Position numbers and translations under genes: made by a program
Notes under the pieces: model-generated
Databases searched by the model: none
What the model was told of the DNA's origin: nothing
The model's input: only the letters and a program-made list of their open reading frames with translations
Origin: a virus
Direction: 5' to 3' (one strand)
DNA length: 53,490 nucleotides
Virus record (IMG/VR): IMGVR_UViG_3300032116_000274
Location: 1 to 53,490 of that record
Part shown: positions 1-53,490 of the stretch, one piece after another
Layout of the letters: the number at the start of each line of letters is the position of its first letter
How positions within the stretch are numbered: the stretch's first letter is position 1

Positions 1-907
1 AAAATCCCAAGCTCTTCAAAGCATCTTTAGCCATCTTGATGCCATCTTCAGCTGCCTTTGCATCCGGGCCTTGGCTAACACCACGAGGCAACACGCCTTC
101 ACAAATCAGTGTAGCAATAACAGGGCTAATGGCTGATCCCACAGCAATACCAACACCAGCAGGTGTGCCCCAGAGATAAGCATTGGTAATGGTTGTGTTG
201 ATGCAATTTGACAGTGCATTGAAAACCAGCGTTTTGTTTACCTGGCCCTTGACACCTGGAATGAGAAACAAACCTTCAGTTATGATGTAGCTGATGCTGC
301 AACTCAATGCCATTGTTTGAGCCATCGTGGCTGCCTTGCCTGCTTGACTGGCAAAGTAAGCTACCCAAGTCATGCTTGCTGCTGTGGAATTTACGGTGCC
401 TGGATCAGCAGGAGCAGGCTTTGGTGTAAAATACATTACTATGCCTGTAGTAAGCGCATAGTTCAGTCCAATTCGGCAAGCATTGGCGTCAACCCAAGCA
501 TATGCATCTTCCGCAGCCTTCACCACAGCCTCAGCGCCGTCTTTGTAAAAGTCCTGTGCTAAGGCACATCCATTCTTCCACTCAGTGGAGGCAACATCAA
601 TACCTTGTTTAGCTGCTTCTTCTGTGTTTTTGGCAATGGTGTTGGCTACACTAGCAGTTACCGCAGCAGTGTTATTGGCCAAGCTCACGCTGTAATTGTA
701 GGCGTCAGAGGCTGCCTTGGATGCATCCTTGTACACATCAGTTGCTGTGTTTGCCACAGTGTCAGCAGCCTTTGTGGCCTCTTTTGTTACAGTGTCAACA
801 GCTTTAGTGGTTTCTTTTTCCACTGTCTTGGTTGTGTCAGTTACTGTTTTTGAGACAGAGGAGGTGGCTTTCTTCACGTCCTTGGTGCTGGGCATTTTGA
901 TTTTCAT
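1..907 (-). CDS. Unknown Ala/Thr/Lys-rich protein, C-terminus cut by window edge
   Basis: Product not recognised. The gene starts at an ATG at 907, preceded on the minus strand by AAGGAAC, and stays open through the left edge, so 302 codons are visible and the C-terminus is missing. Residues about 8-75 are low complexity, rich in Thr, Lys, Ala and Val, with the periodicity of amphipathic helices (for example TKAVDTVTKEATKAADTV), similar to LEA or apolipoprotein-type helices. Later stretches near 145-160, 200-215 and 255-280 are hydrophobic and could contact membrane. It lies 72 bp downstream of the CCA-enzyme gene on the same strand and probably shares its transcript. The gene call is firm because codon use matches its neighbours. 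The role is unknown. Confidence 0.75.
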   Translation of the reverse strand, partial: MKIKMPSTKDVKKATSSVSKTVTDTTKTVEKETTKAVDTVTKEATKAADTVANTATDVYKDASKAASDAYNYSVSLANNTAAVTASVANTIAKNTEEAAKQGIDVASTEWKNGCALAQDFYKDGAEAVVKAAEDAYAWVDANACRIGLNYALTTGIVMYFTPKPAPADPGTVNSTAASMTWVAYFASQAGKAATMAQTMALSCSISYIITEGLFLIPGVKGQVNKTLVFNALSNCINTTITNAYLWGTPAGVGIAVGSAISPVIATLICEGVLPRGVSQGPDAKAAEDGIKMAKDALKSLGF

Positions 908-979
908 TCTTGTTCCTTTTGTTACACAAGTTTGTTTGCCAAGTATAACAGAACCTTATTGCCGTGGGCTATTTTAGGC

Positions 980-1771
980 TTAACAAGGAAGGTATGAAAT
1001 ATATTTTTTCACACCCAGTTGACACATCAACTGGAGAATTTTGTCTGCATTTGGGCTTTTTTGAATACTCAAAAGATTCCGGATCACTCGTTCATCATCT
1101 TCTTGATTTGCCAACAGGCTTATGTGCTTTTTGATCCAGTCAAGGTCTTTCTTGACCATGAGAGGTTTGGGAAAAATTGTCAACGCTTTGAAGTAACGCA
1201 TGATTTGATTGGGATCGTCTTGTATGTTGGTCCTGGTATCAGGCAACATACGTATGCGGCTGTGCTTCAAATCTTCATATCCACCTTGGTAGTCCCAAAT
1301 ATGGCCGTGCAAGTCCATGCTCATGGAGTTGATAGTTAAGTCTCGCATTTCACTGTCAGTTGCCCAATTTTTGGCTTGCTTGAGAAACGGACGCTTGTTC
1401 TTCATTTGGATTCTGTAACCCAAACTGGTGATTTCCACCTTGTTTTTGCTCCCGTTATCTCTGAATACAGCCTTGATTGTTCCATGTTTGATGCCTGTAG
1501 TCTCAGCTTCAATGCCATAGAGATCCAATAAAAACAAGGTTTCACTGGGATCAGCATCCACAACCAAGTCTATATCCCGTGGAGGTTTATGCAGCAACAA
1601 GTCGCGCACCGCGCCCCCAACAATACGGGTGGGCACATGATGATCGTGAAGTATCTCTAAAATTTTTCGCGTGTTTGGGTCAATAAATTGATTCATTACT
1701 GACACATCAACTTGGGCAACAGGCTTTGTGGGATACTTTTTCATCAAGTTATTTAAAGGCTGAGACGCCAT
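980..1771 (-). CDS. cca: CCA-adding enzyme / poly(A) polymerase family nucleotidyltransferase
   Basis: This is a class II tRNA nucleotidyltransferase-type enzyme, which would add or repair the CCA tail of tRNA. The nucleotidyltransferase core is clear: a GGAVRDLLL motif near residue 50, the metal-binding DIDLVVD about ten residues later, and RDLTINSM near 145 followed by a DDPNQIMRYF segment. At 263 residues it is shorter than typical bacterial CCA enzymes (around 400), so the head and neck domains are present but most of the body and tail are missing. The ATG at 1771 lies inside the end of the upstream gp15 gene (19-bp overlap) behind AAGGG, which implies translational coupling. A poly(A)-polymerase activity cannot be excluded. 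No tRNA gene is visible in this window. Confidence 0.85.
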   Translation of the reverse strand: MASQPLNNLMKKYPTKPVAQVDVSVMNQFIDPNTRKILEILHDHHVPTRIVGGAVRDLLLHKPPRDIDLVVDADPSETLFLLDLYGIEAETTGIKHGTIKAVFRDNGSKNKVEITSLGYRIQMKNKRPFLKQAKNWATDSEMRDLTINSMSMDLHGHIWDYQGGYEDLKHSRIRMLPDTRTNIQDDPNQIMRYFKALTIFPKPLMVKKDLDWIKKHISLLANQEDDERVIRNLLSIQKSPNADKILQLMCQLGVKKYISYLPC

Positions 1772-3636
1772 TGCCCTTGTTTATAGTCTTGGTTTGGAAA
1801 CACAACCCATTGTTCTCCTGTCCAAAAATACCATTTTTGACTGTATTGATTCTTCACCACAACTGGTGGGCTGTTGCTGCTGTCAAAAACCATACGCCAC
1901 ACTGCACCATCGTATTCAATAATGTCGTTGGCCACAACAGGGGCAACAACTTGCACTGTGTTTCCTGATTCTGCATTTACATCAATAGCCAACACAACTT
2001 TGTATTGGCTATCATTCAATTGTTGTAGGCTCAACACACTGGCGGTTTGGGTTATACTTGTGCCCAGGATAAGTTGAAGTTCTCGCTCTAGGTTCAAGCG
2101 AGCTTGATTCAATGGAGTTATAACAAGTTCAGTGGAGCTTTGCACAGACACCACAAGTGCGGAAACTGGAGTTAAAGCTTTGACATTGCCCCAAGCACCA
2201 CTCTGGAAGGCGATTTCATTTGTCAAGAGATAGCGTTGGCCAAATTTTTCCTCACTCAACCCAGATCCTGGGAAAGATTTTTGTGGATCAATAACAGCAG
2301 TAATGGGGCTGCTTTGGTTAGTGGGCCAACTGTTGATTTCGCCTTTCCACACCAGCAGATTTTGGTTGGTGGGGTGAAGCTCAATATATCCCACTAGGTC
2401 GTTCTCGCGGTTGTCCAAATCATCACTAGTCAAGAGTCGGAGTTGGCTGGCACTGGATTGAAAACTGCTATAGGGCCTCACAGCACCATATTTGTCCAAG
2501 AGTCGCCACCAAGCCAAGGTGCCTCCTTTGTATGTAGTGGGGGTGAAGCCCAAATTTTCCACTGCGGAGCCCTGAACATTTTCCAAAACAACATTGCCTC
2601 CACTCATGTTCCAAAATTCCAGTTGTTGATTCAAGTTGAACACAACATTTAAATTGGGGTCCACTGTGCGCAGACGGATCAAGCTCACTAAGTCGTCAAT
2701 GCTGGTGTTGGGAATAGTTATGGCTTGGCCATTGAATTTAAATGTTGTGCCAGGCACCAATAGGGGATTTTTCCTCCCAGTTACCCTAGTGGGCAACTGT
2801 TGAGGATCGATTATGTCACCAGTTGGACTCTGGAGGCTCACTTCCCAAGTGTTTTCGCCTGCAACAGCAAGACTGATGCATGCATCGCCAGGAGTGGTGA
2901 GCACACGGCTCAACAAAGATTGCTCTGTCCACTCCATGGTATTGGGATCATACTCGCCTTCCTGGATATTGGTGACAATCTGTTGAATGATTTTTTGTAA
3001 CTTGACTTTGGCAGGCGGATTGATGAAGATAGGAACCTTATATTCCACTGTGCACACATCAATGGGATTTTCAGTGCCCACAGGTATGCTTCTGCTGCTC
3101 CAAGTGATGTTCGTGGGCTCCAAGGTTGTGATGGCAGTCCAATCCAAAGGATTGTTGGATGTTTGAATATCAATCATGCCATTGTAAAGCACTTGAGTTT
3201 GTTCCAAGAGCTCTTCTTTTTGTTGCAAATTACTGGTCCAAAAATCCACATTGAAGGTCAAATCAAATGGAACGCCCATGTAACGTTCAACAGTGCTTCT
3301 GTTACCCTGTGTGCTCAAATAACGTGAATTTTCACCGTCATATTCTCGCTCAATTACATTTTGAGTTGACACCAAGCTGGGAGCATGCCGCCGATTTGGG
3401 CTCAAAGCCATAGCAGTCATATACACTGAAATGAATGGGGCTGTGGGCAGTTTGTTTTCACTGTTGGCATTTGTTATGGTTTCTGCCAAGCGTGAGGCAT
3501 CACCATAACGACAGGGCACACGTCTGAGCTTGGGCGACCCGTCATCATTCACTCCGATGCTGACAGAAAAATTACTGAACGCACGTATGACCTGAAGTCT
3601 ATACTGACGTAGCTGTTGGTTATACCAATATTCCAT
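1753..3636 (-). CDS. gp15: gp15-like tail sheath stabiliser / tail completion protein, extended
   Basis: The first 250 or so residues match the T4-like gp15 family, which caps the tail and joins it to the head-neck. Hallmarks are IRAFSNF near residue 17, VPCRYGDASR near 40, TVERYMGVPF near 118, LDWTA near 165 and SSRSIPVGTENPIDV near 180. T4 gp15 has 272 residues and this one has 627. The extension holds a module near 290-360 that resembles ones in the sheath protein here, and a Trp-rich C-terminus. I chose the ATG at 3636 because it overlaps the endolysin stop as TAATG and gives the short N-terminus usual for the family. An earlier in-frame start at 3714 would sit well inside the endolysin gene. 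Confidence 0.85.
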   Translation of the reverse strand: MEYWYNQQLRQYRLQVIRAFSNFSVSIGVNDDGSPKLRRVPCRYGDASRLAETITNANSENKLPTAPFISVYMTAMALSPNRRHAPSLVSTQNVIEREYDGENSRYLSTQGNRSTVERYMGVPFDLTFNVDFWTSNLQQKEELLEQTQVLYNGMIDIQTSNNPLDWTAITTLEPTNITWSSRSIPVGTENPIDVCTVEYKVPIFINPPAKVKLQKIIQQIVTNIQEGEYDPNTMEWTEQSLLSRVLTTPGDACISLAVAGENTWEVSLQSPTGDIIDPQQLPTRVTGRKNPLLVPGTTFKFNGQAITIPNTSIDDLVSLIRLRTVDPNLNVVFNLNQQLEFWNMSGGNVVLENVQGSAVENLGFTPTTYKGGTLAWWRLLDKYGAVRPYSSFQSSASQLRLLTSDDLDNRENDLVGYIELHPTNQNLLVWKGEINSWPTNQSSPITAVIDPQKSFPGSGLSEEKFGQRYLLTNEIAFQSGAWGNVKALTPVSALVVSVQSSTELVITPLNQARLNLERELQLILGTSITQTASVLSLQQLNDSQYKVVLAIDVNAESGNTVQVVAPVVANDIIEYDGAVWRMVFDSSNSPPVVVKNQYSQKWYFWTGEQWVVFPNQDYKQGQWRLSL

Positions 3637-4079
3637 TAGCTGAGAAACAAATCCCTTTCTGCGTTGCGTCGGCGAGTTAGGCCAGCCAGTTCTTTCCCAC
3701 CGCTTTTGTTCCACTTGGGAAACTCATCAGCAGCACCAGCATAATCCTTGGCATTGAGTTTTTTCAAAAGTGTGCTGGAGCGCAAGTTTCCGGGCCCCAA
3801 GTTGTATGTGAAACTCACCAATGCATCAAACTGGTTTTGAGTAATGGGAACGGTAACAGCACTGTTGACTGCTTGTTCAAAGGTTTTCACGTCAGTTTTG
3901 AGAAACTCATTGGCTTGTGATTCGGTTATGGTGGCTGGGACCTTAACTGCCTGGCCATTTATCTTGGTTGTGCCATAGCCAATAGTGGGCACACCTGCGG
4001 GGCAGATATAAGCATCCAGCTTCAAGCCTTCAAAGCTTTTGATAAGAGATAAGCCTTTTTCACCTGTGGTTTTGCTCAT
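3636..4079 (-). CDS. GH24 endolysin (phage lysozyme)
   Basis: A peptidoglycan-cleaving lysozyme of glycoside hydrolase family 24, 147 residues long, the usual size for phage endolysins. The catalytic pattern Glu-8 residues-Cys-5 residues-Thr is exact (E17, C26, T32), followed by IGYGTT. The C-terminal half carries FDALVSFTYNLGPG and LTRRRNAERDLF, both typical of the family. There is no signal peptide or signal-anchor, so release should depend on a holin, and none is recognised in the window. The ATG at 4079 follows AAGGAAATT; an upstream ATG at 4109 lacks such a site. The gene sits between gp14 and gp15 on the minus strand and shares a TAATG junction with gp15. Lysozyme genes are not placed there in T4 itself. 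Confidence 0.92.
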   Translation of the reverse strand: MSKTTGEKGLSLIKSFEGLKLDAYICPAGVPTIGYGTTKINGQAVKVPATITESQANEFLKTDVKTFEQAVNSAVTVPITQNQFDALVSFTYNLGPGNLRSSTLLKKLNAKDYAGAADEFPKWNKSGGKELAGLTRRRNAERDLFLS

Positions 4080-4089
4080 GATAATTTCC

Positions 4090-5184
4090 TTATATAATAT
4101 CTGGATCAAGTTTGGGTTTTATTGTAGTGCGCAAGTTTTGACGTTCGTCAACAGTGGTGCCATCGGGATAAGTGGTTTTATTGCTGTTGTTAATAAATGT
4201 TGTCAAAACACGATTGGCAGGCAGCCAGGGTGCACGATAGTTGGTTTCTAGTCTTTTCCATTTGATTCCTTCGCGTTTGTATAGCACTGGGGGCAAGTAG
4301 TCCATTCGGAGAAAGTAGTCACCCTCCTTGTAGACGCTGGGAAAACTGGTGCCTGACGGCACTGGCTTGCTTTGGTTTGGCGGAATGCCATCGGAGTTGT
4401 AAACACTGATGGGCTTGTCCAAATCCTCTTCCAATATGTAAAAATGTGTGCTTTGCCAGTTTCTGAAAGCCACGTTGGCTGTAGCCTCTTCCAACACTGC
4501 GTCGTTGATGCTTATTTCTTTGTCATAAGTGCTGTTTACTTGTCCAAGTGTTGGCATGCTCCCGTCGGGATTGGGCTCTGGAACGATACCGTCTCCTCTG
4601 TCTTCCAACTCTTTGTTCAAAATGTCTTGGAACTCCTGGCTATCAGTCAAAGGTTGACATTTCACGCGCCAGAGATGTGGCCACCAAGTGGGACTGAATC
4701 CCTCTGCTGGGCGAGTGCCTTCTTGCACAACATAAAACTTGTTGATGGGGCGACCATCCAGTGCTGTGTCATCTCGCATGTGCAGCACCTCTATAACATC
4801 ACCGCTCATGATGCGTCGTCCCAGTTGGGTTACCATTTGGTTGATGTGGAATGTGATGAACACAGTGTCAGTGCTGAGAAAAAATCCAAACTGTTTGAGA
4901 TCAAACTCAGTATCCGTAACCAAATAGTGTCCTTTTATACTGTAGACATCGCTGTCATACTTTCTGTCACGGATTTCCAAGTTTACCAAGTCTGAAATGT
5001 TCAGCAGGTTGGTTTCGTCCGTGTCAGGTGTCACTGTTTTGGGATCAGGATTGGTTGGGCCAAGATATTTGTGGAGATAAAATTCTGTTGAGCCCATATT
5101 GATGTATTGCGCGGCCATTCTATCAAAGAACTTATAGTCCTTGTTCTTTGCACCAACGCCATTCCAAAAAGTTAACGGTGGCAT
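4090..5184 (-). CDS. gp14: gp14-like neck protein
   Basis: Probable neck protein of the T4 gp14 type, which seals the portal vertex after packaging and links it to the tail. The central part fits the family layout: an N-terminal region naming the structure (YINMGSTEFYLHKY), then a domain ending FGFFLSTDTVFITFH, followed by GDVIEVLHM and FYVVQEG, then WRVKCQPL, comparable to the gp14 order of sheet-forming segments. At 364 residues it is longer than T4 gp14 (256). The extra C-terminal part includes a Trp-rich segment near 290-315 resembling motifs in gp15 and gp18 here. Translation starts at 5184 behind AAGGAAC, and a late-type promoter lies 20 bp upstream. Assignment rests on pattern and on its place next to gp15. 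Confidence 0.62.
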   Translation of the reverse strand: MPPLTFWNGVGAKNKDYKFFDRMAAQYINMGSTEFYLHKYLGPTNPDPKTVTPDTDETNLLNISDLVNLEIRDRKYDSDVYSIKGHYLVTDTEFDLKQFGFFLSTDTVFITFHINQMVTQLGRRIMSGDVIEVLHMRDDTALDGRPINKFYVVQEGTRPAEGFSPTWWPHLWRVKCQPLTDSQEFQDILNKELEDRGDGIVPEPNPDGSMPTLGQVNSTYDKEISINDAVLEEATANVAFRNWQSTHFYILEEDLDKPISVYNSDGIPPNQSKPVPSGTSFPSVYKEGDYFLRMDYLPPVLYKREGIKWKRLETNYRAPWLPANRVLTTFINNSNKTTYPDGTTVDERQNLRTTIKPKLDPDII

Positions 5185-5204
5185 AGCTGTTCCTTCATTT
5201 GTAC

Positions 5205-5212
5205 TATTTAGG
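5205..5212 (-). promoter_or_regulatory. Late promoter upstream of gp14
   Basis: CCTAAATA on the minus strand matches the T4 late consensus TATAAATA at six of eight positions. The expected start near 5199 leaves a 14-base leader containing AAGGAAC before the gp14 ATG at 5184. It should drive the gp14-endolysin-gp15-cca cluster late in infection. Confidence 0.6.
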
Positions 5213-5244
5213 ATCAGACCAGGGTCTTATGCTAGAGACTTTGA

Positions 5245-5262
5245 CTGTTACGCTTCTGTTAA
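5245..5262 (+). promoter_or_regulatory. Pho-box-like direct repeat upstream of pstS
   Basis: Two 7-bp direct repeats, CTGTTAC (5245-5251) and CTGTTAA (5256-5262), are separated by exactly 4 bp (GCTT). This gives the 11-bp repeat period of a PhoB-binding Pho box, whose consensus unit is CTGTCAT. It lies 78 bp before the pstS ATG. The match suggests that host PhoB controls the phage pstS under phosphate limitation. No convincing -10 element is seen at the usual distance. Confidence 0.6.
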
Positions 5263-5339
5263 AAGTGGCTAGTGCTCTTGCACGTTATTTGAAAATCAGG
5301 CAAAATTACAGTGCCAATATGGATATGAAAGGAATAATA

Positions 5340-6371
5340 ATGTATCTAAAAACATTGCTGGCTGCTGCGGTGCTTGTAATAAGCTCTACTGCATCAGTTA
5401 TGGCACAACCTATCAACGGGGCTGGGGCAACATTTCCCAATCCGTTGTATCAGAAATGGGGGGAAGAAGCCAAAAAAACTGGAATTCAACTCAACTATCA
5501 AAGTGTGGGAAGTGGGGCTGGTCAAAACCAAATAAGAAACCGCACAGTGGACTTTGGTGCAAGTGATGCTCCAATGAAACAAGAAGACCTTGAGAAAAAC
5601 AACCTGCTCCAATTTCCTGCTGCGATGGGCAGTTTGGTAGCGGCTGTGCATGTTCCGGGACTGGAAAGGGATCAGCTGAGGCTAACTGGCCAAGTCTTGG
5701 CTGACATATATCTTGGCAAGATTGTAAAATGGAATGACCAACGAATTGTAGAGCTTAACCCCACGCTGCGCCTTCCCAATTTAGCGATAGCTGTTGTGTA
5801 TCGGGCAGATGGCAGTGGCACAACCTATGTGTGGGCCAGCTATCTCTCAGCAGTAAGCGAGGAATGGCGCTCTAGAGTTGGTACCGGTACCAGTGTAAAG
5901 TGGCCCATTGGCACAGGTGCACGAGGGAATGAAGGTGTAAGTGCCAGTGTGCGTCAGCTTCGCGGCGCCATCGGCTATGTGGAGAATGCATATGCCCAAC
6001 AAGCTGGATTGGTGACAACGCAAATTCGGAACAAGGACGGACATTGGGTGCGTCCCAACCACAAAGCTTTTGAGGCAACAGCAGCCGCAGCCAACTGGAA
6101 TGTGCCCAATTTTGCTGTCAACCTCATAGATCAACCTGGAAAGGACACATGGCCCATCGTCAGTCCAACCTTCATCTTGCTCCCACGTGATCCCAAGAAT
6201 CCTGCCACAAGCCTCACAACCATGCGGTTTTTTGACTGGGCTTTCTCACATGGGGACGAGATAGCTGAGCGGCTGGACTATGTACCAGTGCCAGCTGAGG
6301 TGAAAACTCGGATCCGACAAGTATGGGCAAGTGAGGTTAAAGCTCCTGATGGGACTCCTGTTTGGAAGTAA
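5340..6371 (+). CDS. pstS: PstS phosphate-binding periplasmic protein
   Basis: Substrate-binding protein of the high-affinity Pst phosphate transporter, acting in the periplasm. Residues 1-22 form a Sec signal peptide with a likely cut after SVMA. The mature protein begins QPINGAGATFPNPLYQKW, the family signature, followed by VGSGAGQNQIRNRTVDFGAS and the phosphate-contacting RADGSGTT, then GAIGYVENAYA. It has 343 residues, a normal length. I took the ATG at 5340 because AAAGGA lies 6 bases upstream and the signal peptide follows directly; an earlier in-frame start at 5199 has neither. PstS is a known auxiliary metabolic gene of marine T4-like phages, thought to keep phosphate flowing into infected cells. 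A Pho-box-like repeat precedes it and a 13-bp hairpin follows it. Confidence 0.95.
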   Translation: MYLKTLLAAAVLVISSTASVMAQPINGAGATFPNPLYQKWGEEAKKTGIQLNYQSVGSGAGQNQIRNRTVDFGASDAPMKQEDLEKNNLLQFPAAMGSLVAAVHVPGLERDQLRLTGQVLADIYLGKIVKWNDQRIVELNPTLRLPNLAIAVVYRADGSGTTYVWASYLSAVSEEWRSRVGTGTSVKWPIGTGARGNEGVSASVRQLRGAIGYVENAYAQQAGLVTTQIRNKDGHWVRPNHKAFEATAAAANWNVPNFAVNLIDQPGKDTWPIVSPTFILLPRDPKNPATSLTTMRFFDWAFSHGDEIAERLDYVPVPAEVKTRIRQVWASEVKAPDGTPVWK

Positions 6372-6384
6372 GCTGTGTCTAAGC

Positions 6385-6413
6385 GGTCTTGGGTTGCAAT
6401 GCAACCCAAGACC
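6385..6413. other. Perfect 13-bp hairpin with 3-base loop after pstS
   Basis: Arms GGTCTTGGGTTGC (6385-6397) and GCAACCCAAGACC (6401-6413) flank AAT. On the plus strand the hairpin is followed by an A-run, not a T-run, so it is not a standard intrinsic terminator in the pstS direction. It may still end or stabilise the pstS mRNA, or insulate pstS from the operon that follows. Confidence 0.6.
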
Positions 6414-6448
6414 CTCCAAAAAAAACTCAGAAAAATAAGAACAAGTGG

Positions 6449-6477
6449 TTGACACATGTGAAGGGTAGCTGTATGAT
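6449..6477 (+). promoter_or_regulatory. Strong sigma70-type early promoter
   Basis: TTGACA (6449-6454), a 17-bp spacer and TATGAT (6472-6477) make a near-consensus host promoter. The expected start near 6484 gives a leader with AGGAG before the ATG at 6505. It would drive the whole 6505-13379 operon early in infection. Confidence 0.8.
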
Positions 6478-6504
6478 GCAGGCATAGAGACAGGAGTAAC
6501 CCAA

Positions 6505-7428
6505 ATGGCTCGCCTGACACGCACTGACGCTAAGCTGCAAGAGATCTTGCACAGCAAGAGCACTCCAGATTTCAGCACCCTGGACTACACTGCACCAGAC
6601 TTTAATGTGCGGTATGGTCTGGCACTGAACTGGGTACACCAGGCTGTTGAGCCCGATGACCTGGTGCGGGAAGCGCAAGCTTATCTCACGCAGGCTGGTC
6701 GTGCACATGATGCTGGCTTGGTCAAGAACGTGCCCTTTGGGGTGCAGCAGACCATGGGCAAGATTGCTTACTGCCTTAATCGCGGAGCTCAGCTTAGCCC
6801 CAGGAGCCACACCTACATCGACAACGGTTTGGTGCAGGCCAAGCGGGTGGACACAGAAGGCGGGATGGACCAGTTGGCTCAGACCTCTTCAGGGCGTCTC
6901 ATTGAGGCTTATGTGGCCTGCTACGCTCGGATAGACAACCTCAAAACCTTGGTGCTGAAGGGCAAAATGGATTTGGGCGATATGCCCCAGGAAGTTGCGA
7001 AGATTGTATCCAAGTATGGGGTACCCAAGGTGCTGCCCCGCTTGCAGGCACACTACGCTGAGGCTCTTGCTGAGGCACAGAGCGACAAGCTGATCCGGCA
7101 CTGGGAAAAGCCACTTAAGGCAATTGTGCGGGCTCTGAGCAGCGGTCTTGCTCCAAAGCAGCCTCGCAAGGAAAAGCTTCCAAACAAGGAAGTGCTTCTC
7201 AAGGGCAAGAAGCTGAAGGTCAAGGCCAAGAAGTCCAGCAGCAGCCTTACTTCCAAGCCCAACAAGCCCAGCAGTGGACTCAGCATTGCTTCTCAGGTGC
7301 GCGAGCTGATCCGGGAAAACAAGAGCAAGGTCAACGAGGCAGAGATGGTGGAGATTGTGATCAAGAAGCTGGGACTCAACAATGCACGCGGCAAGAGCGT
7401 TGTGAAAGCTTTTTGGGGAAAGGTGTAA
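6505..7428 (+). CDS. Unknown basic protein with C-terminal helical module
   Basis: Product not recognised. It has 307 residues; AGGAG precedes the ATG. Residues 1-200 look globular and mainly helical. Residues about 215-255 are a Lys/Ser-rich linker (many KK and SSS runs), suggesting nucleic-acid contact. The last 46 residues (IASQVRELIRENKSK to VVKAFWGKV) form a compact helical module that closely parallels the C-terminus of the SprT-like protein at 35198-35908, with the same length and the same V..FW..V ending. It is the first gene after the strong promoter at 6449, in front of the split helicase and methyltransferases, so a role in DNA handling within that operon is plausible but not shown. 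Confidence 0.75.
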   Translation: MARLTRTDAKLQEILHSKSTPDFSTLDYTAPDFNVRYGLALNWVHQAVEPDDLVREAQAYLTQAGRAHDAGLVKNVPFGVQQTMGKIAYCLNRGAQLSPRSHTYIDNGLVQAKRVDTEGGMDQLAQTSSGRLIEAYVACYARIDNLKTLVLKGKMDLGDMPQEVAKIVSKYGVPKVLPRLQAHYAEALAEAQSDKLIRHWEKPLKAIVRALSSGLAPKQPRKEKLPNKEVLLKGKKLKVKAKKSSSSLTSKPNKPSSGLSIASQVRELIRENKSKVNEAEMVEIVIKKLGLNNARGKSVVKAFWGKV

Positions 7429-7433
7429 CCTCG

Positions 7434-7907
7434 TTGGAAAGGGAAAGTCCGCAAGAGTTTGCTGACAGGTGGACTAGGCGCTGGGCAGGATACTACCAAG
7501 GAGGTTTGCCCAGCAGCCTTGAGCTCAACCAACTGTGCTCTGAAGTTTCCAACGTCAACGGTCAAGGTCCTTGGACTAGAGTGGTGCTGGGGTGGATGTA
7601 TGGGCAGAGCCAATGTGTGAGTGATACTGACCTTTTGGTGTGGTGTAGCCAACTGGGCAACATTCTTTTGCAACCTTACTTTCTCAAGTACCGGCCCGAT
7701 CCCAACAGTAGGGAGCATCCAACTGAAAACAACTATGGAAATCTTGGCATCCAAGTGTGGTGCAGTTCCAAGGAAGATGCCTCCCTAGTGCACTTGGCTT
7801 GGCCTGAATTTGTGGTTAGTGAGCGTGTTTTTTCAGGTAGCCAAATGCAAGACAGCTTGCGCTGGATGGCTGGACCGTCAAGCAGATTGTATGGAGCTCA
7901 TAAATGA
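7434..7907 (+). CDS. Unknown 157-residue protein
   Basis: Product not recognised. The reading frame has no ATG start. I chose TTG at 7434 because GGGGAAAGG lies about 11 bases upstream; a TTG at 7413, inside the end of the previous gene, is the alternative and adds seven residues. The protein is mixed and soluble, rich in Trp (RWTRRWAGYY near the start, VWCSSKEDASLVHLAW near residue 115), with no membrane segment or catalytic motif I can name. Its stop overlaps the next start as ATGA, so it belongs to the same operon as the helicase genes. Confidence 0.65.
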   Translation: MERESPQEFADRWTRRWAGYYQGGLPSSLELNQLCSEVSNVNGQGPWTRVVLGWMYGQSQCVSDTDLLVWCSQLGNILLQPYFLKYRPDPNSREHPTENNYGNLGIQVWCSSKEDASLVHLAWPEFVVSERVFSGSQMQDSLRWMAGPSSRLYGAHK

Positions 7908-8194
7908 TGATAGCTGATATGATTTTGGCACTGTTGATGGTGGGCGGAGGCCTTTGGAGTGCCAAATGGAGCATTCAGGTAGCAATCGAGAACAGTAGCA
8001 CACCAGAGGGCTGCATCCAACAACTGCTGCGGGAGTCTTATGTGTTCATAGCCGTAGTGCTCTTGCTCTGGGGAATGGGCTGGGTAGACATATTTGCATT
8101 CACAATGTTCATTGTGCGAAAGCTGCGCCTACTGCTCTATGATTATCCACACTTAATTCAAAATTATCACAATCTCAAAGAGGGAATTAATTGA
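7904..8194 (+). CDS. Small two-helix membrane protein
   Basis: A 96-residue protein with two predicted transmembrane helices: residues about 3-20 (IADMILALLMVGGGLW) and 47-70 (VFIAVVLLLWGMGWVDIFAF). A charged C-terminal tail follows the second. The start ATG at 7904 overlaps the previous stop by ATGA, and its own stop overlaps the helicase start region, so expression is coupled to both neighbours. Function unknown. A holin-like role is conceivable from size and topology, but it sits in an early operon, not beside the endolysin, so I do not assign it. Confidence 0.65.
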   Translation: MMIADMILALLMVGGGLWSAKWSIQVAIENSSTPEGCIQQLLRESYVFIAVVLLLWGMGWVDIFAFTMFIVRKLRLLLYDYPHLIQNYHNLKEGIN

Positions 8195-9174
8195 TGGCCA
8201 AAAAACCAGGGCGTATGTTTCTCTATGTGTGGAGTGAGTCCACCAATCCCCATGAGTGCAAGTTTGGAGAACGCTGGGTGCAGCCTAGCGAGACTCCAGA
8301 AGACTCTGTTCGTGCTCGAGTGCGAGACAGTCTTGGAGTCAGAAAAGACCTGCTCAACACAGGTATTGTCAGCATTGATCACATCTGGGACGTAACCAGC
8401 TACGCTACAAGGGTTGGCCGTTGTCAGCAACATGCTCGCATGGATGATTATGTGCGCGGTTTTGTGGGTCACCGAAAAGGCACTACTGGTGAGATTCACA
8501 CCATCAGCAGCCTGGAATTGATTTTGAAGGTCAATCAACACTTGGCAAGTGTGAATCAGGAACTGCCCTCAGCTGGCCTCAGCACCATGCAATACAGGAT
8601 GTGCCTCCAAACTCTTGAGGCCTATGAGCAGGGCAAGCAAGTGGTGCTGGCTGAGCTGTGTGCTCGTTTTGGCAAAACCATTTACAGTGGTGCAGTGGCC
8701 CGCGAGTTGGAGTCACCATTGGTGATTGTTGCCAGCTATGTGAAAACAGTTTTTGCCAGCTTTGCCAAAGACCTCACTAGCTTCCAGCAGTGGAGCCACT
8801 ATCAACATGTGGACACTCAGAAGGACGGGTGGCAAGAACAAGTTACCCAAGCCCTCAAGAGCAAGAAGCCTGTTATTTGCTATCTCAGCATGTGCAGTGG
8901 TAGCCAGCGTGAGGCCAGGATCAAATGGCTGTGCCAAAAACGGGTTGAGAGGCTGTTGGTTGTTGATGAGGCAGACTACGGTAGCTATCGCCCCGGGCAG
9001 GCTGAGCTGTTGAAGAAGCATATTGGAAAGCGAGACCGAGTTTTGATCATGACAGGCACGAATGCTGATCGGGCCAGCAAGCTGTGGAAAATTGACACCA
9101 TGCTAAGTGTTACTTACCCAGAGCTTTTGGTTCAAAAGCATGCTGTGCAACAAGGGACTACCGGCAATGCTTAA
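8194..9174 (+). CDS. SF2 helicase, N-terminal half (split gene)
   Basis: The N-terminal RecA-like half of a superfamily 2 DNA helicase/translocase. A Q-motif-like LSTMQYRMCLQTL near 130 precedes the Walker A variant ELCARFGKT near 154-162; LLVVDEADYG near 254 is motif II and LIMTGTN near 284 is motif III. Residues 1-115 form an extra domain (FLYVWSE, CKFGERW, GEIHTI) that faintly resembles T5orf172/GIY-YIG-like nuclease domains, which is inference. No second RecA domain follows: the frame stops at 9174, and the missing half continues in the +1 frame from 9167. The ATG at 8194 follows AGGGAA; the TTG just before it is rejected. Confidence 0.8.
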   Translation: MAKKPGRMFLYVWSESTNPHECKFGERWVQPSETPEDSVRARVRDSLGVRKDLLNTGIVSIDHIWDVTSYATRVGRCQQHARMDDYVRGFVGHRKGTTGEIHTISSLELILKVNQHLASVNQELPSAGLSTMQYRMCLQTLEAYEQGKQVVLAELCARFGKTIYSGAVARELESPLVIVASYVKTVFASFAKDLTSFQQWSHYQHVDTQKDGWQEQVTQALKSKKPVICYLSMCSGSQREARIKWLCQKRVERLLVVDEADYGSYRPGQAELLKKHIGKRDRVLIMTGTNADRASKLWKIDTMLSVTYPELLVQKHAVQQGTTGNA

Positions 9175-10450
9175 GCATTTTGTGGTTGACACCACTCGAG
9201 ACACTCTTGTTCCTGATATGCGACTGTATCAGCTTGACTTGAGCGAGCCTGTGATGCAGAGCGTAGCTGCTGGTGAGTTTGATGATGAAGACATGAAGCT
9301 GTTGCCCAGCTGGAGCAAGTTTGCAGCACACCCACAAAAGGCCAAAGGCTTTTTTGTTCGTATGCTGGAAACAGTTTTCTTGGGCAAGCATGGTGTTGAC
9401 AAAGCCAACACTGACCTTCAAACCCAGAATTGGTTTGGACGAGAAAAGCAAAAAACAGCCATGATGTTTGTGCCTGGCAGTACCAAAGTGCAGGATGGTC
9501 AGCTGGCTGCTATTGGTGTGATTGCCCAAAGTGCTCTTCCTGCTTGGCGTGTGATTGTTCTGGGTGGCAATATCCTTGTGGGTGGTCAAAAAGTACGTAA
9601 TGCCAATGCAGAACAAAAAGTGCTGGAACAGATTGAACAAGCTGTGAAACTCAATCAAAGTGTGTTGATTATCAGCAGCTTGATGGCACAACGCAGCTTC
9701 AGTATTCCACAGATTACTGAGCTGTATCTGGCCTACGACAGTGGTGAGGTGGGCGCCACGATTCAAAAAATGAGTCGAGTGCTTACGCCTGGTCGTGATC
9801 CCAACAAAGTTGGCAAGATCATCAGTCTCAGTTTTGATCCCAACCGAGACGACAAATTTGACAGCATGCTCTTGGAAACTACATTCAACATCACAAAGCA
9901 GAACCCCAAGCGGAGTGCTGCTGAGGTGTTGAGCGAGGTTCTCAGCACTGTAGACATTTGGAAAGGCAGTGCACATTCCAGTGTGCAAGTCAACAAGGAC
10001 GCATATCTTTCACAAGTGCTTGCCCGTAAAAGTGTCAGTCGTGTTATTGGCAGCACTGCTGATCTTTCGCAGCTGGACCGAGACTGTATCCGAGAGTTGG
10101 CTACTGGTGTGGTTGCATATCAGCGTGCCAATCCTGTGGCAGCCGTTCCCAAAGGCAAGACCAAAATCATGCCCAAAAAGGCCAAATCCACCAAAGACAA
10201 GGATACAGCCCTGAATGAAATGCGGAAAGCACGTGAACGGATCACAGCTATTGTGGAAAACATTGATGTGATCCGGGACGGCAGCGGTTGCTTGCTGCTT
10301 CAAGACGCTCTTGAAGCCATTGAGCATGATCCTGATACACAAGAAAGCATTGCAGAAGAGTTTGGTGTGCGCTGGGAAACAGTTCAGAGGCTGTTTGATC
10401 AAGGCATTATCAAGCGCCAATGGCTGGAACTGATTTACGATAAGGTATGA
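9167..10450 (+). CDS. SF2 helicase, C-terminal half (split gene)
   Basis: Carries the second RecA-like half of the helicase begun at 8194. It includes VLIISSLMAQRSFSIPQ near 190 (motif V-like) and QKMSRVLTPG near 225 (motif VI-like), then a Lys-rich linker near 330-350 and a C-terminal segment (SIAEEFGVRWETVQRLFD) that looks like a helix-turn-helix. I start it at the ATG at 9167, which sits in AATGCTTAA overlapping the upstream stop, because AAGGGA lies 9 bases before it. The two halves would then be separate subunits made by coupled translation. A +1 ribosomal frameshift between 9107 and 9174, joining them into one chain of about 750 residues, is the alternative. A sequencing error is also possible. 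Confidence 0.75.
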   Translation: MLKHFVVDTTRDTLVPDMRLYQLDLSEPVMQSVAAGEFDDEDMKLLPSWSKFAAHPQKAKGFFVRMLETVFLGKHGVDKANTDLQTQNWFGREKQKTAMMFVPGSTKVQDGQLAAIGVIAQSALPAWRVIVLGGNILVGGQKVRNANAEQKVLEQIEQAVKLNQSVLIISSLMAQRSFSIPQITELYLAYDSGEVGATIQKMSRVLTPGRDPNKVGKIISLSFDPNRDDKFDSMLLETTFNITKQNPKRSAAEVLSEVLSTVDIWKGSAHSSVQVNKDAYLSQVLARKSVSRVIGSTADLSQLDRDCIRELATGVVAYQRANPVAAVPKGKTKIMPKKAKSTKDKDTALNEMRKARERITAIVENIDVIRDGSGCLLLQDALEAIEHDPDTQESIAEEFGVRWETVQRLFDQGIIKRQWLELIYDKV

Positions 10451-10454
10451 ACGT

Positions 10455-11690
10455 ATGCTTAGCCGTCTTAAATTTGAAATCCAACCACTTGTGAGCCAAA
10501 TGCTGGATCAGCTTCCAGCCAAGGTATGGGAAAGTTCAGAAACCACTTTTCTTGACCCAGCAATGGGTGGTGGACAGTTTTTGGTTGAAATTCAACGCCG
10601 CCTACAAGCTGCTGGTCATACAGATGAAAACATTGCTGCAAGGGTGTATGGTTGTGAGAAGAACAAACTTTGTGTAAATTATGCAAAGAACAACAAAAAG
10701 TTGGTGAGCAGTAATCTTCACATCAGCAATTTTTTGGATTATGATTGGGGTGATATGAAATTTGATGTGATTGTTGGTAACCCGCCTTACCAAAGTACAG
10801 AATCTGCACAAAAAAAGCTGTGGCCACTTTTTATTGAAAACTCCTTTGATATTGTTGCACCAAATGGATACATTGCTATGGTAACACCTGCCAGTTGGTT
10901 GGGGCGTCCTGATGGCAAAAGCTATGACAACCTGACCAAGAACATTTTTGCGCAAAATCATCTGGCTTGGGTGTTGTCCGACACCAAACAGTATTTTGAC
11001 ATTGGAGAAACTGTGGCAGCATGGTTGCTGCATTGTAATGGAGCACCGTCAAGGCCCACAAGGTTGGTCAGCAACGGGGTTGAAACACAAGTTCAATATC
11101 AAGGGCAGCAAGTGGCTTTGACTCCAGAGCAAGCTCTTGCCTATGCGATCATGAGCAAAGTTGACAACTATCATGCCCCAAGGCTCAGAAGCATTACATA
11201 CAATGATGTTCAAGGCAAAAGTCTCGAGCATTATTTGACAACCAAAGTGTTGTTTGAAAAAAATGGAAAAGGCCGGGTTCCAGTTTTTTGGACCGCAGCC
11301 AACAAAGACAAATATTTCACAGCCCAAGAAAATCAAAAACAAGGTTTGAAGATTATCTTGAATCTCAGCGGCTACTATTACTTGGAATCAGAGCCCCACA
11401 AATATATGTTGATTGATAGCAACAACAAGTATGCTATTGGCGCAGGAAGTCTAGGCCTTCCAATGCCTGACGAAAAAAGTGCAAAGAATTGTTGGAGTTT
11501 TTTGACAAGCAAGCTGTATCAATTTTATATCAACAATGAAAAAACCAGCGGGTTCAATACCGGGATTATCAAACTGCCTTTGTTGGATGTATCTAAGTCC
11601 TGGACTGATGACAAGCTGTGTAAGCTATTTGGTCTCTCCACAACTGAACAAGAGTTTGTCTACAACAATTATCAAAAAAAGACTGCATAG
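10455..11690 (+). CDS. N6-adenine DNA methyltransferase, copy 1
   Basis: Adenine-specific DNA methyltransferase of the TaqI/Eco57I-like type, transferring methyl from S-adenosylmethionine to adenine N6. Motif I is DPAMGGGQF near 34-42 and the catalytic motif IV is NPPYQ near 110-114, preceded by FDVIVG. The remaining 280 residues would hold the target-recognition domain. It has 411 residues; the ATG follows AAGG just after the helicase stop, so it is co-transcribed with the split helicase. The first 130 residues are highly similar to the methyltransferase at 12261, while the C-terminal parts diverge, as expected for paralogues with different target sites. It may protect phage DNA from host restriction or form part of a phage-borne restriction-like system. 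Confidence 0.88.
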   Translation: MLSRLKFEIQPLVSQMLDQLPAKVWESSETTFLDPAMGGGQFLVEIQRRLQAAGHTDENIAARVYGCEKNKLCVNYAKNNKKLVSSNLHISNFLDYDWGDMKFDVIVGNPPYQSTESAQKKLWPLFIENSFDIVAPNGYIAMVTPASWLGRPDGKSYDNLTKNIFAQNHLAWVLSDTKQYFDIGETVAAWLLHCNGAPSRPTRLVSNGVETQVQYQGQQVALTPEQALAYAIMSKVDNYHAPRLRSITYNDVQGKSLEHYLTTKVLFEKNGKGRVPVFWTAANKDKYFTAQENQKQGLKIILNLSGYYYLESEPHKYMLIDSNNKYAIGAGSLGLPMPDEKSAKNCWSFLTSKLYQFYINNEKTSGFNTGIIKLPLLDVSKSWTDDKLCKLFGLSTTEQEFVYNNYQKKTA

Positions 11691-11735
11691 CAATTGTTGT
11701 CTTGCATGAATATAATCAGTACAGGAGAGAGTTCC

Positions 11736-12197
11736 ATGAGCGATATTTTAAGCGGGGAATTTGATACAGCAGTTCTCTCAAAAGAAGAGAAAAAGAAACA
11801 ATTTGGTGAAGTGTTCACTCCCCCAGAACTGGTAAATGAGATCTTGGATCAACTGCCAACAGAAATATGGCAAGATCCAACAAAAACATGGCTAGACAAC
11901 AGTTGTGGTGAAGGCGCATTTTTGGTTGAAGTGAAAAAACGGCTTATGGAGGGGTTGGCAGCTTGGCAGCCAGATCCTGGGTTGCGGGAACGTCATATTT
12001 TGGAAAACCAAATCTATGGTGTTGAACTGCAACGAGACAATTGGGAAAAATGCAGACAAAAATTGGGTCTCTCTCCCACAGGCAATGATGGTAACATTGT
12101 GTGTGCAGATGGATTGCTCTACAACTACACTTTCTTGAAGGACAGTAATGGCGGTTACGTGATCTCTGATAACACGTTTGATTCACTTTTTCAATAA
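11736..12197 (+). pseudogene. Truncated N6-adenine methyltransferase (SAM-binding part only)
   Basis: A 153-residue methyltransferase fragment starting at the ATG at 11736 behind AGGAGAG. It has the family lead-in KKQFGEVFTPPELV near 20 and motif I DNSCGEGAFL near 54-63, then CADGLLYNY, but the frame hits TAA at 12195 exactly where FDxxxGNPPY should follow. It therefore lacks the catalytic NPPY and any recognition domain. Beyond the stop, the same frame reads through 21 codons straight into the methyltransferase at 12261, and includes DFVDVIV, a possible relic of the lost motif. I read it as a decayed third paralogue fused by deletion to the next gene. A retained SAM-binding subunit, or stop-codon read-through to a fusion protein, is a less likely alternative. 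Confidence 0.65.
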
Positions 12198-12260
12198 GAC
12201 TTTGTTGACGTAATTGTGTCTTGTGTAATTATACCAATAACACTTTTTGTAGAGATAGTG

Positions 12261-13379
12261 ATGCTGGGTCGCTTGAAATTTGAGATCAAACCTCTAGTAA
12301 ATGAGATTTTGGATAATCTGCCTCACGAAATCTGGCAAAGTAGCACTACAACTTTTCTTGATCCTGCTATGGGCGGCGGACAGTTTTTGGTGGAAATCCA
12401 GCAACGACTTCGAGACCAAGGCCACAGTGATGAAAACATCAGCTCTAGGGTGTGGGGTTGTGAGAAGAACAAACTTCGTGTAAATTATGCAAAGAACAAC
12501 AAAAAGTTGGTGTGTAATAATCTATACGTCTCTGACTTTTTGAGTCGTGATTGGGGTAATATGAAATTTGATGTAGTTGTAGGCAATCCGCCCTATCAGA
12601 ACATTCATGGCGCCAAAAGATGGCCAATTTGGCATGAGTTTGTTGTTAACTCGTGTGAGCTCAGCAACCAGTATGTGATGTTGGTTACTCCCAACAGTTG
12701 GATAGGGGCAAGCAACAGTGAGGCCAAAGACCTGATTTGGAAAAACATCACAAAAGCCAGTCTCAGTGTAGACAAATACTTCAATGTTGGATCAACGTTC
12801 AGTTGGTTTTTCTTGGATCTCAACAACACATCAAGTGTTTTTGATGTCACAACCCCTTCTGGTATGTTCTCTGTAAGCAAATCAACCGAATGGTTGCCAG
12901 CCACAATCTCAGAAGCTTCCTTAAGCATCAACCAAAAAGTTTTTTCCAGGGCTGGCTTTGGATTCAAACGAGGAGAATGTCACACCAGCAACAAAGAAAA
13001 GTTCAGTGACAAAGGACATGAAGTTTTTCACACCCATGCACAAACGTTGTATATGAAAAGCAAGCCCTCCAACTTTGGCAGCTACAAGGTTGCATTCTCC
13101 TTGAGCGGAGATATCCGTCCCAGGATTGGAAAGGATTTTGGTGTAAGCCAAGCAGTTGCTTACTTGAAAATTCAAGAAACTCAAGCCAGTAATGCAGAGG
13201 CGGTTTTCAATAGCCAATTGTTTCGTTGGATTCTTCAAAACAACAAATGGAGCGGGTGGAACAGTTTGGATGTAATCAAAAGGCTGCCTTTTGTGGACTT
13301 GAGCAGCAGTTGGGATGACCAAAAACTATTTGACTACTTCCAACTTTCATCAGATGAAATTTCACACATAACAGCATAA
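12261..13379 (+). CDS. N6-adenine DNA methyltransferase, copy 2
   Basis: Second complete adenine methyltransferase, 372 residues. Motif I DPAMGGGQF (34-42) and motif IV NPPYQ (110-114) are identical in sequence and position to the copy at 10455. The surrounding DNA is also close: a run of about 65 bases at 10641 and 12450 differs at only a few positions, which points to recent duplication or gene conversion. From about residue 120 on, the two proteins diverge, consistent with different recognition domains. I start at the ATG at 12261, aligned with the start of copy 1; the longer in-frame reading upstream is hydrophobic nonsense. It is the last gene of the early operon; the late gp13 promoter follows within 31 bp. 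Confidence 0.87.
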   Translation: MLGRLKFEIKPLVNEILDNLPHEIWQSSTTTFLDPAMGGGQFLVEIQQRLRDQGHSDENISSRVWGCEKNKLRVNYAKNNKKLVCNNLYVSDFLSRDWGNMKFDVVVGNPPYQNIHGAKRWPIWHEFVVNSCELSNQYVMLVTPNSWIGASNSEAKDLIWKNITKASLSVDKYFNVGSTFSWFFLDLNNTSSVFDVTTPSGMFSVSKSTEWLPATISEASLSINQKVFSRAGFGFKRGECHTSNKEKFSDKGHEVFHTHAQTLYMKSKPSNFGSYKVAFSLSGDIRPRIGKDFGVSQAVAYLKIQETQASNAEAVFNSQLFRWILQNNKWSGWNSLDVIKRLPFVDLSSSWDDQKLFDYFQLSSDEISHITA

Positions 13380-13409
13380 AATCAGGAACACACTGGCATA
13401 TTCTGTAAT

Positions 13410-13417
13410 CATAAATA
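13410..13417 (+). promoter_or_regulatory. Late promoter upstream of gp13, inside a hairpin
   Basis: CATAAATA matches the T4 late consensus at seven of eight bases. It overlaps the 5' arm of an 8-bp inverted repeat, ATATCCCC (13415-13422) and GGGGATAT (13427-13434). The predicted start near 13423 falls in the loop, so late mRNA would lack the 5' arm. The 3' arm contains the AGGGGA ribosome binding site of gp13. Confidence 0.7.
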
Positions 13418-13438
13418 TCCCCACAAGGGGATATTTTC

Positions 13439-14200
13439 ATGAGCAGCACACTGGATTTGAAGCAAGGAATCATAGATGACGTTACCCGATTACTCGGGGG
13501 CTCAATGGTGGAAGTGGAATTGGACCCAGGAGATTTTCAACTGGCGCTTCAGATTGCTCTCGATCGTTATCGTCAACGCAGCTCCAATGCAGTGGAAGAA
13601 GCATATGCTTTCTTGGAAATGCAACCTGAAACAACAGAGTATTACCTCCCACAAGAAATTGTTGATGTAAGGCAAATCTTTCGCAGAGGCTTGGGCGGTA
13701 ACACTGGTGGCACTTATATTGATCCCTTCAGTTTAGCTTATACCAATCTCTACCTCCTGCAAGCTGGAGCAGGAGGCGGCTATTCAGCAGGCTTGTTGAC
13801 TTTTGAACTCTTTTATCAGTATCAGGAGCAAGCTGGCCGGATGTTTGGTCGCGATATCAACTATCATTTCAATACCGTAACCAAAAAGCTTACCATTATT
13901 CGCCGATTGCTCAGTGATGAAACTGTGCTGTTATGGGTCAACAAAATGAAGCCTGACGACATGATTATCTTGGATCCTTTCAGTAAGCCTTGGATCAGAA
14001 GTTATACTTTGGCAGTGGCCAAAGGCATGCTGGGAGAAGCTTACAGCAAGTTTGGCCAGATAATTGGCCCACAAGGTGGTTCTACGCTCAAAGGCGATGC
14101 TCTCAAGACTGAATCAGTTGCAGAGATCGAAAAACTAGACCTTGAACTCTTGCAATATGTGGATAACGGAACTCCATCCAGCTTTGTAATTTTGGGTTAA
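13439..14200 (+). CDS. gp13: gp13-like neck protein
   Basis: Head-completion/neck protein of the T4 gp13 type, 253 residues, which forms the collar ring above the tail. The layout fits marine T4-like gp13: an N-terminal domain (IIDDVTRLLGG, then DFQLALQIALDRYRQ), the segment YYLPQEIVDVRQIFRRG near 70, YHFNTVTKKLTIIR near 140, and a C-terminal block with WIRSYTLAVAKGMLGEAYSKF followed by LKGDALKTESVAEIEKLDLEL near 220. Start at 13439 behind AGGGGAT. It opens the late structural block and is separated from its usual partner gp14, which sits on the opposite strand at 4090-5184. Confidence 0.75.
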   Translation: MSSTLDLKQGIIDDVTRLLGGSMVEVELDPGDFQLALQIALDRYRQRSSNAVEEAYAFLEMQPETTEYYLPQEIVDVRQIFRRGLGGNTGGTYIDPFSLAYTNLYLLQAGAGGGYSAGLLTFELFYQYQEQAGRMFGRDINYHFNTVTKKLTIIRRLLSDETVLLWVNKMKPDDMIILDPFSKPWIRSYTLAVAKGMLGEAYSKFGQIIGPQGGSTLKGDALKTESVAEIEKLDLELLQYVDNGTPSSFVILG

Positions 14201-14239
14201 AAACTCAATTTATACTTGAAACTTGTTTATACTAGCCTT

Positions 14240-14884
14240 ATGAAAAACATCATAGGGCTAGTGGGATTTCAAGGCAGTGGCAAAGATACTGTGGGACAAA
14301 TCATTAAGGAACTATATCCAGGTTTCACAACCACAAGTTTTGCCAAACCCATCAAAAGTGCACTCAGCAGCATGTTTGGCTGGAACGCCAAGCTTTTGGA
14401 AGGCACAACACAAGAAAGTAGAGTTTGGCGAGAAACTCAAGACACTTTTTGGACAGAAAAGCTGGGCAAGCCCATTACTCCTCGTTTGATGATGCGAGAG
14501 TTTGGCACAGAATTGATTCGCAATCAACTCTCTCAAGACTTTTGGACCCATCGTTGTGAAAAATTCCTAAATGAATCAAAAAAGTCAGTTGTAATAACTG
14601 ATGTGAGATTTTTGAATGAAATTCAAATGATCAAGAGTCTTGGTGGCACAATCGTTTGGGTCAAACGAGACCCATTGCCTGACTATTACAATCAAGCCCT
14701 TTGGTTCAATCAACAATCCAAACTTGTTCAATTTGTAGCTGGACCATTTTTGAGAAAGATCTATGGAGTTCATAGGAGTGAACGTGACTGGATAGGCACA
14801 AAGTTTGATCATACTATCGTAAATAATAGTTCAATTCAAGACTTGACTCGAAACGTAACTGCATTTATGGAGACGCTGAAGTGA
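14240..14884 (+). CDS. Deoxynucleoside monophosphate kinase (T4 gp1-like)
   Basis: P-loop nucleotide kinase, probably phosphorylating dNMPs to supply phage DNA synthesis, 214 residues. The Walker A loop is GFQGSGKDT at residues 9-17. The lid/NMP-binding part has RLMMREFGTELIRNQL near 85, and VVITDVRFLNE near 115 holds the second acidic motif typical of the T4 gene 1 / dNMP kinase family. The ATG at 14240 places the P-loop near the N-terminus as expected; no strong ribosome binding site is visible, and read-through from gp13, whose stop is 37 bp upstream, probably supplies transcription. It overlaps the following gene by GTGA. Confidence 0.85.
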   Translation: MKNIIGLVGFQGSGKDTVGQIIKELYPGFTTTSFAKPIKSALSSMFGWNAKLLEGTTQESRVWRETQDTFWTEKLGKPITPRLMMREFGTELIRNQLSQDFWTHRCEKFLNESKKSVVITDVRFLNEIQMIKSLGGTIVWVKRDPLPDYYNQALWFNQQSKLVQFVAGPFLRKIYGVHRSERDWIGTKFDHTIVNNSSIQDLTRNVTAFMETLK

Positions 14885-15129
14885 CAACCTTGCCCAAACC
14901 CGATGACATCGTATATGTCCCAGATACGGAAGATCAGACGTTAAATTGGAAATTTCATGGGGGGTGGGCACAAGTTGGCAGAGTGCTAGTTGGCTTAGTA
15001 GAAGACCAAGAGAAAGTTTGGGTATCAGTGCGTGAATTTGGTGCATTGACATTTGAATGGAAAGAACTAGCTGAAAAACAAGAAGTTCTCCAGGAACAAT
15101 TCAACTATATTCACGCCGGACCACGCTGA
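14881..15129 (+). CDS. Small unknown protein, possibly SH3-like
   Basis: An 82-residue protein starting at GTG in a GTGA overlap with the kinase stop. Product not recognised. The pattern of short hydrophobic strands (DIVYVPD, WAQVGRVLVGLVED, KVWVSVREF, LTFEWKEL) suggests a small all-beta, SH3-like barrel. It has no catalytic motif. It sits between the nucleotide kinase and the sheath gene, and a weak terminator-like hairpin follows its stop. Confidence 0.6.
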   Translation: MTTLPKPDDIVYVPDTEDQTLNWKFHGGWAQVGRVLVGLVEDQEKVWVSVREFGALTFEWKELAEKQEVLQEQFNYIHAGPR

Positions 15130-15137
15130 CTGAAACA

Positions 15138-15157
15138 GGGCTTTTTCAGCCCCTTTT
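15138..15157 (+). terminator. Weak intrinsic terminator before the sheath gene
   Basis: GGGCT (15138-15142) and AGCCC (15148-15152) form a short hairpin followed by CTTTT. It lies between the small gene ending at 15129 and the sheath late promoter, so it would limit read-through into the sheath gene. Confidence 0.4.
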
Positions 15158-15165
15158 CATAAATA
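15158..15165 (+). promoter_or_regulatory. Late promoter upstream of the tail sheath gene
   Basis: CATAAATA, identical to the gp13 promoter octamer. AAATATC (15161-15167) and GATATTT (15174-15180) form a 7-bp inverted repeat around the predicted start near 15171. GAGG before the sheath ATG lies just outside the hairpin. Confidence 0.7.
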
Positions 15166-15194
15166 TCCTACAAGATATTTTTGATGAGGTACAA

Positions 15195-18100
15195 ATGGCC
15201 AATCTAACAAGCCCTGGAGTTCAAGTACAAGTAATAGATGAGAGTTTTTATGCCAGTTCGGGCCCTGGCACAGTACCATTCATTATGATGGCTACTGCAC
15301 AAGACAAGCCTCAACCAGGCAACACCACTAGCGTTGCTGCTGGAACAATCAAAGCCAATGCTGGAAAGCTTTACAGAATCACCAGCCAGAGAGAATTGCT
15401 TCAAACTTTTGGCAATCCCAAATTTTATACCCAAGCTGGCACGCCACAGCATGGTAACGAACTAAATGAGTATGGGTTGTATTCAGCTTACCAATACTTG
15501 GGCTTGGCCAACAGCGCCTATGTTATGCGGGCTGATGTGGACTTGGCTGATCTAGCGCCAACAGGAACAGAACCTGTTGGAGAGCCAGTAAATGGCGACT
15601 ATTGGTTGGACTTGACTGAAACCTCCTGGGGCTTGTTTAGGAGCAATGGCAATGTCAACAGCGGTTTGGCATGGGGAGCATTGCGCCCCAAAGTAATTGA
15701 CACTGCATCACAGCTTCAACGAATTGTTCAATGCTTCCGTGAAACACAGTGCACTAATCCCAATCTCTCTATCGTGACTCCTGGTGGTAATGGCACACTA
15801 ACAATTGCAGGTGTGCAAATAACCATAGGGTTGACTGACACTTTGAACACCATAGTTCAGACAATCAACAGCAATACTACCTTGAGCAAGAAAGGCATCA
15901 AAGCTGAGATTTACAGCCGACTTGAAAAGCTTAAGGTTGTGGCACCTGCGGTGCCTACCGAAACCACGGTCTACAATCTCCGGTTGGTGGGCAGTGATAT
16001 CAATGTGGAAATCAGTGTAGATTCAGCACCAATTTCCTTGCTTACTGATCTAGGTTTTGTCAACTCACAAATTGCACCTTTGGCCAACAACAAACCACAG
16101 CACAATTACATTGTGCCCTTGAATGAATTTGGCACAAATGGTGATTTGGCTGTGAATGCAGTAAGTGTTGTAAAAGGTCTCAGCAACACTGTTTTGGTGC
16201 CCTCAGTGCAAATTTTTGAAAAAGTCAGCCAAACAACAGCTCAAGGAACAGTAAGTCGCTGGTATCCAGTGGGTGGCACTGAAACTGACTATCCTGGGCA
16301 CAGTTGGGCAGCAGCATCACCCACTGTTGTCAGCAGTGGTGAACCAGTTATAGGCCCATTTGTAACCGGAACAAGTACACTTTTTCATATTGTGGGTGCT
16401 ACTACTACATCTTATACTATCAATGTGCCCAACACTACCTTAGAGGCGTTTGTTACCAATATCAATACTCAGTTGGCTGCAACACAAATTTTAGCCACAA
16501 CATTCACTGTTGGAACAAACAAGTACCTGCGACTAACTGACTACAGCGGCAATACTATCCAATTACTAGATACAACTACCAGCAGTGGATTGGGTGGATT
16601 TGCCACTGCAAAGATGAACATTTCAAGCACATATTACAAAAGTGTAACAGGATCGGTTGTAAACCCCTCATTTGTGAGTAGTGCTGCTCCCCCAGCACCA
16701 CTTACACAAATTATAACTATTACAGCTGGCTATGGCGTAGGAAGTGTTACTGCAAATATAAATGTTGCCAATCAAGCTCCTGCAATCACAACACTGGATG
16801 ATGTAGTTGCGAAAATCAATGCAGATTCTATAGTGGGTTTAACAAACTTGGTAAAGGCTGAAAAAACAGCTGACAATAGACTTCGAATCTATAGTCCTAC
16901 CGGCACTTTGTTTTCGCTGTCAAATGCTGTGGGATATGCAGGCACTGCACCCTTAGTATCTGCTGGCATTCCTACTGGAATAACTTATGGTAATAGCTTG
17001 GTTTATCAAGGCTACAGCGTGGGCACACCACAACCAGCTGAATTGAGCCAAATTGCAGCCGGTAACATTTGGGTCAACACTGTAAGCGGGAATCGCGGTG
17101 CCAACTATGTTGTCAAGAGATACAACAGCGGTACAAACATTTGGAACAAGCGTTTGGCTCCTTTGTATGCAAACGACGCCAGTGCCACTGCTGGATATGG
17201 TGCAAATCGCACAGTAGGCAGCATCTACGTCCGCTATAATGAAACTGGTCCAGAAGTACAAGACCAAACTGGTGTATTCTTGGTGAAAATTTGGGATGGC
17301 ACCGCATGGACTACTATTCCTGATTATGTCATAAGTACAGCAGACTTTGGAGATAAATACACTCAAAGCAGCTCTACGCCCAGTGGCTTGCCTGAAGATG
17401 GCACACTGTGGTATAATGCCAATTTGAGAGTTGATTTGATGGTAAGCGATGGCAGCATTTGGAAAGGCTATCGCCAACTCTATACAGAAACTGATCCCAA
17501 TGGCCCAATCCTTAGCGCAACTGCACCCACTACACAGTCTGGTGGCTTGCCATTGGTTGACAACGACATTTGGATTGACACAAGTGACCTAGAAAATTAT
17601 CCCAAGATCTACAAAAGAGATGCGTTCAACAGCCAGTGGCTATTGGTAGACAACACTGACCAAAGCAGCAGCAATGGCATCTTGTTTGCTGACGCACGCT
17701 GGACTGCAAATGGCACCAGCACAGGCAGTCAAGCCATTGTGGACATGTTGTTGAGCGATACTGTAGATCCTGATGCTCCCAGTGCATTGCCTTATCCTTT
17801 TGGATTACTGCTGTTCAACACACGCTACAGCTTTGGTAATGTCAAAACCTACAAAGTAAATTACCTACCGGCATCTGTGAATAACCAACCTAACTACGAC
17901 AGAAATCGTTGGGTAACCGCAAGTGGACTTATGAACACGGGTGCACCGTACATGTTGCGCAAGGCTCAAAGACAGCTGATTGTTACTGCTATGGCCAGTG
18001 CATTGGCAGCAAGTCAAGAACTGCGGAGTGAAAGCAATGTGTTCAACTTAATGGCTGTGCCTGCATATCCTGAGCTTTTGGACGAAATGGTTACTTTGAA

Positions 18101-18890
18101 CACAGACAAAAAAGATGTTGCGTTCATTGTTGTTGATACCCCAGCTCGCTTGCAACCCGATGGCACAAGTATCCAAAACTGGGCCACAAATGCAGCCAAT
18201 GCAGTAGGCAATGGTGAAGAGGCTTTGACTACTGCTACACGTTATGGTGGTGTCTATTATCCTTGGGGCTTGGCCACAAACATTGACGGCACACAAATAT
18301 TTGTGCCGCCCAGCATGACCATCCTACGCACTATTGCATTTAACGACCAAGTGGCTTACCCTTGGTTTGCCCCTGCAGGATTCACACGCGGACTTGTTAG
18401 TGCAGTTAGCAGTGTGGGTTACTTGAATGCAGAGAATGAGTATGTTCCTGTTGCATTGAGTCAAGGACAACGTGACACCTTGTACCAAAACAAAATCAAT
18501 CCCATTGCATTCATTCCTGGACGTGGCTTGGTTGTATATGGTCAGAAAACTCTCAGCCCCTTGAGCAGTGCACTGGATCGAGTGAATGTGGCACGTTTGA
18601 TCAACTATTTGAATTATCAATTGGATATTTTGGCCAAACCCTTCTTGTTTGAGCCCAATGACAAACAAACACGTGACAGTGTGGCTCGCACTTTTGAAAG
18701 CTTCTTTGGTGACTTGGTAAGCTTGCGTGCAGTGTATGACTTCGCCGTTGTTTGTGATGAGTCAAATAACACACCTACACGTATTGATCGCAATGAGTTG
18801 TGGATTGATGTGGCTGTAAAACCCACTAAAGCAATTGAATTCATTTACATACCATTGCGAATTTTGAACACTGGCGATCCATTGCCATAA
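15195..18890 (+). CDS. gp18: Tail sheath protein gp18, enlarged
   Basis: Contractile tail sheath subunit. The N-terminus (MANLTSPGVQVQVIDESFY) and the conserved C-terminal 400 residues are diagnostic: YMLRKAQRQLIVTAMA, PWFAPAGFTRGLV, INPIAFIPGRGLVVYG, LNYQLDILAKPFLFEPND and RNELWIDVAVKPTKAIEFIY. At 1,231 residues it is almost twice T4 gp18 (659). The extra mass lies between about 190 and 830: three modules (about 200-270, 395-470, 505-585) resembling flagellar hook-IN domains, with INV/ITI strands followed by TLDDVVAKIN-type helices, and four Trp-rich motifs such as NIWVNT and NDIWIDTSD. These insertions would decorate the outside of the sheath. A strong terminator follows directly. Confidence 0.95.
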   Translation: MANLTSPGVQVQVIDESFYASSGPGTVPFIMMATAQDKPQPGNTTSVAAGTIKANAGKLYRITSQRELLQTFGNPKFYTQAGTPQHGNELNEYGLYSAYQYLGLANSAYVMRADVDLADLAPTGTEPVGEPVNGDYWLDLTETSWGLFRSNGNVNSGLAWGALRPKVIDTASQLQRIVQCFRETQCTNPNLSIVTPGGNGTLTIAGVQITIGLTDTLNTIVQTINSNTTLSKKGIKAEIYSRLEKLKVVAPAVPTETTVYNLRLVGSDINVEISVDSAPISLLTDLGFVNSQIAPLANNKPQHNYIVPLNEFGTNGDLAVNAVSVVKGLSNTVLVPSVQIFEKVSQTTAQGTVSRWYPVGGTETDYPGHSWAAASPTVVSSGEPVIGPFVTGTSTLFHIVGATTTSYTINVPNTTLEAFVTNINTQLAATQILATTFTVGTNKYLRLTDYSGNTIQLLDTTTSSGLGGFATAKMNISSTYYKSVTGSVVNPSFVSSAAPPAPLTQIITITAGYGVGSVTANINVANQAPAITTLDDVVAKINADSIVGLTNLVKAEKTADNRLRIYSPTGTLFSLSNAVGYAGTAPLVSAGIPTGITYGNSLVYQGYSVGTPQPAELSQIAAGNIWVNTVSGNRGANYVVKRYNSGTNIWNKRLAPLYANDASATAGYGANRTVGSIYVRYNETGPEVQDQTGVFLVKIWDGTAWTTIPDYVISTADFGDKYTQSSSTPSGLPEDGTLWYNANLRVDLMVSDGSIWKGYRQLYTETDPNGPILSATAPTTQSGGLPLVDNDIWIDTSDLENYPKIYKRDAFNSQWLLVDNTDQSSSNGILFADARWTANGTSTGSQAIVDMLLSDTVDPDAPSALPYPFGLLLFNTRYSFGNVKTYKVNYLPASVNNQPNYDRNRWVTASGLMNTGAPYMLRKAQRQLIVTAMASALAASQELRSESNVFNLMAVPAYPELLDEMVTLNTDKKDVAFIVVDTPARLQPDGTSIQNWATNAANAVGNGEEALTTATRYGGVYYPWGLATNIDGTQIFVPPSMTILRTIAFNDQVAYPWFAPAGFTRGLVSAVSSVGYLNAENEYVPVALSQGQRDTLYQNKINPIAFIPGRGLVVYGQKTLSPLSSALDRVNVARLINYLNYQLDILAKPFLFEPNDKQTRDSVARTFESFFGDLVSLRAVYDFAVVCDESNNTPTRIDRNELWIDVAVKPTKAIEFIYIPLRILNTGDPLP

Positions 18891-18909
18891 TATTTGAATC
18901 TATAACAAG

Positions 18910-18938
18910 AAAAACCGGAGCTCACTGCTCCGGTTTTT
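18910..18938. terminator. Bidirectional intrinsic terminator
   Basis: AAAAACCGGAG (18910-18920) and CTCCGGTTTTT (18928-18938) pair perfectly around a 7-base loop, with T-runs on both strands. It ends the sheath mRNA and, from the other side, the homing endonuclease mRNA, whose stop codon lies in the loop. Confidence 0.9.
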
Positions 18939-20565
18939 CATTAAGCCATATCCATTTACTGCTACCGCAATCCCAAATCCTGTTCCAACCTTGAGCCTTG
19001 CGATTTTCCCATTCTGTCAAGGCTGGATCATCTTGTGAGTTCTTGCGCAAGCTAAATCTGTGCAGTCTTGTAATATTTGGTACCTTGAAATACCAATAAT
19101 TTGGCGTACCTAAACTTATGCAAGTAAATCCCAATTGTTCATAAACTGTTCCTTGATTCCATCTTAAATCACAATAACTTATAATTTGTTTTGGATGGTA
19201 ATTGGTTACAAAATATTTGAATAGTTTGCCTGCTCCACCCATAACTTGTGTTTTTGTGATACTGCACAACCTACTCAATTCCCAGACATCTGCCCCCGTG
19301 TTCCGAGAACCTTTGCTGATATTGGGTTGACTGAAAGTTGCCACTTGGACCAATTGTTCTCCATAATATAGTCCCAAGCAAATCTTGCTGGCCCCATTGC
19401 CTTGAATATGATTTTGCGTACAAAAGTCACGGGCTATTGTGGCATCAATGGGTTTCACCATGCATTTTCTTGCAGCAATTTTGTTCTGACATATACCTAG
19501 TATATGTTGTAGCCTGCTTTTTACTATGTCTTGTTTGGTTAACCATTCATCTTCAAAAACAGTAATCAAGGATATTCCTTGGGCAGCACATAATTCTTTT
19601 TTGTTTTTGTGATAATTTTTATCTTTCCCCTGTAGTTCACTATGCCAATATAGCCCACAATATTCCACTGCAAGGTTCCTGTGTGGAATCAGGATATCCA
19701 GTTCCAAGGGAAAGATAGTTGATCGGTTGCCACTTAAAACAGTTTCGTGTGGCAAAACGGATCGGATCCAGCTCAGCAGCTCAAGTTCAGCATTGGACTT
19801 AACGGGAATTGGTCTACAAACAGGGCAAATGTCTTTGCGCCATTTGGAAATGGTGAAATATTGTTTTGTAATAGAGAATTGATTGTTACATGCAATACAT
19901 TTAACAAATACATTTTGACCTTCCACACTCTCATACAATAAATTTGCATCAGAAATTGCTTGTAACATTTTATCATTGCTCAACATTGATTTTTTCAATG
20001 CAGACAAGCGACTGCTTGCACTGATTTTGTTTTTGGTTGTTTGCGAGTGTTTTTTGCCACGCATATGACTCCCAAAATCATAACCTTGCTCTTGCAAGGT
20101 TTGTTTGGCTTTTGCTGCTCGTTGTTTCATCAATTCTGGATTCTGCTGTGCGTAATCTTGCACTCCTTGGCTGATCTGATTCCTAGTAGAGGGGCTCAAT
20201 ATGGCCCCTTTTCTGGGATGTGTATCATTCTGCTGCCATTTGATAGTTCGTGCTGCAACAGCTTTGCGTATGTTTTCAAGATGATTAGGATCAGTTACTT
20301 TCTGGCCTTTGTTTGCCGGAATTTTACCTTCCCTCTTTTCACTCATTTTTTGTAAGCTGGCTTGCGCATGTTTCTTACCAAACATGCCGTTTTTTTCGCC
20401 GCTGCGCTCTAAACTAAGTTGTTTTTTGTAGTCCGCACAAGCTAAGCTGTCACGCCCAAATTTTTGTCGGTATTGTTCACTACTTATTTGATGAGAGAAT
20501 TTCAAATGAGTGCTGCTGATAATCTTGTCAAATATTTTTTCACACAACTTACACGTTATGGTCAT
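18922..20565 (-). CDS. Free-standing homing endonuclease, NUMOD3 plus EDxHD (Vsr-like) type
   Basis: A selfish endonuclease that would cut phage genomes lacking it, 547 residues. An N-terminal Cys/His finger (CKLCEKIF, then HLKFSH) is followed by NUMOD3-like DNA-binding repeats (GEKNGMFGKKH near 55, MRGKKHSQTTKNKIS near 170), a second zinc site (CIACNNQF and CPVC near 220-250), then a Vsr/PD-(D/E)XK-like nuclease with ELDILIP, LAVEYCGLYWHSE and FEDEWL around 285-340. Spacing fits the EDxHD homing nuclease family. The start at 20565 follows AGGGG, with a late promoter upstream. It lies on the opposite strand between the sheath and tube genes, a typical invasion site next to conserved genes. 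Cleavage specificity is unknown. Confidence 0.82.
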   Translation of the reverse strand: MTITCKLCEKIFDKIISSTHLKFSHQISSEQYRQKFGRDSLACADYKKQLSLERSGEKNGMFGKKHAQASLQKMSEKREGKIPANKGQKVTDPNHLENIRKAVAARTIKWQQNDTHPRKGAILSPSTRNQISQGVQDYAQQNPELMKQRAAKAKQTLQEQGYDFGSHMRGKKHSQTTKNKISASSRLSALKKSMLSNDKMLQAISDANLLYESVEGQNVFVKCIACNNQFSITKQYFTISKWRKDICPVCRPIPVKSNAELELLSWIRSVLPHETVLSGNRSTIFPLELDILIPHRNLAVEYCGLYWHSELQGKDKNYHKNKKELCAAQGISLITVFEDEWLTKQDIVKSRLQHILGICQNKIAARKCMVKPIDATIARDFCTQNHIQGNGASKICLGLYYGEQLVQVATFSQPNISKGSRNTGADVWELSRLCSITKTQVMGGAGKLFKYFVTNYHPKQIISYCDLRWNQGTVYEQLGFTCISLGTPNYWYFKVPNITRLHRFSLRKNSQDDPALTEWENRKAQGWNRIWDCGSSKWIWLNEKPEQ

Positions 20566-20593
20566 AGCTATTCCCCTCTTGTTAGTATATAGT

Positions 20594-20601
20594 TATTTAA
20601 G
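20594..20601 (-). promoter_or_regulatory. Late promoter of the homing endonuclease
   Basis: CTTAAATA on the minus strand. The expected start near 20588 gives a leader of about 22 bases with AGGGG before the ATG at 20565. Confidence 0.55.
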
Positions 20602-20661
20602 GCTTTATAACAATATCTATCCATAATATTGGATCTAGACAGACAGCAGTCAGAGCATAAG

Positions 20662-20669
20662 CTTAAATA
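20662..20669 (+). promoter_or_regulatory. Late promoter for the gene at 20683
   Basis: CTTAAATA, divergent from the homing endonuclease promoter 60 bp away. The expected start near 20675 is 8 bases before the GTG at 20683. Confidence 0.5.
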
Positions 20670-20682
20670 AGAGAAAACATTT

Positions 20683-21015
20683 GTGGGTAATATGACACGC
20701 TCAATTCTTGAATCTGAAGACAATGATTCAGACACTCAAACCAGCCTTGATTACGAAAGGCAGCGAGTAACAGGTGAACTCACCAAACTCAGCGTAGCCT
20801 TGTTTGAGCACTATTCAGCCACAATGGGCAAGAATGAATCACTGGGTATGCTGATCGAAAGCTTGAGTGAAACCTTGGGCAACATGATCTCCCTTGTTGC
20901 TGATGATCATCAACAAGAGGTTATTGACAGTGCACATTTAGTTATCTTGCAAGGACTCAGCAGTCAACAAGAAAGCATAGCCCAAATTGCTTATGGGATC
21001 GTGGGTCACGCTTAG
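20683..21015 (+). CDS. Unknown acidic, mostly helical protein between sheath and tube genes
   Basis: Product not recognised, 110 residues from GTG at 20683 (GAGAAAA upstream) or 107 from the ATG at 20692. The N-terminus is acidic and polar (ESEDNDSDTQTS), followed by long amphipathic helices (LSVALFEHYSATMGKN, IESLSETLGNMISLVADD). Its place between the sheath and tube genes and its late promoter suggest a virion or tail-assembly role, for example a small chaperone, but nothing in the sequence proves this. Confidence 0.6.
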   Translation: MGNMTRSILESEDNDSDTQTSLDYERQRVTGELTKLSVALFEHYSATMGKNESLGMLIESLSETLGNMISLVADDHQQEVIDSAHLVILQGLSSQQESIAQIAYGIVGHA

Positions 21016-21045
21016 CCACTGCCCCTGAATTTTCCACCCTCTCTC

Positions 21046-21053
21046 CATAAATA
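21046..21053 (+). promoter_or_regulatory. Late promoter of the tail tube gene
   Basis: CATAAATA, the same octamer as before gp13 and gp18. The expected start near 21059 leaves a leader of about 27 bases with TGGAG before the tube ATG at 21086. No hairpin is seen here. Confidence 0.7.
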
Positions 21054-21085
21054 AGTTTGCAATAAACAAGTTTCTGGAGTAGAGC

Positions 21086-21667
21086 ATGGTAGAGACTCTT
21101 TCAAAATTCGGCGTTCCCATCAACGGTGCAAGAAATGGCTTGCTCATGCCGAAGATCAAACATCGCTTCCGTGTGCGTGTTATCAATTTTGGTCCCATTG
21201 CTGGCGGTTTGGAGCTCACACAACAGGTAGTGAGTGCTGCTCGGCCCAATGTAAGCATGAACAGCGTTGAGGTACACAGCTACAATTCCATTATGCATTA
21301 CGCTGGCAAGGCCACTTGGCAACAAATGCAGATTACTGTGCGTGATGATATCACCAACAGTGTCAGCAAGCTTGTGGGTCATCAGCTTCAAAAGCAAATG
21401 AACTTTTTTGAACAAACCAGTGTTGCTGCTGGTATCAATTACAAGTTCACAACTATTCTTGAAATACTTGATGGTGGTAATGAAACAGTGTTTGAAACTT
21501 GGACACTGGAAGGCTGTTTCCTTGAAACAGTGGATTATCAGACTTTGGAATACAACAGCAGCGACCCTGTGGACATTCAGCTTACAGTGAGATTTGACAA
21601 TGCCACACTTGCTGACGGATTGTTTGAATTGAATCCACAATTTAGAGCTGGTGTCAGCATAGGATAA
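21086..21667 (+). CDS. gp19: Tail tube protein gp19
   Basis: Major subunit of the inner tail tube, 193 residues against 163 in T4. The family pattern is visible: an N-terminal strand region with FRVRVINFG, VSMNSVEVHSYNSIMHYAGK near 60-75, TWQQMQITVRDD near 76-87, VFETWTLEGCFLETVDY near 140, and a closing IQLTVRFDNA near 165. The ATG at 21086 follows TGGAG. It forms a late unit with the next tube-like gene four bases downstream. Confidence 0.88.
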   Translation: MVETLSKFGVPINGARNGLLMPKIKHRFRVRVINFGPIAGGLELTQQVVSAARPNVSMNSVEVHSYNSIMHYAGKATWQQMQITVRDDITNSVSKLVGHQLQKQMNFFEQTSVAAGINYKFTTILEILDGGNETVFETWTLEGCFLETVDYQTLEYNSSDPVDIQLTVRFDNATLADGLFELNPQFRAGVSIG

Positions 21668-21671
21668 TTCA

Positions 21672-22697
21672 GTGCCGTTATCAGCTAGCGAAGCACAACA
21701 GCAAACTTCTGATGAGCTTGGTGCGTCAGCTGGGAGCAGAACCTACTATCGCGGCCTTCCTTTGATATTGCGCAATAGCAGATATGCAACCAAGCACACA
21801 AAAACCAATCGTGTTATTAGTGCAATGCCACGTCAGAAGTTTTTGTTTTATGCCAGTTTCAATGCAGGTCCTGCCATCAGCCGGTTGCGAGAATTCAGCA
21901 GTTGGCAATCAGGATTTGCCTTTCAAATCAAAACAATAGACAGGCCCAAATTCAGTCCCGAAGCCAAAATTTTGAAACAATACAACAGAAAGCGTGTGAT
22001 ATACACTGGTATTGATTACGCAGACTTGAGTATTACTTTTCATGACACTGTGGATGATAGGGTTTTGAGAGTTTGGCGAGACTACTACAACTGGTATTTT
22101 GGGGATGGTAGACTACGTCCCAATAGCACAAGTGGGAACGCCACAGCGTGGCGCAGCAGTGTTATTGAGCGAGAATTCAGCATTGGGAGTGGTTGGGGAT
22201 TCAGTCCACAGCCAGGACCAGACAACAACTTTTTTGAAAGTCTTGACATCTACACATTTTATGGTGGCAAATACACCAAAATGCGAGTCTACAATCCCAA
22301 GATATCAAGTTTGGAATTTGACAGCATGGAAACTGAAAGCAGTGGACTCAACAGCATCAACATGACTGTCAAACATGAGGGTGTGGCTTTTGAGGAAGTT
22401 GCTTACAAGCTGAGTCCTGAACTCATTAGCAAGTTCAATTTAAATGGTGGCGACTATTATGAACCACCTGATTTGTTTGGCGGCGTCAACACATTCTTGT
22501 TGGAACTGGATGACAGCATTCAAAATGCTGTTGATGGACTCTTGAACAATGTTGCCAGCAATGTGCCCTTTGTGGGACAAGTGTTAAGCAGTTTAGGAAG
22601 CAGAGTGATAAGCGCCAGTGGTGTAACAGGCATAGGTGGGCGCATTGCACAACGGATTGGTTCCAGTTCCTTGAATAGATGGGGGCGTTTCGTGTAA
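21672..22697 (+). CDS. Second tube-type protein (gp54/gp19-like, tube initiator candidate)
   Basis: A 341-residue protein with a tube-fold pattern like gp19 but larger: FAFQIKTIDRPKF near 78, IYTGIDYADLSITFHDTVDD near 105-124, then VWRDYYNWYFGDGR and FESLDIYTFYGGKYTKMRVY near 190-205, and LNSINMTVKHEGVAFE near 220. The C-terminal part is Gly/Ser-rich and helical (SSLGSRVISASGVTGIGGRI), which recalls the end of T4 gp54, the baseplate tube initiator. It starts at GTG behind AGGAT, four bases after gp19. A tube initiator or tail-terminating tube protein fits best; a second major tube protein is the alternative. Confidence 0.65.
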   Translation: MPLSASEAQQQTSDELGASAGSRTYYRGLPLILRNSRYATKHTKTNRVISAMPRQKFLFYASFNAGPAISRLREFSSWQSGFAFQIKTIDRPKFSPEAKILKQYNRKRVIYTGIDYADLSITFHDTVDDRVLRVWRDYYNWYFGDGRLRPNSTSGNATAWRSSVIEREFSIGSGWGFSPQPGPDNNFFESLDIYTFYGGKYTKMRVYNPKISSLEFDSMETESSGLNSINMTVKHEGVAFEEVAYKLSPELISKFNLNGGDYYEPPDLFGGVNTFLLELDDSIQNAVDGLLNNVASNVPFVGQVLSSLGSRVISASGVTGIGGRIAQRIGSSSLNRWGRFV

Positions 22698-23167
22698 TGG
22701 TACAAGATCTTATAACACGGAATTTGATTGATCAAAGCAATAACTTTGGTCAAGAAAGCATAGTTGTCAATGCACAAGGCACGAGACAATTCCAAGATCC
22801 AACTACTGGGCAATTGCAGTCACGGCCCATAAATGCCAGTGCATATGACTTACAAAACAGCCCTTTAGACAACAGCTTTCAAGTCAATCCAGAAAGCTAT
22901 GCAATTGCCAAAAGCATGTTTTCAGGACAAACTGTCCCTGAAAATCTCAGCAACACATATGGGGCTGTTGCTGCTGTAACCGCCAAAAGCTTGAGCACAA
23001 GCCCATTAAGTTTGTTCAAGAATGGGGTGATGAGTCCAGAGCTGTTGGAAAACATGAATTTTTTCCGCACACAAGGAAGTCAAATAGGCTATAACAGTGG
23101 TAGTCCTGACCCCCCTTATTTGAATAATTTGATGTTGAACGCAAAGATTCTGGCCCAAACAACATAA
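22697..23167 (+). CDS. Unknown late protein following the tube genes
   Basis: Product not recognised, 156 residues. The ATG at 22697 overlaps the previous stop as TAATG, so translation is coupled to the tube-like protein. The sequence is polar and Asn/Ser/Gln-rich with little predicted structure at the start (FGQESIVVNAQGTRQFQD). It reads like a small virion component. No motif supports a more specific call. Confidence 0.6.
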   Translation: MVQDLITRNLIDQSNNFGQESIVVNAQGTRQFQDPTTGQLQSRPINASAYDLQNSPLDNSFQVNPESYAIAKSMFSGQTVPENLSNTYGAVAAVTAKSLSTSPLSLFKNGVMSPELLENMNFFRTQGSQIGYNSGSPDPPYLNNLMLNAKILAQTT

Positions 23168-23170
23168 GTT

Positions 23171-23178
23171 TCTAAATA
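23171..23178 (+). promoter_or_regulatory. Possible late promoter at gp4
   Basis: TCTAAATA. With T4 geometry the transcript would start at 23184, the A of the gp4 ATG, giving a leaderless mRNA. It is either a true promoter with an unusual product or a chance match. Confidence 0.35.
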
Positions 23179-23183
23179 GATGC

Positions 23184-23618
23184 ATGGCACTCAAATACAG
23201 TCAAGGCATCTTCACGCCCAAAAATCCCACCAAAGTAGTGGGCAATCCATTGCCGACATTCAGAAGTTCTTGGGAATTAGCGTGCATGAATTTTTTCGAC
23301 AGTCATCCCAGCGTCATCCAATGGGCAAGTGAATTTATAAAAATACCCTATACAAATCCTTTGACTGGGAAACCCAGCTTGTATGTTCCAGATTTTTTAG
23401 TTGTGTATCAAGACAAAGCAGGCAACAACATTGGTGAATTGATTGAAATCAAACCCAAAAAAGAAACTTTGATGGAAAATGCCAAGAGCAAAAGAGATCG
23501 GGCATTTGTAATTGTGAATACAGCAAAGTGGGCTGCTGCTCTTGCATGGGCAAACAAGCAAGGCTTGAGATTTAGAGTTGTAAATGAAGACAGTATATTC
23601 AAACAAAAAGGTAAATGA
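23184..23618 (+). CDS. gp4: gp4-like head completion nuclease
   Basis: Head completion protein of the T4 gp4 (gp50) type, 144 residues, needed to finish filled heads and predicted to be an endonuclease. Matching features are the N-terminal YSQGIFTPKNPTKVVG, FRSSWELACMNFFD near 28, VIQWASEFIKIPY near 45, VPDFLVVYQD near 68 and the nuclease motif ELIEIKPKKET near 85, where D (PDF) and E-I-K form a TnsA/PD-(D/E)XK-like active site. The ATG at 23184 has no obvious ribosome binding site. The stop overlaps the next start as ATGATG. Confidence 0.85.
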   Translation: MALKYSQGIFTPKNPTKVVGNPLPTFRSSWELACMNFFDSHPSVIQWASEFIKIPYTNPLTGKPSLYVPDFLVVYQDKAGNNIGELIEIKPKKETLMENAKSKRDRAFVIVNTAKWAAALAWANKQGLRFRVVNEDSIFKQKGK

Positions 23619-24079
23619 TGGGACGTTTTGAAAAGTTGGAACAAACTTTTGGCTTACCAAGATTGGAAGACAGTGTTCCTTCTCAAGACTTGGTTGAAAC
23701 CAGTTTGGAAAAAGCTCAAGAATTGGCACAAACGTTCCGGGATCAAGATCCGGCTGAAGTGCATGATGATGAAATGAACGAAATTGCCAGCTTAGCTATT
23801 GAGTGGGGCAAAAACCTCAATGATCTTGGCATGACAGTGGAAATGCGCCATGCAGGGGAAATTTTTACTGCAAGTGCAACCATGTTAAAGGTGGCCTTGG
23901 ATGCACGCAACAGCAAGATGGATCGCCTATTCAAGCAATTGAAACTGGACTTGGATCGACTGAAAGTGGAAAAAGCATTTCCTGACAAATCAGAGCCAGT
24001 TGACACAGGTAATATCAAAGTTCTGGACCGTAATGCATTGCTTGAACAATTGCGTGAGTTCAGCAAGGAAGCTAAATAA
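23615..24079 (+). CDS. gp16: Terminase small subunit, gp16-like
   Basis: Probable small terminase subunit, 154 residues (T4 gp16 has 164), which would recognise and feed DNA to gp17. The middle of the protein has the helical hairpin pattern of the family: MTVEMRHAGEIFTASATMLKVALDARNSKMD near 75-105 aligns in style with the T4 gp16 oligomerisation helices, followed by a charged helix and a C-terminal DRNALLEQLREFSKE. The ATG at 23615 overlaps the gp4 stop. Order gp4-gp16-gp17 with a few unknowns between supports the call; sequence similarity alone is modest. Confidence 0.62.
   Translation: MMGRFEKLEQTFGLPRLEDSVPSQDLVETSLEKAQELAQTFRDQDPAEVHDDEMNEIASLAIEWGKNLNDLGMTVEMRHAGEIFTASATMLKVALDARNSKMDRLFKQLKLDLDRLKVEKAFPDKSEPVDTGNIKVLDRNALLEQLREFSKEAK
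24071..24078 (+). promoter_or_regulatory. Late promoter before the gene at 24102
   Basis: GCTAAATA, overlapping the stop codon of the gp16-like gene. The expected start near 24084 gives an 18-base leader. Confidence 0.5.
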
Positions 24080-24101
24080 GAGAAGATTTGAAAGTGGTGC
24101 T

Positions 24102-24920
24102 ATGAAAAGTTTCAAAACATATTTGGAAGAAGCCCAAAAACAATACAACTTCCGTATCAAAATGGTGGTACCACCAACTGATGAGCATATGGATGATATT
24201 GAGCGGTTGCTGCGTAGATATAACCTTATTAGCATAGGGACTCCAGTAAAGATTGCTCCCAAAAGTGATGCAATGGAATTTCGTGATATCGAAAATGCTG
24301 ACGTTTGGTATATTGATGTAGTGATTGGCATTCCCTTCAGTGCATATATTCTGCAACAGGAATTACGTGCTGCTTTGAATATTCCTGAAAAGTTTTTGGT
24401 CGTTCGCACAGACAACGAACCCATTGAAGTTGAAAGTCAAAAGATGCAAATCTTAAGCCTATTGGACAAAATGGCTGATGAAAAAGGTTTAACACAAAAA
24501 GCCAGCTTGCTGAGCACAGATAATGAATATCTAGATGCTGAACAACCAATTGTCAAGGACGCATTTGGGGACAAATACAACAAAAAATTTCTCAGTTATT
24601 TGGCAGACGTTGCAGCTTCTCGGAAACCCCAAGAGTTTGAAACCCTCAGCAGTCACATTTCAGTTAAGGAATTTAAAGCTGCTCGGCAAGAACCCACTCA
24701 AGACTTGGCAGATTTTAACGACGGGCATGATACACCAAAGCCTGTGACAAAATCCAAAAAATCCAACAAAATGCCAGTTGACAGCAAATTTTTGACTAGC
24801 AATGGCAATTTTGATGACGACAGCAAGACCTACTTCACAGCACGCAAAAATCGCAGTGGGAAAACAGTAACCATGAGCATGCAAGCTGACGAAATCAGGC
24901 ATCCCGGAAAAGGCAAGTAA
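24102..24920 (+). CDS. Unknown late protein with MKSFKTYLEE N-terminus
   Basis: Product not recognised, 272 residues. It starts at the ATG at 24102 with MKSFKTYLEEAQ, a short amphipathic leader of a kind I recall on many late proteins of T4-like marine phages. Residues 15-110 form an alpha/beta domain (FRIKMVVPPTDEHMDDIERLLRRY, then VWYIDVVIGIPFSAYILQQEL), like a small ferredoxin-type fold. The C-terminal half is Lys/Ser-rich and probably disordered. It lies between the terminase subunit genes in a late transcription unit, so a role in head or DNA packaging is inferred only from position. Confidence 0.6.
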   Translation: MKSFKTYLEEAQKQYNFRIKMVVPPTDEHMDDIERLLRRYNLISIGTPVKIAPKSDAMEFRDIENADVWYIDVVIGIPFSAYILQQELRAALNIPEKFLVVRTDNEPIEVESQKMQILSLLDKMADEKGLTQKASLLSTDNEYLDAEQPIVKDAFGDKYNKKFLSYLADVAASRKPQEFETLSSHISVKEFKAARQEPTQDLADFNDGHDTPKPVTKSKKSNKMPVDSKFLTSNGNFDDDSKTYFTARKNRSGKTVTMSMQADEIRHPGKGK

Positions 24921-24922
24921 TT

Positions 24923-25984
24923 ATGGAATCAAATCGATATAATTTAACTATTTCAACCAAAGACATTCCCAGCAAGAGTGCAAGTGTTAGCACTGACGAT
25001 GCAGGCGATGTGATGAGGTTGATGCAGCTGGCCGGGCAAGGTAGTGACAAAAGATATAATGCATCAATAACAACAGGTGGCATCAACACAGCAGATGTTG
25101 CTAGTATGTCGTTGACCAGTTGCGATCCAGATGATGTAATGCGGTTGCTACAGTTGGCTGGCGTGCCTTACAGCAGTTCCCCCAAGGCTTGCGGTTGTCC
25201 TCAAGATTGTGACTGTGAAGGTCCCACATGCGACGCTCCTGGTGTCGAGATGTATGAGGGCATAGACAAAGACTATCCTGATACAGCAGAAGGAGCCATC
25301 CAAGCTCTAGGCGACATGAGCACTCACAATGTTCAAGGCGCAACAGCTACTCCAGATCCTCAAGTAGATAGAGTGTGGCTGGTCAAGCATTCCGGAGGCC
25401 AAAGCATCGTTTACCTCAAGAAGCCAGGTGATACCTACACTCATCACCAGCCCATGAACGACTTTGAAGACATCTACGAAGGTTTTGATGCTGTGGGCAT
25501 GCAAGTGGAAGAAGAGGCTGAGTTTGACTGGGGTTCTAGAGACTGGAAGGATGACCAACACGTTGTAAGAATGAAGCAGGCCACCAAGCAAGGCACTGCG
25601 CAAAAGCCAGACATTGTTGTTATGGAACAACAGGCTGAGTATGATTATGGCCACAAAGACCCTACTGACGAAACTGAAGAATTTGACATAAAAGACTATA
25701 ACTTCAAAGGACGCGGCGATCTGCCCGAACGTTTGACAAATGCCCGATTTGGCAGCAATGCCTTGAAATCAGAAATGCGTGAAAGTATTCATGCCCGCTT
25801 AGTAGCAGCCTACAACGACTTCATAAATGAAAGTGAACAGCGTGTAAATGCTGATGGGCGGTCAAGCCCTCTAACAGCTACAAAACGTGATGAGTTTTTG
25901 AAAGATCCCTACACTGAAGAACCCGACACTGATGGAAGTGAAAGTCCTTTGACCGATATCAAAAGGCAACATATAAAGCGATAA
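24923..25984 (+). CDS. Unknown late protein with repeated DVMRLxQLAG motif
   Basis: Product not recognised, 353 residues, starting two bases after the previous stop. A 10-residue motif occurs twice: DVMRLMQLAG near 29-38 and DVMRLLQLAG near 70-79. A Cys cluster (CGCPQDCDCEGPTC) follows near 90-103 and could bind a metal. The rest is acidic and polar, with EEEAEFDWGS and AEYDYGHKD near 193 and 232, and a helical segment RESIHARLVAAYNDFINESE near 285. It precedes the terminase large subunit. An internal head or scaffold role is possible; nothing proves it. Confidence 0.6.
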   Translation: MESNRYNLTISTKDIPSKSASVSTDDAGDVMRLMQLAGQGSDKRYNASITTGGINTADVASMSLTSCDPDDVMRLLQLAGVPYSSSPKACGCPQDCDCEGPTCDAPGVEMYEGIDKDYPDTAEGAIQALGDMSTHNVQGATATPDPQVDRVWLVKHSGGQSIVYLKKPGDTYTHHQPMNDFEDIYEGFDAVGMQVEEEAEFDWGSRDWKDDQHVVRMKQATKQGTAQKPDIVVMEQQAEYDYGHKDPTDETEEFDIKDYNFKGRGDLPERLTNARFGSNALKSEMRESIHARLVAAYNDFINESEQRVNADGRSSPLTATKRDEFLKDPYTEEPDTDGSESPLTDIKRQHIKR

Positions 25985-25988
25985 TTGC

Positions 25989-26234
25989 ATGCTCATACGT
26001 CGCACAACAATAGTCACATTGGACATTTTTTATTATCGACCTGATTACCAAAACCTTATTCAGGAATTTGTGTGGTCCTTGGATGACTACGTTCCAGAAC
26101 TCCAAAGAACACACAAATTTTTGAAGTTCTGGCAACAAAATATAGATGCTGTTATAAAAGAAATACTCTTGGGAGTAAGCGGTGCAACTCCCCGGAAGCT
26201 GGAAGCTGTGGACCATTTGTTTCGTTTGAATTAA
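25989..26234 (+). CDS. Small conserved-type protein before the large terminase
   Basis: An 81-residue helical protein (LDIFYYRPDYQNLIQEFVW, RTHKFLKFWQQNIDAVIKE). I recall similar small proteins directly upstream of the large terminase gene in marine T4-like phages, which supports a packaging-linked role, but the function is unknown. The ATG at 25989 lies 4 bases after the previous stop, and the terminase ATG lies 2 bases after this one's stop, so all are co-translated. Confidence 0.6.
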   Translation: MLIRRTTIVTLDIFYYRPDYQNLIQEFVWSLDDYVPELQRTHKFLKFWQQNIDAVIKEILLGVSGATPRKLEAVDHLFRLN

Positions 26235-26236
26235 CA

Positions 26237-27832
26237 ATGCTACAAAACAATAGTGATCCTGTTCTTATAAAAAAGCCGCACCAGCAGTTGCGGCTAAATG
26301 CATATCAAGAGGCTGAGTTCCTCAAGTGTGCCATCAATCCATTGTATTTTATAGACAATTACATCTACATCAGGCATGGTACGAAAGGGCGTGTGCCATT
26401 TAAATTGTTTGACTATCAAAAAGATCTTGTGCTGACCTACTGGAAAAACCGGCAAGTCATAGCCATGTGTTCTCGCCAGCTGGGAAAAACGGAAACTGCT
26501 GCAAGTTTTATGTTATGGTTCGCAACGTTTCAAAAAGATGTGAATATTTTGATAGCTGCCAATAATTTCCGTGCAGCTACTGAAATTATGGATCGTATCA
26601 AATTCAGTTACGAAGAATTACCAGACTGGATCAAGGCAGGGGTTGTTACCTACAATGTGCAAAAGATTGTTTTTGACAATGGCAGCAAGATTGAAAGTGC
26701 TACAACCACACCCTCTACAGGACGTGGTAAATCCATAAGCTTGTTATATTTGGACGAGATGGCATTCGTGAAGCCAAGGATTGCTGAAGAGTTTTGGAGT
26801 GCTATCAGCCCAACACTTGCTACAGGTGGTAAATGCATCATTACATCTACCCCCAACAGTGATGAAGACACCTTTGCGCAAATTTGGTATGCAAGCAATC
26901 GCACACTTGACGAATTTGGCAATGAGCTACCTGATGGTTTGGGAGTAAATGGATTCAAGGCCTTTGTTGCCAAATGGAATCAACATCCAGATAGAGATGA
27001 AGAATGGGCCAAAAAAGAACGTGCCAAAATTGGCTACGAGAAGTTTGAGCGTGAATATGAACTGAGATTTTTAACCGCAGACAGCACATTGATAGACAGC
27101 CAAACGTTGGCAGGATTGGTTGCTACAGAGCCTTTGTTCAAAACCAGTCACATACGTTGGTGGGAAAAGCCACAGGCCAACAACATTTATCTTGTGAGCC
27201 TTGATCCCAGTGCAGGTGTGGGGTTGGACTCAGCGGCTATACAAGTGTGGCGACTGCCTGACATGGTGCAAGTGGCAGAATGGATGCACAATAGGAGTGA
27301 TATAGCAGCACAGTTGAAAATGGTTGTGCAAATAACCAGCTTCATCGAGAGAGAAATGAGAAGCCATCCGGCTCAAATCAGCGAGCCTGAAATATTTTGG
27401 ACGTTTGAAAACAACAGCTACGGGCAAGCTGTAATTGAACTATTGAATGAAGCTGGATGGGACGTTGTACCGGCGCAATTGTTGAGCGAGCCCAATCAAA
27501 CAGGAAGCCGTTTCAGAAAAGGTTTGAACACCAACGGCCGAACTAAAAATCAAGCTGTTACCAAACTCAAAAGCTTAGTTGAGGGCAATCGCTTGCAAAT
27601 CAAAAGCAAGCCCTTGATCTCTGAACTCAAAAATTATGTGACCAAAGGAGGCAGCTTCGCTGCCAAGAGTGGGGAACATGACGATTTAGTGAGCGCATTG
27701 TTGATGATTGTGCGAATGAGCCAGCTTATCGCAAGGTGGGATGACAACACTGCATCACAAATACGCAATAACGACTTAGTTGAAGTAGATGACTTGGTTG
27801 AGCCCTTACCAATTGCTGTGAGCATCTGGTAA
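26237..27832 (+). CDS. gp17: Terminase large subunit gp17
   Basis: ATP-driven DNA packaging motor and headful nuclease, 531 residues (T4 gp17 has 610). ATPase domain: adenine-binding FDYQKDLVL near 58, Walker A SRQLGKT at 79-85, Walker B LLYLDEM near 168 and coupling motif TSTPN near 203. Nuclease domain (RNase H fold): first acidic motif SLDPSAGVG near 321, FENNSYG near 395 and the last acidic motif EHDDLVSAL near 480. All key residues are present. It lies in the late block after two small co-translated genes, and a late promoter for the next gene follows its stop. Confidence 0.96.
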   Translation: MLQNNSDPVLIKKPHQQLRLNAYQEAEFLKCAINPLYFIDNYIYIRHGTKGRVPFKLFDYQKDLVLTYWKNRQVIAMCSRQLGKTETAASFMLWFATFQKDVNILIAANNFRAATEIMDRIKFSYEELPDWIKAGVVTYNVQKIVFDNGSKIESATTTPSTGRGKSISLLYLDEMAFVKPRIAEEFWSAISPTLATGGKCIITSTPNSDEDTFAQIWYASNRTLDEFGNELPDGLGVNGFKAFVAKWNQHPDRDEEWAKKERAKIGYEKFEREYELRFLTADSTLIDSQTLAGLVATEPLFKTSHIRWWEKPQANNIYLVSLDPSAGVGLDSAAIQVWRLPDMVQVAEWMHNRSDIAAQLKMVVQITSFIEREMRSHPAQISEPEIFWTFENNSYGQAVIELLNEAGWDVVPAQLLSEPNQTGSRFRKGLNTNGRTKNQAVTKLKSLVEGNRLQIKSKPLISELKNYVTKGGSFAAKSGEHDDLVSALLMIVRMSQLIARWDDNTASQIRNNDLVEVDDLVEPLPIAVSIW

Positions 27833-27836
27833 CAAT

Positions 27837-27844
27837 CCTAAATA
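27837..27844 (+). promoter_or_regulatory. Late promoter for the gene at 27868
   Basis: CCTAAATA. The expected start near 27850 gives a leader of about 18 bases with AAGGAAC before the ATG at 27868. Confidence 0.6.
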
Positions 27845-27867
27845 TTGCACTAGTTAAGGAACTGATT

Positions 27868-28935
27868 ATGGCAACACCTCATGAAGAGATGGCGCAATTG
27901 ATTTTTGATGTGCTCAGCAGTAAAGGACATCAAATTCTCATGTATGATGAAAAAGGCAATCAAGTTTTTGACCCTCAGAAAAGCAATCGTCTATGGAGCA
28001 AAAACGAAAAGCTGATGGTACATTTGGGTTACACCAAAGGGAAACCACCCAAGCCTTTGGTTACCTTTTATACGAGCGATGTTACAGATTCCAAAAGATT
28101 CAACGCCATCAAATTCACCTTGAAAAAGCATAATCCTTGGGATTTCAGTTTTGACACGGAGCACTTTGCTAGAGCACTTGAGCCACGCCATTTCAAGCAC
28201 ATGAACGTTTCAGAAAATCACACATGGAGCGGCAGCACTCGAACCAGTTATTTTCCCATCAACGGGGTTATGGTTGTGATCAAGCACACCAAACCTTGGC
28301 AAAAAGATGCATTGGATCAAGCACAACGCTGGCGCCGAATTAAACAAGTGATGCTCTTTACCCCTTCTGGGGAAAGATTCAAATTCCCGTTGAACCATGT
28401 GCTGGGGGCCAAAGCAATGGCACAACACTTGGCACATCAAAACACCATGCACGACGCAGATGGTAAGTTGATTCAAGATTTAACCAAAAGCCTACAAAAC
28501 ATGAGTAGCCTTCAACGTAGAGCTAGGCGCCTGGGTGCAATGGATCTGTTGGATCACATCCAAGGCACTAGAGCACAAATAAAAAAGCTGTTGAGTCAAA
28601 TAAGTGAAAGTCGATCTTATCATACAGCTCTAGCAAGTTCACGTAAATTGCTGTTGGACTGGAAGCAACCCACACATTCATTGCCTTTGACCTTTCGTGA
28701 AGCCAAAGACATGATGGGATGGCTGGAAAATTTTGATCCACAAATAGTTGAAGATGACTCCAAAACAGAACAAGTGAAAGCTGCTTGGCTCGCCTCTGAT
28801 GGCAACAAGTATGAAACATTGGATTTTTTGAAGAGAAATGTTCCAGGTTGGGAAAGCCGTTTTGAGGCTGATCCAGCCACAGTTACAGCAGAACTAGATG
28901 AAATAATTGACCAGTTGAAAAAATCAGAAAAATAA
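27868..28935 (+). CDS. Unknown late protein after the large terminase
   Basis: Product not recognised, 355 residues, ATG behind AAGGAAC. The N-terminal part (AQLIFDVLSSKGHQILMYDEKGN) resembles a small alpha/beta domain; a Lys-rich stretch with GYTKGKPPKPLVTFY follows. The sequence RTSYFPINGVMVVIKHTKPW near 126 and a helical, charged middle (LQNMSSLQRRARRLGAMDLL) come next. The last 70 residues include KAAWLASDGNKYETLDFLKR, a ubiquitin-associated-like helical pair by pattern only. I recall similar long unknowns beside gp17 in marine T4-like phages. Likely a virion or packaging protein. Confidence 0.55.
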   Translation: MATPHEEMAQLIFDVLSSKGHQILMYDEKGNQVFDPQKSNRLWSKNEKLMVHLGYTKGKPPKPLVTFYTSDVTDSKRFNAIKFTLKKHNPWDFSFDTEHFARALEPRHFKHMNVSENHTWSGSTRTSYFPINGVMVVIKHTKPWQKDALDQAQRWRRIKQVMLFTPSGERFKFPLNHVLGAKAMAQHLAHQNTMHDADGKLIQDLTKSLQNMSSLQRRARRLGAMDLLDHIQGTRAQIKKLLSQISESRSYHTALASSRKLLLDWKQPTHSLPLTFREAKDMMGWLENFDPQIVEDDSKTEQVKAAWLASDGNKYETLDFLKRNVPGWESRFEADPATVTAELDEIIDQLKKSEK

Positions 28936-28953
28936 ATTGTAAGAAGCATCGAT

Positions 28954-28961
28954 ACTAAATA
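28954..28961 (+). promoter_or_regulatory. Late promoter upstream of gp32
   Basis: ACTAAATA. The expected start near 28967 gives a leader of about 84 bases before the gp32 ATG, containing a hairpin and a tandem repeat. Confidence 0.55.
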
Positions 28962-28974
28962 AGCTTGTTAGTGG

Positions 28975-29034
28975 CAACAAACATGTTTTGTTGTCTCTAT
29001 CTTGAAAAACATATAGGCACATTTATAGGCACAT
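28975..29034 (+). promoter_or_regulatory. gp32 leader: hairpin plus tandem repeat, candidate autoregulatory site
   Basis: The leader holds a 7-bp hairpin, CAACAAA (28975-28981) and TTTGTTG (28987-28993), followed by a tandem repeat of TATAGGCACAT at 29012-29022 and 29024-29034. AAAGGAC comes next and then the ATG at 29051. T4 gp32 represses its own mRNA by binding a folded, then unstructured, leader. This layout could serve the same purpose; that is inference. Confidence 0.45.
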
Positions 29035-29050
29035 AGAAAGGACAAATACA

Positions 29051-30118
29051 ATGGCACTATCATTAGCTCAAATTCGTGAAAAACTACTTGAACAACAAAA
29101 TTCAAAAGACCGTGCTCGTACAGGAGGCGGTGGTGGGGACAAAGCAAATTACCCCTTTTGGAGCAATCCAGACGGCAGCACTGCAACACTGAGATTCCTC
29201 CCTGATGGCGACACCAGCAATGACTTCTTTTGGGTGGAGCGGCTGATTATTCGACTTCCATTTCCCAGCATCAAAGGACAAGCTTCCACTGGTCGTCCAG
29301 TTGAAGTGCAAGTTCCATGTGTGGACATGTGGAAACCAGGCAGTTGCCCAATCAACGCGGAGATCCGTCCTTGGTGGAAGGGTGGCAAGGAAATGGAGGA
29401 TATGGCACGCAAGTATTGGCGTAAAAAGAGCTTTCTGTTCCAGGGCTTTGTGACTCAGAATCCCAACCCAGAGGATCAGGCAAACCTTCCAGAAAATCCA
29501 ATTCGACGCTTTGTGATCAACCCCTCGGTGTTTGATCGGATCAAAACTGTATTCCTTGATCAGGAAGTGGAAAACAATCCCATCGACTATGACAACGGAT
29601 TGGATTTCCGCCTCGTAAAGGGCAGCAAGGGCGGATATGCTGACTATGGCACAAGCTCTTGGGCACGTCGTGAGCGTGCACTGAGTGATGAGGAACGTGC
29701 AGCTATTGACAACTATGGTTTGTTCACCCTCAGCAACTATCTGCCCAAGCGCCCAGATGATGCACACATGCAGGCTATTATGGACATGTTCCATGACTCA
29801 GTTGATGAGAAGCCATATGACCCTGACAAGTACGCACAGTTTTACAAGCCATTTGGCCTACAAACTGATGGCGATTCTGGATCCTCTATGGCAAAGGATG
29901 TTGCTGGTGCAGAACAACGGTTTTCAAAGCCTGCAACTGTATCACGCAATATTGCAGTGTCAACACCAGCAGCATCCTCAGATGTTGATGATGTACCGTT
30001 TGATGGGGCAAAAGCTGTGTCTCCAGCACCCAGCACAGAAAGTGGAGAAGCCAAGAAGATGACAAGTCCAGAAGACATTCTGGCTGCACTTCGTCGCCGG
30101 CAACAAGCCAAGGCGTAA
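29051..30118 (+). CDS. gp32: Single-stranded DNA-binding protein gp32
   Basis: Replication and recombination ssDNA-binding protein of the T4 gp32 type, 355 residues (T4: 301). The N-terminal basic helix (LAQIREKLLEQQNSKDRART) for cooperative binding is followed by a Gly stretch and the core OB-fold region: YPFWSNPDGSTATLRFLPDG, VQVPCVDMWKPGSCPINAEI with a reduced zinc-site pattern, and FLFQGFVTQNPNP. The second half has NPIDYDNGLDFRLVKGSKGG. The C-terminus is acidic and Ser/Pro-rich and would bind partner proteins. ATG behind AAAGGAC; a clear terminator follows and separates it from uvsX. Confidence 0.9.
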   Translation: MALSLAQIREKLLEQQNSKDRARTGGGGGDKANYPFWSNPDGSTATLRFLPDGDTSNDFFWVERLIIRLPFPSIKGQASTGRPVEVQVPCVDMWKPGSCPINAEIRPWWKGGKEMEDMARKYWRKKSFLFQGFVTQNPNPEDQANLPENPIRRFVINPSVFDRIKTVFLDQEVENNPIDYDNGLDFRLVKGSKGGYADYGTSSWARRERALSDEERAAIDNYGLFTLSNYLPKRPDDAHMQAIMDMFHDSVDEKPYDPDKYAQFYKPFGLQTDGDSGSSMAKDVAGAEQRFSKPATVSRNIAVSTPAASSDVDDVPFDGAKAVSPAPSTESGEAKKMTSPEDILAALRRRQQAKA

Positions 30119-30128
30119 ACCGGCCCAC

Positions 30129-30156
30129 AAAGGTGGGAAAATTTTTCCCACCTTTT
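30129..30156 (+). terminator. Intrinsic terminator after gp32
   Basis: AAAGGTGGGAAA and TTTCCCACCTTT form a 12-bp stem followed by TTTT. It ends the gp32 mRNA 10 bases after the stop codon. Confidence 0.85.
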
Positions 30157-30184
30157 ATCTCCCCTCTTTTAACAAGGAAAAAAT

Positions 30185-31258
30185 ATGAAACCGATGGACT
30201 TATCCAAATTCCGGAAGGATATTGCTAAGAGCATTCCTGGCTTGTCAGTGGGCTTCCGTGATCCCAAAGTGTGGATCTCAACTGGTAACTATGCACTCAA
30301 CTACGCTATCTCTGGTAAGTTCCAAGATGGTGGGATTCCTTTAGGCAAAGTAACCATGCTGGCTGGCCAAAGTGGCAGCGGCAAATCCTTCTTGGCTTCT
30401 GGCAACTTAACTGCAAACGCACAAAAGAAGGATGTGTTTGTGGTATTGGTTGACACTGAAAATGCTTTGGATGAAGCTTGGCTGAAAGCTCTTGATGTAG
30501 ACACATCAGAAGACAAGCTTTTGAAGGCCAACTTGGCAATGATTGATGACGTTGCCAAGCTGATTTCAGATTTCATGAAAGACTACAAAGCTCGTTACGG
30601 CAGTGTTGCTGAAGAAGAACGTCCTCGAGTACTTTTTGTGATCGACAGTTTGGGTATGTTGCTTACTCCAACTGACGTAAATCAATTTGAGGCTGGTGAG
30701 CTCAAAGGTGATATGGGCAGGAAGCCTCGAGCACTAGCTGCTCTAGTGAGAAATTGTGTAAACATGTTTGGTGAGTATGACATTGGCATGATTTGCACAA
30801 ACCACAGTTATGCAAGTCAAGACATGTTCAATCCAGATGATGTAATCAGTGGTGGACAAGGCCCAATCTATGCCAGCAGCATTGTTCTTGCTATGCGCAA
30901 GCTCAAGCTCAAGGAAGATGAGATGGGCAACAAAACCACTGACGTCAAAGGTATCCGTGCTCAGTGCAAAGTCATGAAAACCCGCTACAATCAACCATTT
31001 ACTTCGGTCGAGGTTAAAATCCCCTACGATCGTGGCATGGACCCCTATAGCGGTCTATTTGACCTCTTCCAACAAAAAGGGTTAGTGATTAAAGACGGCA
31101 ATAAGTGGTGCTATACCGCTTTAGACGGCAGCCAAATCAAGAAGTTTGAAAAGGCTTGGGACAGAAACGAGGATGGCTGTTTGGATAAAATTATTGAAGA
31201 ATTCCATTTACGTCCTAAGGGTTCCATGAACCCCTCTGCTGACCATTTAGAGGAATAA
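30185..31258 (+). CDS. uvsX: UvsX recombinase (RecA-like)
   Basis: Strand-exchange protein of the RecA/Rad51 family, phage UvsX type, 357 residues (T4: 391). Walker A is GQSGSGKS at 61-68, the catalytic Glu is in VVLVDTENALDE near 92, Walker B is VLFVIDSLG near 150, and L2-like MICTNHSY near 200 is followed by VISGGQGPIYASS. It assembles on ssDNA with gp32 and UvsY for recombination-dependent replication. ATG behind AAGGAAA. No terminator directly follows; a hairpin and late promoter then lead into the homing endonuclease gene. Confidence 0.93.
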   Translation: MKPMDLSKFRKDIAKSIPGLSVGFRDPKVWISTGNYALNYAISGKFQDGGIPLGKVTMLAGQSGSGKSFLASGNLTANAQKKDVFVVLVDTENALDEAWLKALDVDTSEDKLLKANLAMIDDVAKLISDFMKDYKARYGSVAEEERPRVLFVIDSLGMLLTPTDVNQFEAGELKGDMGRKPRALAALVRNCVNMFGEYDIGMICTNHSYASQDMFNPDDVISGGQGPIYASSIVLAMRKLKLKEDEMGNKTTDVKGIRAQCKVMKTRYNQPFTSVEVKIPYDRGMDPYSGLFDLFQQKGLVIKDGNKWCYTALDGSQIKKFEKAWDRNEDGCLDKIIEEFHLRPKGSMNPSADHLEE

Positions 31259-31268
31259 GTTACATAAG

Positions 31269-31314
31269 CCTCAAGACTAGATACTAAATATCTATTGAAG
31301 ATCTAGTCTTGAGG
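31269..31314 (+). promoter_or_regulatory. 14-bp hairpin covering the SD of the homing endonuclease, late promoter in its loop
   Basis: CCTCAAGACTAGAT (31269-31282) and ATCTAGTCTTGAGG (31301-31314) are perfectly complementary around an 18-base loop. The loop contains the late promoter ACTAAATA (31283-31290), with its predicted start near 31296. The 3' arm ends in GAGG, the ribosome binding site of the ATG at 31321. uvsX read-through mRNA would hide this site, whereas late mRNA lacks the 5' arm. The same logic is known for T4 I-TevI and a few other T4 genes. Confidence 0.8.
31283..31290 (+). promoter_or_regulatory. Late promoter of the GIY-YIG-like homing endonuclease
   Basis: ACTAAATA, lying in the loop of the 14-bp hairpin. 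The predicted start near 31296 gives a leader of about 25 bases that keeps GAGG but loses the masking arm. Confidence 0.65.
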
Positions 31315-31320
31315 TTATGT

Positions 31321-32154
31321 ATGCAATCAAATAATACAATCCCATTTGTCTATAAATGGACAGAAATCTCAACTGGTATGTGGTATATTGGTGCTCGATT
31401 TGCGACCGGATGCCATCCAGATGATGGATATATCTGTTCAAGTAAAATTGTTAAACCTAAAATATTAAGCAACCCTTCTGATTGGGTTAGGGAGATATTA
31501 GCAGTTTGTGAAAGTCCAGCGATGGCTCAAACCCGCGAATCAGAAATACTGCTTGAGGTAAATGCTGCTAAAGATCCACAAAGCTACAACCAAACAAACG
31601 GTGATGGTAAATTTCATCGTTGTGGTCCGCACCGGTCAGAGTCTATTAGCAAAATGAAAATGCTCAAAGCCGGTGAAAGAAATCCTATGTATGGCAGACC
31701 CGGCCCTATGAAAGGAAAGAAACACAAAGAAGAATCGAAAAAAAGGATTGGCACAGCACAAAAAGGCCGAATCACTACTAGTGAACATGCACAGAAAATC
31801 AGCCAATCTCTTACAGGCCTATCATGGATCAACAATGGAATTGAAAGTAAGCGCATTGATATACCTACCTCCAGTATACCTGAGGGGTGGAGGCTAGGTA
31901 TGTTACCAGAGCATGCCGAAAAATTAGCTGAGTCTCGCAAGGGCGAAAACCATTGGAACTATGGGCAATCACACAAAGATGAAACAAAGAATAAAATTTC
32001 TGCATCCTTAAAAGGTAGAAAAGATTCTCCGGAAGTCTGCCTGAAAAAGAAACTTAGTAATGCACTTAGGCCAAAAATGATTTGTTTGGGTTGCGGAAAG
32101 TCTTATCTATCTTGTCACAAACGGTATCATTTATCGTGTAACGCCCCTCTATAA
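31321..32154 (+). CDS. GIY-YIG-like homing endonuclease with NUMOD3 repeats
   Basis: A free-standing homing endonuclease, 277 residues. The N-terminal 80 residues resemble the GIY-YIG nuclease fold in variant form: VYKWTEISTGMWYIGAR, then GYICSSKIV, WVREILAVC and the catalytic Glu in TRESEILLE. Downstream are NUMOD3-type DNA-binding repeats: GERNPMYGRPGPMKGKKHKE near 118, KGRITTSEHAQKISQSL near 145 and NHWNYGQSHKDETKNKIS near 212, and it ends with a zinc-finger-like CLGCGKSY. The ATG at 31321 is placed 6 bases after GAGG. It sits just after uvsX, a common invasion site, and appears translationally silenced until late, as argued for the hairpin. Confidence 0.8.
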   Translation: MQSNNTIPFVYKWTEISTGMWYIGARFATGCHPDDGYICSSKIVKPKILSNPSDWVREILAVCESPAMAQTRESEILLEVNAAKDPQSYNQTNGDGKFHRCGPHRSESISKMKMLKAGERNPMYGRPGPMKGKKHKEESKKRIGTAQKGRITTSEHAQKISQSLTGLSWINNGIESKRIDIPTSSIPEGWRLGMLPEHAEKLAESRKGENHWNYGQSHKDETKNKISASLKGRKDSPEVCLKKKLSNALRPKMICLGCGKSYLSCHKRYHLSCNAPL

Positions 32155-32171
32155 AAATGAAGTATTTACAG

Positions 32172-32204
32172 GCGGGACAATTTGTCCCGCTTTCATTGTT
32201 TTGA
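32172..32204 (+). terminator. Intrinsic terminator after the homing endonuclease
   Basis: GCGGGACAA and TTGTCCCGC form a compact hairpin (32172-32190), followed by the T-rich TTTCATTGTTTT. It separates the uvsX/homing endonuclease unit from the bL33 gene. Confidence 0.75.
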
Positions 32205-32223
32205 CATAAATCACCTATATAAT
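32196..32223 (+). promoter_or_regulatory. Possible host-type promoter of the bL33-radical SAM unit
   Basis: TATAAT (32218-32223) is a perfect -10 element; a weak -35, TTGTTT (32196-32201), lies 16 bp upstream. The expected start is near 32230, and TAGGAG follows before the ATG at 32247. It overlaps the terminator tail. Confidence 0.5.
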
Positions 32224-32246
32224 CACGCATAATAGGAGATCAAAAA

Positions 32247-32438
32247 ATGGCAAAAGCAGCTACAGTTATTGTAATGCTAGTGAATCAAGAACATGATACC
32301 CCCACCAAATACATGACTCATGTAACCACAAAGGGCACAAAAGCGGGAGAAAAACTCCGTTTGAGAAAGTATGACCCTGTGGTACAAAAACACTGTTGGT
32401 TTGGTCAAAAAAAGCTACCTTCGCCAAAATCCCGCTAA
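32247..32438 (+). CDS. rpmG: Ribosomal protein bL33 (phage-encoded)
   Basis: A 63-residue protein that reads as bacterial large-subunit protein bL33 (E. coli: 55 residues). The N-terminus MAKAATVIVMLV parallels the first strand, HVTTKGTKAGEKLRLRKYDP matches the family signature TTKNKRTKPEKLELKKFDP, and VVQKHCWFGQKKL matches VVRQHVIYKEAKI at the end. It is the zinc-free type, with no CxxC pairs. bL33 sits near the E site of the 50S subunit. AGGAG lies upstream of the ATG, the next gene starts 15 bases after the stop, and that gene is an RlmN-like rRNA methyltransferase. Together they suggest a small ribosome-altering cassette. Phage-encoded ribosomal proteins are known, mostly bS21 and bL12. 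Confidence 0.82.
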   Translation: MAKAATVIVMLVNQEHDTPTKYMTHVTTKGTKAGEKLRLRKYDPVVQKHCWFGQKKLPSPKSR

Positions 32439-32452
32439 GGAAGCGTTGAATT

Positions 32453-33304
32453 ATGTTACAGCAGATCAACTCGCAACTGGATGCGAGTGTAAATTTTGTT
32501 GAGCAGCAGCTCACAGGATTTATTGAGTCGCGCTATGTGAGACGACAAGAAAATTATTTCATAGCATATCTCAGTTCACAAACTGGATGTAATCGTGGAT
32601 GTCAAATGTGTCATCTCACTGCCACCAAACAAACACAGTTTACAAACTTAGACCTTTTGGATTTTGTGTCGCAGTTTGAAACTGTTTTAGCTCATTATGA
32701 AAAACACACACCTGCCAAAACAGTGCATTTAAATTTCATGGCCCGGGGAGAGCCTCTTGCCAATCCCACAGTGCTTAACACTGGATCAGAACTTCTGTGG
32801 AAATTGGGAAACATTGCTTTGGAACGGGGCTTGAGGCCCAAGTTCAACATCAGCACAATCATGCCTGTAACGCTGAAAAAAAGCTTGTGCGATGTATTTC
32901 CAATAATTTGGCCCACAGTGTATTATTCCATTTATTCGGTAAATTCTTCATTTAGAAACAAATGGTTGCCAGCAGCAATGCCAGTGGAGCGTGCCCTGGA
33001 TAATCTCCGGGAATATCAACAAATATCCAAAAAGATCGTTAAGTTCCACTGTGCATTTATCCAGGATGAGAACGACAGTGAACAAGATGTTGAAAGGATG
33101 CTGCGTCTCATTCAAAGCTATGGTTTTCACAGTGAGTTCAACATCGTGAGATACAATCCTTATAGTGATTTACAAGGCCAGGAAAGCAGCCGGGTGAGTG
33201 ACATAGCTGATCAAATCCAGCATTATATGCCCTGCAAGATTATTCCCCGGGTGGGAGTGGATTGCAAAGCTTCATGTGGGCAATTTGTTCCCAGTAGCCT
33301 TTAA
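32453..33304 (+). CDS. RlmN/Cfr-like radical SAM RNA methyltransferase
   Basis: Radical SAM enzyme of the RlmN/Cfr family, which methylates adenine C2 or C8 in 23S rRNA (A2503) and, for RlmN, tRNA. The iron-sulfur motif CNRGCQMC gives C46, C50 and C53. NFMARGEPLAN near 98 corresponds to RlmN's MMGMGEPLLN, RYNPYSD near 234 to WNPFPG, and KASCGQ with C275 to the methyl-carrying Cys of AACGQL. It has 283 residues, lacking the N-terminal helical domain of cellular RlmN. The position seven before the cluster, Cys118 in E. coli, is Tyr39 here, so the usual adduct-resolving Cys is absent. It is co-transcribed with bL33. A changed substrate or non-methylating role is possible. Confidence 0.8.
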   Translation: MLQQINSQLDASVNFVEQQLTGFIESRYVRRQENYFIAYLSSQTGCNRGCQMCHLTATKQTQFTNLDLLDFVSQFETVLAHYEKHTPAKTVHLNFMARGEPLANPTVLNTGSELLWKLGNIALERGLRPKFNISTIMPVTLKKSLCDVFPIIWPTVYYSIYSVNSSFRNKWLPAAMPVERALDNLREYQQISKKIVKFHCAFIQDENDSEQDVERMLRLIQSYGFHSEFNIVRYNPYSDLQGQESSRVSDIADQIQHYMPCKIIPRVGVDCKASCGQFVPSSL

Positions 33305-33307
33305 ATA
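33300..33307 (+). promoter_or_regulatory. Late promoter for the acidic protein and uvsY
   Basis: TTTAAATA, overlapping the radical SAM stop codon. The expected start near 33313 leaves a 23-base leader containing GGAG before the ATG at 33336. Confidence 0.45.
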
Positions 33308-33335
33308 ACCCCAGATTTTTATGGAGAAACTAGCA

Positions 33336-33554
33336 ATGGAAATTGATGCAAAACTTATTGCAGAGCTTTGGGAAACAGTCAAGGATTTGATTCCTGCCAG
33401 CAAGCGTGATGATGTTGCCTTGGAATTCATGAGTGTTTTTGAAGACAATGATGTGGAGATACATGACATGGATGCCTTGCGCGGCGCAGATGACAGCTTG
33501 GATTCAGCTTTGGATGAACTATATGGAGACGTTGACTTAGACGAAGACTACTAG
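33336..33554 (+). CDS. Small acidic protein upstream of uvsY
   Basis: Product not recognised, 72 residues with a strongly acidic C-terminus (DDSLDSALDELYGDVDLDEDY). The N-terminal part is helical (AKLIAELWETVKDLIPASKRDD). I chose the ATG at 33336 because GGAG lies 9 bases upstream; the ATG at 33321 has no such site. The charge pattern could suit a DNA mimic or a partner of gp32/UvsY, but this is guesswork based on its position 11 bases before uvsY. Confidence 0.6.
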   Translation: MEIDAKLIAELWETVKDLIPASKRDDVALEFMSVFEDNDVEIHDMDALRGADDSLDSALDELYGDVDLDEDY

Positions 33555-33565
33555 TATCAACTCCT

Positions 33566-34018
33566 ATGTGGTTTAACAAAGTCAAAAACGACCTATCTCA
33601 AATTCCCGATATGGTTGAATATTACAATTTTGAACTAGAGGCTGCACAAAAAGAGTGCAGGGTTTTTGGCAGCCTCGAAAAAAACAGTCAAGAACTTCCG
33701 GGTAATGTCAGCTGGCGGTTTGGCCAACTGCAAGAGATTGAAGCTGTATTGAAGCACTTGAATAATCTTGTGGACAAAATGCGAAGCGATTTGTATCGTC
33801 GTTACCTGGAACGCTACAACAGAGAGCTTTCAGATCGTGCCATTGAAAAATACATTGATGGTGAATCTGATATTCAAAACATGCTGAGTCTTGTAAACGA
33901 AGTGGCTTTGTTACGAAACAAATACCTAGGCATTATCAAAGCCCTTGAAATCAAGGGCTTTCAACTCAATAATATTATCCGACTTCGTGCGGTGGGAATG
34001 AATGATTCTGAGCTCTAG
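33566..34018 (+). CDS. uvsY: UvsY-like recombination mediator
   Basis: Probable UvsY, the loader of UvsX onto gp32-coated ssDNA, 150 residues (T4: 137). The helical layout fits: an N-terminal region (IPDMVEYYNFELEAAQKE), VLKHLNNLVDKMRSDLYRRYLERYNREL near 75-100, a Lys-rich turn region, then LVNEVALLRNKYLGIIKALE and a closing KGFQLNNIIRLRAVG, matching UvsY's YWGILLDFCSGALDAIKSRGFAIKHI region in pattern. Its position after gp32 and uvsX supports the call. No ribosome binding site is obvious at 33566, so it may rely on coupling to the acidic gene 11 bases upstream. It converges with the gene at 34015. Confidence 0.7.
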   Translation: MWFNKVKNDLSQIPDMVEYYNFELEAAQKECRVFGSLEKNSQELPGNVSWRFGQLQEIEAVLKHLNNLVDKMRSDLYRRYLERYNRELSDRAIEKYIDGESDIQNMLSLVNEVALLRNKYLGIIKALEIKGFQLNNIIRLRAVGMNDSEL

Positions 34019-34326
34019 CTCTTGCAAACTTCTTCCTTGAGTATTTGTTCCATCTCTTGGGGCGTAACTTGTCCACACTCAAGTACAGTATAGAGTTGGG
34101 CAAGTTTGTGGCCCCAGCTATCGTCATGGCGATTCAAACAGTCAACAGTTTCAGCCATTTTGTTCACCAAAACATTCTGACTGGCCCAAAGCTGTTCTAG
34201 AGCTGATATGCTGCCCTTCAATAAAACTATTAAATCAGCATGGGACAAGGCCTTTTCTTTTTCCAGAGCTGATTTCAAATGATTTAAAAAATCTCTGGGA
34301 TTGTCAAACATCAAAACTTTGTTCAT
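34015..34326 (-). CDS. Unknown helical protein on the minus strand
   Basis: Product not recognised, 103 residues, largely helical (FLNHLKSALEKEKALSHADLIVLLKG, QVTPQEMEQILKEEV). It overlaps the end of uvsY by 4 bp in convergent orientation and has no clear ribosome binding site; a second in-frame ATG at 34311 is also possible. Codon use and composition resemble neighbouring genes, so I keep it, with moderate confidence. Confidence 0.5.
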   Translation of the reverse strand: MNKVLMFDNPRDFLNHLKSALEKEKALSHADLIVLLKGSISALEQLWASQNVLVNKMAETVDCLNRHDDSWGHKLAQLYTVLECGQVTPQEMEQILKEEVCKS

Positions 34327-34384
34327 AAAAAGATTATGAAGAATCTATTTTGGGTTTGTCTATTGAAACCATTACAATCCCATC

Positions 34385-35197
34385 ATGATCAAACTGTTTT
34401 TTGCCATCTCAGCTGTTTTGCTGGTATTCAATAATGCATATGCACAACAAATTCCTCCTAGGCCATTGGAAGCGTGCTTAACAGAAGCACCTTGGGGCTT
34501 TCCCAATGCAGCCTTGCCCACAGGACAGCCTATTTGTAGGATGGCATATGCCTTGCTACATGACAATAGAGCCAAAATACCTTTGTGGACTGTCTATACC
34601 TTAACTCCAGAAAAGGCTATGGGTTGTGGTAAGCGCAGCGATGCTTTCTCTCCAGATCAAAGCTTGCCTCGCGGAGAAAGAGCTGAACTAGGCGATTATC
34701 GTGCAAGCGGTTACGATACAGGGCATATGGTGAATTCTGCAGACATGCTGTGGAGCATAACTGCTGAGCGGGAAAGCTTCATTCTCAGCAACATGAGTCC
34801 GCAATTGCCCAATGTCAACAGAGGTCCATGGAAAACTCTTGAAACAGGTATAAGAGGCTGGACACAGCAAACTGGCGATACATACACAATTTACAGTGGC
34901 AACATTTATGACGCCAGCACTGCCAAAACCATTGGCCGCAGTGCTGTGGTTGTGCCCACTGGCCTTTGGAAAGTTGTGGTGAGTCATCGTTCTGGAGAGG
35001 CGTGGGCCTTTTTGTTTCCCAACCAGCCCAACATCTCTACAGACTTAAAGAGCTTTCAAGTAACTGTGGCTGAACTGGAAGCGGCTATAGGTTATGAAAT
35101 TCCCATGCCAGGCAACAAAAACACTAAACCCCTGTTGCTTCCAGTCCGTAGTGTAAGTGAGGCGAGGCAAGCAGTTTGCACCTTGCCTCAGCGATAA
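34385..35197 (+). CDS. Secreted DNA/RNA non-specific endonuclease (NUC1/Serratia type)
   Basis: A beta-beta-alpha-metal nuclease of the Serratia nuclease family with a signal peptide (residues 1-20, cut after NAYA), 270 residues, so it would act in the periplasm or outside the cell. The active-site block reads GYDTGHMVNSADM at 109-121. The catalytic His114 is kept but the usual DRGH Arg is Thr112. The metal-binding Asn region is visible as NMSPQLPNVNRGPWKTLE near 140. It could degrade host or foreign DNA in the periplasm or salvage nucleotides in phosphate-poor water, alongside PstS. TACAAT at 34373 may be its -10 element, with the start close to the ATG. Confidence 0.82.
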   Translation: MIKLFFAISAVLLVFNNAYAQQIPPRPLEACLTEAPWGFPNAALPTGQPICRMAYALLHDNRAKIPLWTVYTLTPEKAMGCGKRSDAFSPDQSLPRGERAELGDYRASGYDTGHMVNSADMLWSITAERESFILSNMSPQLPNVNRGPWKTLETGIRGWTQQTGDTYTIYSGNIYDASTAKTIGRSAVVVPTGLWKVVVSHRSGEAWAFLFPNQPNISTDLKSFQVTVAELEAAIGYEIPMPGNKNTKPLLLPVRSVSEARQAVCTLPQR

Positions 35198-35908
35198 TTA
35201 GACTCGGTCCCAGAAAGTCAAAACTGCTGACCTTGCTGAGCTGGGACGCATTCCTGCATCTACTGCCTTTTGAATGATATCAGCTTGTGTTGCTCCCGAA
35301 TGCTTATACATCCGGATCCAGCCACGGATCATTGCAGCATAGGAACCAGCTTTTTCATTTTTGTTGGTCACAGTAGACGTTGAGGGTTGTGGGCCACTAT
35401 CCCGGCGCCACCTGCAACTCCGGTCAATCCACCCTTTGTTCCGGCAACGATAACGAACCCCTTTCTGCACCCTAGCATGTCTATGGGCTGAAATCACCAC
35501 CTCGTGCCCGGTGGTGGTAGTGTAGTGGTAGTTTCCACCAGCGTATGTGGTCTTGTAGCTGTGGTAGATGCTGCCATTGCCACCCAGTGCCACACAAACC
35601 CTCTTCCACCCTTCGTCGTGATCCCGACCCAAACTGGGGTTCATGAAACACACGATGTGTGCCACCTCATGAGCTGTGACATTTTGAAGCACGTCATCAA
35701 AATGCTCACCGTGGATAACCTGGGGGTTGAAGTGCACAGAGTATTTCTTGAGCAGCCCATTTGTGCAGAACCGGCAGCGTGCCTTGCCTGCCTTCATCCC
35801 ACGCAGGTCAAAGCGTATCTCAGTTTGCCGCAAATTCAAGCCATACAGCTGACTCGCTTGCTCAAAAAGGCTGTAAACCTTTTGTGTCATCAGTGCCAAA
35901 CGATCCAT
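35198..35908 (-). CDS. SprT-like zinc metalloprotease with C-terminal module
   Basis: SprT/Spartan-type metalloprotease fold, 236 residues. The active site is HEVAH at 80-84 (ENTAHEVAH context NVTAHEVAH), with a third His ligand in RDHDEGWK near 98, and a Cys/Arg-rich segment (YRCRNKGWIDRSCRW) that may be a zinc ribbon. Spartan-family enzymes cut DNA-protein crosslinks; a phage version might clear host proteins from DNA. The last 46 residues (MIRGWIRMYKHSGATQ to VLTFWDRV) match the C-terminal module of the protein at 6505-7428. I prefer the ATG at 35908; the longer TTG start at 35962 lacks a clear site. It ends 1 base after the convergent nuclease gene. Confidence 0.78.
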   Translation of the reverse strand: MDRLALMTQKVYSLFEQASQLYGLNLRQTEIRFDLRGMKAGKARCRFCTNGLLKKYSVHFNPQVIHGEHFDDVLQNVTAHEVAHIVCFMNPSLGRDHDEGWKRVCVALGGNGSIYHSYKTTYAGGNYHYTTTTGHEVVISAHRHARVQKGVRYRCRNKGWIDRSCRWRRDSGPQPSTSTVTNKNEKAGSYAAMIRGWIRMYKHSGATQADIIQKAVDAGMRPSSARSAVLTFWDRV

Positions 35909-35968
35909 GTTCACATTCCGTTGCGTGCCCAGGCAGTATAGCTGAATTTGCGACCCTGTCAATCCAGT

Positions 35969-36103
35969 TTAGGCACGTGCCATCAGAGCTTCCTGGGCAG
36001 CCTCTCGTTCAACCTGGCGAAGCAGTGAGTCGGAAACCCGCCCTCCGCTGGAGAGGATCACCAGGAGACGGTGCAGACGCTGAGCAGCAGATTCGTTGAC
36101 CAT
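35969..36103 (-). CDS. 44-residue protein sharing its N-terminus with the next gene
   Basis: A short gene starting at the ATG at 36103 behind GAAAGGA. Its first 12 residues, MVNESAAQRLHR, are identical to those of the gene at 36117-36377, and the DNA around both starts belongs to an 80-bp direct repeat. The rest (LLVILSSGGRVSDSLLRQVEREAAQEALMARA) is helical. Function unknown. It could be a remnant of a duplication, but the intact ribosome binding site and stop suggest it is translated. Confidence 0.5.
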   Translation of the reverse strand: MVNESAAQRLHRLLVILSSGGRVSDSLLRQVEREAAQEALMARA

Positions 36104-36151
36104 GACGTGTGTCCTTTCAGTTGGTTGTGTCAAGTGTTGAGCACGTGAACA
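36072..36151. repeat. 80-bp direct repeat, copy A
   Basis: Copy A of an 80-bp repeat whose copy B is at 36346-36425, 274 bp away, with five mismatches. It spans the first codons of the 44-residue gene, its ribosome binding site, and the last codons of the gene upstream. Confidence 0.85.
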
Positions 36152-36377
36152 TAAAATCTCCACCATTGTACCCTCTATCACTGCACACTTTCACGCTAGT
36201 GTTTTGAAATCCTTGGGGCGATCTCGGATTGACGATAGTGAATGTTTTGCCCATAATGTTTGGGTTCATCAGATCCGCATATGGTTCTGATAGTTGATAT
36301 CGACCACTACTCACCACATTGCGGAAATGGGTGATGCTAATCCGATGCAGACGCTGAGCAGCAGATTCGTTTACCAT
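36117..36377 (-). CDS. Unknown 86-residue early protein
   Basis: Product not recognised. It starts at the ATG at 36377 behind GAAAGGAAC with MVNESAAQRLHR, the same N-terminus as the gene at 35969-36103, then changes to ISITHFRNVVSSGRYQLSEP and a beta-rich C-terminal part (GKTFTIVNPRSP, DFMFTCSTLD). It lies in a minus-strand early cluster that follows the promoter at 36698-36725. Both gene ends lie in the 80-bp repeat. Confidence 0.55.
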   Translation of the reverse strand: MVNESAAQRLHRISITHFRNVVSSGRYQLSEPYADLMNPNIMGKTFTIVNPRSPQGFQNTSVKVCSDRGYNGGDFMFTCSTLDTTN

Positions 36378-36425
36378 GACGTGGTTCCTTTCAGTTGATT
36401 GTGTCAGGTGTTGAGCACGTGAACA
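36346..36425. repeat. 80-bp direct repeat, copy B
   Basis: Copy B of the repeat at 36072-36151. It spans the first codons of the 86-residue gene, its ribosome binding site and the 3' end of the gene at 36404. The pair implies that a segment of about 274 bp was duplicated or a gene was inserted between copies. Confidence 0.85.
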
Positions 36426-36673
36426 GTGATGCCATCTAGCCAGGGCATGCGCAGGAGGGTTTCTTCAGACGGGGCTAGCACCCACGCTGCCACATCTCCC
36501 TCACACATCACTCGGCTCTGGATCTTGAACTCTGCCTCACTACCGGTGCGATGGCTCACCAAACGCAAACCCTCATACCAAAAACTGTGAGCCCCACGAT
36601 CCACCTGACTGGCCTCTACCACAAACCTGCGCAGTTGGCGGCAGTAGGTCATGTCCTTGGTGCTAACCAGCAT
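36404..36673 (-). CDS. Unknown 89-residue early protein
   Basis: Product not recognised. ATG at 36673 behind GGAG; a GTG one codon earlier is rejected. The sequence is basic in its first half (MTYCRQLRRFVVEASQ) and beta-rich (FKIQSRVMCEGDVAAWVLAP). A sigma70-type promoter lies directly upstream, making this the first gene of the minus-strand early cluster down to the SprT-like gene. Confidence 0.55.
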   Translation of the reverse strand: MLVSTKDMTYCRQLRRFVVEASQVDRGAHSFWYEGLRLVSHRTGSEAEFKIQSRVMCEGDVAAWVLAPSEETLLRMPWLDGITVHVLNT

Positions 36674-36697
36674 CACTGTTCTCCGTTCAACATCTGC

Positions 36698-36725
36698 AAT
36701 ATAGCAGGTTTTTTGACAAGGTCAA
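36698..36725 (-). promoter_or_regulatory. Early sigma70-type promoter, minus strand
   Basis: TTGACC (36725-36720), a 16-bp spacer and TATATT (36703-36698) on the minus strand. The -35 overlaps the stop codon of the small membrane gene upstream. Confidence 0.65.
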
Positions 36726-36889
36726 GCCTTTGGTGGAAAAACCCTATCAAAAATCAAACCAGCAACCATACCACAAGATGCTCCCACCATAAAGCTCCAG
36801 AAAAAATTCAACTCAAACATTACCGAGACAGCTACGGCTCCAATTGAGGCAATAACTGCTGCCACTATGTATGCAACTGCGTAACACAT
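36722..36889 (-). CDS. 55-residue two-helix membrane protein
   Basis: A short gene with ATG at 36889 and TGA at 36722. Two hydrophobic helices are evident: residues about 3-24 (YAVAYIVAAVIASIGAVAVSV) split by a turn from about 28-48 (FFWSFMVGASCGMVAGLIF), with a basic C-terminus (DRVFPPKA). This is a hairpin-like inner-membrane protein. An early promoter on the same strand lies at 36921-36948; the ribosome binding site (GAGAG) is weak. Possible roles include superinfection immunity or host membrane modulation, which is inference from topology alone. Confidence 0.5.
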   Translation of the reverse strand: MCYAVAYIVAAVIASIGAVAVSVMFELNFFWSFMVGASCGMVAGLIFDRVFPPKA

Positions 36890-36920
36890 CTGCTACTCTC
36901 ACTCTTTCACATTCCTCCCC

Positions 36921-36948
36921 AGCATATGACTCTTACCATATCTGTCAA
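36921..36948 (-). promoter_or_regulatory. Early sigma70-type promoter, minus strand
   Basis: TTGACA (36948-36943), a 16-bp spacer and TATGCT (36926-36921). It lies 32 bp upstream of the small membrane gene at 36889. Confidence 0.6.
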
Positions 36949-36982
36949 GCCCAAAAATTTTCCAAATAAGGCAGTTTTTCCA

Positions 36983-37011
36983 TAGACACGCCAACATCAC
37001 ACATGTATATT
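36983..37011 (+). promoter_or_regulatory. Early sigma70-type promoter, plus strand
   Basis: TAGACA (36983-36988), a 17-bp spacer and TATATT (37006-37011). The following leader GGCAAACAAGGAGCA is repeated after the promoter at 37302, so the two are related copies. Confidence 0.65.
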
Positions 37012-37038
37012 GCAGGGGCAAACAAGGAGCATACGCAA

Positions 37039-37275
37039 ATGGACAAGCTTACTACAGCACTGCGGAACAATGTGGTTGTTGTGACCTTCAAGAAGGTTGA
37101 TGGAACGGTGCGTAAGATGCGCGCCACAACGGATACGAGCCGCTTCATCTACGAAAGCAAGACTACTGGGGAGCGCAAGCGCAATGACGGTGTTACTGTG
37201 CTGTGGGATATGGACAAGGGCCAGTGGCGCAGCATGCGGAACGACAGCTTGATTGAGTGGCAAGTGGAAGGTTAA
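37039..37275 (+). CDS. SH3-barrel-like small protein (DUF2693-like)
   Basis: A 78-residue protein starting at the ATG at 37039 behind AAGGAG. The pattern LTTALRNNVVVVTFKKVDGTVRKMRAT, then VTVLWDMDKGQWRSMRNDSL, matches the small SH3-like proteins (DUF2693 type) common in T4-like phages. Their role is unknown. It has its own early promoter and is followed by a strong terminator, so it forms a single-gene unit. Confidence 0.7.
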   Translation: MDKLTTALRNNVVVVTFKKVDGTVRKMRATTDTSRFIYESKTTGERKRNDGVTVLWDMDKGQWRSMRNDSLIEWQVEG

Positions 37276-37280
37276 CTTTT

Positions 37281-37315
37281 AAGGCAATGCAAGAAAACAG
37301 CTTGCATTGCCTTTT
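37281..37315 (+). terminator. Intrinsic terminator overlapping the next promoter
   Basis: AAGGCAATGCAAG (37281-37293) and CTTGCATTGCCTT (37301-37313) form a perfect 13-bp stem with a short T-run. The 3' arm doubles as the -35 region of the next early promoter. Confidence 0.8.
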
Positions 37316-37329
37316 CTCCCTGCTATATT
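37302..37329 (+). promoter_or_regulatory. Early promoter of the AAA+ ATPase operon
   Basis: TTGCAT (37302-37307), a 16-bp spacer and TATATT (37324-37329). The leader GGCAAACAAGGAGCA repeats that of the promoter at 36983. It should drive the genes from 37357 to about 39179. Confidence 0.6.
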
Positions 37330-37356
37330 GCTGAGGCAAACAAGGAGCACTACCAA

Positions 37357-38403
37357 ATGGAACTGGAAAACGCTTTTGTGCGTGTGATCAAGGGAAACAC
37401 ACGGCAGGGAGTGAGCGTTGATGGAACTGTGTTCCGTCTGCTGGGCCATCTCAATACCGATCAGTGGGGCACCTACATCACTGTAGATGGTCGTGGGCAT
37501 GAAGGTACCCGCAACGGCAAGGCCCGCATTTATGTGAGTGCCACAGGTTATCAGATGATTGATGCTCAAGGGGCTGTCCAAGCTGATCCCGCCGGTGTGA
37601 GCGTTGAAGAGCAGGACACTCGCACTGACGAAGAGATTAGGGTAGATCTTAAGGAAACTTTTGAGATTGTGGCCGAGATGACTGAGGCCACCACAACGGG
37701 TGTGATCAAGGGCTTGATCATCTCTGGGCCAGCTGGCATCGGCAAAAGCCACACGGTGGAGACCGTGCTGGACGAGACCATTGGGATGCAATGCAAGCTT
37801 CAGGGTCTTGAGCCCAAGTATGACATCATTAAGGGAAATTTGTCAGCTATCATGCTTTTTTGTAAGCTGTATCGATACAGCAGCAAGGGATCTGTGCTCG
37901 TGCTTGATGATTGCGACGGGCTCCTGTATGACGAAGATGGCTTGAATGTGCTTAAGGCAGTGCTGGATACCAAGAAGGTGCGTCGGGTGCATTGGGGCAC
38001 TAGCAGTGCTGTCTTGGAAAAGGAAGGTGTTCCCAGCAGCTTTGAGTTTGAAGGGTCATTGATCTTCCTCAGCAACATCAAATGGGACAATCCCAAGAGC
38101 CCACGCATTGCCAACCACCTTGCGGCCATCATGAGTCGAGTTCACTATTTGGACCTCAAGGTGGACACACTGCGTGAGCGTGTTATCCACATGCGCAATG
38201 TGGTTGAGACAACAGACATGCTGTGGGAATACGACTTCAACAAGCGTGATATGGATGATCTCATGGGCTGGATTATGGAAAACATCAACAAGATTCAGTT
38301 CGTGGACTTGCGCACGGTGCTCAAGGCTGCGGACCTGAAGCGTGCAATGCCCACCACGTGGCGCAAGCGTGCTGACCGAACCCTGTGCAAGCGTGGTAGC
38401 TGA
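37357..38403 (+). CDS. AAA+ ATPase
   Basis: A P-loop ATPase of the AAA+ class, 348 residues. Walker A is GPAGIGKS at 125-132 and Walker B is VLVLDDCDGL near 181. The sensor-1-like LIFLSN near 235 and a C-terminal lid-like helical region (VDLRTVLKAADLKRAMP near 320) follow. The first 85 residues are a beta-rich domain (AFVRVIKGNTRQG, WGTYITVDGRG), probably substrate-binding. ATG behind AAGGAGC. It is the first gene of an early operon of small unknown proteins. Possible jobs are remodelling of a replication or host complex; the sequence does not decide. Confidence 0.85.
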   Translation: MELENAFVRVIKGNTRQGVSVDGTVFRLLGHLNTDQWGTYITVDGRGHEGTRNGKARIYVSATGYQMIDAQGAVQADPAGVSVEEQDTRTDEEIRVDLKETFEIVAEMTEATTTGVIKGLIISGPAGIGKSHTVETVLDETIGMQCKLQGLEPKYDIIKGNLSAIMLFCKLYRYSSKGSVLVLDDCDGLLYDEDGLNVLKAVLDTKKVRRVHWGTSSAVLEKEGVPSSFEFEGSLIFLSNIKWDNPKSPRIANHLAAIMSRVHYLDLKVDTLRERVIHMRNVVETTDMLWEYDFNKRDMDDLMGWIMENINKIQFVDLRTVLKAADLKRAMPTTWRKRADRTLCKRGS

Positions 38404-38416
38404 AGGAGTAGATGAA

Positions 38417-38590
38417 ATGAAGCGAGTGGTGGTGACTGTTGAGTTCATGCTCCGTGCCGAGAACGATCTCCATGAGATGACTGAGGAGGAGCTGGCCACT
38501 GAAATCAGAGACCTCTTTGAAGACGAGCATCGCGGACTGGCTGAGTATGGCAGTGCGGGCGTGATGGCTTTGATGGCCCGGGAGGAATAG
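38417..38590 (+). CDS. 57-residue unknown protein
   Basis: Product not recognised. The ATG at 38417 follows AAGGAG at the end of the ATPase gene. The N-terminus is a hydrophobic strand (MKRVVVTVEFML), followed by an acidic helix (MTEEELATEIRDLFEDE) and a short hydrophobic end. It is co-transcribed with the AAA+ ATPase. Confidence 0.6.
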   Translation: MKRVVVTVEFMLRAENDLHEMTEEELATEIRDLFEDEHRGLAEYGSAGVMALMAREE

Positions 38591-38591
38591 G

Positions 38592-38876
38592 ATGACACTG
38601 GAACAGGTGATCGCAAATCTTGAACACACCATCCAAGGCAAGCGCGAGCTGTTGAGCCACATTGCCTGTTACAGGGGCGACTCCCTTGTGGTTCAAGCCA
38701 CCCAGGGATTTGTGGAAGTGAACGTGGCTGAGCTGGAAGGCGTTCTGCAGGATCTCCGGAAGGTACAGACGGCCCAGAGGGCAGAACAGGCAGCAGGCTC
38801 TTGGGAAAAGAATCCCGACAGGATGGGCGGCTGCTACACCTCGGAAGAGATTGCAGCAAGCCAGGGTTGGAGATAA
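38592..38876 (+). CDS. 94-residue unknown protein
   Basis: Product not recognised. It starts 1 base after the previous stop, behind GGGAGGAA. Helical N-terminal half (VIANLEHTIQGKRELLSHIA), a short strand pair and a coiled segment (LEGVLQDLRKVQTAQRAEQAAG). It belongs to the AAA+ ATPase operon. Confidence 0.6.
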   Translation: MTLEQVIANLEHTIQGKRELLSHIACYRGDSLVVQATQGFVEVNVAELEGVLQDLRKVQTAQRAEQAAGSWEKNPDRMGGCYTSEEIAASQGWR

Positions 38877-38879
38877 CAC

Positions 38880-39179
38880 ATGAGCAAGCGTGGGAATCGT
38901 CTTAAGGTACATGAGCCCACAACGGAACAGCGAGTGACCCAAAAGGTCAGCCAACTGCTGAGTGGAGAAACTGTCACACCACAGCTTGTGTATGATCTAT
39001 TGCTGCTTGGTTCTCGGTGCTATCGAGGAGGAGTGGGTCTACCACACAATGCAGTGTGGCAGGCGCTGTTGGATGGCTTTGCTGCACATGATAGGCACTA
39101 TCTCAATCCCTACCAGATGGCAGCCCTACGTGGCAGGTCTGAGGTTGATGACTGTGACTTTGAGCATCTAGCTCAGTAG
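38880..39179 (+). CDS. 99-residue unknown protein
   Basis: Product not recognised. It begins 3 bases after the previous stop with a basic N-terminus (MSKRGNRLKVHEPTTEQR), then a helical body containing VWQALLDGFAAHDRHYLNPYQ. It is the last gene of the AAA+ ATPase operon; the 70-bp gap that follows holds no clear signal. Confidence 0.6.
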   Translation: MSKRGNRLKVHEPTTEQRVTQKVSQLLSGETVTPQLVYDLLLLGSRCYRGGVGLPHNAVWQALLDGFAAHDRHYLNPYQMAALRGRSEVDDCDFEHLAQ

Positions 39180-39250
39180 GTTGACACCAAAAATAGGTTG
39201 CGAACAGCACCACCCAGTGCTAAGTTGCCACAAATAGAAAGGAACCTTAG

Positions 39251-39646
39251 ATGACACTCCGAGATCAAGCTGCGCTGGAATATCTCACCGAGTTTCTCAA
39301 GCGCAACCCCCAGATCCTAGAGATGGCTTATGGTGAGTATGGCTCCGATGAGGAACTGGCTGAGCTGCAACGCGCGGCCGAACAGCCCGCCAGTTGGGAA
39401 ATGTGGGGCCCAAGGAAGCCCATGAGCGACGATGAGTTTCGGCGAGGCCAGATTGGAGTGTATGACGAGGGCGTAACTCCCAACCAGTATGCGGAGCCCA
39501 CCAACACTGTGCCCAGGAAAACAGTGGCATTGATGCGCTATTTCAAGCACACTGATCCTGAGAGCGACATGGGCTTCAACCTGCTGGAACTCAAGACTGG
39601 CGAGTTTCGAGTAGGCATGCTGGCTGACAACTGGCCAGAAGATTAG
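39251..39646 (+). CDS. 131-residue unknown protein
   Basis: Product not recognised, ATG behind AAAGGA. The sequence is acidic overall, with helical starts (ALEYLTEFLKRNPQILEMAYGE) and a beta-rich end (VALMRYFKHTDPES, FRVGMLADNWPED). No motif is recognised. It lies in the plus-strand early region. Confidence 0.6.
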   Translation: MTLRDQAALEYLTEFLKRNPQILEMAYGEYGSDEELAELQRAAEQPASWEMWGPRKPMSDDEFRRGQIGVYDEGVTPNQYAEPTNTVPRKTVALMRYFKHTDPESDMGFNLLELKTGEFRVGMLADNWPED

Positions 39647-39663
39647 GAGAGGTTACCTACTCC

Positions 39664-39885
39664 ATGGTCAGCTACAAAAATCCAGAAGCCCGCTGGCTCA
39701 AGATGCAAACACCTGCCTATAGGCTGGCACTGGCCCGGCTGACCAAGAGCCCGCCAGGTGCATATGATCCCAGCAGATGGAGCCTGCCCAACAGAGGTTA
39801 CGCATCCCGGAGGTTTAACCAACTGCTTCGAGATCTTGAGGTGTTTGCACCAATGCCCTTTGCGCCAGGCAAACATCACAGTTGA
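39664..39885 (+). CDS. 73-residue basic protein
   Basis: Product not recognised. Small, basic and Arg/Pro-rich (ARWLKMQTPAYRLALARLTK, RRFNQLLRDLEVF), with AGGAGAGG about 11 bases before the ATG. The charge suggests nucleic-acid or membrane contact. It is followed by an early promoter for the next gene. Confidence 0.55.
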   Translation: MVSYKNPEARWLKMQTPAYRLALARLTKSPPGAYDPSRWSLPNRGYASRRFNQLLRDLEVFAPMPFAPGKHHS

Positions 39886-39892
39886 AAACTTG

Positions 39893-39920
39893 TTGACGCA
39901 CAAGCAATATCTGCTACAAT
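39893..39920 (+). promoter_or_regulatory. Early sigma70-type promoter
   Basis: TTGACG (39893-39898), a 16-bp spacer and TACAAT (39915-39920), followed by AGAGGAA and the ATG at 39946. Confidence 0.7.
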
Positions 39921-39945
39921 CTTCAAAGTGAAAAGAGGAACCAAT

Positions 39946-40128
39946 ATGGGAAGCATTCTCATCGTAACGCTGATGCTTACTGGAGAGCCCAGCACCACCC
40001 CTCAGAGGCTTGAGGCGACCAACCCCAACTGCGCTTGGGAAAAGCGTGCGGTCATGGGCATGAATCAGGCCGAGTCTGAGGCTGGCACCAATGTACGCTA
40101 TATGCCCTATTGCGTGGGAAAGATGTAA
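39946..40128 (+). CDS. 60-residue unknown protein with hydrophobic N-terminus
   Basis: Product not recognised. The N-terminus (MGSILIVTLMLTG) is hydrophobic and could be a weak signal or anchor; the rest has two Cys residues and a GMNQAESEAGTN segment. ATG behind AGAGGAA; an upstream in-frame GTG is rejected. It is co-transcribed with the P-loop kinase that starts 1 base after its stop. Confidence 0.55.
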   Translation: MGSILIVTLMLTGEPSTTPQRLEATNPNCAWEKRAVMGMNQAESEAGTNVRYMPYCVGKM

Positions 40129-40129
40129 G

Positions 40130-40597
40130 ATGCCTACTCTTTGGATGTTGGTGGGCGTACCCGGTGCAGGCAAGAGCACATGGATTGCCCAGCAGGGATT
40201 TGATCGAGACACTGTGATCATCAGCACTGATCGGCACATTGATGCAGAAGCGGCTCGTCAGGGTCTCACCTACAGCGAGGTGTTCAAGGGCCACATCAAG
40301 CGTGCCACCGCCATCATGAACGCTGATCTGGCCATGGCCATCAAGGATGGCGACGACATCGTGTGGGATCAGACCAATACCACAGCCAAAATCCGAGCTG
40401 CTAAGCTGGCCTCTGTGCCCAACACCTACCGGAAGGTGGCAGTGTTCTTTCCCACCCCCGAGGCCAAGGAGCTGGAGCGCAGGCTCGCATGCCGGCCGGG
40501 CAAGCACATTCCCTGGAACATACTGCAGGGCATGATTTCTCAGCTTGAGGCGCCCACCAAGGACGAGGGGTTTGACGAGGTTGTGGTTGTGTCATAG
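40130..40597 (+). CDS. Polynucleotide-kinase-type P-loop protein
   Basis: P-loop kinase resembling the 5'-kinase domain of T4 polynucleotide kinase, 155 residues. Walker A is GVPGAGKST at 9-17; the catalytic Asp is in STDRHID near 35, and VWDQTNTTAKIR near 79 carries the lid-side motif seen in Pnk-type kinases. The phosphatase half of T4 Pnk (301 residues) is missing, so only 5'-phosphorylation is expected. It may take part in RNA repair after host anticodon-nuclease defence, or in nucleotide metabolism. No RNA ligase gene is visible in this window. Confidence 0.8.
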   Translation: MPTLWMLVGVPGAGKSTWIAQQGFDRDTVIISTDRHIDAEAARQGLTYSEVFKGHIKRATAIMNADLAMAIKDGDDIVWDQTNTTAKIRAAKLASVPNTYRKVAVFFPTPEAKELERRLACRPGKHIPWNILQGMISQLEAPTKDEGFDEVVVVS

Positions 40598-40784
40598 CCA
40601 ACTGAGCCGGTGAAAATTGCCCTGATAACTCCCAGGGCGGGCTCCATATTTGGGACCTTGGAAACAGGGTTAGGGAGGGGTTTAACTTGCCCGTTTAGCA
40701 GGACCCCCGGCCACGAGGCACTTGACACAACCACACACTGCCAATAGACTACTGATGCTATCAACACACCGAAAGGACCTACAC
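40598..40784. other. 187-bp GC-rich intergenic stretch with a hairpin and a promoter
   Basis: No gene seen. It contains an inverted repeat GCCCTG (40619-40624) and CAGGGC (40633-40638), several G-rich runs and then an early promoter at 40722-40750. A structured RNA is conceivable, but I match it to no known family. Confidence 0.4.
40722..40750 (+). promoter_or_regulatory. Early sigma70-type promoter
   Basis: TTGACA (40722-40727), a 17-bp spacer and TAGACT (40745-40750), followed by GAAAGGAC and the ATG at 40785. Confidence 0.6.
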
Positions 40785-41510
40785 ATGGCTTTCTTCACCA
40801 GCTTCTTCAAATCCAAGATGGAGTCACTACACGACGGAGCTATCAGGCTAATGGCCTCCTGGGATCCGGCCGCAGTATCTGCCGCTCAACTCAAGGAATG
40901 GGATACCCAAGCCCAAGAGATGGCTGAGGCTGCTGCTCGAGCCGAAACCGACAGCCGAGCTGCCTCAGAGCGACTCGCAAATATCAAAAGCAACCTAGCT
41001 CGCTACACCGCTGCTGCTGAGAAGCTGATGGCTGCTGGCAACGAAACTGCTGCAAACAAGGCTGCTGATGAGGCACTGAAGTTCCAGGATCAGCTGAAGG
41101 ATGCTGAGGAAGAGGCCTCAGATGCCGCTGAGTGGGCTGCAGAAACTCGACAGGCTGCTGAAAACGCCCAGCGACTGGTTGTGGAAGGCCGGCAGAAGCT
41201 GGAACGTGCTCGCCGAGACCAAGAGCGTGCTGAGCAGGAGGCCCAGGTGGCAGAAGCACGTCGTGCCGAGCGTGAGCGTATGGCTGGCATCACCAAGGGG
41301 CTGAGTGGCACAGATGCTGCACTTGATGCTATGGCTGCCAATGCTCGAGAGGCTCGCGAACGTGCCGCTGCAAACCGAATTCGTAGCGATGCTCTGGGTA
41401 AGGCATCAGACAGTGACTCGGCAGTGGCCGCAGCTCTAGCAGAGGTTGATGGCAAGGGAAAGGCCAGTAGCCTGCAGGAAAAGCTGGCTGCACTTCGCGC
41501 TCGGGGCTAA
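40785..41510 (+). CDS. Ala/Glu-rich coiled-coil protein
   Basis: A 241-residue protein that is almost entirely alpha-helical coiled coil from about residue 40 to 190 (runs of A, E, R, such as EAEEEASDAAEWAAETRQ-like heptads). The N-terminal 30 residues (MAFFTSFFKSKMESLHDGAIRLMAS) form an amphipathic helix, and the C-terminal SLQEKLAALRARG another. The plan, an amphipathic N-terminus plus a long hairpin coiled coil, resembles PspA/Vipp1 membrane-guarding proteins, but the sequence match is too general to claim homology. Start ATG behind GAAAGGAC, with its own early promoter. It converges with the kinase-like cluster. Confidence 0.65.
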   Translation: MAFFTSFFKSKMESLHDGAIRLMASWDPAAVSAAQLKEWDTQAQEMAEAAARAETDSRAASERLANIKSNLARYTAAAEKLMAAGNETAANKAADEALKFQDQLKDAEEEASDAAEWAAETRQAAENAQRLVVEGRQKLERARRDQERAEQEAQVAEARRAERERMAGITKGLSGTDAALDAMAANAREARERAAANRIRSDALGKASDSDSAVAAALAEVDGKGKASSLQEKLAALRARG

Positions 41511-42136
41511 AACCAAGGATCGGTAATCACAAGGGTTTGGCCTCGTAGCATGAAGTTTTCATGGTGCAAGTCAAACCTTTTGATTCCGTGCTTTTTTGCT
41601 GCAAGAACGATCTTATCAGAGATGTCTAGCCAACTGGCATCTGGATAGCCAAATTTCTTCCACAAGTCTTGTAGATCATCTCTCACGTTAGTATCTGGCT
41701 CAATCCGTATGCCATATTGGTAGATCCAATCCTTTACCATATATTCATTACTATCAGTAATTGTGTCAATGCCATGTGTTTGGCCAACTGCCCACAGCCA
41801 GATCAATTCTGGTTTGTATAGCTTGGCCAAAGGCTCTTTGAGAATTGGCTTCAGCTTTTCCATTCTTGTATAGAGATAATCAGTGCCGGGTATTGGTGCT
41901 GTGTAACGGCTGAACACAGGAACATGTGGATTACTTTGGTTCTGTCTCACAAATTCCACAAACCATTCATAGCGACTGGGCTTGCGCCATATTTTCAATA
42001 CGTATTCACGTTTTGGATGTTCTGCTACAATACCCTCTTTGCCCTCGCCCAAAAGATACCAGCCATTTTTCTTGATTATTTGCAAGAGTGTTTGCGTTTT
42101 GATGTCTTTGGTTATTTGGATTTCATGTAGGTGCAT
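41507..42136 (-). CDS. Kinase-fold protein, paralogue 3
   Basis: Protein-kinase-like fold, 209 residues, third of three tandem paralogues on the minus strand. The N-lobe has a Gly-rich loop (LLGEGKEGIV near 29) and YVLKIW, whose Lys matches the VAIK Lys. The C-lobe ends with the catalytic loop RFDLHHENFML, giving Asp and Asn of the HxDxxxxN pattern, and the metal site VITDPWF in place of DFG. It starts MHLHEIQITKDIK, a leader also seen in its siblings. The ATG at 42136 overlaps the previous gene by 14 bp, so the three are co-translated. Its substrate is unknown: host protein, phage protein or small molecule. Confidence 0.7.
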   Translation of the reverse strand: MHLHEIQITKDIKTQTLLQIIKKNGWYLLGEGKEGIVAEHPKREYVLKIWRKPSRYEWFVEFVRQNQSNPHVPVFSRYTAPIPGTDYLYTRMEKLKPILKEPLAKLYKPELIWLWAVGQTHGIDTITDSNEYMVKDWIYQYGIRIEPDTNVRDDLQDLWKKFGYPDASWLDISDKIVLAAKKHGIKRFDLHHENFMLRGQTLVITDPWF

Positions 42137-42800
42137 AACTTAGTTTTCCAACAAATGGGTCAGTTAATACCAGGGTATTTTGCCTAAGCATGAAATTGTC
42201 AGCATGCAGGTCAAATCGTGTTTTTTGTCCCAGCGTGGGCAAGAATCGCACTAACAAATTTACAGTTGCCATCCAATCTTGCGGTGGCTGACCAATAGTT
42301 TTCCACATCTCACGTCTTGCAAAGAAGCCAGTAAGAAGCTTAGCTGCTTTGTTGGGATGAACCTTGTAGGCTCGTTCCAAACGTTGTCTCACACTGGAGT
42401 GGAAATTCCAATGCATCTCCAACCCGCGTTTTTGAAGCTCCAAATACAGGTATGTTATTTCTGGCATGAATGCAAAAAAGAGTTCATTCTCGCTTATGGC
42501 TTGGAGTGGTTCCATCCGCACGTAGTTCATTGGGGGTTGGCTACCTTGTAATTTCTGCGTTTTACGGCTAAATTTTGGGAGGTGAGGATCATTTAAATGA
42601 TCCCTACAAAGCTTTACAAATGCATTATATGAGGAACCTGATGGGAATATCTTCAACACATAAGGAACATCAGGCTTTGATACTACTGTTGCCTCTGCAC
42701 CTACACCTAAAACTTTCCAACCATATTTGGCAGCAATTTCCTGCCAATTGGCATTGCTTTGTTTGACATCTTGTGAGATGGAGATTTCATGTAATTTCAT
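42123..42800 (-). CDS. Kinase-fold protein, paralogue 2
   Basis: Second kinase-fold paralogue, 225 residues. Gly-loop-like VLGVGAEATVV near 28, VAIK-like YVLKIF near 46, catalytic loop RFDLHADNFML near 200 and metal-binding VLTDPF complete the minimal kinase set, which argues for activity. The leader MKLHEISISQDVK parallels its siblings. The middle (DPHLPKFSRK, MNYVRMEPL) is shared with both others and acts as the hinge region. It follows paralogue 1 by 3 bp. Compared with typical kinases the C-lobe is short, about like small aminoglycoside-phosphotransferase relatives. Confidence 0.7.
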   Translation of the reverse strand: MKLHEISISQDVKQSNANWQEIAAKYGWKVLGVGAEATVVSKPDVPYVLKIFPSGSSYNAFVKLCRDHLNDPHLPKFSRKTQKLQGSQPPMNYVRMEPLQAISENELFFAFMPEITYLYLELQKRGLEMHWNFHSSVRQRLERAYKVHPNKAAKLLTGFFARREMWKTIGQPPQDWMATVNLLVRFLPTLGQKTRFDLHADNFMLRQNTLVLTDPFVGKLSYAPT

Positions 42801-42803
42801 TGG

Positions 42804-43442
42804 TTATCTTGACACTAGTGGGTCTGCAATTACTAGAGTTTGCGCCCTTTGCATAAAGTTGTCAGAATGTAAATCCAACTTGCTGGGCCAATGTGTGCCT
42901 TGGTTGTACAACTCCAGCAATAGGTCAACCGCCTGTTTCCAGGTGGTGCTGGGTTGACCAATTTTGTCCCATAATTCATTTTGAATTGTGTGGTCAAATA
43001 TGCTGCCCCTAGACAACTGCCGCAAATACACCCCTACGGTGGGCGCAAACATCTCATGAAATTCCAAACCCAGTTTAGTGCTTTCAATATACAAGTAGGC
43101 CAACTCTGGAAGATGGTGTTGCATTAACTGAATTTGAGTCACTGGAGCCAATATTTCCATTCGCACATAACTCATTTCAGTGCCCGGAATAGGCCTTACA
43201 TAACGGCTGAATTTGGGAAAATGTGGGTTTTGTTGATTTTGTTGCACAAGTTTTACAAAATCCACATACGATGTATCAGTGCTGAATATTCTTAGCACAT
43301 ACGGCTTTTGTGGATGTTTCACAACCACAGCCTCTGTTCCTCTGCCCACCAAAGTCCAACCGTGCGATTTTACAACTTGTTGCCAATACACCGGCCCACG
43401 TTTTTTCAATTGTTTGGTGATTTCTAATTCAGCTAAATTCAT
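42804..43442 (-). CDS. Kinase-fold protein, paralogue 1 (possible pseudokinase)
   Basis: First kinase-fold paralogue, 212 residues, leader MNLAELEITKQLK. It keeps the Gly-loop-like LVGRGTEAVVV and the catalytic loop KLDLHSDNFM, with the metal site VIADPL, but the VAIK-type Lys is Arg (YVLRIF). That change usually weakens or abolishes ATP use, so it may be a regulatory partner of its siblings. NPHFPKFSRYVRPIPGTEMSY in the hinge region matches the others. A late promoter lies so close upstream that the mRNA would begin at the ATG; no ribosome binding site is seen. Confidence 0.68.
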   Translation of the reverse strand: MNLAELEITKQLKKRGPVYWQQVVKSHGWTLVGRGTEAVVVKHPQKPYVLRIFSTDTSYVDFVKLVQQNQQNPHFPKFSRYVRPIPGTEMSYVRMEILAPVTQIQLMQHHLPELAYLYIESTKLGLEFHEMFAPTVGVYLRQLSRGSIFDHTIQNELWDKIGQPSTTWKQAVDLLLELYNQGTHWPSKLDLHSDNFMQRAQTLVIADPLVSR

Positions 43443-43447
43443 AGGAG

Positions 43448-43455
43448 TATTTATC
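43448..43455 (-). promoter_or_regulatory. Late promoter of the kinase-like cluster
   Basis: GATAAATA on the minus strand, seven of eight bases matching the T4 consensus. With T4 geometry transcription starts at or beside the ATG at 43442, implying a leaderless mRNA. Confidence 0.5.
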
Positions 43456-43464
43456 TAAGGGGCC

Positions 43465-43493
43465 TTGGCTAAATGAGATCCTCCTCCTACAAT
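43465..43493 (+). promoter_or_regulatory. Early promoter of uvsW
   Basis: TTGGCT (43465-43470), a 17-bp spacer and TACAAT (43488-43493), 26 bp before the uvsW ATG. It is divergent from the kinase-cluster late promoter. Confidence 0.55.
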
Positions 43494-43518
43494 CAGAAAT
43501 TGAAGCTGAGATGGAAAC

Positions 43519-44976
43519 ATGAACAAGACTGCAACAATAACTATTCAAGACGAGGTCAACATTCAAATCACAGGTATTGATTTACCTGTTAAAAGAGCAT
43601 TGGTAAATTGTGTCAAATATTTCTTGCCGTCAGCTCGGTATAGCCCTGCCTTCAAAATGGGAAGATGGGACGGTACCACGAGCTTTTGTACTCTTGGAGG
43701 CAAAACCTATCTTAATATTTTGGACAGGCTGCTGCCTGTGCTGCAAGATCATGGATATGAATTTGAAATTGATGACCAGCGAGCAGCCCATAACACAGAA
43801 TTTTCTCCTATTGATGAAAATTTTCTCAGCGAGTTACACTGGCCTGTAGGGCATAGATTTGCAGGGCATCGCATACAACTACGGGACTATCAGGTAGAGG
43901 CTATCAATAACTGCCTACAAAACCCACAGGGAGTAAATGTGCTTCCCACTTCAGCGGGCAAGACCATCATCACAGCCTCACTCAGTAAAATTGTGGAATC
44001 CAAAGGAAGAAGCATTGTAATTGTGCCCAACAAAAATCTTGTGCAACAAACAGAAGAAGACTATCGCAATATTGGTTTGGATGTGGGTGTGTTGTTTGGA
44101 GACAGAAAAGAATATGAGCACGCTCACACTATCTGCACATGGCAAAGCTTGAATGTCTTGGACAAAAAGAACAAAGACTGTCTCGATGGAGACCAGTTGG
44201 AAGTATTCATGAAAGATTTGGTATGTGTTATCTGTGACGAATGCCACGGTGTAAAGGATTTGAATGTGTTACATCAGCTGCTCACTAGTGTGTTCAAAAA
44301 CATTCCCATTCGCTGGGGACTCACAGGCACTATTCCTGAGGAAGAATACAAACAAGTGGGGTTGTTCACAGCCATAGGACCACAAATTGGTAGCTTAACT
44401 GCCAAAGAGCTCCAAGACAAAGGTGTTCTTGCACAGTGTGATGTCACGTGTTTACAAACACAAGAAACTTTTCAGTATGGAAACTATCAGGAAGAGTTGA
44501 AGTTTTTGGTTACAAATGATGAACGGTTAGCATGGATGGCAAAAACCATTGAAACCATTGCTGAGAGTGGCAACACACTTGTACTTGTGGACCGTATTGA
44601 AACTGGACAAAAACTCTATAATCAGCTCAGTGGTGCAGTGTTCATTTCTGGAGAAATGAAAGCCAAGGATCGCAGAGAGCATTACAAAGAAATCAACTTC
44701 AGCGATAACAAAATCATGGTAGCAACCTATGGCACAACATCTACTGGCATCAGCATCAACAGGATTTTCAATCTAGTGCTTGTGGAAGCAGGCAAAAGCT
44801 TTGTGCGAACTATTCAAAGCATTGGTAGGGGCCTAAGGATGGCTGATGATAAAGATCGGGTACAAATTTATGATATCAGCAGCAAGATGAAATTCAGCAA
44901 CAGCCACCTCAACAAAAGAAAACAATTTTATAAAAAAAGCGAGTATCCGTTTGAGGTGAAAAAAATACGTTACTAA
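43519..44976 (+). CDS. uvsW: UvsW helicase (SF2)
   Basis: Recombination and replication-switch helicase of the T4 UvsW type, 485 residues (T4: 503). An N-terminal domain (residues 1-100; FKMGRWDG near 45) precedes the helicase core: Q-motif-like LRDYQVEAI near 121, Walker A LPTSAGKT at 142-149, motif II DECHG at 240-244, motif III LTGT near 272, and motif VI QSIGRGLRM near 433. It unwinds branched DNA and R-loops. An early promoter lies upstream. The stop codon lies within the 5' arm of the hairpin that regulates the next gene. Confidence 0.92.
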   Translation: MNKTATITIQDEVNIQITGIDLPVKRALVNCVKYFLPSARYSPAFKMGRWDGTTSFCTLGGKTYLNILDRLLPVLQDHGYEFEIDDQRAAHNTEFSPIDENFLSELHWPVGHRFAGHRIQLRDYQVEAINNCLQNPQGVNVLPTSAGKTIITASLSKIVESKGRSIVIVPNKNLVQQTEEDYRNIGLDVGVLFGDRKEYEHAHTICTWQSLNVLDKKNKDCLDGDQLEVFMKDLVCVICDECHGVKDLNVLHQLLTSVFKNIPIRWGLTGTIPEEEYKQVGLFTAIGPQIGSLTAKELQDKGVLAQCDVTCLQTQETFQYGNYQEELKFLVTNDERLAWMAKTIETIAESGNTLVLVDRIETGQKLYNQLSGAVFISGEMKAKDRREHYKEINFSDNKIMVATYGTTSTGISINRIFNLVLVEAGKSFVRTIQSIGRGLRMADDKDRVQIYDISSKMKFSNSHLNKRKQFYKKSEYPFEVKKIRY

Positions 44977-45012
44977 TGTGATTATCACTTTAAATATTTG
45001 ATATCACATTAG
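44973..45012 (+). promoter_or_regulatory. 10-bp hairpin with late promoter in its loop, before gene 45022
   Basis: CTAATGTGAT (44973-44982) and ATCACATTAG (45003-45012) are perfectly complementary. The loop holds TTTAAATA (44989-44996), whose predicted start near 45002 lies at the loop's end. The 3' arm runs into AGGAA, the ribosome binding site of the next gene. The arrangement mirrors that at 31269. Confidence 0.7.
44989..44996 (+). promoter_or_regulatory. Late promoter for gene 45022
   Basis: TTTAAATA inside the hairpin loop. Transcripts starting near 45002 would lack the 5' arm and expose AGGAA. Confidence 0.5.
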
Positions 45013-45021
45013 GAACTTCCT

Positions 45022-45522
45022 TTGAGAATTTTGACCACAAACAATCAGGCGTACGACTTGAATCAACTTCCTGAAAAAGTTGACGATTTGAGATATTGTG
45101 TGCTGGACTACAGTGACAGCCACAATATTGACTACTATTGGTATCCATTGATATTCTTGGATATTTTTCATAGCCCTTGTGCAGATATCAAGATTGGTCC
45201 CTACAACATCCAAATGCCCTTGGATTGGAGCATTGTGGTGGGAGACAAACACGCTGGTGATCTAGAGATCATGAAGCTAGTTGACCTAAATGACAAGGAT
45301 TTTGACGCATTTTGCATCAATCCTATAAAAGGTTACATGCCAGATTTCTGCAATATTGAAATCTTGAATGTTTTTAGTGATGTCAAGTGGTATTTTCCCA
45401 GATTAAAAAATGGTCACATTCTGGCATTTCCGCTCACACAAGGCAGCAACCCACCTTGTGTGTTTTTTGTCAAAGAGTTGGGCAAACTGCCAGATCAATT
45501 GGATATTCGACAACTGGTTTAG
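45022..45522 (+). CDS. Conserved-type unknown late protein
   Basis: A 166-residue protein, start TTG at 45022, 7 bases after AGGAA. The sequence around the middle (MPLDWSIVVGDKHAGDLE, FDAFCINPIKGYMPDF) and end (VKWYFPRLKNGHILAFPL) resembles a family I recall in marine T4-like phages next to uvsW, but no function is known. It is compact alpha/beta with no membrane segments. Expression looks restricted to late mRNA by the hairpin above. Confidence 0.65.
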   Translation: MRILTTNNQAYDLNQLPEKVDDLRYCVLDYSDSHNIDYYWYPLIFLDIFHSPCADIKIGPYNIQMPLDWSIVVGDKHAGDLEIMKLVDLNDKDFDAFCINPIKGYMPDFCNIEILNVFSDVKWYFPRLKNGHILAFPLTQGSNPPCVFFVKELGKLPDQLDIRQLV

Positions 45523-45523
45523 G

Positions 45524-45551
45524 TTGACACGCTCCTTGGGTGCTATACAAT
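45524..45551 (+). promoter_or_regulatory. Early sigma70-type promoter
   Basis: TTGACA (45524-45529), a 16-bp spacer and TACAAT (45546-45551), followed by GAGAGG and the GTG at 45576. It drives the radical SAM gene. Confidence 0.75.
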
Positions 45552-45575
45552 AGGCACACAAACAGAGAGGTAGTC

Positions 45576-47018
45576 GTGAAGGTTTTCAACGTTCGAGCTG
45601 GCTTTGCCACCAACAGCAGCAGTAGCCACAGCATTGTGATGATTCCTGCAGGGATGCGGGTTAGCACAGATGAGTATAACCGCTTTGAGTATGGCTGGGA
45701 ACAGTTCACGCTTGCTGACCAAGACAGCAAATCTGCTTACTTTGCTACTCAGCTCTACCATGCCCTGGATCGAGAAGGGGTAACTGGCGATACAGCAGTT
45801 CAGCTTATGAACACTTGGCTGGGGACAAACTACAGTTCAGATAGTTTTCACAGCTATGGTGTTGACCATCAAAGCATTTGGGGAATCTTCTCTGGACCTG
45901 ATCCTGTAAATGGCGAATTTGCCTGCAGCCTCTATCAGTATGTGATGCGAGACGATGTGGTGATCCTGGGCGGGAATGACAACAGCGAAGGGCAAACTCC
46001 TCCAACAGGCAGCTTCATCAACGAAGTAACTGATGCTATCCAGAACTCGGGTGAAAAACGGATTCGACAAGACGGTGTCTATTGGGCCCTGTTCAGTCCC
46101 AGCACTGGTCACAAGGTTCGGCTCAGCATGCATGATGATGCGCCAGCTTATGTGAAGAGCACTTACCCTGAGCTGGTCGACATTAAGCTGACCGACTATT
46201 GCGCCTACCGCTGTGAATGGTGTTACCAAGGCAGCACCAAACAGGGCAAGCACGGTGACATCCGGGACATCAAAAGCCTCGTGGATGTTTTCAGCAAGAT
46301 GGGCGTGTTTGAGATTGCATATGGTGGTGGCGAGACCACTGAGCATCCAGATTTTGCTGAGATCCTACGCTACACTGCCAGCAAAAACATTATACCCAAC
46401 TTCACCACCTTTGGTGTGAAGTGGAGTTTGGATGAAACAACAGCATTGGCGGTGGTGGAACATGCAGGTGCTATTGGCGTTTCTGTTCACCAAGCCAAAG
46501 ATCTCAACAAAATCCACAAGATCAGAGAAAATCTGGACCAAGCAATGAAAAACAGCGGCGCCGAGTATTGGGGCTTGCCGAGCATCATGGCACAGCATGT
46601 AGTGGGCAGTGTGGACCTGTCTGAAACTGCTGATCTCCTGGAACGTTGCTGGGAGGAAGGGGTGAATGTGCTCTTGCTGGGCTACAAAAACGTGGGCTTT
46701 GGGGCCAATGTCACTCCACATGATCTCACAGGACTGGACGTGGTCTTGAAGCTGCGACAGCAAAAGGATCGAGCACACTACAACACTCGCTTCAGCATGC
46801 TGGGTGTTGACACAGCCTTTGTTCAGCAGTTTGATCCGATCCTTGAGGAACTGGACATTCCCCGGGTGCTGAAAACGTCCGAAGAGGGCAAGTTCAGTAT
46901 GTATATCGACACAGTGCGTATGCAGCAAGGGCCCAGCAGCTATATGCCTGACCAAATGGTAGCAGTTGACAAAAGCAACCTGTTCAACAGCATCGCAGAA
47001 AATTACAAAGTTTGGTAG
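45576..47018 (+). CDS. Radical SAM protein with FATNSSSSHS N-terminus
   Basis: Radical SAM enzyme of unknown substrate, 480 residues. The iron-sulfur site is CAYRCEWC (C209, C213, C216) with an aromatic residue before the last Cys, and GGGETTEHP near 250 is the SAM-binding glycine motif. The first 200 residues form another domain beginning KVFNVRAGFATNSSSSHSIV, a Ser-rich start motif I associate with other phage proteins. The C-terminus has no extra Cys cluster of SPASM type. GTG start at 45576 behind GAGAGG, with its own early promoter and a strong terminator after it, so it is a stand-alone unit. A peptide- or RNA-modifying role is possible. Confidence 0.8.
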   Translation: MKVFNVRAGFATNSSSSHSIVMIPAGMRVSTDEYNRFEYGWEQFTLADQDSKSAYFATQLYHALDREGVTGDTAVQLMNTWLGTNYSSDSFHSYGVDHQSIWGIFSGPDPVNGEFACSLYQYVMRDDVVILGGNDNSEGQTPPTGSFINEVTDAIQNSGEKRIRQDGVYWALFSPSTGHKVRLSMHDDAPAYVKSTYPELVDIKLTDYCAYRCEWCYQGSTKQGKHGDIRDIKSLVDVFSKMGVFEIAYGGGETTEHPDFAEILRYTASKNIIPNFTTFGVKWSLDETTALAVVEHAGAIGVSVHQAKDLNKIHKIRENLDQAMKNSGAEYWGLPSIMAQHVVGSVDLSETADLLERCWEEGVNVLLLGYKNVGFGANVTPHDLTGLDVVLKLRQQKDRAHYNTRFSMLGVDTAFVQQFDPILEELDIPRVLKTSEEGKFSMYIDTVRMQQGPSSYMPDQMVAVDKSNLFNSIAENYKVW

Positions 47019-47026
47019 CCAAAAAG

Positions 47027-47066
47027 AAACCCTCTCAAGTTCGCTCGGGCTTGCTTGAGAGGGTTT
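47027..47066. terminator. Bidirectional intrinsic terminator
   Basis: AAACCCTCTCAAG (47027-47039) and CTTGAGAGGGTTT (47054-47066) form a perfect 13-bp stem. The minus-strand side carries TTTCTTTTT. It ends both the radical SAM gene and the convergent structural gene. Confidence 0.88.
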
Positions 47067-47103
47067 CCAGAGTCCACTGCTTTACCAAGGCAGGGAAAAT
47101 TGG

Positions 47104-48048
47104 TTAGGTGTTGTTGACTTGCACAATAAGGTTATCAGCAGCCTCAAGGCTCCAAGGAGCATTGTCTCCGTCTTGATATACATAACTGCCTACCATGGCT
47201 TTTTGCACCAATACAGCAAGATGTGCGGTGAGCTTGGTCACGTAATAGGTGCTCCCATTGGCATCAGTTGCCAAGAGGTATGCTCCGCCAAACACTGGTG
47301 TGTCAGTTGTTCCCAATGTGCACAGAGTTTGGCCCTCAGTGGTTTCCATGATGTAGTTGTTATCGCCAGTTTGCTTGATGATGTCGGCTGGCAAAACAGT
47401 GCCACCGTCAATGGTAACAGCATATGGGGTGATGGCTGGTTCAGTTGTGCTGGTGAGAACTGCTGCACCAGTTGCTGTGGCTGTACCAGCACTGAAGGTG
47501 GGTAGAGCGTCTGCTACACTGATGTAACCGGAACCAGCTGTTGTAACACTTACCTCAAGCACTCGCCATGTGACATCAACACGAGCGTTGTTACCAGTTC
47601 CTCCATCGAGGCTGAGGTTGGTTGTATTGCTGCCCCCTGCTACTTTAGCTGGTAGTGCTGTGTAGGCACCTCTCACGCTGAGTGCTGTGAATGTAAGAAT
47701 GGCCCCAGGAGTTGGGTCTCCCGGTCCTGCAACTGAGGCAACTGCGATTTGAGCCTGCACTGTGTATGTGCCAGCTGTGGTGTCGCCCACCACACCGCCG
47801 CCACCAATCACCAGCACGTCACCTATTGCGTAGCCTCCACCAGCATTGTTGATGGTAACATCTCGCAGTTCCATAACCACACTGCCCACAGCTGAAACGC
47901 CGCCTGGTAATGCAGGAGGACTGAAGCTTACTGTTGGTAGGCTTGCATAATTTCCTTGTCCGGTGATTGTTACAGAGGCAACACTTTCGCCCCCAATGTT
48001 AGATGCAGCCAAGCTGCCAAAATATTTTTTGTTAAGTGGTCGTCCCAT
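47104..48048 (-). CDS. Repeat-rich virion protein, tail-fibre or whisker-like
   Basis: A 314-residue, Gly/Thr/Ala/Val-rich beta-repeat protein. It starts MGRPLNKKYFG, an N-terminus I recall on structural proteins of T4-like cyanophages, and repeats a motif of the type TITGQGNYASLPTVSFSP / NNAGGGYAIGDVLVIGG / AGSGYISVADALPTFS at about residues 30, 75 and 165. This is typical of fibre-like or surface-decoration proteins. The C-terminal 100 residues form a compact end domain (GGAYLLATDANGSTYYV). ATG at 48048 behind AGGAG; a longer upstream reading is rejected. A perfect T4 late promoter lies 81 bp upstream. Confidence 0.7.
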   Translation of the reverse strand: MGRPLNKKYFGSLAASNIGGESVASVTITGQGNYASLPTVSFSPPALPGGVSAVGSVVMELRDVTINNAGGGYAIGDVLVIGGGGVVGDTTAGTYTVQAQIAVASVAGPGDPTPGAILTFTALSVRGAYTALPAKVAGGSNTTNLSLDGGTGNNARVDVTWRVLEVSVTTAGSGYISVADALPTFSAGTATATGAAVLTSTTEPAITPYAVTIDGGTVLPADIIKQTGDNNYIMETTEGQTLCTLGTTDTPVFGGAYLLATDANGSTYYVTKLTAHLAVLVQKAMVGSYVYQDGDNAPWSLEAADNLIVQVNNT

Positions 48049-48128
48049 TGCTCTTGGTCTCCTACGTGGCGTTCTAGGCCATACGGGGCGGGGTAACCCC
48101 ATAAAACTGCACCTGTTGCAGTTGCTGA

Positions 48129-48136
48129 TATTTATA
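48129..48136 (-). promoter_or_regulatory. Perfect T4-type late promoter
   Basis: TATAAATA on the minus strand, an exact match to the T4 late consensus and the only perfect one I found. The expected start near 48123 gives a 75-base leader with a small ACTGCA/TGCAGT hairpin before the ATG at 48048. Confidence 0.8.
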
Positions 48137-48143
48137 TAGCTGC

Positions 48144-48172
48144 TTGAAACAACAGCAATTACCGCGTACAAT
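48144..48172 (+). promoter_or_regulatory. Early promoter of the clamp-loader unit
   Basis: TTGAAA (48144-48149), a 17-bp spacer and TACAAT (48167-48172), followed by AAGGAAC and the ATG at 48194. It lies back to back with the perfect late promoter of the minus strand. Confidence 0.65.
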
Positions 48173-48193
48173 CACACAAGATAAGGAACAGTT

Positions 48194-48709
48194 ATGGCAA
48201 AGGCAACAACAGCAAAAAGAAGTTACAAGCTTGATCTTATGGTTCTACTGGAAGCCATTGACAAAAAAGATCGTGGATTTTATGCAAACTTAACTGAAGA
48301 AGAGCGGAAGGGATTTGTTCCCAAAGTGGTAGTGCGTTGGCTTTCAGCAGTGCCTGACTCCAATCCTCTAAAAGAATACTTTGTTTTGGCAGCTAATGAT
48401 CTTGTCAACAATGGCATGTGGAACTTGGGCAAACATCCAGAGCTACAATACTTGCTCATGTGTGTTGCTGGTGTGGGGAAAAAGCAATATCATCAATGGA
48501 TCAGCACCAAATCTACTGGATCTAAAACACCAAAAACAGAAGCATTGCTGACTCAATTGTATGGTGACATAAATGAAACAGAAATGCTGATTTTGAAAAA
48601 CAACCACAGTGATCAAGAGTTGATGGAAATTGCCAAATACAGTGGGATGGACGACCGTGGTATCAAAGAGCTCAAAGAAGAACTCAAAAAAGCTTCCAAA
48701 GGCGATTGA
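48194..48709 (+). CDS. gp62: Clamp-loader small subunit, gp62-like
   Basis: Probable gp62-type subunit of the sliding-clamp loader, 171 residues (T4: 187). The order LMVLLEAIDKKDRGFYANL, EERKGFVPKVVVRWLS, then LKEYFVLAANDLVNNGMWNL, HPELQYLLMCVAG and GKKQYHQWI fits the pattern I recall for gp62 proteins of T4-like marine phages. The C-terminal helix (IKELKEELKKASKGD) is charged. ATG behind AAGGAAC. Neighbouring replication genes (primase, helicase) support the call, but gp44 and gp45 are outside the window. Confidence 0.62.
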   Translation: MAKATTAKRSYKLDLMVLLEAIDKKDRGFYANLTEEERKGFVPKVVVRWLSAVPDSNPLKEYFVLAANDLVNNGMWNLGKHPELQYLLMCVAGVGKKQYHQWISTKSTGSKTPKTEALLTQLYGDINETEMLILKNNHSDQELMEIAKYSGMDDRGIKELKEELKKASKGD

Positions 48710-49400
48710 TTTAAATCGCCCCCATTTTTGCACTTGGTGCCAAAAACAGTTTGCCAAAGAAACCACATTGGTGTCGCACAGTTGTGAGCCACGGCGCAGA
48801 AACGACGCCCAACACAACCCGGATGTTAAGTTGGGGTATGCCTCTTATTTGTTGTTTAACGAATTCACTACTCCCAAAAACACATTACGCCAGCACAAAA
48901 GTTACCAAGAGTTTTGTGCCAGTAGGCATTATGGTGAATTTGTGAGATTTGGCAGCTGGCTAATTGAGCAACAGGTGCAAGAGATTGAAACATATGTTCG
49001 TTGGCTCTTGAAAGAAAAAGTAGACTTCAAAAAATGGAGTGATGTAAATGCATACAAAAGTTTTTTGAGCGAACTATTGCATGATGAAACTCCTGAGATA
49101 GGCTTGCAGAGAAGTTTGAAGACTGTTCAAAAATGGACTGAAGAGCAGAATCAAAGCTTACAAGATTTTTGGAAACTGGTAAGCACAAATTTAGCTACAC
49201 AATGGATATCACAAGGCAAAATAAGTCCTTGGATGCTATATAATTGCAACAGCGCAGTGGAATTTTTGGAAAGGTGCAATTCTGAACAACTGGGTATTAT
49301 ACAAACAGTTGCGCCAGTGAAAAAATGGAAAGTAAGGCTACTGCGCCACAAACAACAAGCTGAGTTGATCAAAAGTGTATTGACAGAAGCTGGTATGTAG
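48657..49400 (+). CDS. Zinc-finger protein downstream of gp62
   Basis: A protein of about 247 residues with an N-terminal C2HC finger, FCTWCQKQFAKETTLVSHSC, followed by a helical domain (GYASYLLFNEF, HKSYQEFCASRHYGEFVRFG). I recall similar proteins beside gp62 in marine T4-like phages, possibly in replication or transcription control. The start is unclear. No ATG is available, so I use GTG at 48657 (GGGATGG upstream), which overlaps gp62 by 53 bp; a TTG at 48630 is possible. Everything from the finger on, after about 48715, is secure. Confidence 0.65.
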   Translation: MVSKSSKKNSKKLPKAIDLNRPHFCTWCQKQFAKETTLVSHSCEPRRRNDAQHNPDVKLGYASYLLFNEFTTPKNTLRQHKSYQEFCASRHYGEFVRFGSWLIEQQVQEIETYVRWLLKEKVDFKKWSDVNAYKSFLSELLHDETPEIGLQRSLKTVQKWTEEQNQSLQDFWKLVSTNLATQWISQGKISPWMLYNCNSAVEFLERCNSEQLGIIQTVAPVKKWKVRLLRHKQQAELIKSVLTEAGM

Positions 49401-49409
49401 GAGAAATAC

Positions 49410-49724
49410 ATGAGTGAAAGAGTGAACTTGGATATGTATGGCAACGAAGAAACTGAAGCAGTTCCGCAACCTGTGTTGATCAGCAAAAACCGTGTTAGCT
49501 TAACCAGCTTTGGAAAAATGCAAAGCATGGAAGTTGATGGCAACCGAGTTTTGATTGCTGATCCACAATGGATTGAAGAGCTTGAACGAAAGGTGCAGCA
49601 AACCACACAAACTTGTGTTGATCTACACAATCGTTTGATTCGCGCAAACAGCAATTTGGCCAAGTTAACACAAAAAGTAGACATTTTGTCAAAGCAACTG
49701 GATAGGATCACAGGTGACAGCTAG
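49410..49724 (+). CDS. 104-residue protein with C-terminal coiled coil
   Basis: Product not recognised. ATG behind AGGAGAAA, 9 bases after the previous stop. The N-terminal half is polar with a VSLTSFGKMQSMEVDG strand region, and the last 45 residues (LERKVQQTTQTCVDLHNRLI, LAKLTQKVDILSKQLD) form a clear coiled coil. It overlaps the next gene by 11 bp. Probably a small oligomeric partner protein. Confidence 0.6.
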   Translation: MSERVNLDMYGNEETEAVPQPVLISKNRVSLTSFGKMQSMEVDGNRVLIADPQWIEELERKVQQTTQTCVDLHNRLIRANSNLAKLTQKVDILSKQLDRITGDS

Positions 49725-50340
49725 CGCCATCCAATTTCTTGGTGATATTGACATTGACACCGGTGATCGCCGCAAGTTGCTCAATGCCGTACATCACATT
49801 CCTGCCAGCATTGTCAAGAACAGCAAATATTCTCCCCACAACAGTGGTGTATATTTTCATAATGTGCCTGTGCATCCATTTTTGGAATGTTGCAGCATTC
49901 CTTATGACGCGGCCGAAGAAAAAAATTGTTACAAAATTGACATACTCAACAACAGCATCTATCAAGGCGTTCAAAGTGAGGCACATTTACAAACTCTTGT
50001 CAACACCACGCCAATGTGGGAACTACTGGAACACGAAGAAGTAGTGAAGCAGTTGGCTCATATCAACAATCACTTTGATTTGGTTCGGCGTTTGAAACCA
50101 CAACGCACAGTTGAATTGGCAATGATTTTGGCTTTGATTCGTCCAGGCAAGAGACATTTAGTTAACAAATGCCAAAAACAAGGATGGCATAGCCTAGAGC
50201 CAGAAATCTGGCTACCTGATCCCAATCAAAACTACAGCTTCAAAAAATCACATGCTATCAGTTTGGCTGTGGCTATTCAAGTGCAACTGAACCTTCTGGT
50301 TGAAATAATTGCAAATGGCAGTTATAGTGTGCCTGCATAA
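49714..50340 (+). CDS. Conserved-type unknown with DNA polymerase III alpha-like segment
   Basis: A 208-residue protein starting at GTG behind AGGAT. The sequence DIDIDTGDRRKLL at the start, SGVYFHNVPVHPF near 44, YKIDILNNSIYQGV near 72 and FKKSHAISLAVAIQ near 178 resembles conserved proteins of marine T4-like phages. It also recalls blocks of bacterial DnaE around the active-site and thumb region (DIDxD, KxDxL, FxKSHA). The catalytic domain as a whole is absent, so polymerase activity is not expected. It may be a derived clamp- or primase-associated factor. Moderate confidence in the gene, low in function. Confidence 0.6.
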   Translation: MTASAIQFLGDIDIDTGDRRKLLNAVHHIPASIVKNSKYSPHNSGVYFHNVPVHPFLECCSIPYDAAEEKNCYKIDILNNSIYQGVQSEAHLQTLVNTTPMWELLEHEEVVKQLAHINNHFDLVRRLKPQRTVELAMILALIRPGKRHLVNKCQKQGWHSLEPEIWLPDPNQNYSFKKSHAISLAVAIQVQLNLLVEIIANGSYSVPA

Positions 50341-50352
50341 GGAGCAAAATCA

Positions 50353-50796
50353 ATGAGCAAGTCGCTTGAGTGGCAACACTCTGAAAACATGTTTGGCCAC
50401 ACATATCACCTCACTATTGGTGAAAACAGTGTATTGGTGCGAGAAAATCTGGAATCCAACTGGCTTGAAAATCAAAAAAAGTCAAGGAAAAGTTTTTGGT
50501 TTAGGGCGCCATCGGTTAGCCTAAGCGAACTAGGCACTACACTGAGTTTTCTGTCTGAACTAGACAACACTTATTTCTTGGAAGTTTTTGGTGATACTTC
50601 TGACAAGCTGAATGCCAGCCTCTATCTCAGTGATGAAACTGATGCTGCTACATTGGCTTGGACACTGACAGGCACTTGGATGAAATGGAGCAAGGCTGAA
50701 GAAAAAGAGCTCAAGATCAGGAAGCCAGCCAAAGTCAAGGTTGGTAAAAATGGCAAGGTAACAGTTAAGGTTCAGGTCACCTCTCTTGGAGATTGA
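50353..50796 (+). CDS. 147-residue unknown protein
   Basis: Product not recognised. ATG behind AAGGAGC. The body alternates short strands and helices (FGHTYHLTIGENSVLVRE, FLSELDNTYFLEVFGD), and the C-terminus is a basic, repetitive tail (KELKIRKPAKVKVGKNGK). It is co-transcribed with the gp62-like unit. The basic tail suggests nucleic-acid or nucleoprotein contact. Confidence 0.6.
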   Translation: MSKSLEWQHSENMFGHTYHLTIGENSVLVRENLESNWLENQKKSRKSFWFRAPSVSLSELGTTLSFLSELDNTYFLEVFGDTSDKLNASLYLSDETDAATLAWTLTGTWMKWSKAEEKELKIRKPAKVKVGKNGKVTVKVQVTSLGD

Positions 50797-51013
50797 TCTC
50801 TCTCTAGAGGAAATTCAGAACTCTTTGAACCAAATGATTGCAGGCGAGCCTTGGGATCTTGAAACGCGAAGCATGGTAAAAACTTGGTTGAAGTTGCAGG
50901 GTATTGACAATCTAGTTCCCTCAAACACACAGCCGGATGGCCAGATCAAAATAGCTATTGTGTTTGAGCGCAAGCTATATTTTTTGAACCTACAGCACAG
51001 TTCAAGTGGGTGA
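50786..51013 (+). CDS. 75-residue unknown protein (uncertain start)
   Basis: Product not recognised. The only start is TTG at 50786, inside the end of the previous gene. The sequence (LSLEEIQNSLNQMIAGEPWDL, VKTWLKLQGIDNL) is helical and acidic. A strong terminator hairpin covers its stop codon, which supports a transcript ending here. Low certainty on the start. Confidence 0.5.
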   Translation: MEIDLSLEEIQNSLNQMIAGEPWDLETRSMVKTWLKLQGIDNLVPSNTQPDGQIKIAIVFERKLYFLNLQHSSSG

Positions 51014-51040
51014 TTTCACCAACTGAACTGTGCGTTTTTT
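50995..51040 (+). terminator. Intrinsic terminator of the gp62 unit
   Basis: GCACAGTTCA (50995-51004) and TGAACTGTGC (51024-51033) form a 10-bp stem with an inner GGTG/CACC pairing, followed by GTTTTTT. It covers the stop of the plus-strand gene and the end of the minus-strand gene. Confidence 0.88.
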
Positions 51041-51367
51041 ACCGCGTTTGTTCAGCAAGGTATCGAGGCTGGGCATAGGGCCACTCAATACAGTGACCTC
51101 TTTCCGTATAAATGTTTTCAAACAGCTTTTGAACGGTTTGAATCGGTCGCGCAAGAAAACATTGATGGGAATCAGCCTATTGCTGCCCCACCAGTATAGC
51201 TCTCCGCATTGAATGATTTCTTTCTTCTGCTGAATGCTCATGGTTTGATCAATAACATACATGTGTATCATTGCATTGTCAGCATTTTGAACGATGCCAG
51301 TATAATCTTTGTTGAGATAGCGGATTTCAGTTAAAAATGGCCATCTTTGTTGGGGCGTGTTTTCCAT
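51002..51367 (-). CDS. Conserved-type unknown protein, minus strand
   Basis: A 121-residue protein with the pattern PFLTEIRYLNKDYTGIVQNAD, ELYWWGSNRLIPINVFLRD and FIRKEVTVLSGPMPSLD, which I recall from small conserved proteins of marine T4-like phages. Function unknown. A late promoter lies so close upstream that the mRNA would begin about 2 bases before the ATG. It ends inside the terminator shared with the plus-strand gene. Confidence 0.65.
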   Translation of the reverse strand: MENTPQQRWPFLTEIRYLNKDYTGIVQNADNAMIHMYVIDQTMSIQQKKEIIQCGELYWWGSNRLIPINVFLRDRFKPFKSCLKTFIRKEVTVLSGPMPSLDTLLNKRGKKRTVQLVKSPT

Positions 51368-51374
51368 CAGGAAC

Positions 51375-51382
51375 TATTTAAG
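51375..51382 (-). promoter_or_regulatory. Late promoter, minus strand
   Basis: CTTAAATA; the predicted start near 51369 is 2 bases before the ATG at 51367, again nearly leaderless. Confidence 0.5.
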
Positions 51383-51387
51383 AACTC

Positions 51388-51395
51388 TCTAAATA
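51388..51395 (+). promoter_or_regulatory. Late promoter of the virion protein at 51428
   Basis: TCTAAATA; the expected start near 51401 gives a 27-base leader before the ATG at 51428. It is divergent from the minus-strand promoter 6 bp away. Confidence 0.55.
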
Positions 51396-51427
51396 CATGC
51401 AAATCTTTTGTTGATGATGTTGGCCAA

Positions 51428-52249
51428 ATGAGCTTGATATATCTCTACAGTTACCGACTACCAGTTCAATTGAGCATGACTGATCATCGCGCCCCAAATT
51501 ACAATAGGCCCATGATAAATTACAACACAAAAATATACAAAAACAACTACAACATTATTGATTTTGTAGTGCGCAACAATGACCGTAGACCTGTGAAATT
51601 GGTGGACTGCCAACTCAGCATTGTTATTGAACATGCAGCCACACAAACCATCGTTTTGGAAAAAGCTTGCATCATAACCGATGAGATAAAAGGCCGAGCA
51701 CAAGTAGCTTTAACCAGTAGCGATACTGCCAATTGGAGTTTGGGAGGATATCGTTATCAAGTGAAGATCACCCGCCCGTATCAGAATCAAGAAATGCTCT
51801 ACACTGACATCAATAATTCCACAATAGGAGATTTTGACTTATTTGACAGCGTTGGTGGCACATTTATACCCAGCGTTGTGCTCAAAGGGTCTGAACTCAC
51901 CCCTATTACAGTGGACTGGGATGAAATGAAAGAATGGCTCCTTAGTGGAGCTATAAGAGCAGAAAACAGTGTGGGCAACAATACAGGGTTGTTTTCTGTG
52001 GCACTGTATCAAACACAATGGATGGGTACGTTCAAGATACAAGCTAGTTTGGAAAACCTAGCACCAACTGAACGCAGTTGGTTTTATGTGGATCTCAAAC
52101 CTGGTTTTGACCAAGACTATTTTGATGGCCTCAACAACAGTCTACGAAGTTACACATTTAGTGTAAATTGTCGATGGATACGATTTATTTGTATTCCTGA
52201 TCCAGTAAATCAAGGAACAATAGATAAAATACTCTACAAAATAAGCTGA
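51428..52249 (+). CDS. Probable virion structural protein
   Basis: A 273-residue, beta-rich protein starting at the ATG at 51428 (MSLIYLYSYRLPVQL), an N-terminus I recall from structural proteins of marine T4-like phages. Repeated strands (NIIDFVVRNNDRRPVKLVDC, IITDEIKGRAQVALTSSD, GYRYQVKITRP) suggest a two-domain beta-sandwich like baseplate or fibre proteins. The C-terminal half contains WMGTFKIQASLEN and FSVNCRWIRFICIPD. A late promoter precedes it. The primase gene follows 20 bp later without a late motif. Confidence 0.65.
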   Translation: MSLIYLYSYRLPVQLSMTDHRAPNYNRPMINYNTKIYKNNYNIIDFVVRNNDRRPVKLVDCQLSIVIEHAATQTIVLEKACIITDEIKGRAQVALTSSDTANWSLGGYRYQVKITRPYQNQEMLYTDINNSTIGDFDLFDSVGGTFIPSVVLKGSELTPITVDWDEMKEWLLSGAIRAENSVGNNTGLFSVALYQTQWMGTFKIQASLENLAPTERSWFYVDLKPGFDQDYFDGLNNSLRSYTFSVNCRWIRFICIPDPVNQGTIDKILYKIS

Positions 52250-52268
52250 AAGCCAGCTATACTATTGC

Positions 52269-53288
52269 ATGAGTTTGATACACAGCTTGATCATGCAACA
52301 TCTGCCTATTCAGCGCAGAGTTACTCCCAAAGGCTGGATACTGCACAACGCTGTGTGTTGCAGTCACAGAGGACACAAACCTGACACTCGAATGCGTGGC
52401 AATCTCAGGATTTCTGAAGATGGTCAACTGGGTGTGCATTGTTTCAACTGCGGGTTTAAAACGAGATTCAATGGCTCACGACTAAGCAGCAGTTTTGAAC
52501 AATACTTGGACTGGTTGGGCGTTCCCCGATCCAGTGTTCAAAGTTTGAAAATGGAAATCTTACAAAAGCAACTGGATGGCGGCTTTGAGAATACAGAAGC
52601 AGCCAAAGCCAGTTTCCAAAAATTTCCCACAGTGGAATTGCCTGAGGATGCTCAGCCCATTCTCAGTTACCTAAATGATGACACAGTTGATCCAAGCTTG
52701 CTCAAAGTTGTTGAGTATATTGAGTCTCGGGGGGAAGACATAGCGTCTGGTTATGATTATTATTGGAGTCCCAGTAAAAAACATCAGTTAAGCAATAGGG
52801 TTTTGATACCATTTTATTCACACAACCAAATTGTGGGATGGACTGCTAGATATGCAGGCACAGCACCGCCAGGTGTGCCAAGATACTTCAACAGCACTAT
52901 TCCAGATGGATATTTGTTCAACAATGATGTTTTGGACATTCCAGGTCGTAAGTTTGCCATTTTGGTTGAAGGATCATTTGATGCCATTGCTGTGCAGGGT
53001 GTGGCTGCGCTGGGTAGTACTCTAAGTGAACAACAGATTTGGCAACTGGTGGGGCGAGAGAAGGAAACCATAGTGTTGCCAGATAGACAACGAAAAAATC
53101 AGGATTTGATTGACACTGCATTGACTTTTGGCTGGTATGTGAGCTTCCCAGAATGGGATGACGATGTAAAAGATGCTGCTGAGGCTTGCAAACGTTACGG
53201 GCAGCTCTACACCATTGCAAGTGTGATACAAAGCCGCACAAAAAACGATGTTGAGATTGGCATCAAAAGACAATTGTTTAGGGGATAG
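52269..53288 (+). CDS. gp61: DNA primase, gp61-like
   Basis: Replicative primase with zinc and TOPRIM domains, 339 residues (T4 gp61: 342). The N-terminal zinc site is formed by CCSHRGH near 30 and CFNC near 58-61. The TOPRIM core shows ILVEGSFDAIAVQGVAALGS near 232, and the second acidic site is in VLPDRQRKNQD. It would make RNA primers for lagging-strand synthesis with the helicase encoded directly downstream. ATG at 52269 has no strong ribosome binding site; TATACT just upstream may be a -10 element. Confidence 0.88.
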   Translation: MSLIHSLIMQHLPIQRRVTPKGWILHNAVCCSHRGHKPDTRMRGNLRISEDGQLGVHCFNCGFKTRFNGSRLSSSFEQYLDWLGVPRSSVQSLKMEILQKQLDGGFENTEAAKASFQKFPTVELPEDAQPILSYLNDDTVDPSLLKVVEYIESRGEDIASGYDYYWSPSKKHQLSNRVLIPFYSHNQIVGWTARYAGTAPPGVPRYFNSTIPDGYLFNNDVLDIPGRKFAILVEGSFDAIAVQGVAALGSTLSEQQIWQLVGREKETIVLPDRQRKNQDLIDTALTFGWYVSFPEWDDDVKDAAEACKRYGQLYTIASVIQSRTKNDVEIGIKRQLFRG

Positions 53289-53290
53289 CC

Positions 53291-53490
53291 TTGGCTGACG
53301 TGAAAGATTACAACGAAGACGTGCAAAAAATGCTTGTAAGCGTGCTCTTGAGTGACGAAGAGATTTACGCACGTTGCCAAAACATATTGCAGCCCAAATA
53401 TTTTGTGAACAAGCTGAGGCCTGTAATGCGTTTTGTGATTGATTTTGCAAACCAATATCGAGCATTGCCTAAGCCAGCACAATTGAGTGC
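53291..53490 (+). CDS. gp41: Replicative helicase gp41 (DnaB-like), N-terminus only
   Basis: The start of a DnaB/gp41-type hexameric helicase, cut by the right edge after 66 codons. The visible part (VQKMLVSVLLSDEEIYARCQ, LRPVMRFVIDFANQYRALP) matches the N-terminal helical hairpin domain of gp41. TTG start at 53291 behind AGGGGA, 2 bases after the primase stop, so primase and helicase are co-translated. The P-loop domain lies outside the window. Confidence 0.75.
   Translation, partial: MADVKDYNEDVQKMLVSVLLSDEEIYARCQNILQPKYFVNKLRPVMRFVIDFANQYRALPKPAQLS

Follow-up and report, generated by a model that had tools for sequence, protein, structure and literature searches.

In a jumbo phage of the T4 superfamily, a free-standing homing endonuclease gene downstream of uvsX is very probably controlled by a late promoter that sits in the loop of a hairpin masking the ribosome-binding site (RBS) of the gene. 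Two results are new here: late promoters in five jumbo genomes show the same arrangement about four times as often as expected by chance, and a late-promoter hairpin is kept, with changing arms, before a conserved gene of family phrog_11279. The wider distribution and this second gene (45022-45522) carry more weight than the single endonuclease locus, which is ordinary in kind, being one more well-formed case, in a jumbo phage, of a known form of control. The DNA analyzed, referred to as the window, is the IMG/VR record IMGVR_UViG_3300032116_000274 over its whole length of 53 kb (53,490 nucleotides) and is a genome fragment. Profile matches identify uvsX, a gp32-type ssb, a uvsW-type helicase, terminase, sheath, tube, and neck genes in it, and the named phages nearest to its uvsX are phages such as Phosso, PBECO4, and Munch.

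The endonuclease hairpin lies on the plus strand directly downstream of the uvsX-like recombinase gene (30185..31258, +; PF00154 RecA, 6e-16; phrog_97 UvsX-like, 7.5e-69), which from the gene order is the probable source of read-through RNA, and its 5' arm starts 10 nt downstream of the uvsX stop codon. This arm, CCTCAAGACTAGAT (31269..31282, +), would be present only in read-through RNA and is perfectly complementary over 14 bp to the 3' arm, ATCTAGTCTTGAGG (31301..31314, +), the final four bases of which, GAGG (31311-31314), are the Shine-Dalgarno (SD) sequence of the endonuclease, with a 6-nt spacing to the ATG at 31321. In the centroid fold, 6 further bp between ACATAA (31262..31267, +) and TTATGT (31315..31320, +, immediately before the start codon) extend the stem beyond one bulged G31268. 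The 18-nt loop, ACTAAATATCTATTGAAG (31283..31300, +), holds the late promoter core and its predicted start. Folding of the segment 31240-31340 gave -29.4 kcal/mol (z -5.1), and no shuffled sequence folded as well (0/200). The computed cost of opening the endonuclease SD is 12.3 kcal/mol in read-through RNA, compared with 2.2-2.8 kcal/mol in late RNA with any start at 31294-31303, and so the loss of masking holds irrespective of the exact late start within this interval. The SD is open in the late RNA because this transcript lacks the 5' arm; when the arm was computationally removed from the read-through RNA, the cost fell to 1.6 kcal/mol. As controls, upstream segments from other TAAATA-bearing genes or shuffled segments were joined to the same downstream endonuclease RNA, and none reached 12.3 kcal/mol (0/257 swapped segments and 0/2,000 shuffles). 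The hairpin is identical in all five known copies, and a nucleotide search with the hairpin region in named phages gave no meaningful match.

Within the loop, the T4-type late promoter core TAAATA (ACTAAATA) occupies 31285..31290 (+). At T4 late promoters the +1 lies six nt past the last A of TAAATA, and this spacing, applied to the window, puts the predicted start at 31296, which is also inside the loop. As a raw hexamer TAAATA occurs in the window about as often as chance predicts (21 occurrences, 18.4 expected). In the interval 14-75 nt upstream of SD-bearing genes it occurs at 10 sites for the 41 such genes of the window, and there it tops its 15 anagrams in the window, in G001 (the closest relative of the window), in G003, and in Phosso, with an enrichment of ∼3-fold or more over the typical non-overlapping anagram in all four. 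The window genes that it precedes include those for the neck, sheath, and tube as well as other virion proteins. A gene for a gp55-type late sigma is present in 7/7 jumbo relatives searched, and together the position of the motif and the sigma factor of the relatives provide good circumstantial support for TAAATA as the late promoter of the window.

The gene behind the hairpin (31321..32154, +) encodes a free-standing, GIY-YIG-like, NUMOD3-containing homing endonuclease of 277 aa. The protein matches the phrog_314 homing endonuclease family (4.4e-28) and NUMOD3 (6e-17, in 5 stretches), with a SegE GIY-YIG Pfam match that is below the cut-off (0.002; 18.8 vs 25 bits) and a match to the I-TevI domain at 0.015. 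In the motif columns, the GIY-YIG motif reads VYKW-x10-YIG, and Y11, Y22-x-G24, and E73 are invariant across 6 proteins. The TTG at 31309, given as the start in a mechanical list of open reading frames, was rejected in favor of ATG 31321. A preliminary description of this DNA had placed a late promoter and its start in the loop of a perfect 14-bp stem covering GAGG, after uvsX and before a free-standing GIY-YIG-like enzyme; the fold, the profile matches, and the opening costs all bear this out, and the coordinates given for the stem were correct.

Hairpin and endonuclease move together. The endonuclease gene, the hairpin, and TAAATA are all absent after uvsX in relatives L013-L019, and in endonuclease-free relatives such as L013-L017 and L019 a uvsX that is ∼92% identical runs straight into its terminator. 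The counterpart of this element in the window, a GCGGGACAATTTGTCCCGC hairpin with a T-rich stretch behind it (32172..32190, +), now stands after the endonuclease and is likely the original uvsX terminator. Given that the uvsX terminator is found 3' of the endonuclease, the cassette lies inside the uvsX transcription unit. In L402 and L404, the longest stretch identical to the window (30946-32101/32124, 1155-1178 bp) is a ∼1.2-kb block that contains both the hairpin and the endonuclease gene. Both relatives diverge from the window by 7-9% at 29.5-30.5 kb, and in L404 divergence resumes downstream of the block as well; the downstream flank of L402 is itself similar, which makes the right boundary of the block less sharp there. 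Recent homing with co-conversion would leave a footprint of this kind.

We propose that a mobile endonuclease cassette was inserted between uvsX and the uvsX terminator and would have brought with it a late promoter in the loop of a stem that masks its own SD. Read-through RNA from uvsX would fold into the full stem and hide GAGG, and the endonuclease would then not be translated. A gp55-type sigma would start RNA near 31296, without the 5' arm, so that the stem could not form and the endonuclease could be translated from the late RNA and hence be made late. By analogy with T4 cases that have been established experimentally, we propose both transcripts, the position at which the late one starts, the repression of the read-through RNA, and the timing of expression.

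A hairpin that begins 10 nt past a stop codon and is this stable could also be the uvsX terminator or a stabilizer of the mRNA 3' end, with the overlap of promoter and SD being incidental. The stem is followed, however, by TTATGTATG rather than by a U tract, and the endonuclease-free relatives do not have the hairpin; their uvsX is followed by GCGGGACAAAATGTCCCGC, the window counterpart of which is located after the endonuclease. With no U tract here and the real terminator behind the endonuclease, we rejected this explanation, which is highly improbable. A different role for the palindrome would be in the DNA, as an operator or as the recognition site of the endonuclease, on the model of I-TevI, whose operator and late promoter overlap, and such a role could coexist with one in the RNA. 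Against this, the promoter region showed no similarity above shuffled controls to the empty site of L014 and L018, and a DNA operator has no need of pairing with the SD. An operator of the I-TevI type was rejected for want of resemblance to the empty site in these two relatives, and as an explanation of the palindrome a DNA site is very unlikely.

The count of TAAATA in the window (21, with 18 expected) would also fit a chance hexamer in the loop, with the hairpin simply keeping endonuclease translation constantly low. This is scarcely probable in view of the enrichment of the motif at specific positions before genes, the gp55-type sigma of the relatives, and the recurrence of the motif-in-loop layout at 44991, where it is conserved in relatives.

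Late-promoter hairpins have been known as a form of control since the 1980s. Two reviews describe them for I-TevI, I-TevII, and I-TevIII and, among free-standing enzymes, implicate the arrangement for T4 segB (GIY-YIG) and report it as shown for Aeh1 mobE (HNH); structures that mask the RBS are listed there for further T4 genes, among them e, soc, and 49 (PMC2988022, PMC3014915). T4 segB resembles the window in that a hairpin containing a late promoter masks the SD of a free-standing GIY-YIG gene, and it was recovered by our pipeline with a difference of 5.0 kcal/mol between read-through and late RNA, but it lies among tRNA genes, has a different sequence, and shows weaker computed masking than the window. 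Aeh1 mobE is likewise free-standing, with a late promoter and an SD that is sequestered on read-through RNA, whereas its product is an HNH enzyme and the gene is inserted in nrdA. The T4 genes for I-TevI and I-TevII and genes e, 49, and 26 share the promoter-hairpin logic or an RBS-masking structure with the window; unlike the window gene, the first two are intron-encoded, and e, 49, and 26 are phage genes proper. T4 segA is, like the window gene, a GIY-YIG gene next to uvsX, which it targets (PMC2988022; T4 record). Neither PMC2988022 nor PMC3014915 describes such a hairpin for segA, and the gene is also absent from our pipeline list. Because of the precedents of segB, mobE, and segA, neither the free-standing nature of the gene nor its place beside uvsX is new, and the novelty that the preliminary description had seen in a free-standing case falls away with T4 segB and Aeh1 mobE.

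It had further suggested that delaying homing endonucleases until late is a general phage policy, and this goes too far. Among 13 related endonucleases in other phages, most of which have nothing comparable upstream, a clear late-promoter hairpin was found for one, that of Sinorhizobium phage phiM12 (L394, upstream of 383). As in the window, the arms TACTAAATAACTCCGAA...TTCGGAGTT stand before a Seg-like gene, and the predicted difference in opening cost is 9.8 kcal/mol, but the protein is ∼24% identical to that of the window and the hairpin is a prediction from sequence alone. The endonuclease of phage 3M has an SD hairpin without TAAATA. None of the endonuclease loci of the jumbo genomes was a strong case; the differences were ≤3.4 kcal/mol, and some of the starts are uncertain. 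Since 1/13 related endonucleases is clear and a T4 review counts seven free-standing endonucleases that appear promoter-less (PMC2988022), "recurring option" fits the control of these enzymes better than "general policy."

For a view across genomes we used as an index the amount by which SD opening is costlier in read-through RNA than in late RNA, calculated for every gene with an upstream TAAATA in T4 and five jumbo genomes (G003, Phosso, and PA5oct were scanned to short of the last base). The threshold was 4 kcal/mol, and the null was obtained by swapping upstream segments among the genes of one genome; gene calls came from a simple script, and individual entries may have wrong starts. Scanned blind, with no prior list, T4 yielded eight genes above 4 kcal/mol, six of them known cases (I-TevI, I-TevII, segB, e, 49, and 26). 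Recovery of known T4 cases by so simple an index in a blind scan, together with the four-fold excess found in the five jumbo genomes, makes what had been anecdotes a question testable at the genome scale, namely how large phages prevent late proteins from arising from early read-through RNA. In the five jumbo genomes, 40/227 genes exceeded 4 kcal/mol compared with 216/4,540 swapped combinations (odds ratio of 4.3, p = 7e-12). About one late promoter in six carries the device in the jumbo group, where it is therefore widespread, and chance would be expected to supply perhaps a quarter of the masked ones. Sinorhizobium phage Phosso was the strongest genome (14/51), and PA5oct, G003, and G001 were each non-significant individually in the rank test. 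It is conceivable, and we advance it tentatively as a little short of an even prospect, that RBS masking forms a genome-wide layer of control in jumbo T4-superfamily phages, covering ∼1/6 of late promoters, including those of the neck gene and the intein-fold gene described below, and that endonucleases merely use the same device.

In the T4 scan we also noted that one inverted repeat between genes 26 and 51 (116428-116479) has late promoters on both strands and, in the pipeline, masks the SD of both of these divergent genes; masking of gene 26 is reported in the literature, the passages of which that were consulted make no mention of it for gene 51.

The second late-promoter hairpin of the window is found at 44973..45012 (+), with TAAATA (44991-44996) in its loop and the SD AGGA at the base of its 3' arm. 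Under it lies the phrog_11279 gene (45022..45522, +; 166 aa, TTG start), placed after the uvsW-type helicase. Among relatives the arms of this hairpin are wholly different yet still pair (CCTGCC/GGCAGG, TCTCCTGA/TCAGGAGA, and CCTGGCA/TGCCAGG), and compensatory stem changes, which the preliminary description had named as something to look for, are thus seen at this sister locus. In the 26 distinct relative sequences that have TAAATA at this place, the mean difference in opening cost is 3.76 kcal/mol with the sequence's own arm versus 1.08 kcal/mol with the arm of another relative (p = 3e-5), and 12/26 are individually below 0.05 against shuffles (Fisher 2.5e-11). TAAATA is absent before the phrog_11279 gene in a distant group (L141 onward), and neither Munch nor Atu_ph07 has it within 45 nt before the start.

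The product of the phrog_11279 gene has a predicted Hint/intein-like fold. In the predicted structure the mean pLDDT is 77, with residues 17-44 poor, and among the first 38 matches listed the model finds intein/Hint domains almost exclusively, with Z up to 10.2 and 129 residues aligned at 3.5 Å. The alignment begins at intein residue 6, and the predicted fold would hence lack the splicing nucleophile. A Foldseek search with the model was weak (best E 0.011, TM ∼0.36), and a sequence search against solved structures gave no match. Because the Foldseek result alone is weak, we treat the Hint/intein fold as a strong lead and not as an identification; the product is perhaps a domesticated intein that persists downstream of uvsW as a gene of its own.

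The phrog_11279 genes of relatives L089-L139 also show apparent ATT (6), ATA (5), and ATC (2) starts, which make up 13 of ∼53 distinct upstream sequences. AGGAG usually lies 7 nt before these non-standard starts, and in many cases the frame contains no ATG, GTG, or TTG between them and the preceding stop. The ATT starts resemble the AUU starts of infC and pcnB.

Masking is also suggested at virion genes of the window. The third case is the neck (head-tail adaptor) gene at 13439-14200, where a 10-bp hairpin (13412..13436, +) carries a GGGG SD in its 3' arm and has its 5' arm overlapped by TAAATA, so that promoter, hairpin, and SD overlap very tightly before the gene (13412-13442, +; TAAATATCCCCACAAGGGGATATTTTCATG). 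The opening cost of this SD is 14.5 kcal/mol in read-through RNA versus 0.4 kcal/mol in late RNA, and the masking is strong (10-14 kcal/mol) in three close relatives only, as judged with a conservative null. A weaker case precedes the tail-tube gene (21048..21086, +; TAAATA at 21048), where the SD pairs with CTCTCTCC just 5' of the promoter; among its orthologs, 4/10 distinct upstream regions reach 4 kcal/mol and 2 pass the shuffle test. The weakest is that of the tail-sheath gene (15160..15195, +; TAAATA at 15160), for whose orthologs masking was not significant (2/19). With these counts, masking as a conserved feature of the tube and sheath genes was rejected, and for virion genes as a whole the evidence is suggestive.

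Several other genes of the window were noted in passing. Between the sheath and tube genes lies a second homing-endonuclease-like gene on the minus strand (18922-20565, -), whose product has a NUMOD3 motif fused to a Mom-family DNA-modification domain. Relatives such as L013-L017 also encode the 63-aa product of 32247-32438 (+), which matches ribosomal protein L33 (4e-7); in the window its gene is flanked by the uvsX/endonuclease pair and a radical-SAM gene. The product of 34385-35197 (+), whose N-terminus resembles a signal peptide, is a DNA/RNA non-specific endonuclease (Endonuclease_NS, 4e-46), and that of 5199-6371 (+) matches a phosphate transporter subunit family (phrog_5385, 6e-65).

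What the first reader, a model, noticed from the sequence alone, without database searches (positions are those of the whole stretch)
41507..43442. Three tandem small kinase-fold proteins under a late promoter
All three share an LxEIxITK-type leader, a Gly-rich loop, YVLK/RI, an xDLHxxNFM catalytic loop and a TDP/ADP metal site. A triple array suggests different targets or an enzyme-pseudokinase team. As they are predicted late, they may act on virion proteins, be packaged for the next host, or counter abortive-infection defences. I know of no described phage system built this way.
Basis: partly seen in the sequence, partly recalled or inferred. Interest (0 to 1): 0.72.

Follow-up and report, generated by a model that had tools for sequence, protein, structure and literature searches.

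The report
Capsid-packaged mini-kinase trio in jumbo phage
Three side-by-side genes of a jumbo T4-like virus of bacteria encode stripped-down protein kinases that begin with what looks like the "pack me into the virus head, then cut here" tag of phage T4, so they are probably carried in the virus particle and injected into the next bacterium, perhaps to disarm its defences.

Summary
Three tandem minus-strand genes (212, 225 and 209 aa; 39-40% identical) carry the stated motifs. Two AlphaFold models (pLDDT 81 and 91) match kinases. The sequences belong to the T7 gp0.7 protein-kinase group but end a few residues after the metal-binding Asp-Pro. A T4-type late promoter (TAAATA, 5 nt before ATG) precedes the first gene.

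Four results support this. The leader is strongly enriched in the family (51/86 against 30/699 control genes). It also occurs on unrelated effector-like proteins, including anti-CBASS Acb1, and among non-kinase genes it co-occurs with the late promoter. In two multi-domain ORFs (6 kinases; 4 kinases plus Acb1) the same site precedes the units and is often doubled. A collinear 328-kb relative encodes the S77 protease and T4-order head genes.

Tandem sets of 2-7 mini-kinases recur in many phages. The most likely role is injected phosphorylating effectors acting at the start of infection. Packaging, cleavage, catalysis and targets remain untested.

The parts
42804..43442 (-). mini-kinase A (212 aa), first gene of the array; beta3 Lys replaced by Arg
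   Evidence: ortholog 71% identical in the collinear jumbo contig G002
42123..42800 (-). mini-kinase B (225 aa); no ortholog in G002
   Evidence: tblastn to T7-group protein kinases over 86-95% of its length
41507..42136 (-). mini-kinase C (209 aa)
   Evidence: ortholog 51% identical in G002
43428..43442 (-). leader of A, MNLAE|L: predicted capsid-targeting propeptide and prohead-protease site
   Evidence: leader enrichment; motif (L/I)xE from PMC9026906; T4 Alt MELITE|L
42786..42800 (-). leader of B, MKLHE|I: predicted capsid-targeting propeptide and prohead-protease site
42122..42136 (-). leader of C, MHLHE|I: predicted capsid-targeting propeptide and prohead-protease site
   Evidence: low-confidence N-terminus in the model, block 1-10 pLDDT 52
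43448..43455 (-). T4-type late promoter element GATAAATA, 5 nt before the ATG of A; would give a nearly leaderless mRNA
   Evidence: TAAATA within 25 nt upstream in 26/66 leader-bearing family members against 106/948 control genes

Best explanation
The three genes encode small T7-gp0.7-type protein kinases made late in infection from one late promoter. Their first five residues act as a T4-style capsid-targeting propeptide: they take the protein into the prohead core, and the S77 (gp21-type) prohead protease then cuts after the Glu of (L/I)xE, leaving mature kinases inside the head. They enter the next host with the DNA and phosphorylate host proteins at once, before any phage gene is expressed. 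Related phages expand the same cargo by tandem duplication (up to 7 genes in a row) or by fusion into polyproteins with cut sites between units. Shown by sequence: homology and fold, intact Asp/Asn/Asp active site, leader enrichment, late promoter, S77 protease in the collinear relative, sites at polyprotein junctions. Inferred: packaging, cleavage, injection, kinase activity, targets.
For: Kinase; D, N and D invariant in 47/47. Leader: (L/I)xE with E at residue 5 or earlier, first ATG only, in 51/86 dereplicated family members against 30/699 control genes, p about 1e-35. Leader on unrelated proteins: Acb1 with MKLYE|L (L070, PF23474 E 2e-23); ART-like proteins by sequence motif. Among non-family genes the leader goes with the late promoter (8/36 against 71/1367, p 6e-4); the same leader without Glu does not (4/66, p 0.78). 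Polyproteins: L036 (6 kinase units) has 4.4 (L/I)xE per 100 aa in linkers and 0.9 in domains; L080 (4 kinases plus Acb1) has 21 of 23 sites outside the kinase domains, many as twin sites such as LTE|STQQLNE|LFDF. Protease: S77 in 15/32 records of relatives, including the window's collinear relative G002, with portal-21-22-23 order; three MCPs confirmed by Pfam, with an LCE|G or LLE|G site near their N-termini. Kinase gene about 2.5 kb from gp23 in two phages. T7-group kinases, in phages without S77, lack the leader.
Against: No virion proteomics. The window is a 53-kb fragment without the head genes, so its own S77 gene is inferred from G002. About a quarter of family members lack the leader even on a looser pattern (66/87 have it). 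S77-positive phage Milchi and its relative Astolliot (S77 not tested) carry the kinases without the leader. The LxE motif is short. Family members share ancestry, so the enrichment counts are not independent. The A3 alignment was built from leader-bearing members, so its 45/47 Glu at position 5 is biased. Copy A lacks the beta3 Lys.
Confidence: 0.72

Rival explanations
1. The kinases act late inside the same infected cell (on virion assembly, lysis or superinfection) and are not packaged; the leader is only a conserved N-terminal segment of the fold or a translation-start feature.
For: Late promoter. No direct packaging data. In the models residues 3-8 or 3-14 are drawn as helix.
Against: The same leader occurs on unrelated proteins (Acb1, ART-like) and before units in the middle of polyproteins, where translation initiation is irrelevant. 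It is absent from homologous T7-group kinases. The leader is low-confidence in both models.
Confidence: 0.2
2. The proteins are degenerate or inactive kinase-fold binders (pseudokinases), for example decoys for defence proteins.
For: No C-terminal lobe helices after the DP; R or I at the beta3 Lys in a minority; no conserved alphaC Glu visible in the alignment.
Against: Catalytic Asp, Asn and metal Asp invariant in 47/47. The active T7-type kinase JSS1_004 has the same motif, and its N201T and M203T changes relieve toxicity (PMC12345140; the residue match is my reading). Nonsynonymous change is well below synonymous: pN/pS 0.19/0.75 for A and 0.34/0.84 for C.
Confidence: 0.12
3. They phosphorylate small molecules (APH-like resistance or metabolite kinases) rather than proteins.
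For: The best PDB fold matches are aminoglycoside phosphotransferases.
Against: The best sequence and viral-fold matches are phage protein kinases. A resistance role does not fit a phage head cargo or arrays of divergent copies.
Confidence: 0.07

Closest known systems
T7 gp0.7 protein kinase / JSS1_004 (PHROG 15752)
   Same: Homologous kinase core with the DLHxxNxM...DP motif; all three proteins hit the family. JSS1_004 phosphorylates DndFGH, CasD, HerA and QatABCD and blunts those defences (PMC12345140).
   Different: T7-type genes are early, single, carry a C-terminal shutoff domain, lack the leader, and their phages lack S77. They are described as 'found almost exclusively in Autographiviridae' (PMC12345140). 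Here: late, tandem, with leader, in T4-like jumbo phages.
T4 internal proteins Ip1-3 and Alt (capsid-targeting sequence plus gp21 cleavage)
   Same: N-terminal propeptide ending in (L/I)xE; Alt begins MELITE|L. Injected, shared leader on otherwise unrelated proteins, several inhibitors per phage (PMC9026906, PMC12373910).
   Different: The cargo here is a kinase; the leader is 5-6 residues like Alt's, not the 10-19 of the Ips; paralogous arrays and polyproteins.
Polyvalent proteins with kinase domains lacking the C-terminal subdomain (PMC5512222)
   Same: Mini-kinases that keep the active site but lack the C-lobe, joined with other effector domains and thought to be packaged.
   Different: Those have an insert between the catalytic His and Asp and other signature residues, come from Verrucomicrobia/Chlamydia and Bacteroidetes (pro)phages, and some carry their own peptidases. 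Here junction sites fit the head protease.

Membership tests
T7 gp0.7-type phage protein kinases (PHROG 15752) | sequence match to the family profile | tested here: met
   all three E about 3e-8; tblastn of B to T7-group kinases, 24-26% identity over 86-95%
T7 gp0.7-type phage protein kinases (PHROG 15752) | catalytic Asp, Asn and metal Asp present | tested here: met
   47/47 members, including the three
T7 gp0.7-type phage protein kinases (PHROG 15752) | C-terminal transcription-shutoff domain | tested here: not met
   the aligned members end a median of 4 residues after xDP
T7 gp0.7-type phage protein kinases (PHROG 15752) | protein phosphorylation activity | not testable with these tools
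   needs a biochemical assay
T4-type capsid-targeted internal proteins (CTS) | short N-terminal propeptide ending in (L/I)xE | tested here: met
   all three; family 51/86 against control 30/699
T4-type capsid-targeted internal proteins (CTS) | phage encodes an S77 prohead protease | tested here: inconclusive
   present in close relatives G001 and G002, G002 being collinear with the window; head region lies outside the 53-kb window
T4-type capsid-targeted internal proteins (CTS) | late expression | tested here: met
   TAAATA 5 nt before the start of A; by promoter sequence only
T4-type capsid-targeted internal proteins (CTS) | found in virions with cleaved N-terminus | not testable with these tools
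   virion proteomics needed
polyvalent-protein kinases (PMC5512222) | kinase core without C-lobe | tested here: met
   chain ends after the DP strand
polyvalent-protein kinases (PMC5512222) | insert between catalytic His and Asp | tested here: not met
   no His precedes the Asp (KLDLH, RFDLH); alignment
aminoglycoside phosphotransferases | sequence family match (Pfam) | tested here: not met
   no Pfam kinase or APH match; fold similarity only

The most novel reading that the evidence does not exclude
T4-like jumbo phages carry a capsid-loaded arsenal of enzymes (mini-kinases, ADP-ribosyltransferase-like proteins, the CBASS-signal nuclease Acb1, acetyltransferase-like modules) recognisable by a 5-6-residue prohead-protease leader. 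In some phages these are made as polyproteins that the head protease cuts apart inside the prohead. The window's kinase trio is one such cargo set.
Probability: 0.6. Interest if true: 0.85.

Novelty: new variant of a known kind. Interest (0 to 1): 0.72.

Why it matters
T7-type kinases are known as early-expressed suppressors of several bacterial defences. Pre-loaded in the head they would act before the first phage transcript, when restriction and abortive systems strike first. A five-residue leader would also give a simple computational handle for listing injected effectors in jumbo phages, most of whose genes have no known function, and makes 'which phage proteins are injected' directly testable by virion proteomics. 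Polyprotein cargo cut by a capsid protease would be a delivery format that I have not seen described for phage effectors.

Tried and rejected
Pfam found no kinase domain. The PDB sequence search gave only noise. The scan of bacterial and archaeal genomes for close relatives found none, so no host is assigned. The pseudokinase-team idea was rejected for the trio because all three keep the catalytic Asp/Asn/Asp. 'Leader is part of the fold' was considered and rejected because the leader recurs on Acb1 and at junctions inside polyproteins. A strict link of leader with S77 was tested and is not absolute: Milchi has S77 but leaderless kinases. dN/dS was unusable because dS is saturated; only pN/pS is quoted. 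Literature searches found no report of capsid-targeted kinases in the papers held; the library lacks most subscription journals and bioRxiv.

Full report
What is there. Three ORFs lie tandem on the minus strand, A 42804-43442, B 42123-42800 and C 41507-42136, between a coiled-coil-like ORF and a UvsW helicase gene, both on the plus strand. They are 39-40% identical to each other. The window is a 53,490-base IMG/VR record with T4-like genes: terminase, UvsX, UvsW, ssDNA-binding protein and a 1231-aa tail sheath.

Context. The window is collinear with positions 244,716-296,908 of a 328,603-base contig (G002), most genes being 75-95% identical (terminase 94.5%, UvsW 89.5%). The kinases are among the faster-changing genes: A 71%, C 51%, and B has no ortholog. 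G002 encodes an S77 prohead protease at 237,839, about 7 kb beyond the point that matches the window's left end, in a portal-protease-scaffold-major capsid cluster.

Kinase identity. No Pfam family matches, but all three hit PHROG 15752, the T7 protein-kinase family, at E about 3e-8, and B aligns with T7-group kinases along most of its length. The AlphaFold model of A from three sequences (pLDDT 81) and of C from 47 (pLDDT 91) match APH and Ser/Thr kinases in the PDB, weakly (E about 1e-4, TM about 0.4); the model of A matches phage protein kinases in BFVD more strongly. In 47 members the catalytic Asp, the Asn, the metal Asp and a Met and Arg near them are invariant; the chain ends a median of 4 residues after Asp-Pro. 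The equivalent Asn and Met in T7-like JSS1_004 (N201, M203; my reading of the motif) were hit by mutations that relieve toxicity (PMC12345140).

Family and arrays. Scans of viral contigs plus an iterated profile gave 140 family ORFs in 84 loci. Tandem sets are common: seven in a row in L058, up to seven members in L061, five in L075, four in L064 and L092, three in L040 and L044. Two ORFs fuse units: L036 (1250 aa, six kinases) and L080 (1951 aa, four kinases, an Acb1 domain and other modules). A scan of prokaryote genomes found no relative.

The leader. Most members start M-x-(L/I)-x-E-(L/I/F) or a close variant. Taking only the first ATG, so with no choice of start, 51/86 dereplicated members have (L/I)xE with the Glu at residue 5 or earlier, against 30/699 other genes of the same loci (p about 1e-35). 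T4 gp21 cuts after (L/I)xE, and T4 internal proteins and Alt carry N-terminal propeptides of this kind; those of the internal proteins are known to take them into the head (PMC9026906). T4 Alt itself starts MELITE|L. The leader recurs on unrelated proteins: an Acb1 homolog (L070, MKLYE|L, PF23474 E 2e-23) and several proteins that look like ADP-ribosyltransferases by eye (LYRG-type motifs; no Pfam support).

Late promoter. TAAATA ends 5 nt before the ATG of A, and the same arrangement precedes a number of other genes in the window and in G002, several of which look structural. In leader-bearing family members TAAATA lies within 25 nt upstream in 26/66, against 106/948 control genes. Leaving kinases out, genes with the leader have the late promoter more often (8/36 against 71/1367, p 6e-4), and genes with the same pattern but no Glu do not (4/66, p 0.78). 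So the leader marks late genes irrespective of fold.

Polyproteins. In L036 (L/I)xE occurs 4.4 times per 100 residues in linkers and 0.9 in kinase domains; in L080, 21 of 23 sites lie outside the kinase domains, often as twin sites a few residues apart (LTE|STQQLNE|LFDF in L080, LYE|SMLGE|LIGYK in L036), as expected if a C-terminal site of one unit meets the N-terminal leader of the next. Review literature notes that Alt is also cut at its C-terminus (PMC9026906).

Protease and controls. S77 was found in 15/32 records of relatives, 8 of the 11 records above 250 kb. Major capsid proteins of these phages show a conserved LCE|G or LLE|G near residue 20 (three confirmed as gp23). In G017 and G027 a kinase gene sits about 2.5 kb from gp23. 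Three T7-group kinases lack the leader, and the two of their phages tested lack S77. Against a strict rule, Milchi has S77 and three adjacent leaderless mini-kinase genes, so the tag is separable from the kinase.

Mechanism. The most likely story is late synthesis, leader-guided packaging, cleavage by the head protease, injection and phosphorylation of host proteins at time zero. T7-type kinases phosphorylate and weaken several defence systems (PMC12345140), and T4's injected Ip1-3 each block a different restriction enzyme (PMC12373910), so a set of diverging injected kinases fits an anti-defence role. That last step is inference; I put packaging at about 0.72 and an anti-defence purpose at about 0.5.

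Verdict. Real, conserved, and a new combination of two known kinds (T7-type kinase core; T4-type capsid-targeted cargo), with recurrence as arrays and polyproteins.

Noticed in passing
L080:2045-7852: 1936-aa predicted polyprotein: repeated acetyltransferase-like/DUF6934 modules, an Acb1 anti-CBASS domain (E 2.8e-22) and four mini-kinases, with (L/I)xE sites at junctions.
   Followed up: partly
L070:13239-13697 (-): Stand-alone Acb1 homolog (PF23474, E 1.9e-23) that starts with the same leader, MKLYE|L; suggests the anti-CBASS enzyme can be virion-borne.
   Followed up: partly
L075:16231-19655 (-): Several adjacent leader-bearing proteins (three hit PHROG 11975, unknown function; one with an LYRG motif as in ADP-ribosyltransferases) near five mini-kinase ORFs.
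   Followed up: partly
L134:1783-2607 (-), G002: Late-promoter gene starting MRITDLNPRILRE|S with an RLYRA motif, possible Alt-like ADP-ribosyltransferase of the window's closest large relative.
   Followed up: no
window:43448-43455 and other starts: TAAATA lies only 4-7 nt before many starts in this phage group, so late mRNAs would be leaderless or nearly so.
   Followed up: partly
L035:6728-7288; L016:7287-8256; L089:5334-5852: Proteins with the leader or a close variant in which a Tat-like (RRGFL) or signal-peptide-like stretch follows the predicted cleavage region.
   Followed up: no
G002:285918-287043: Homing-endonuclease-like reading frame and what looks like a duplicated uvsW 5' end between kinase A and uvsW in the relative, absent from the window.
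   Followed up: no
PQ464597.1 (Pseudomonas phage Milchi) 152850-155244: Cultured phage with three adjacent mini-kinase genes, two annotated 'protein kinase', none with the leader although the phage has an S77 protease.
   Followed up: partly
window:5199-6371; 10455-11690; 12216-13379; 45540-47018: Phosphate-transporter subunit (PstS-like) gene, two DNA methyltransferases and a radical SAM protein carried by the phage.
   Followed up: no
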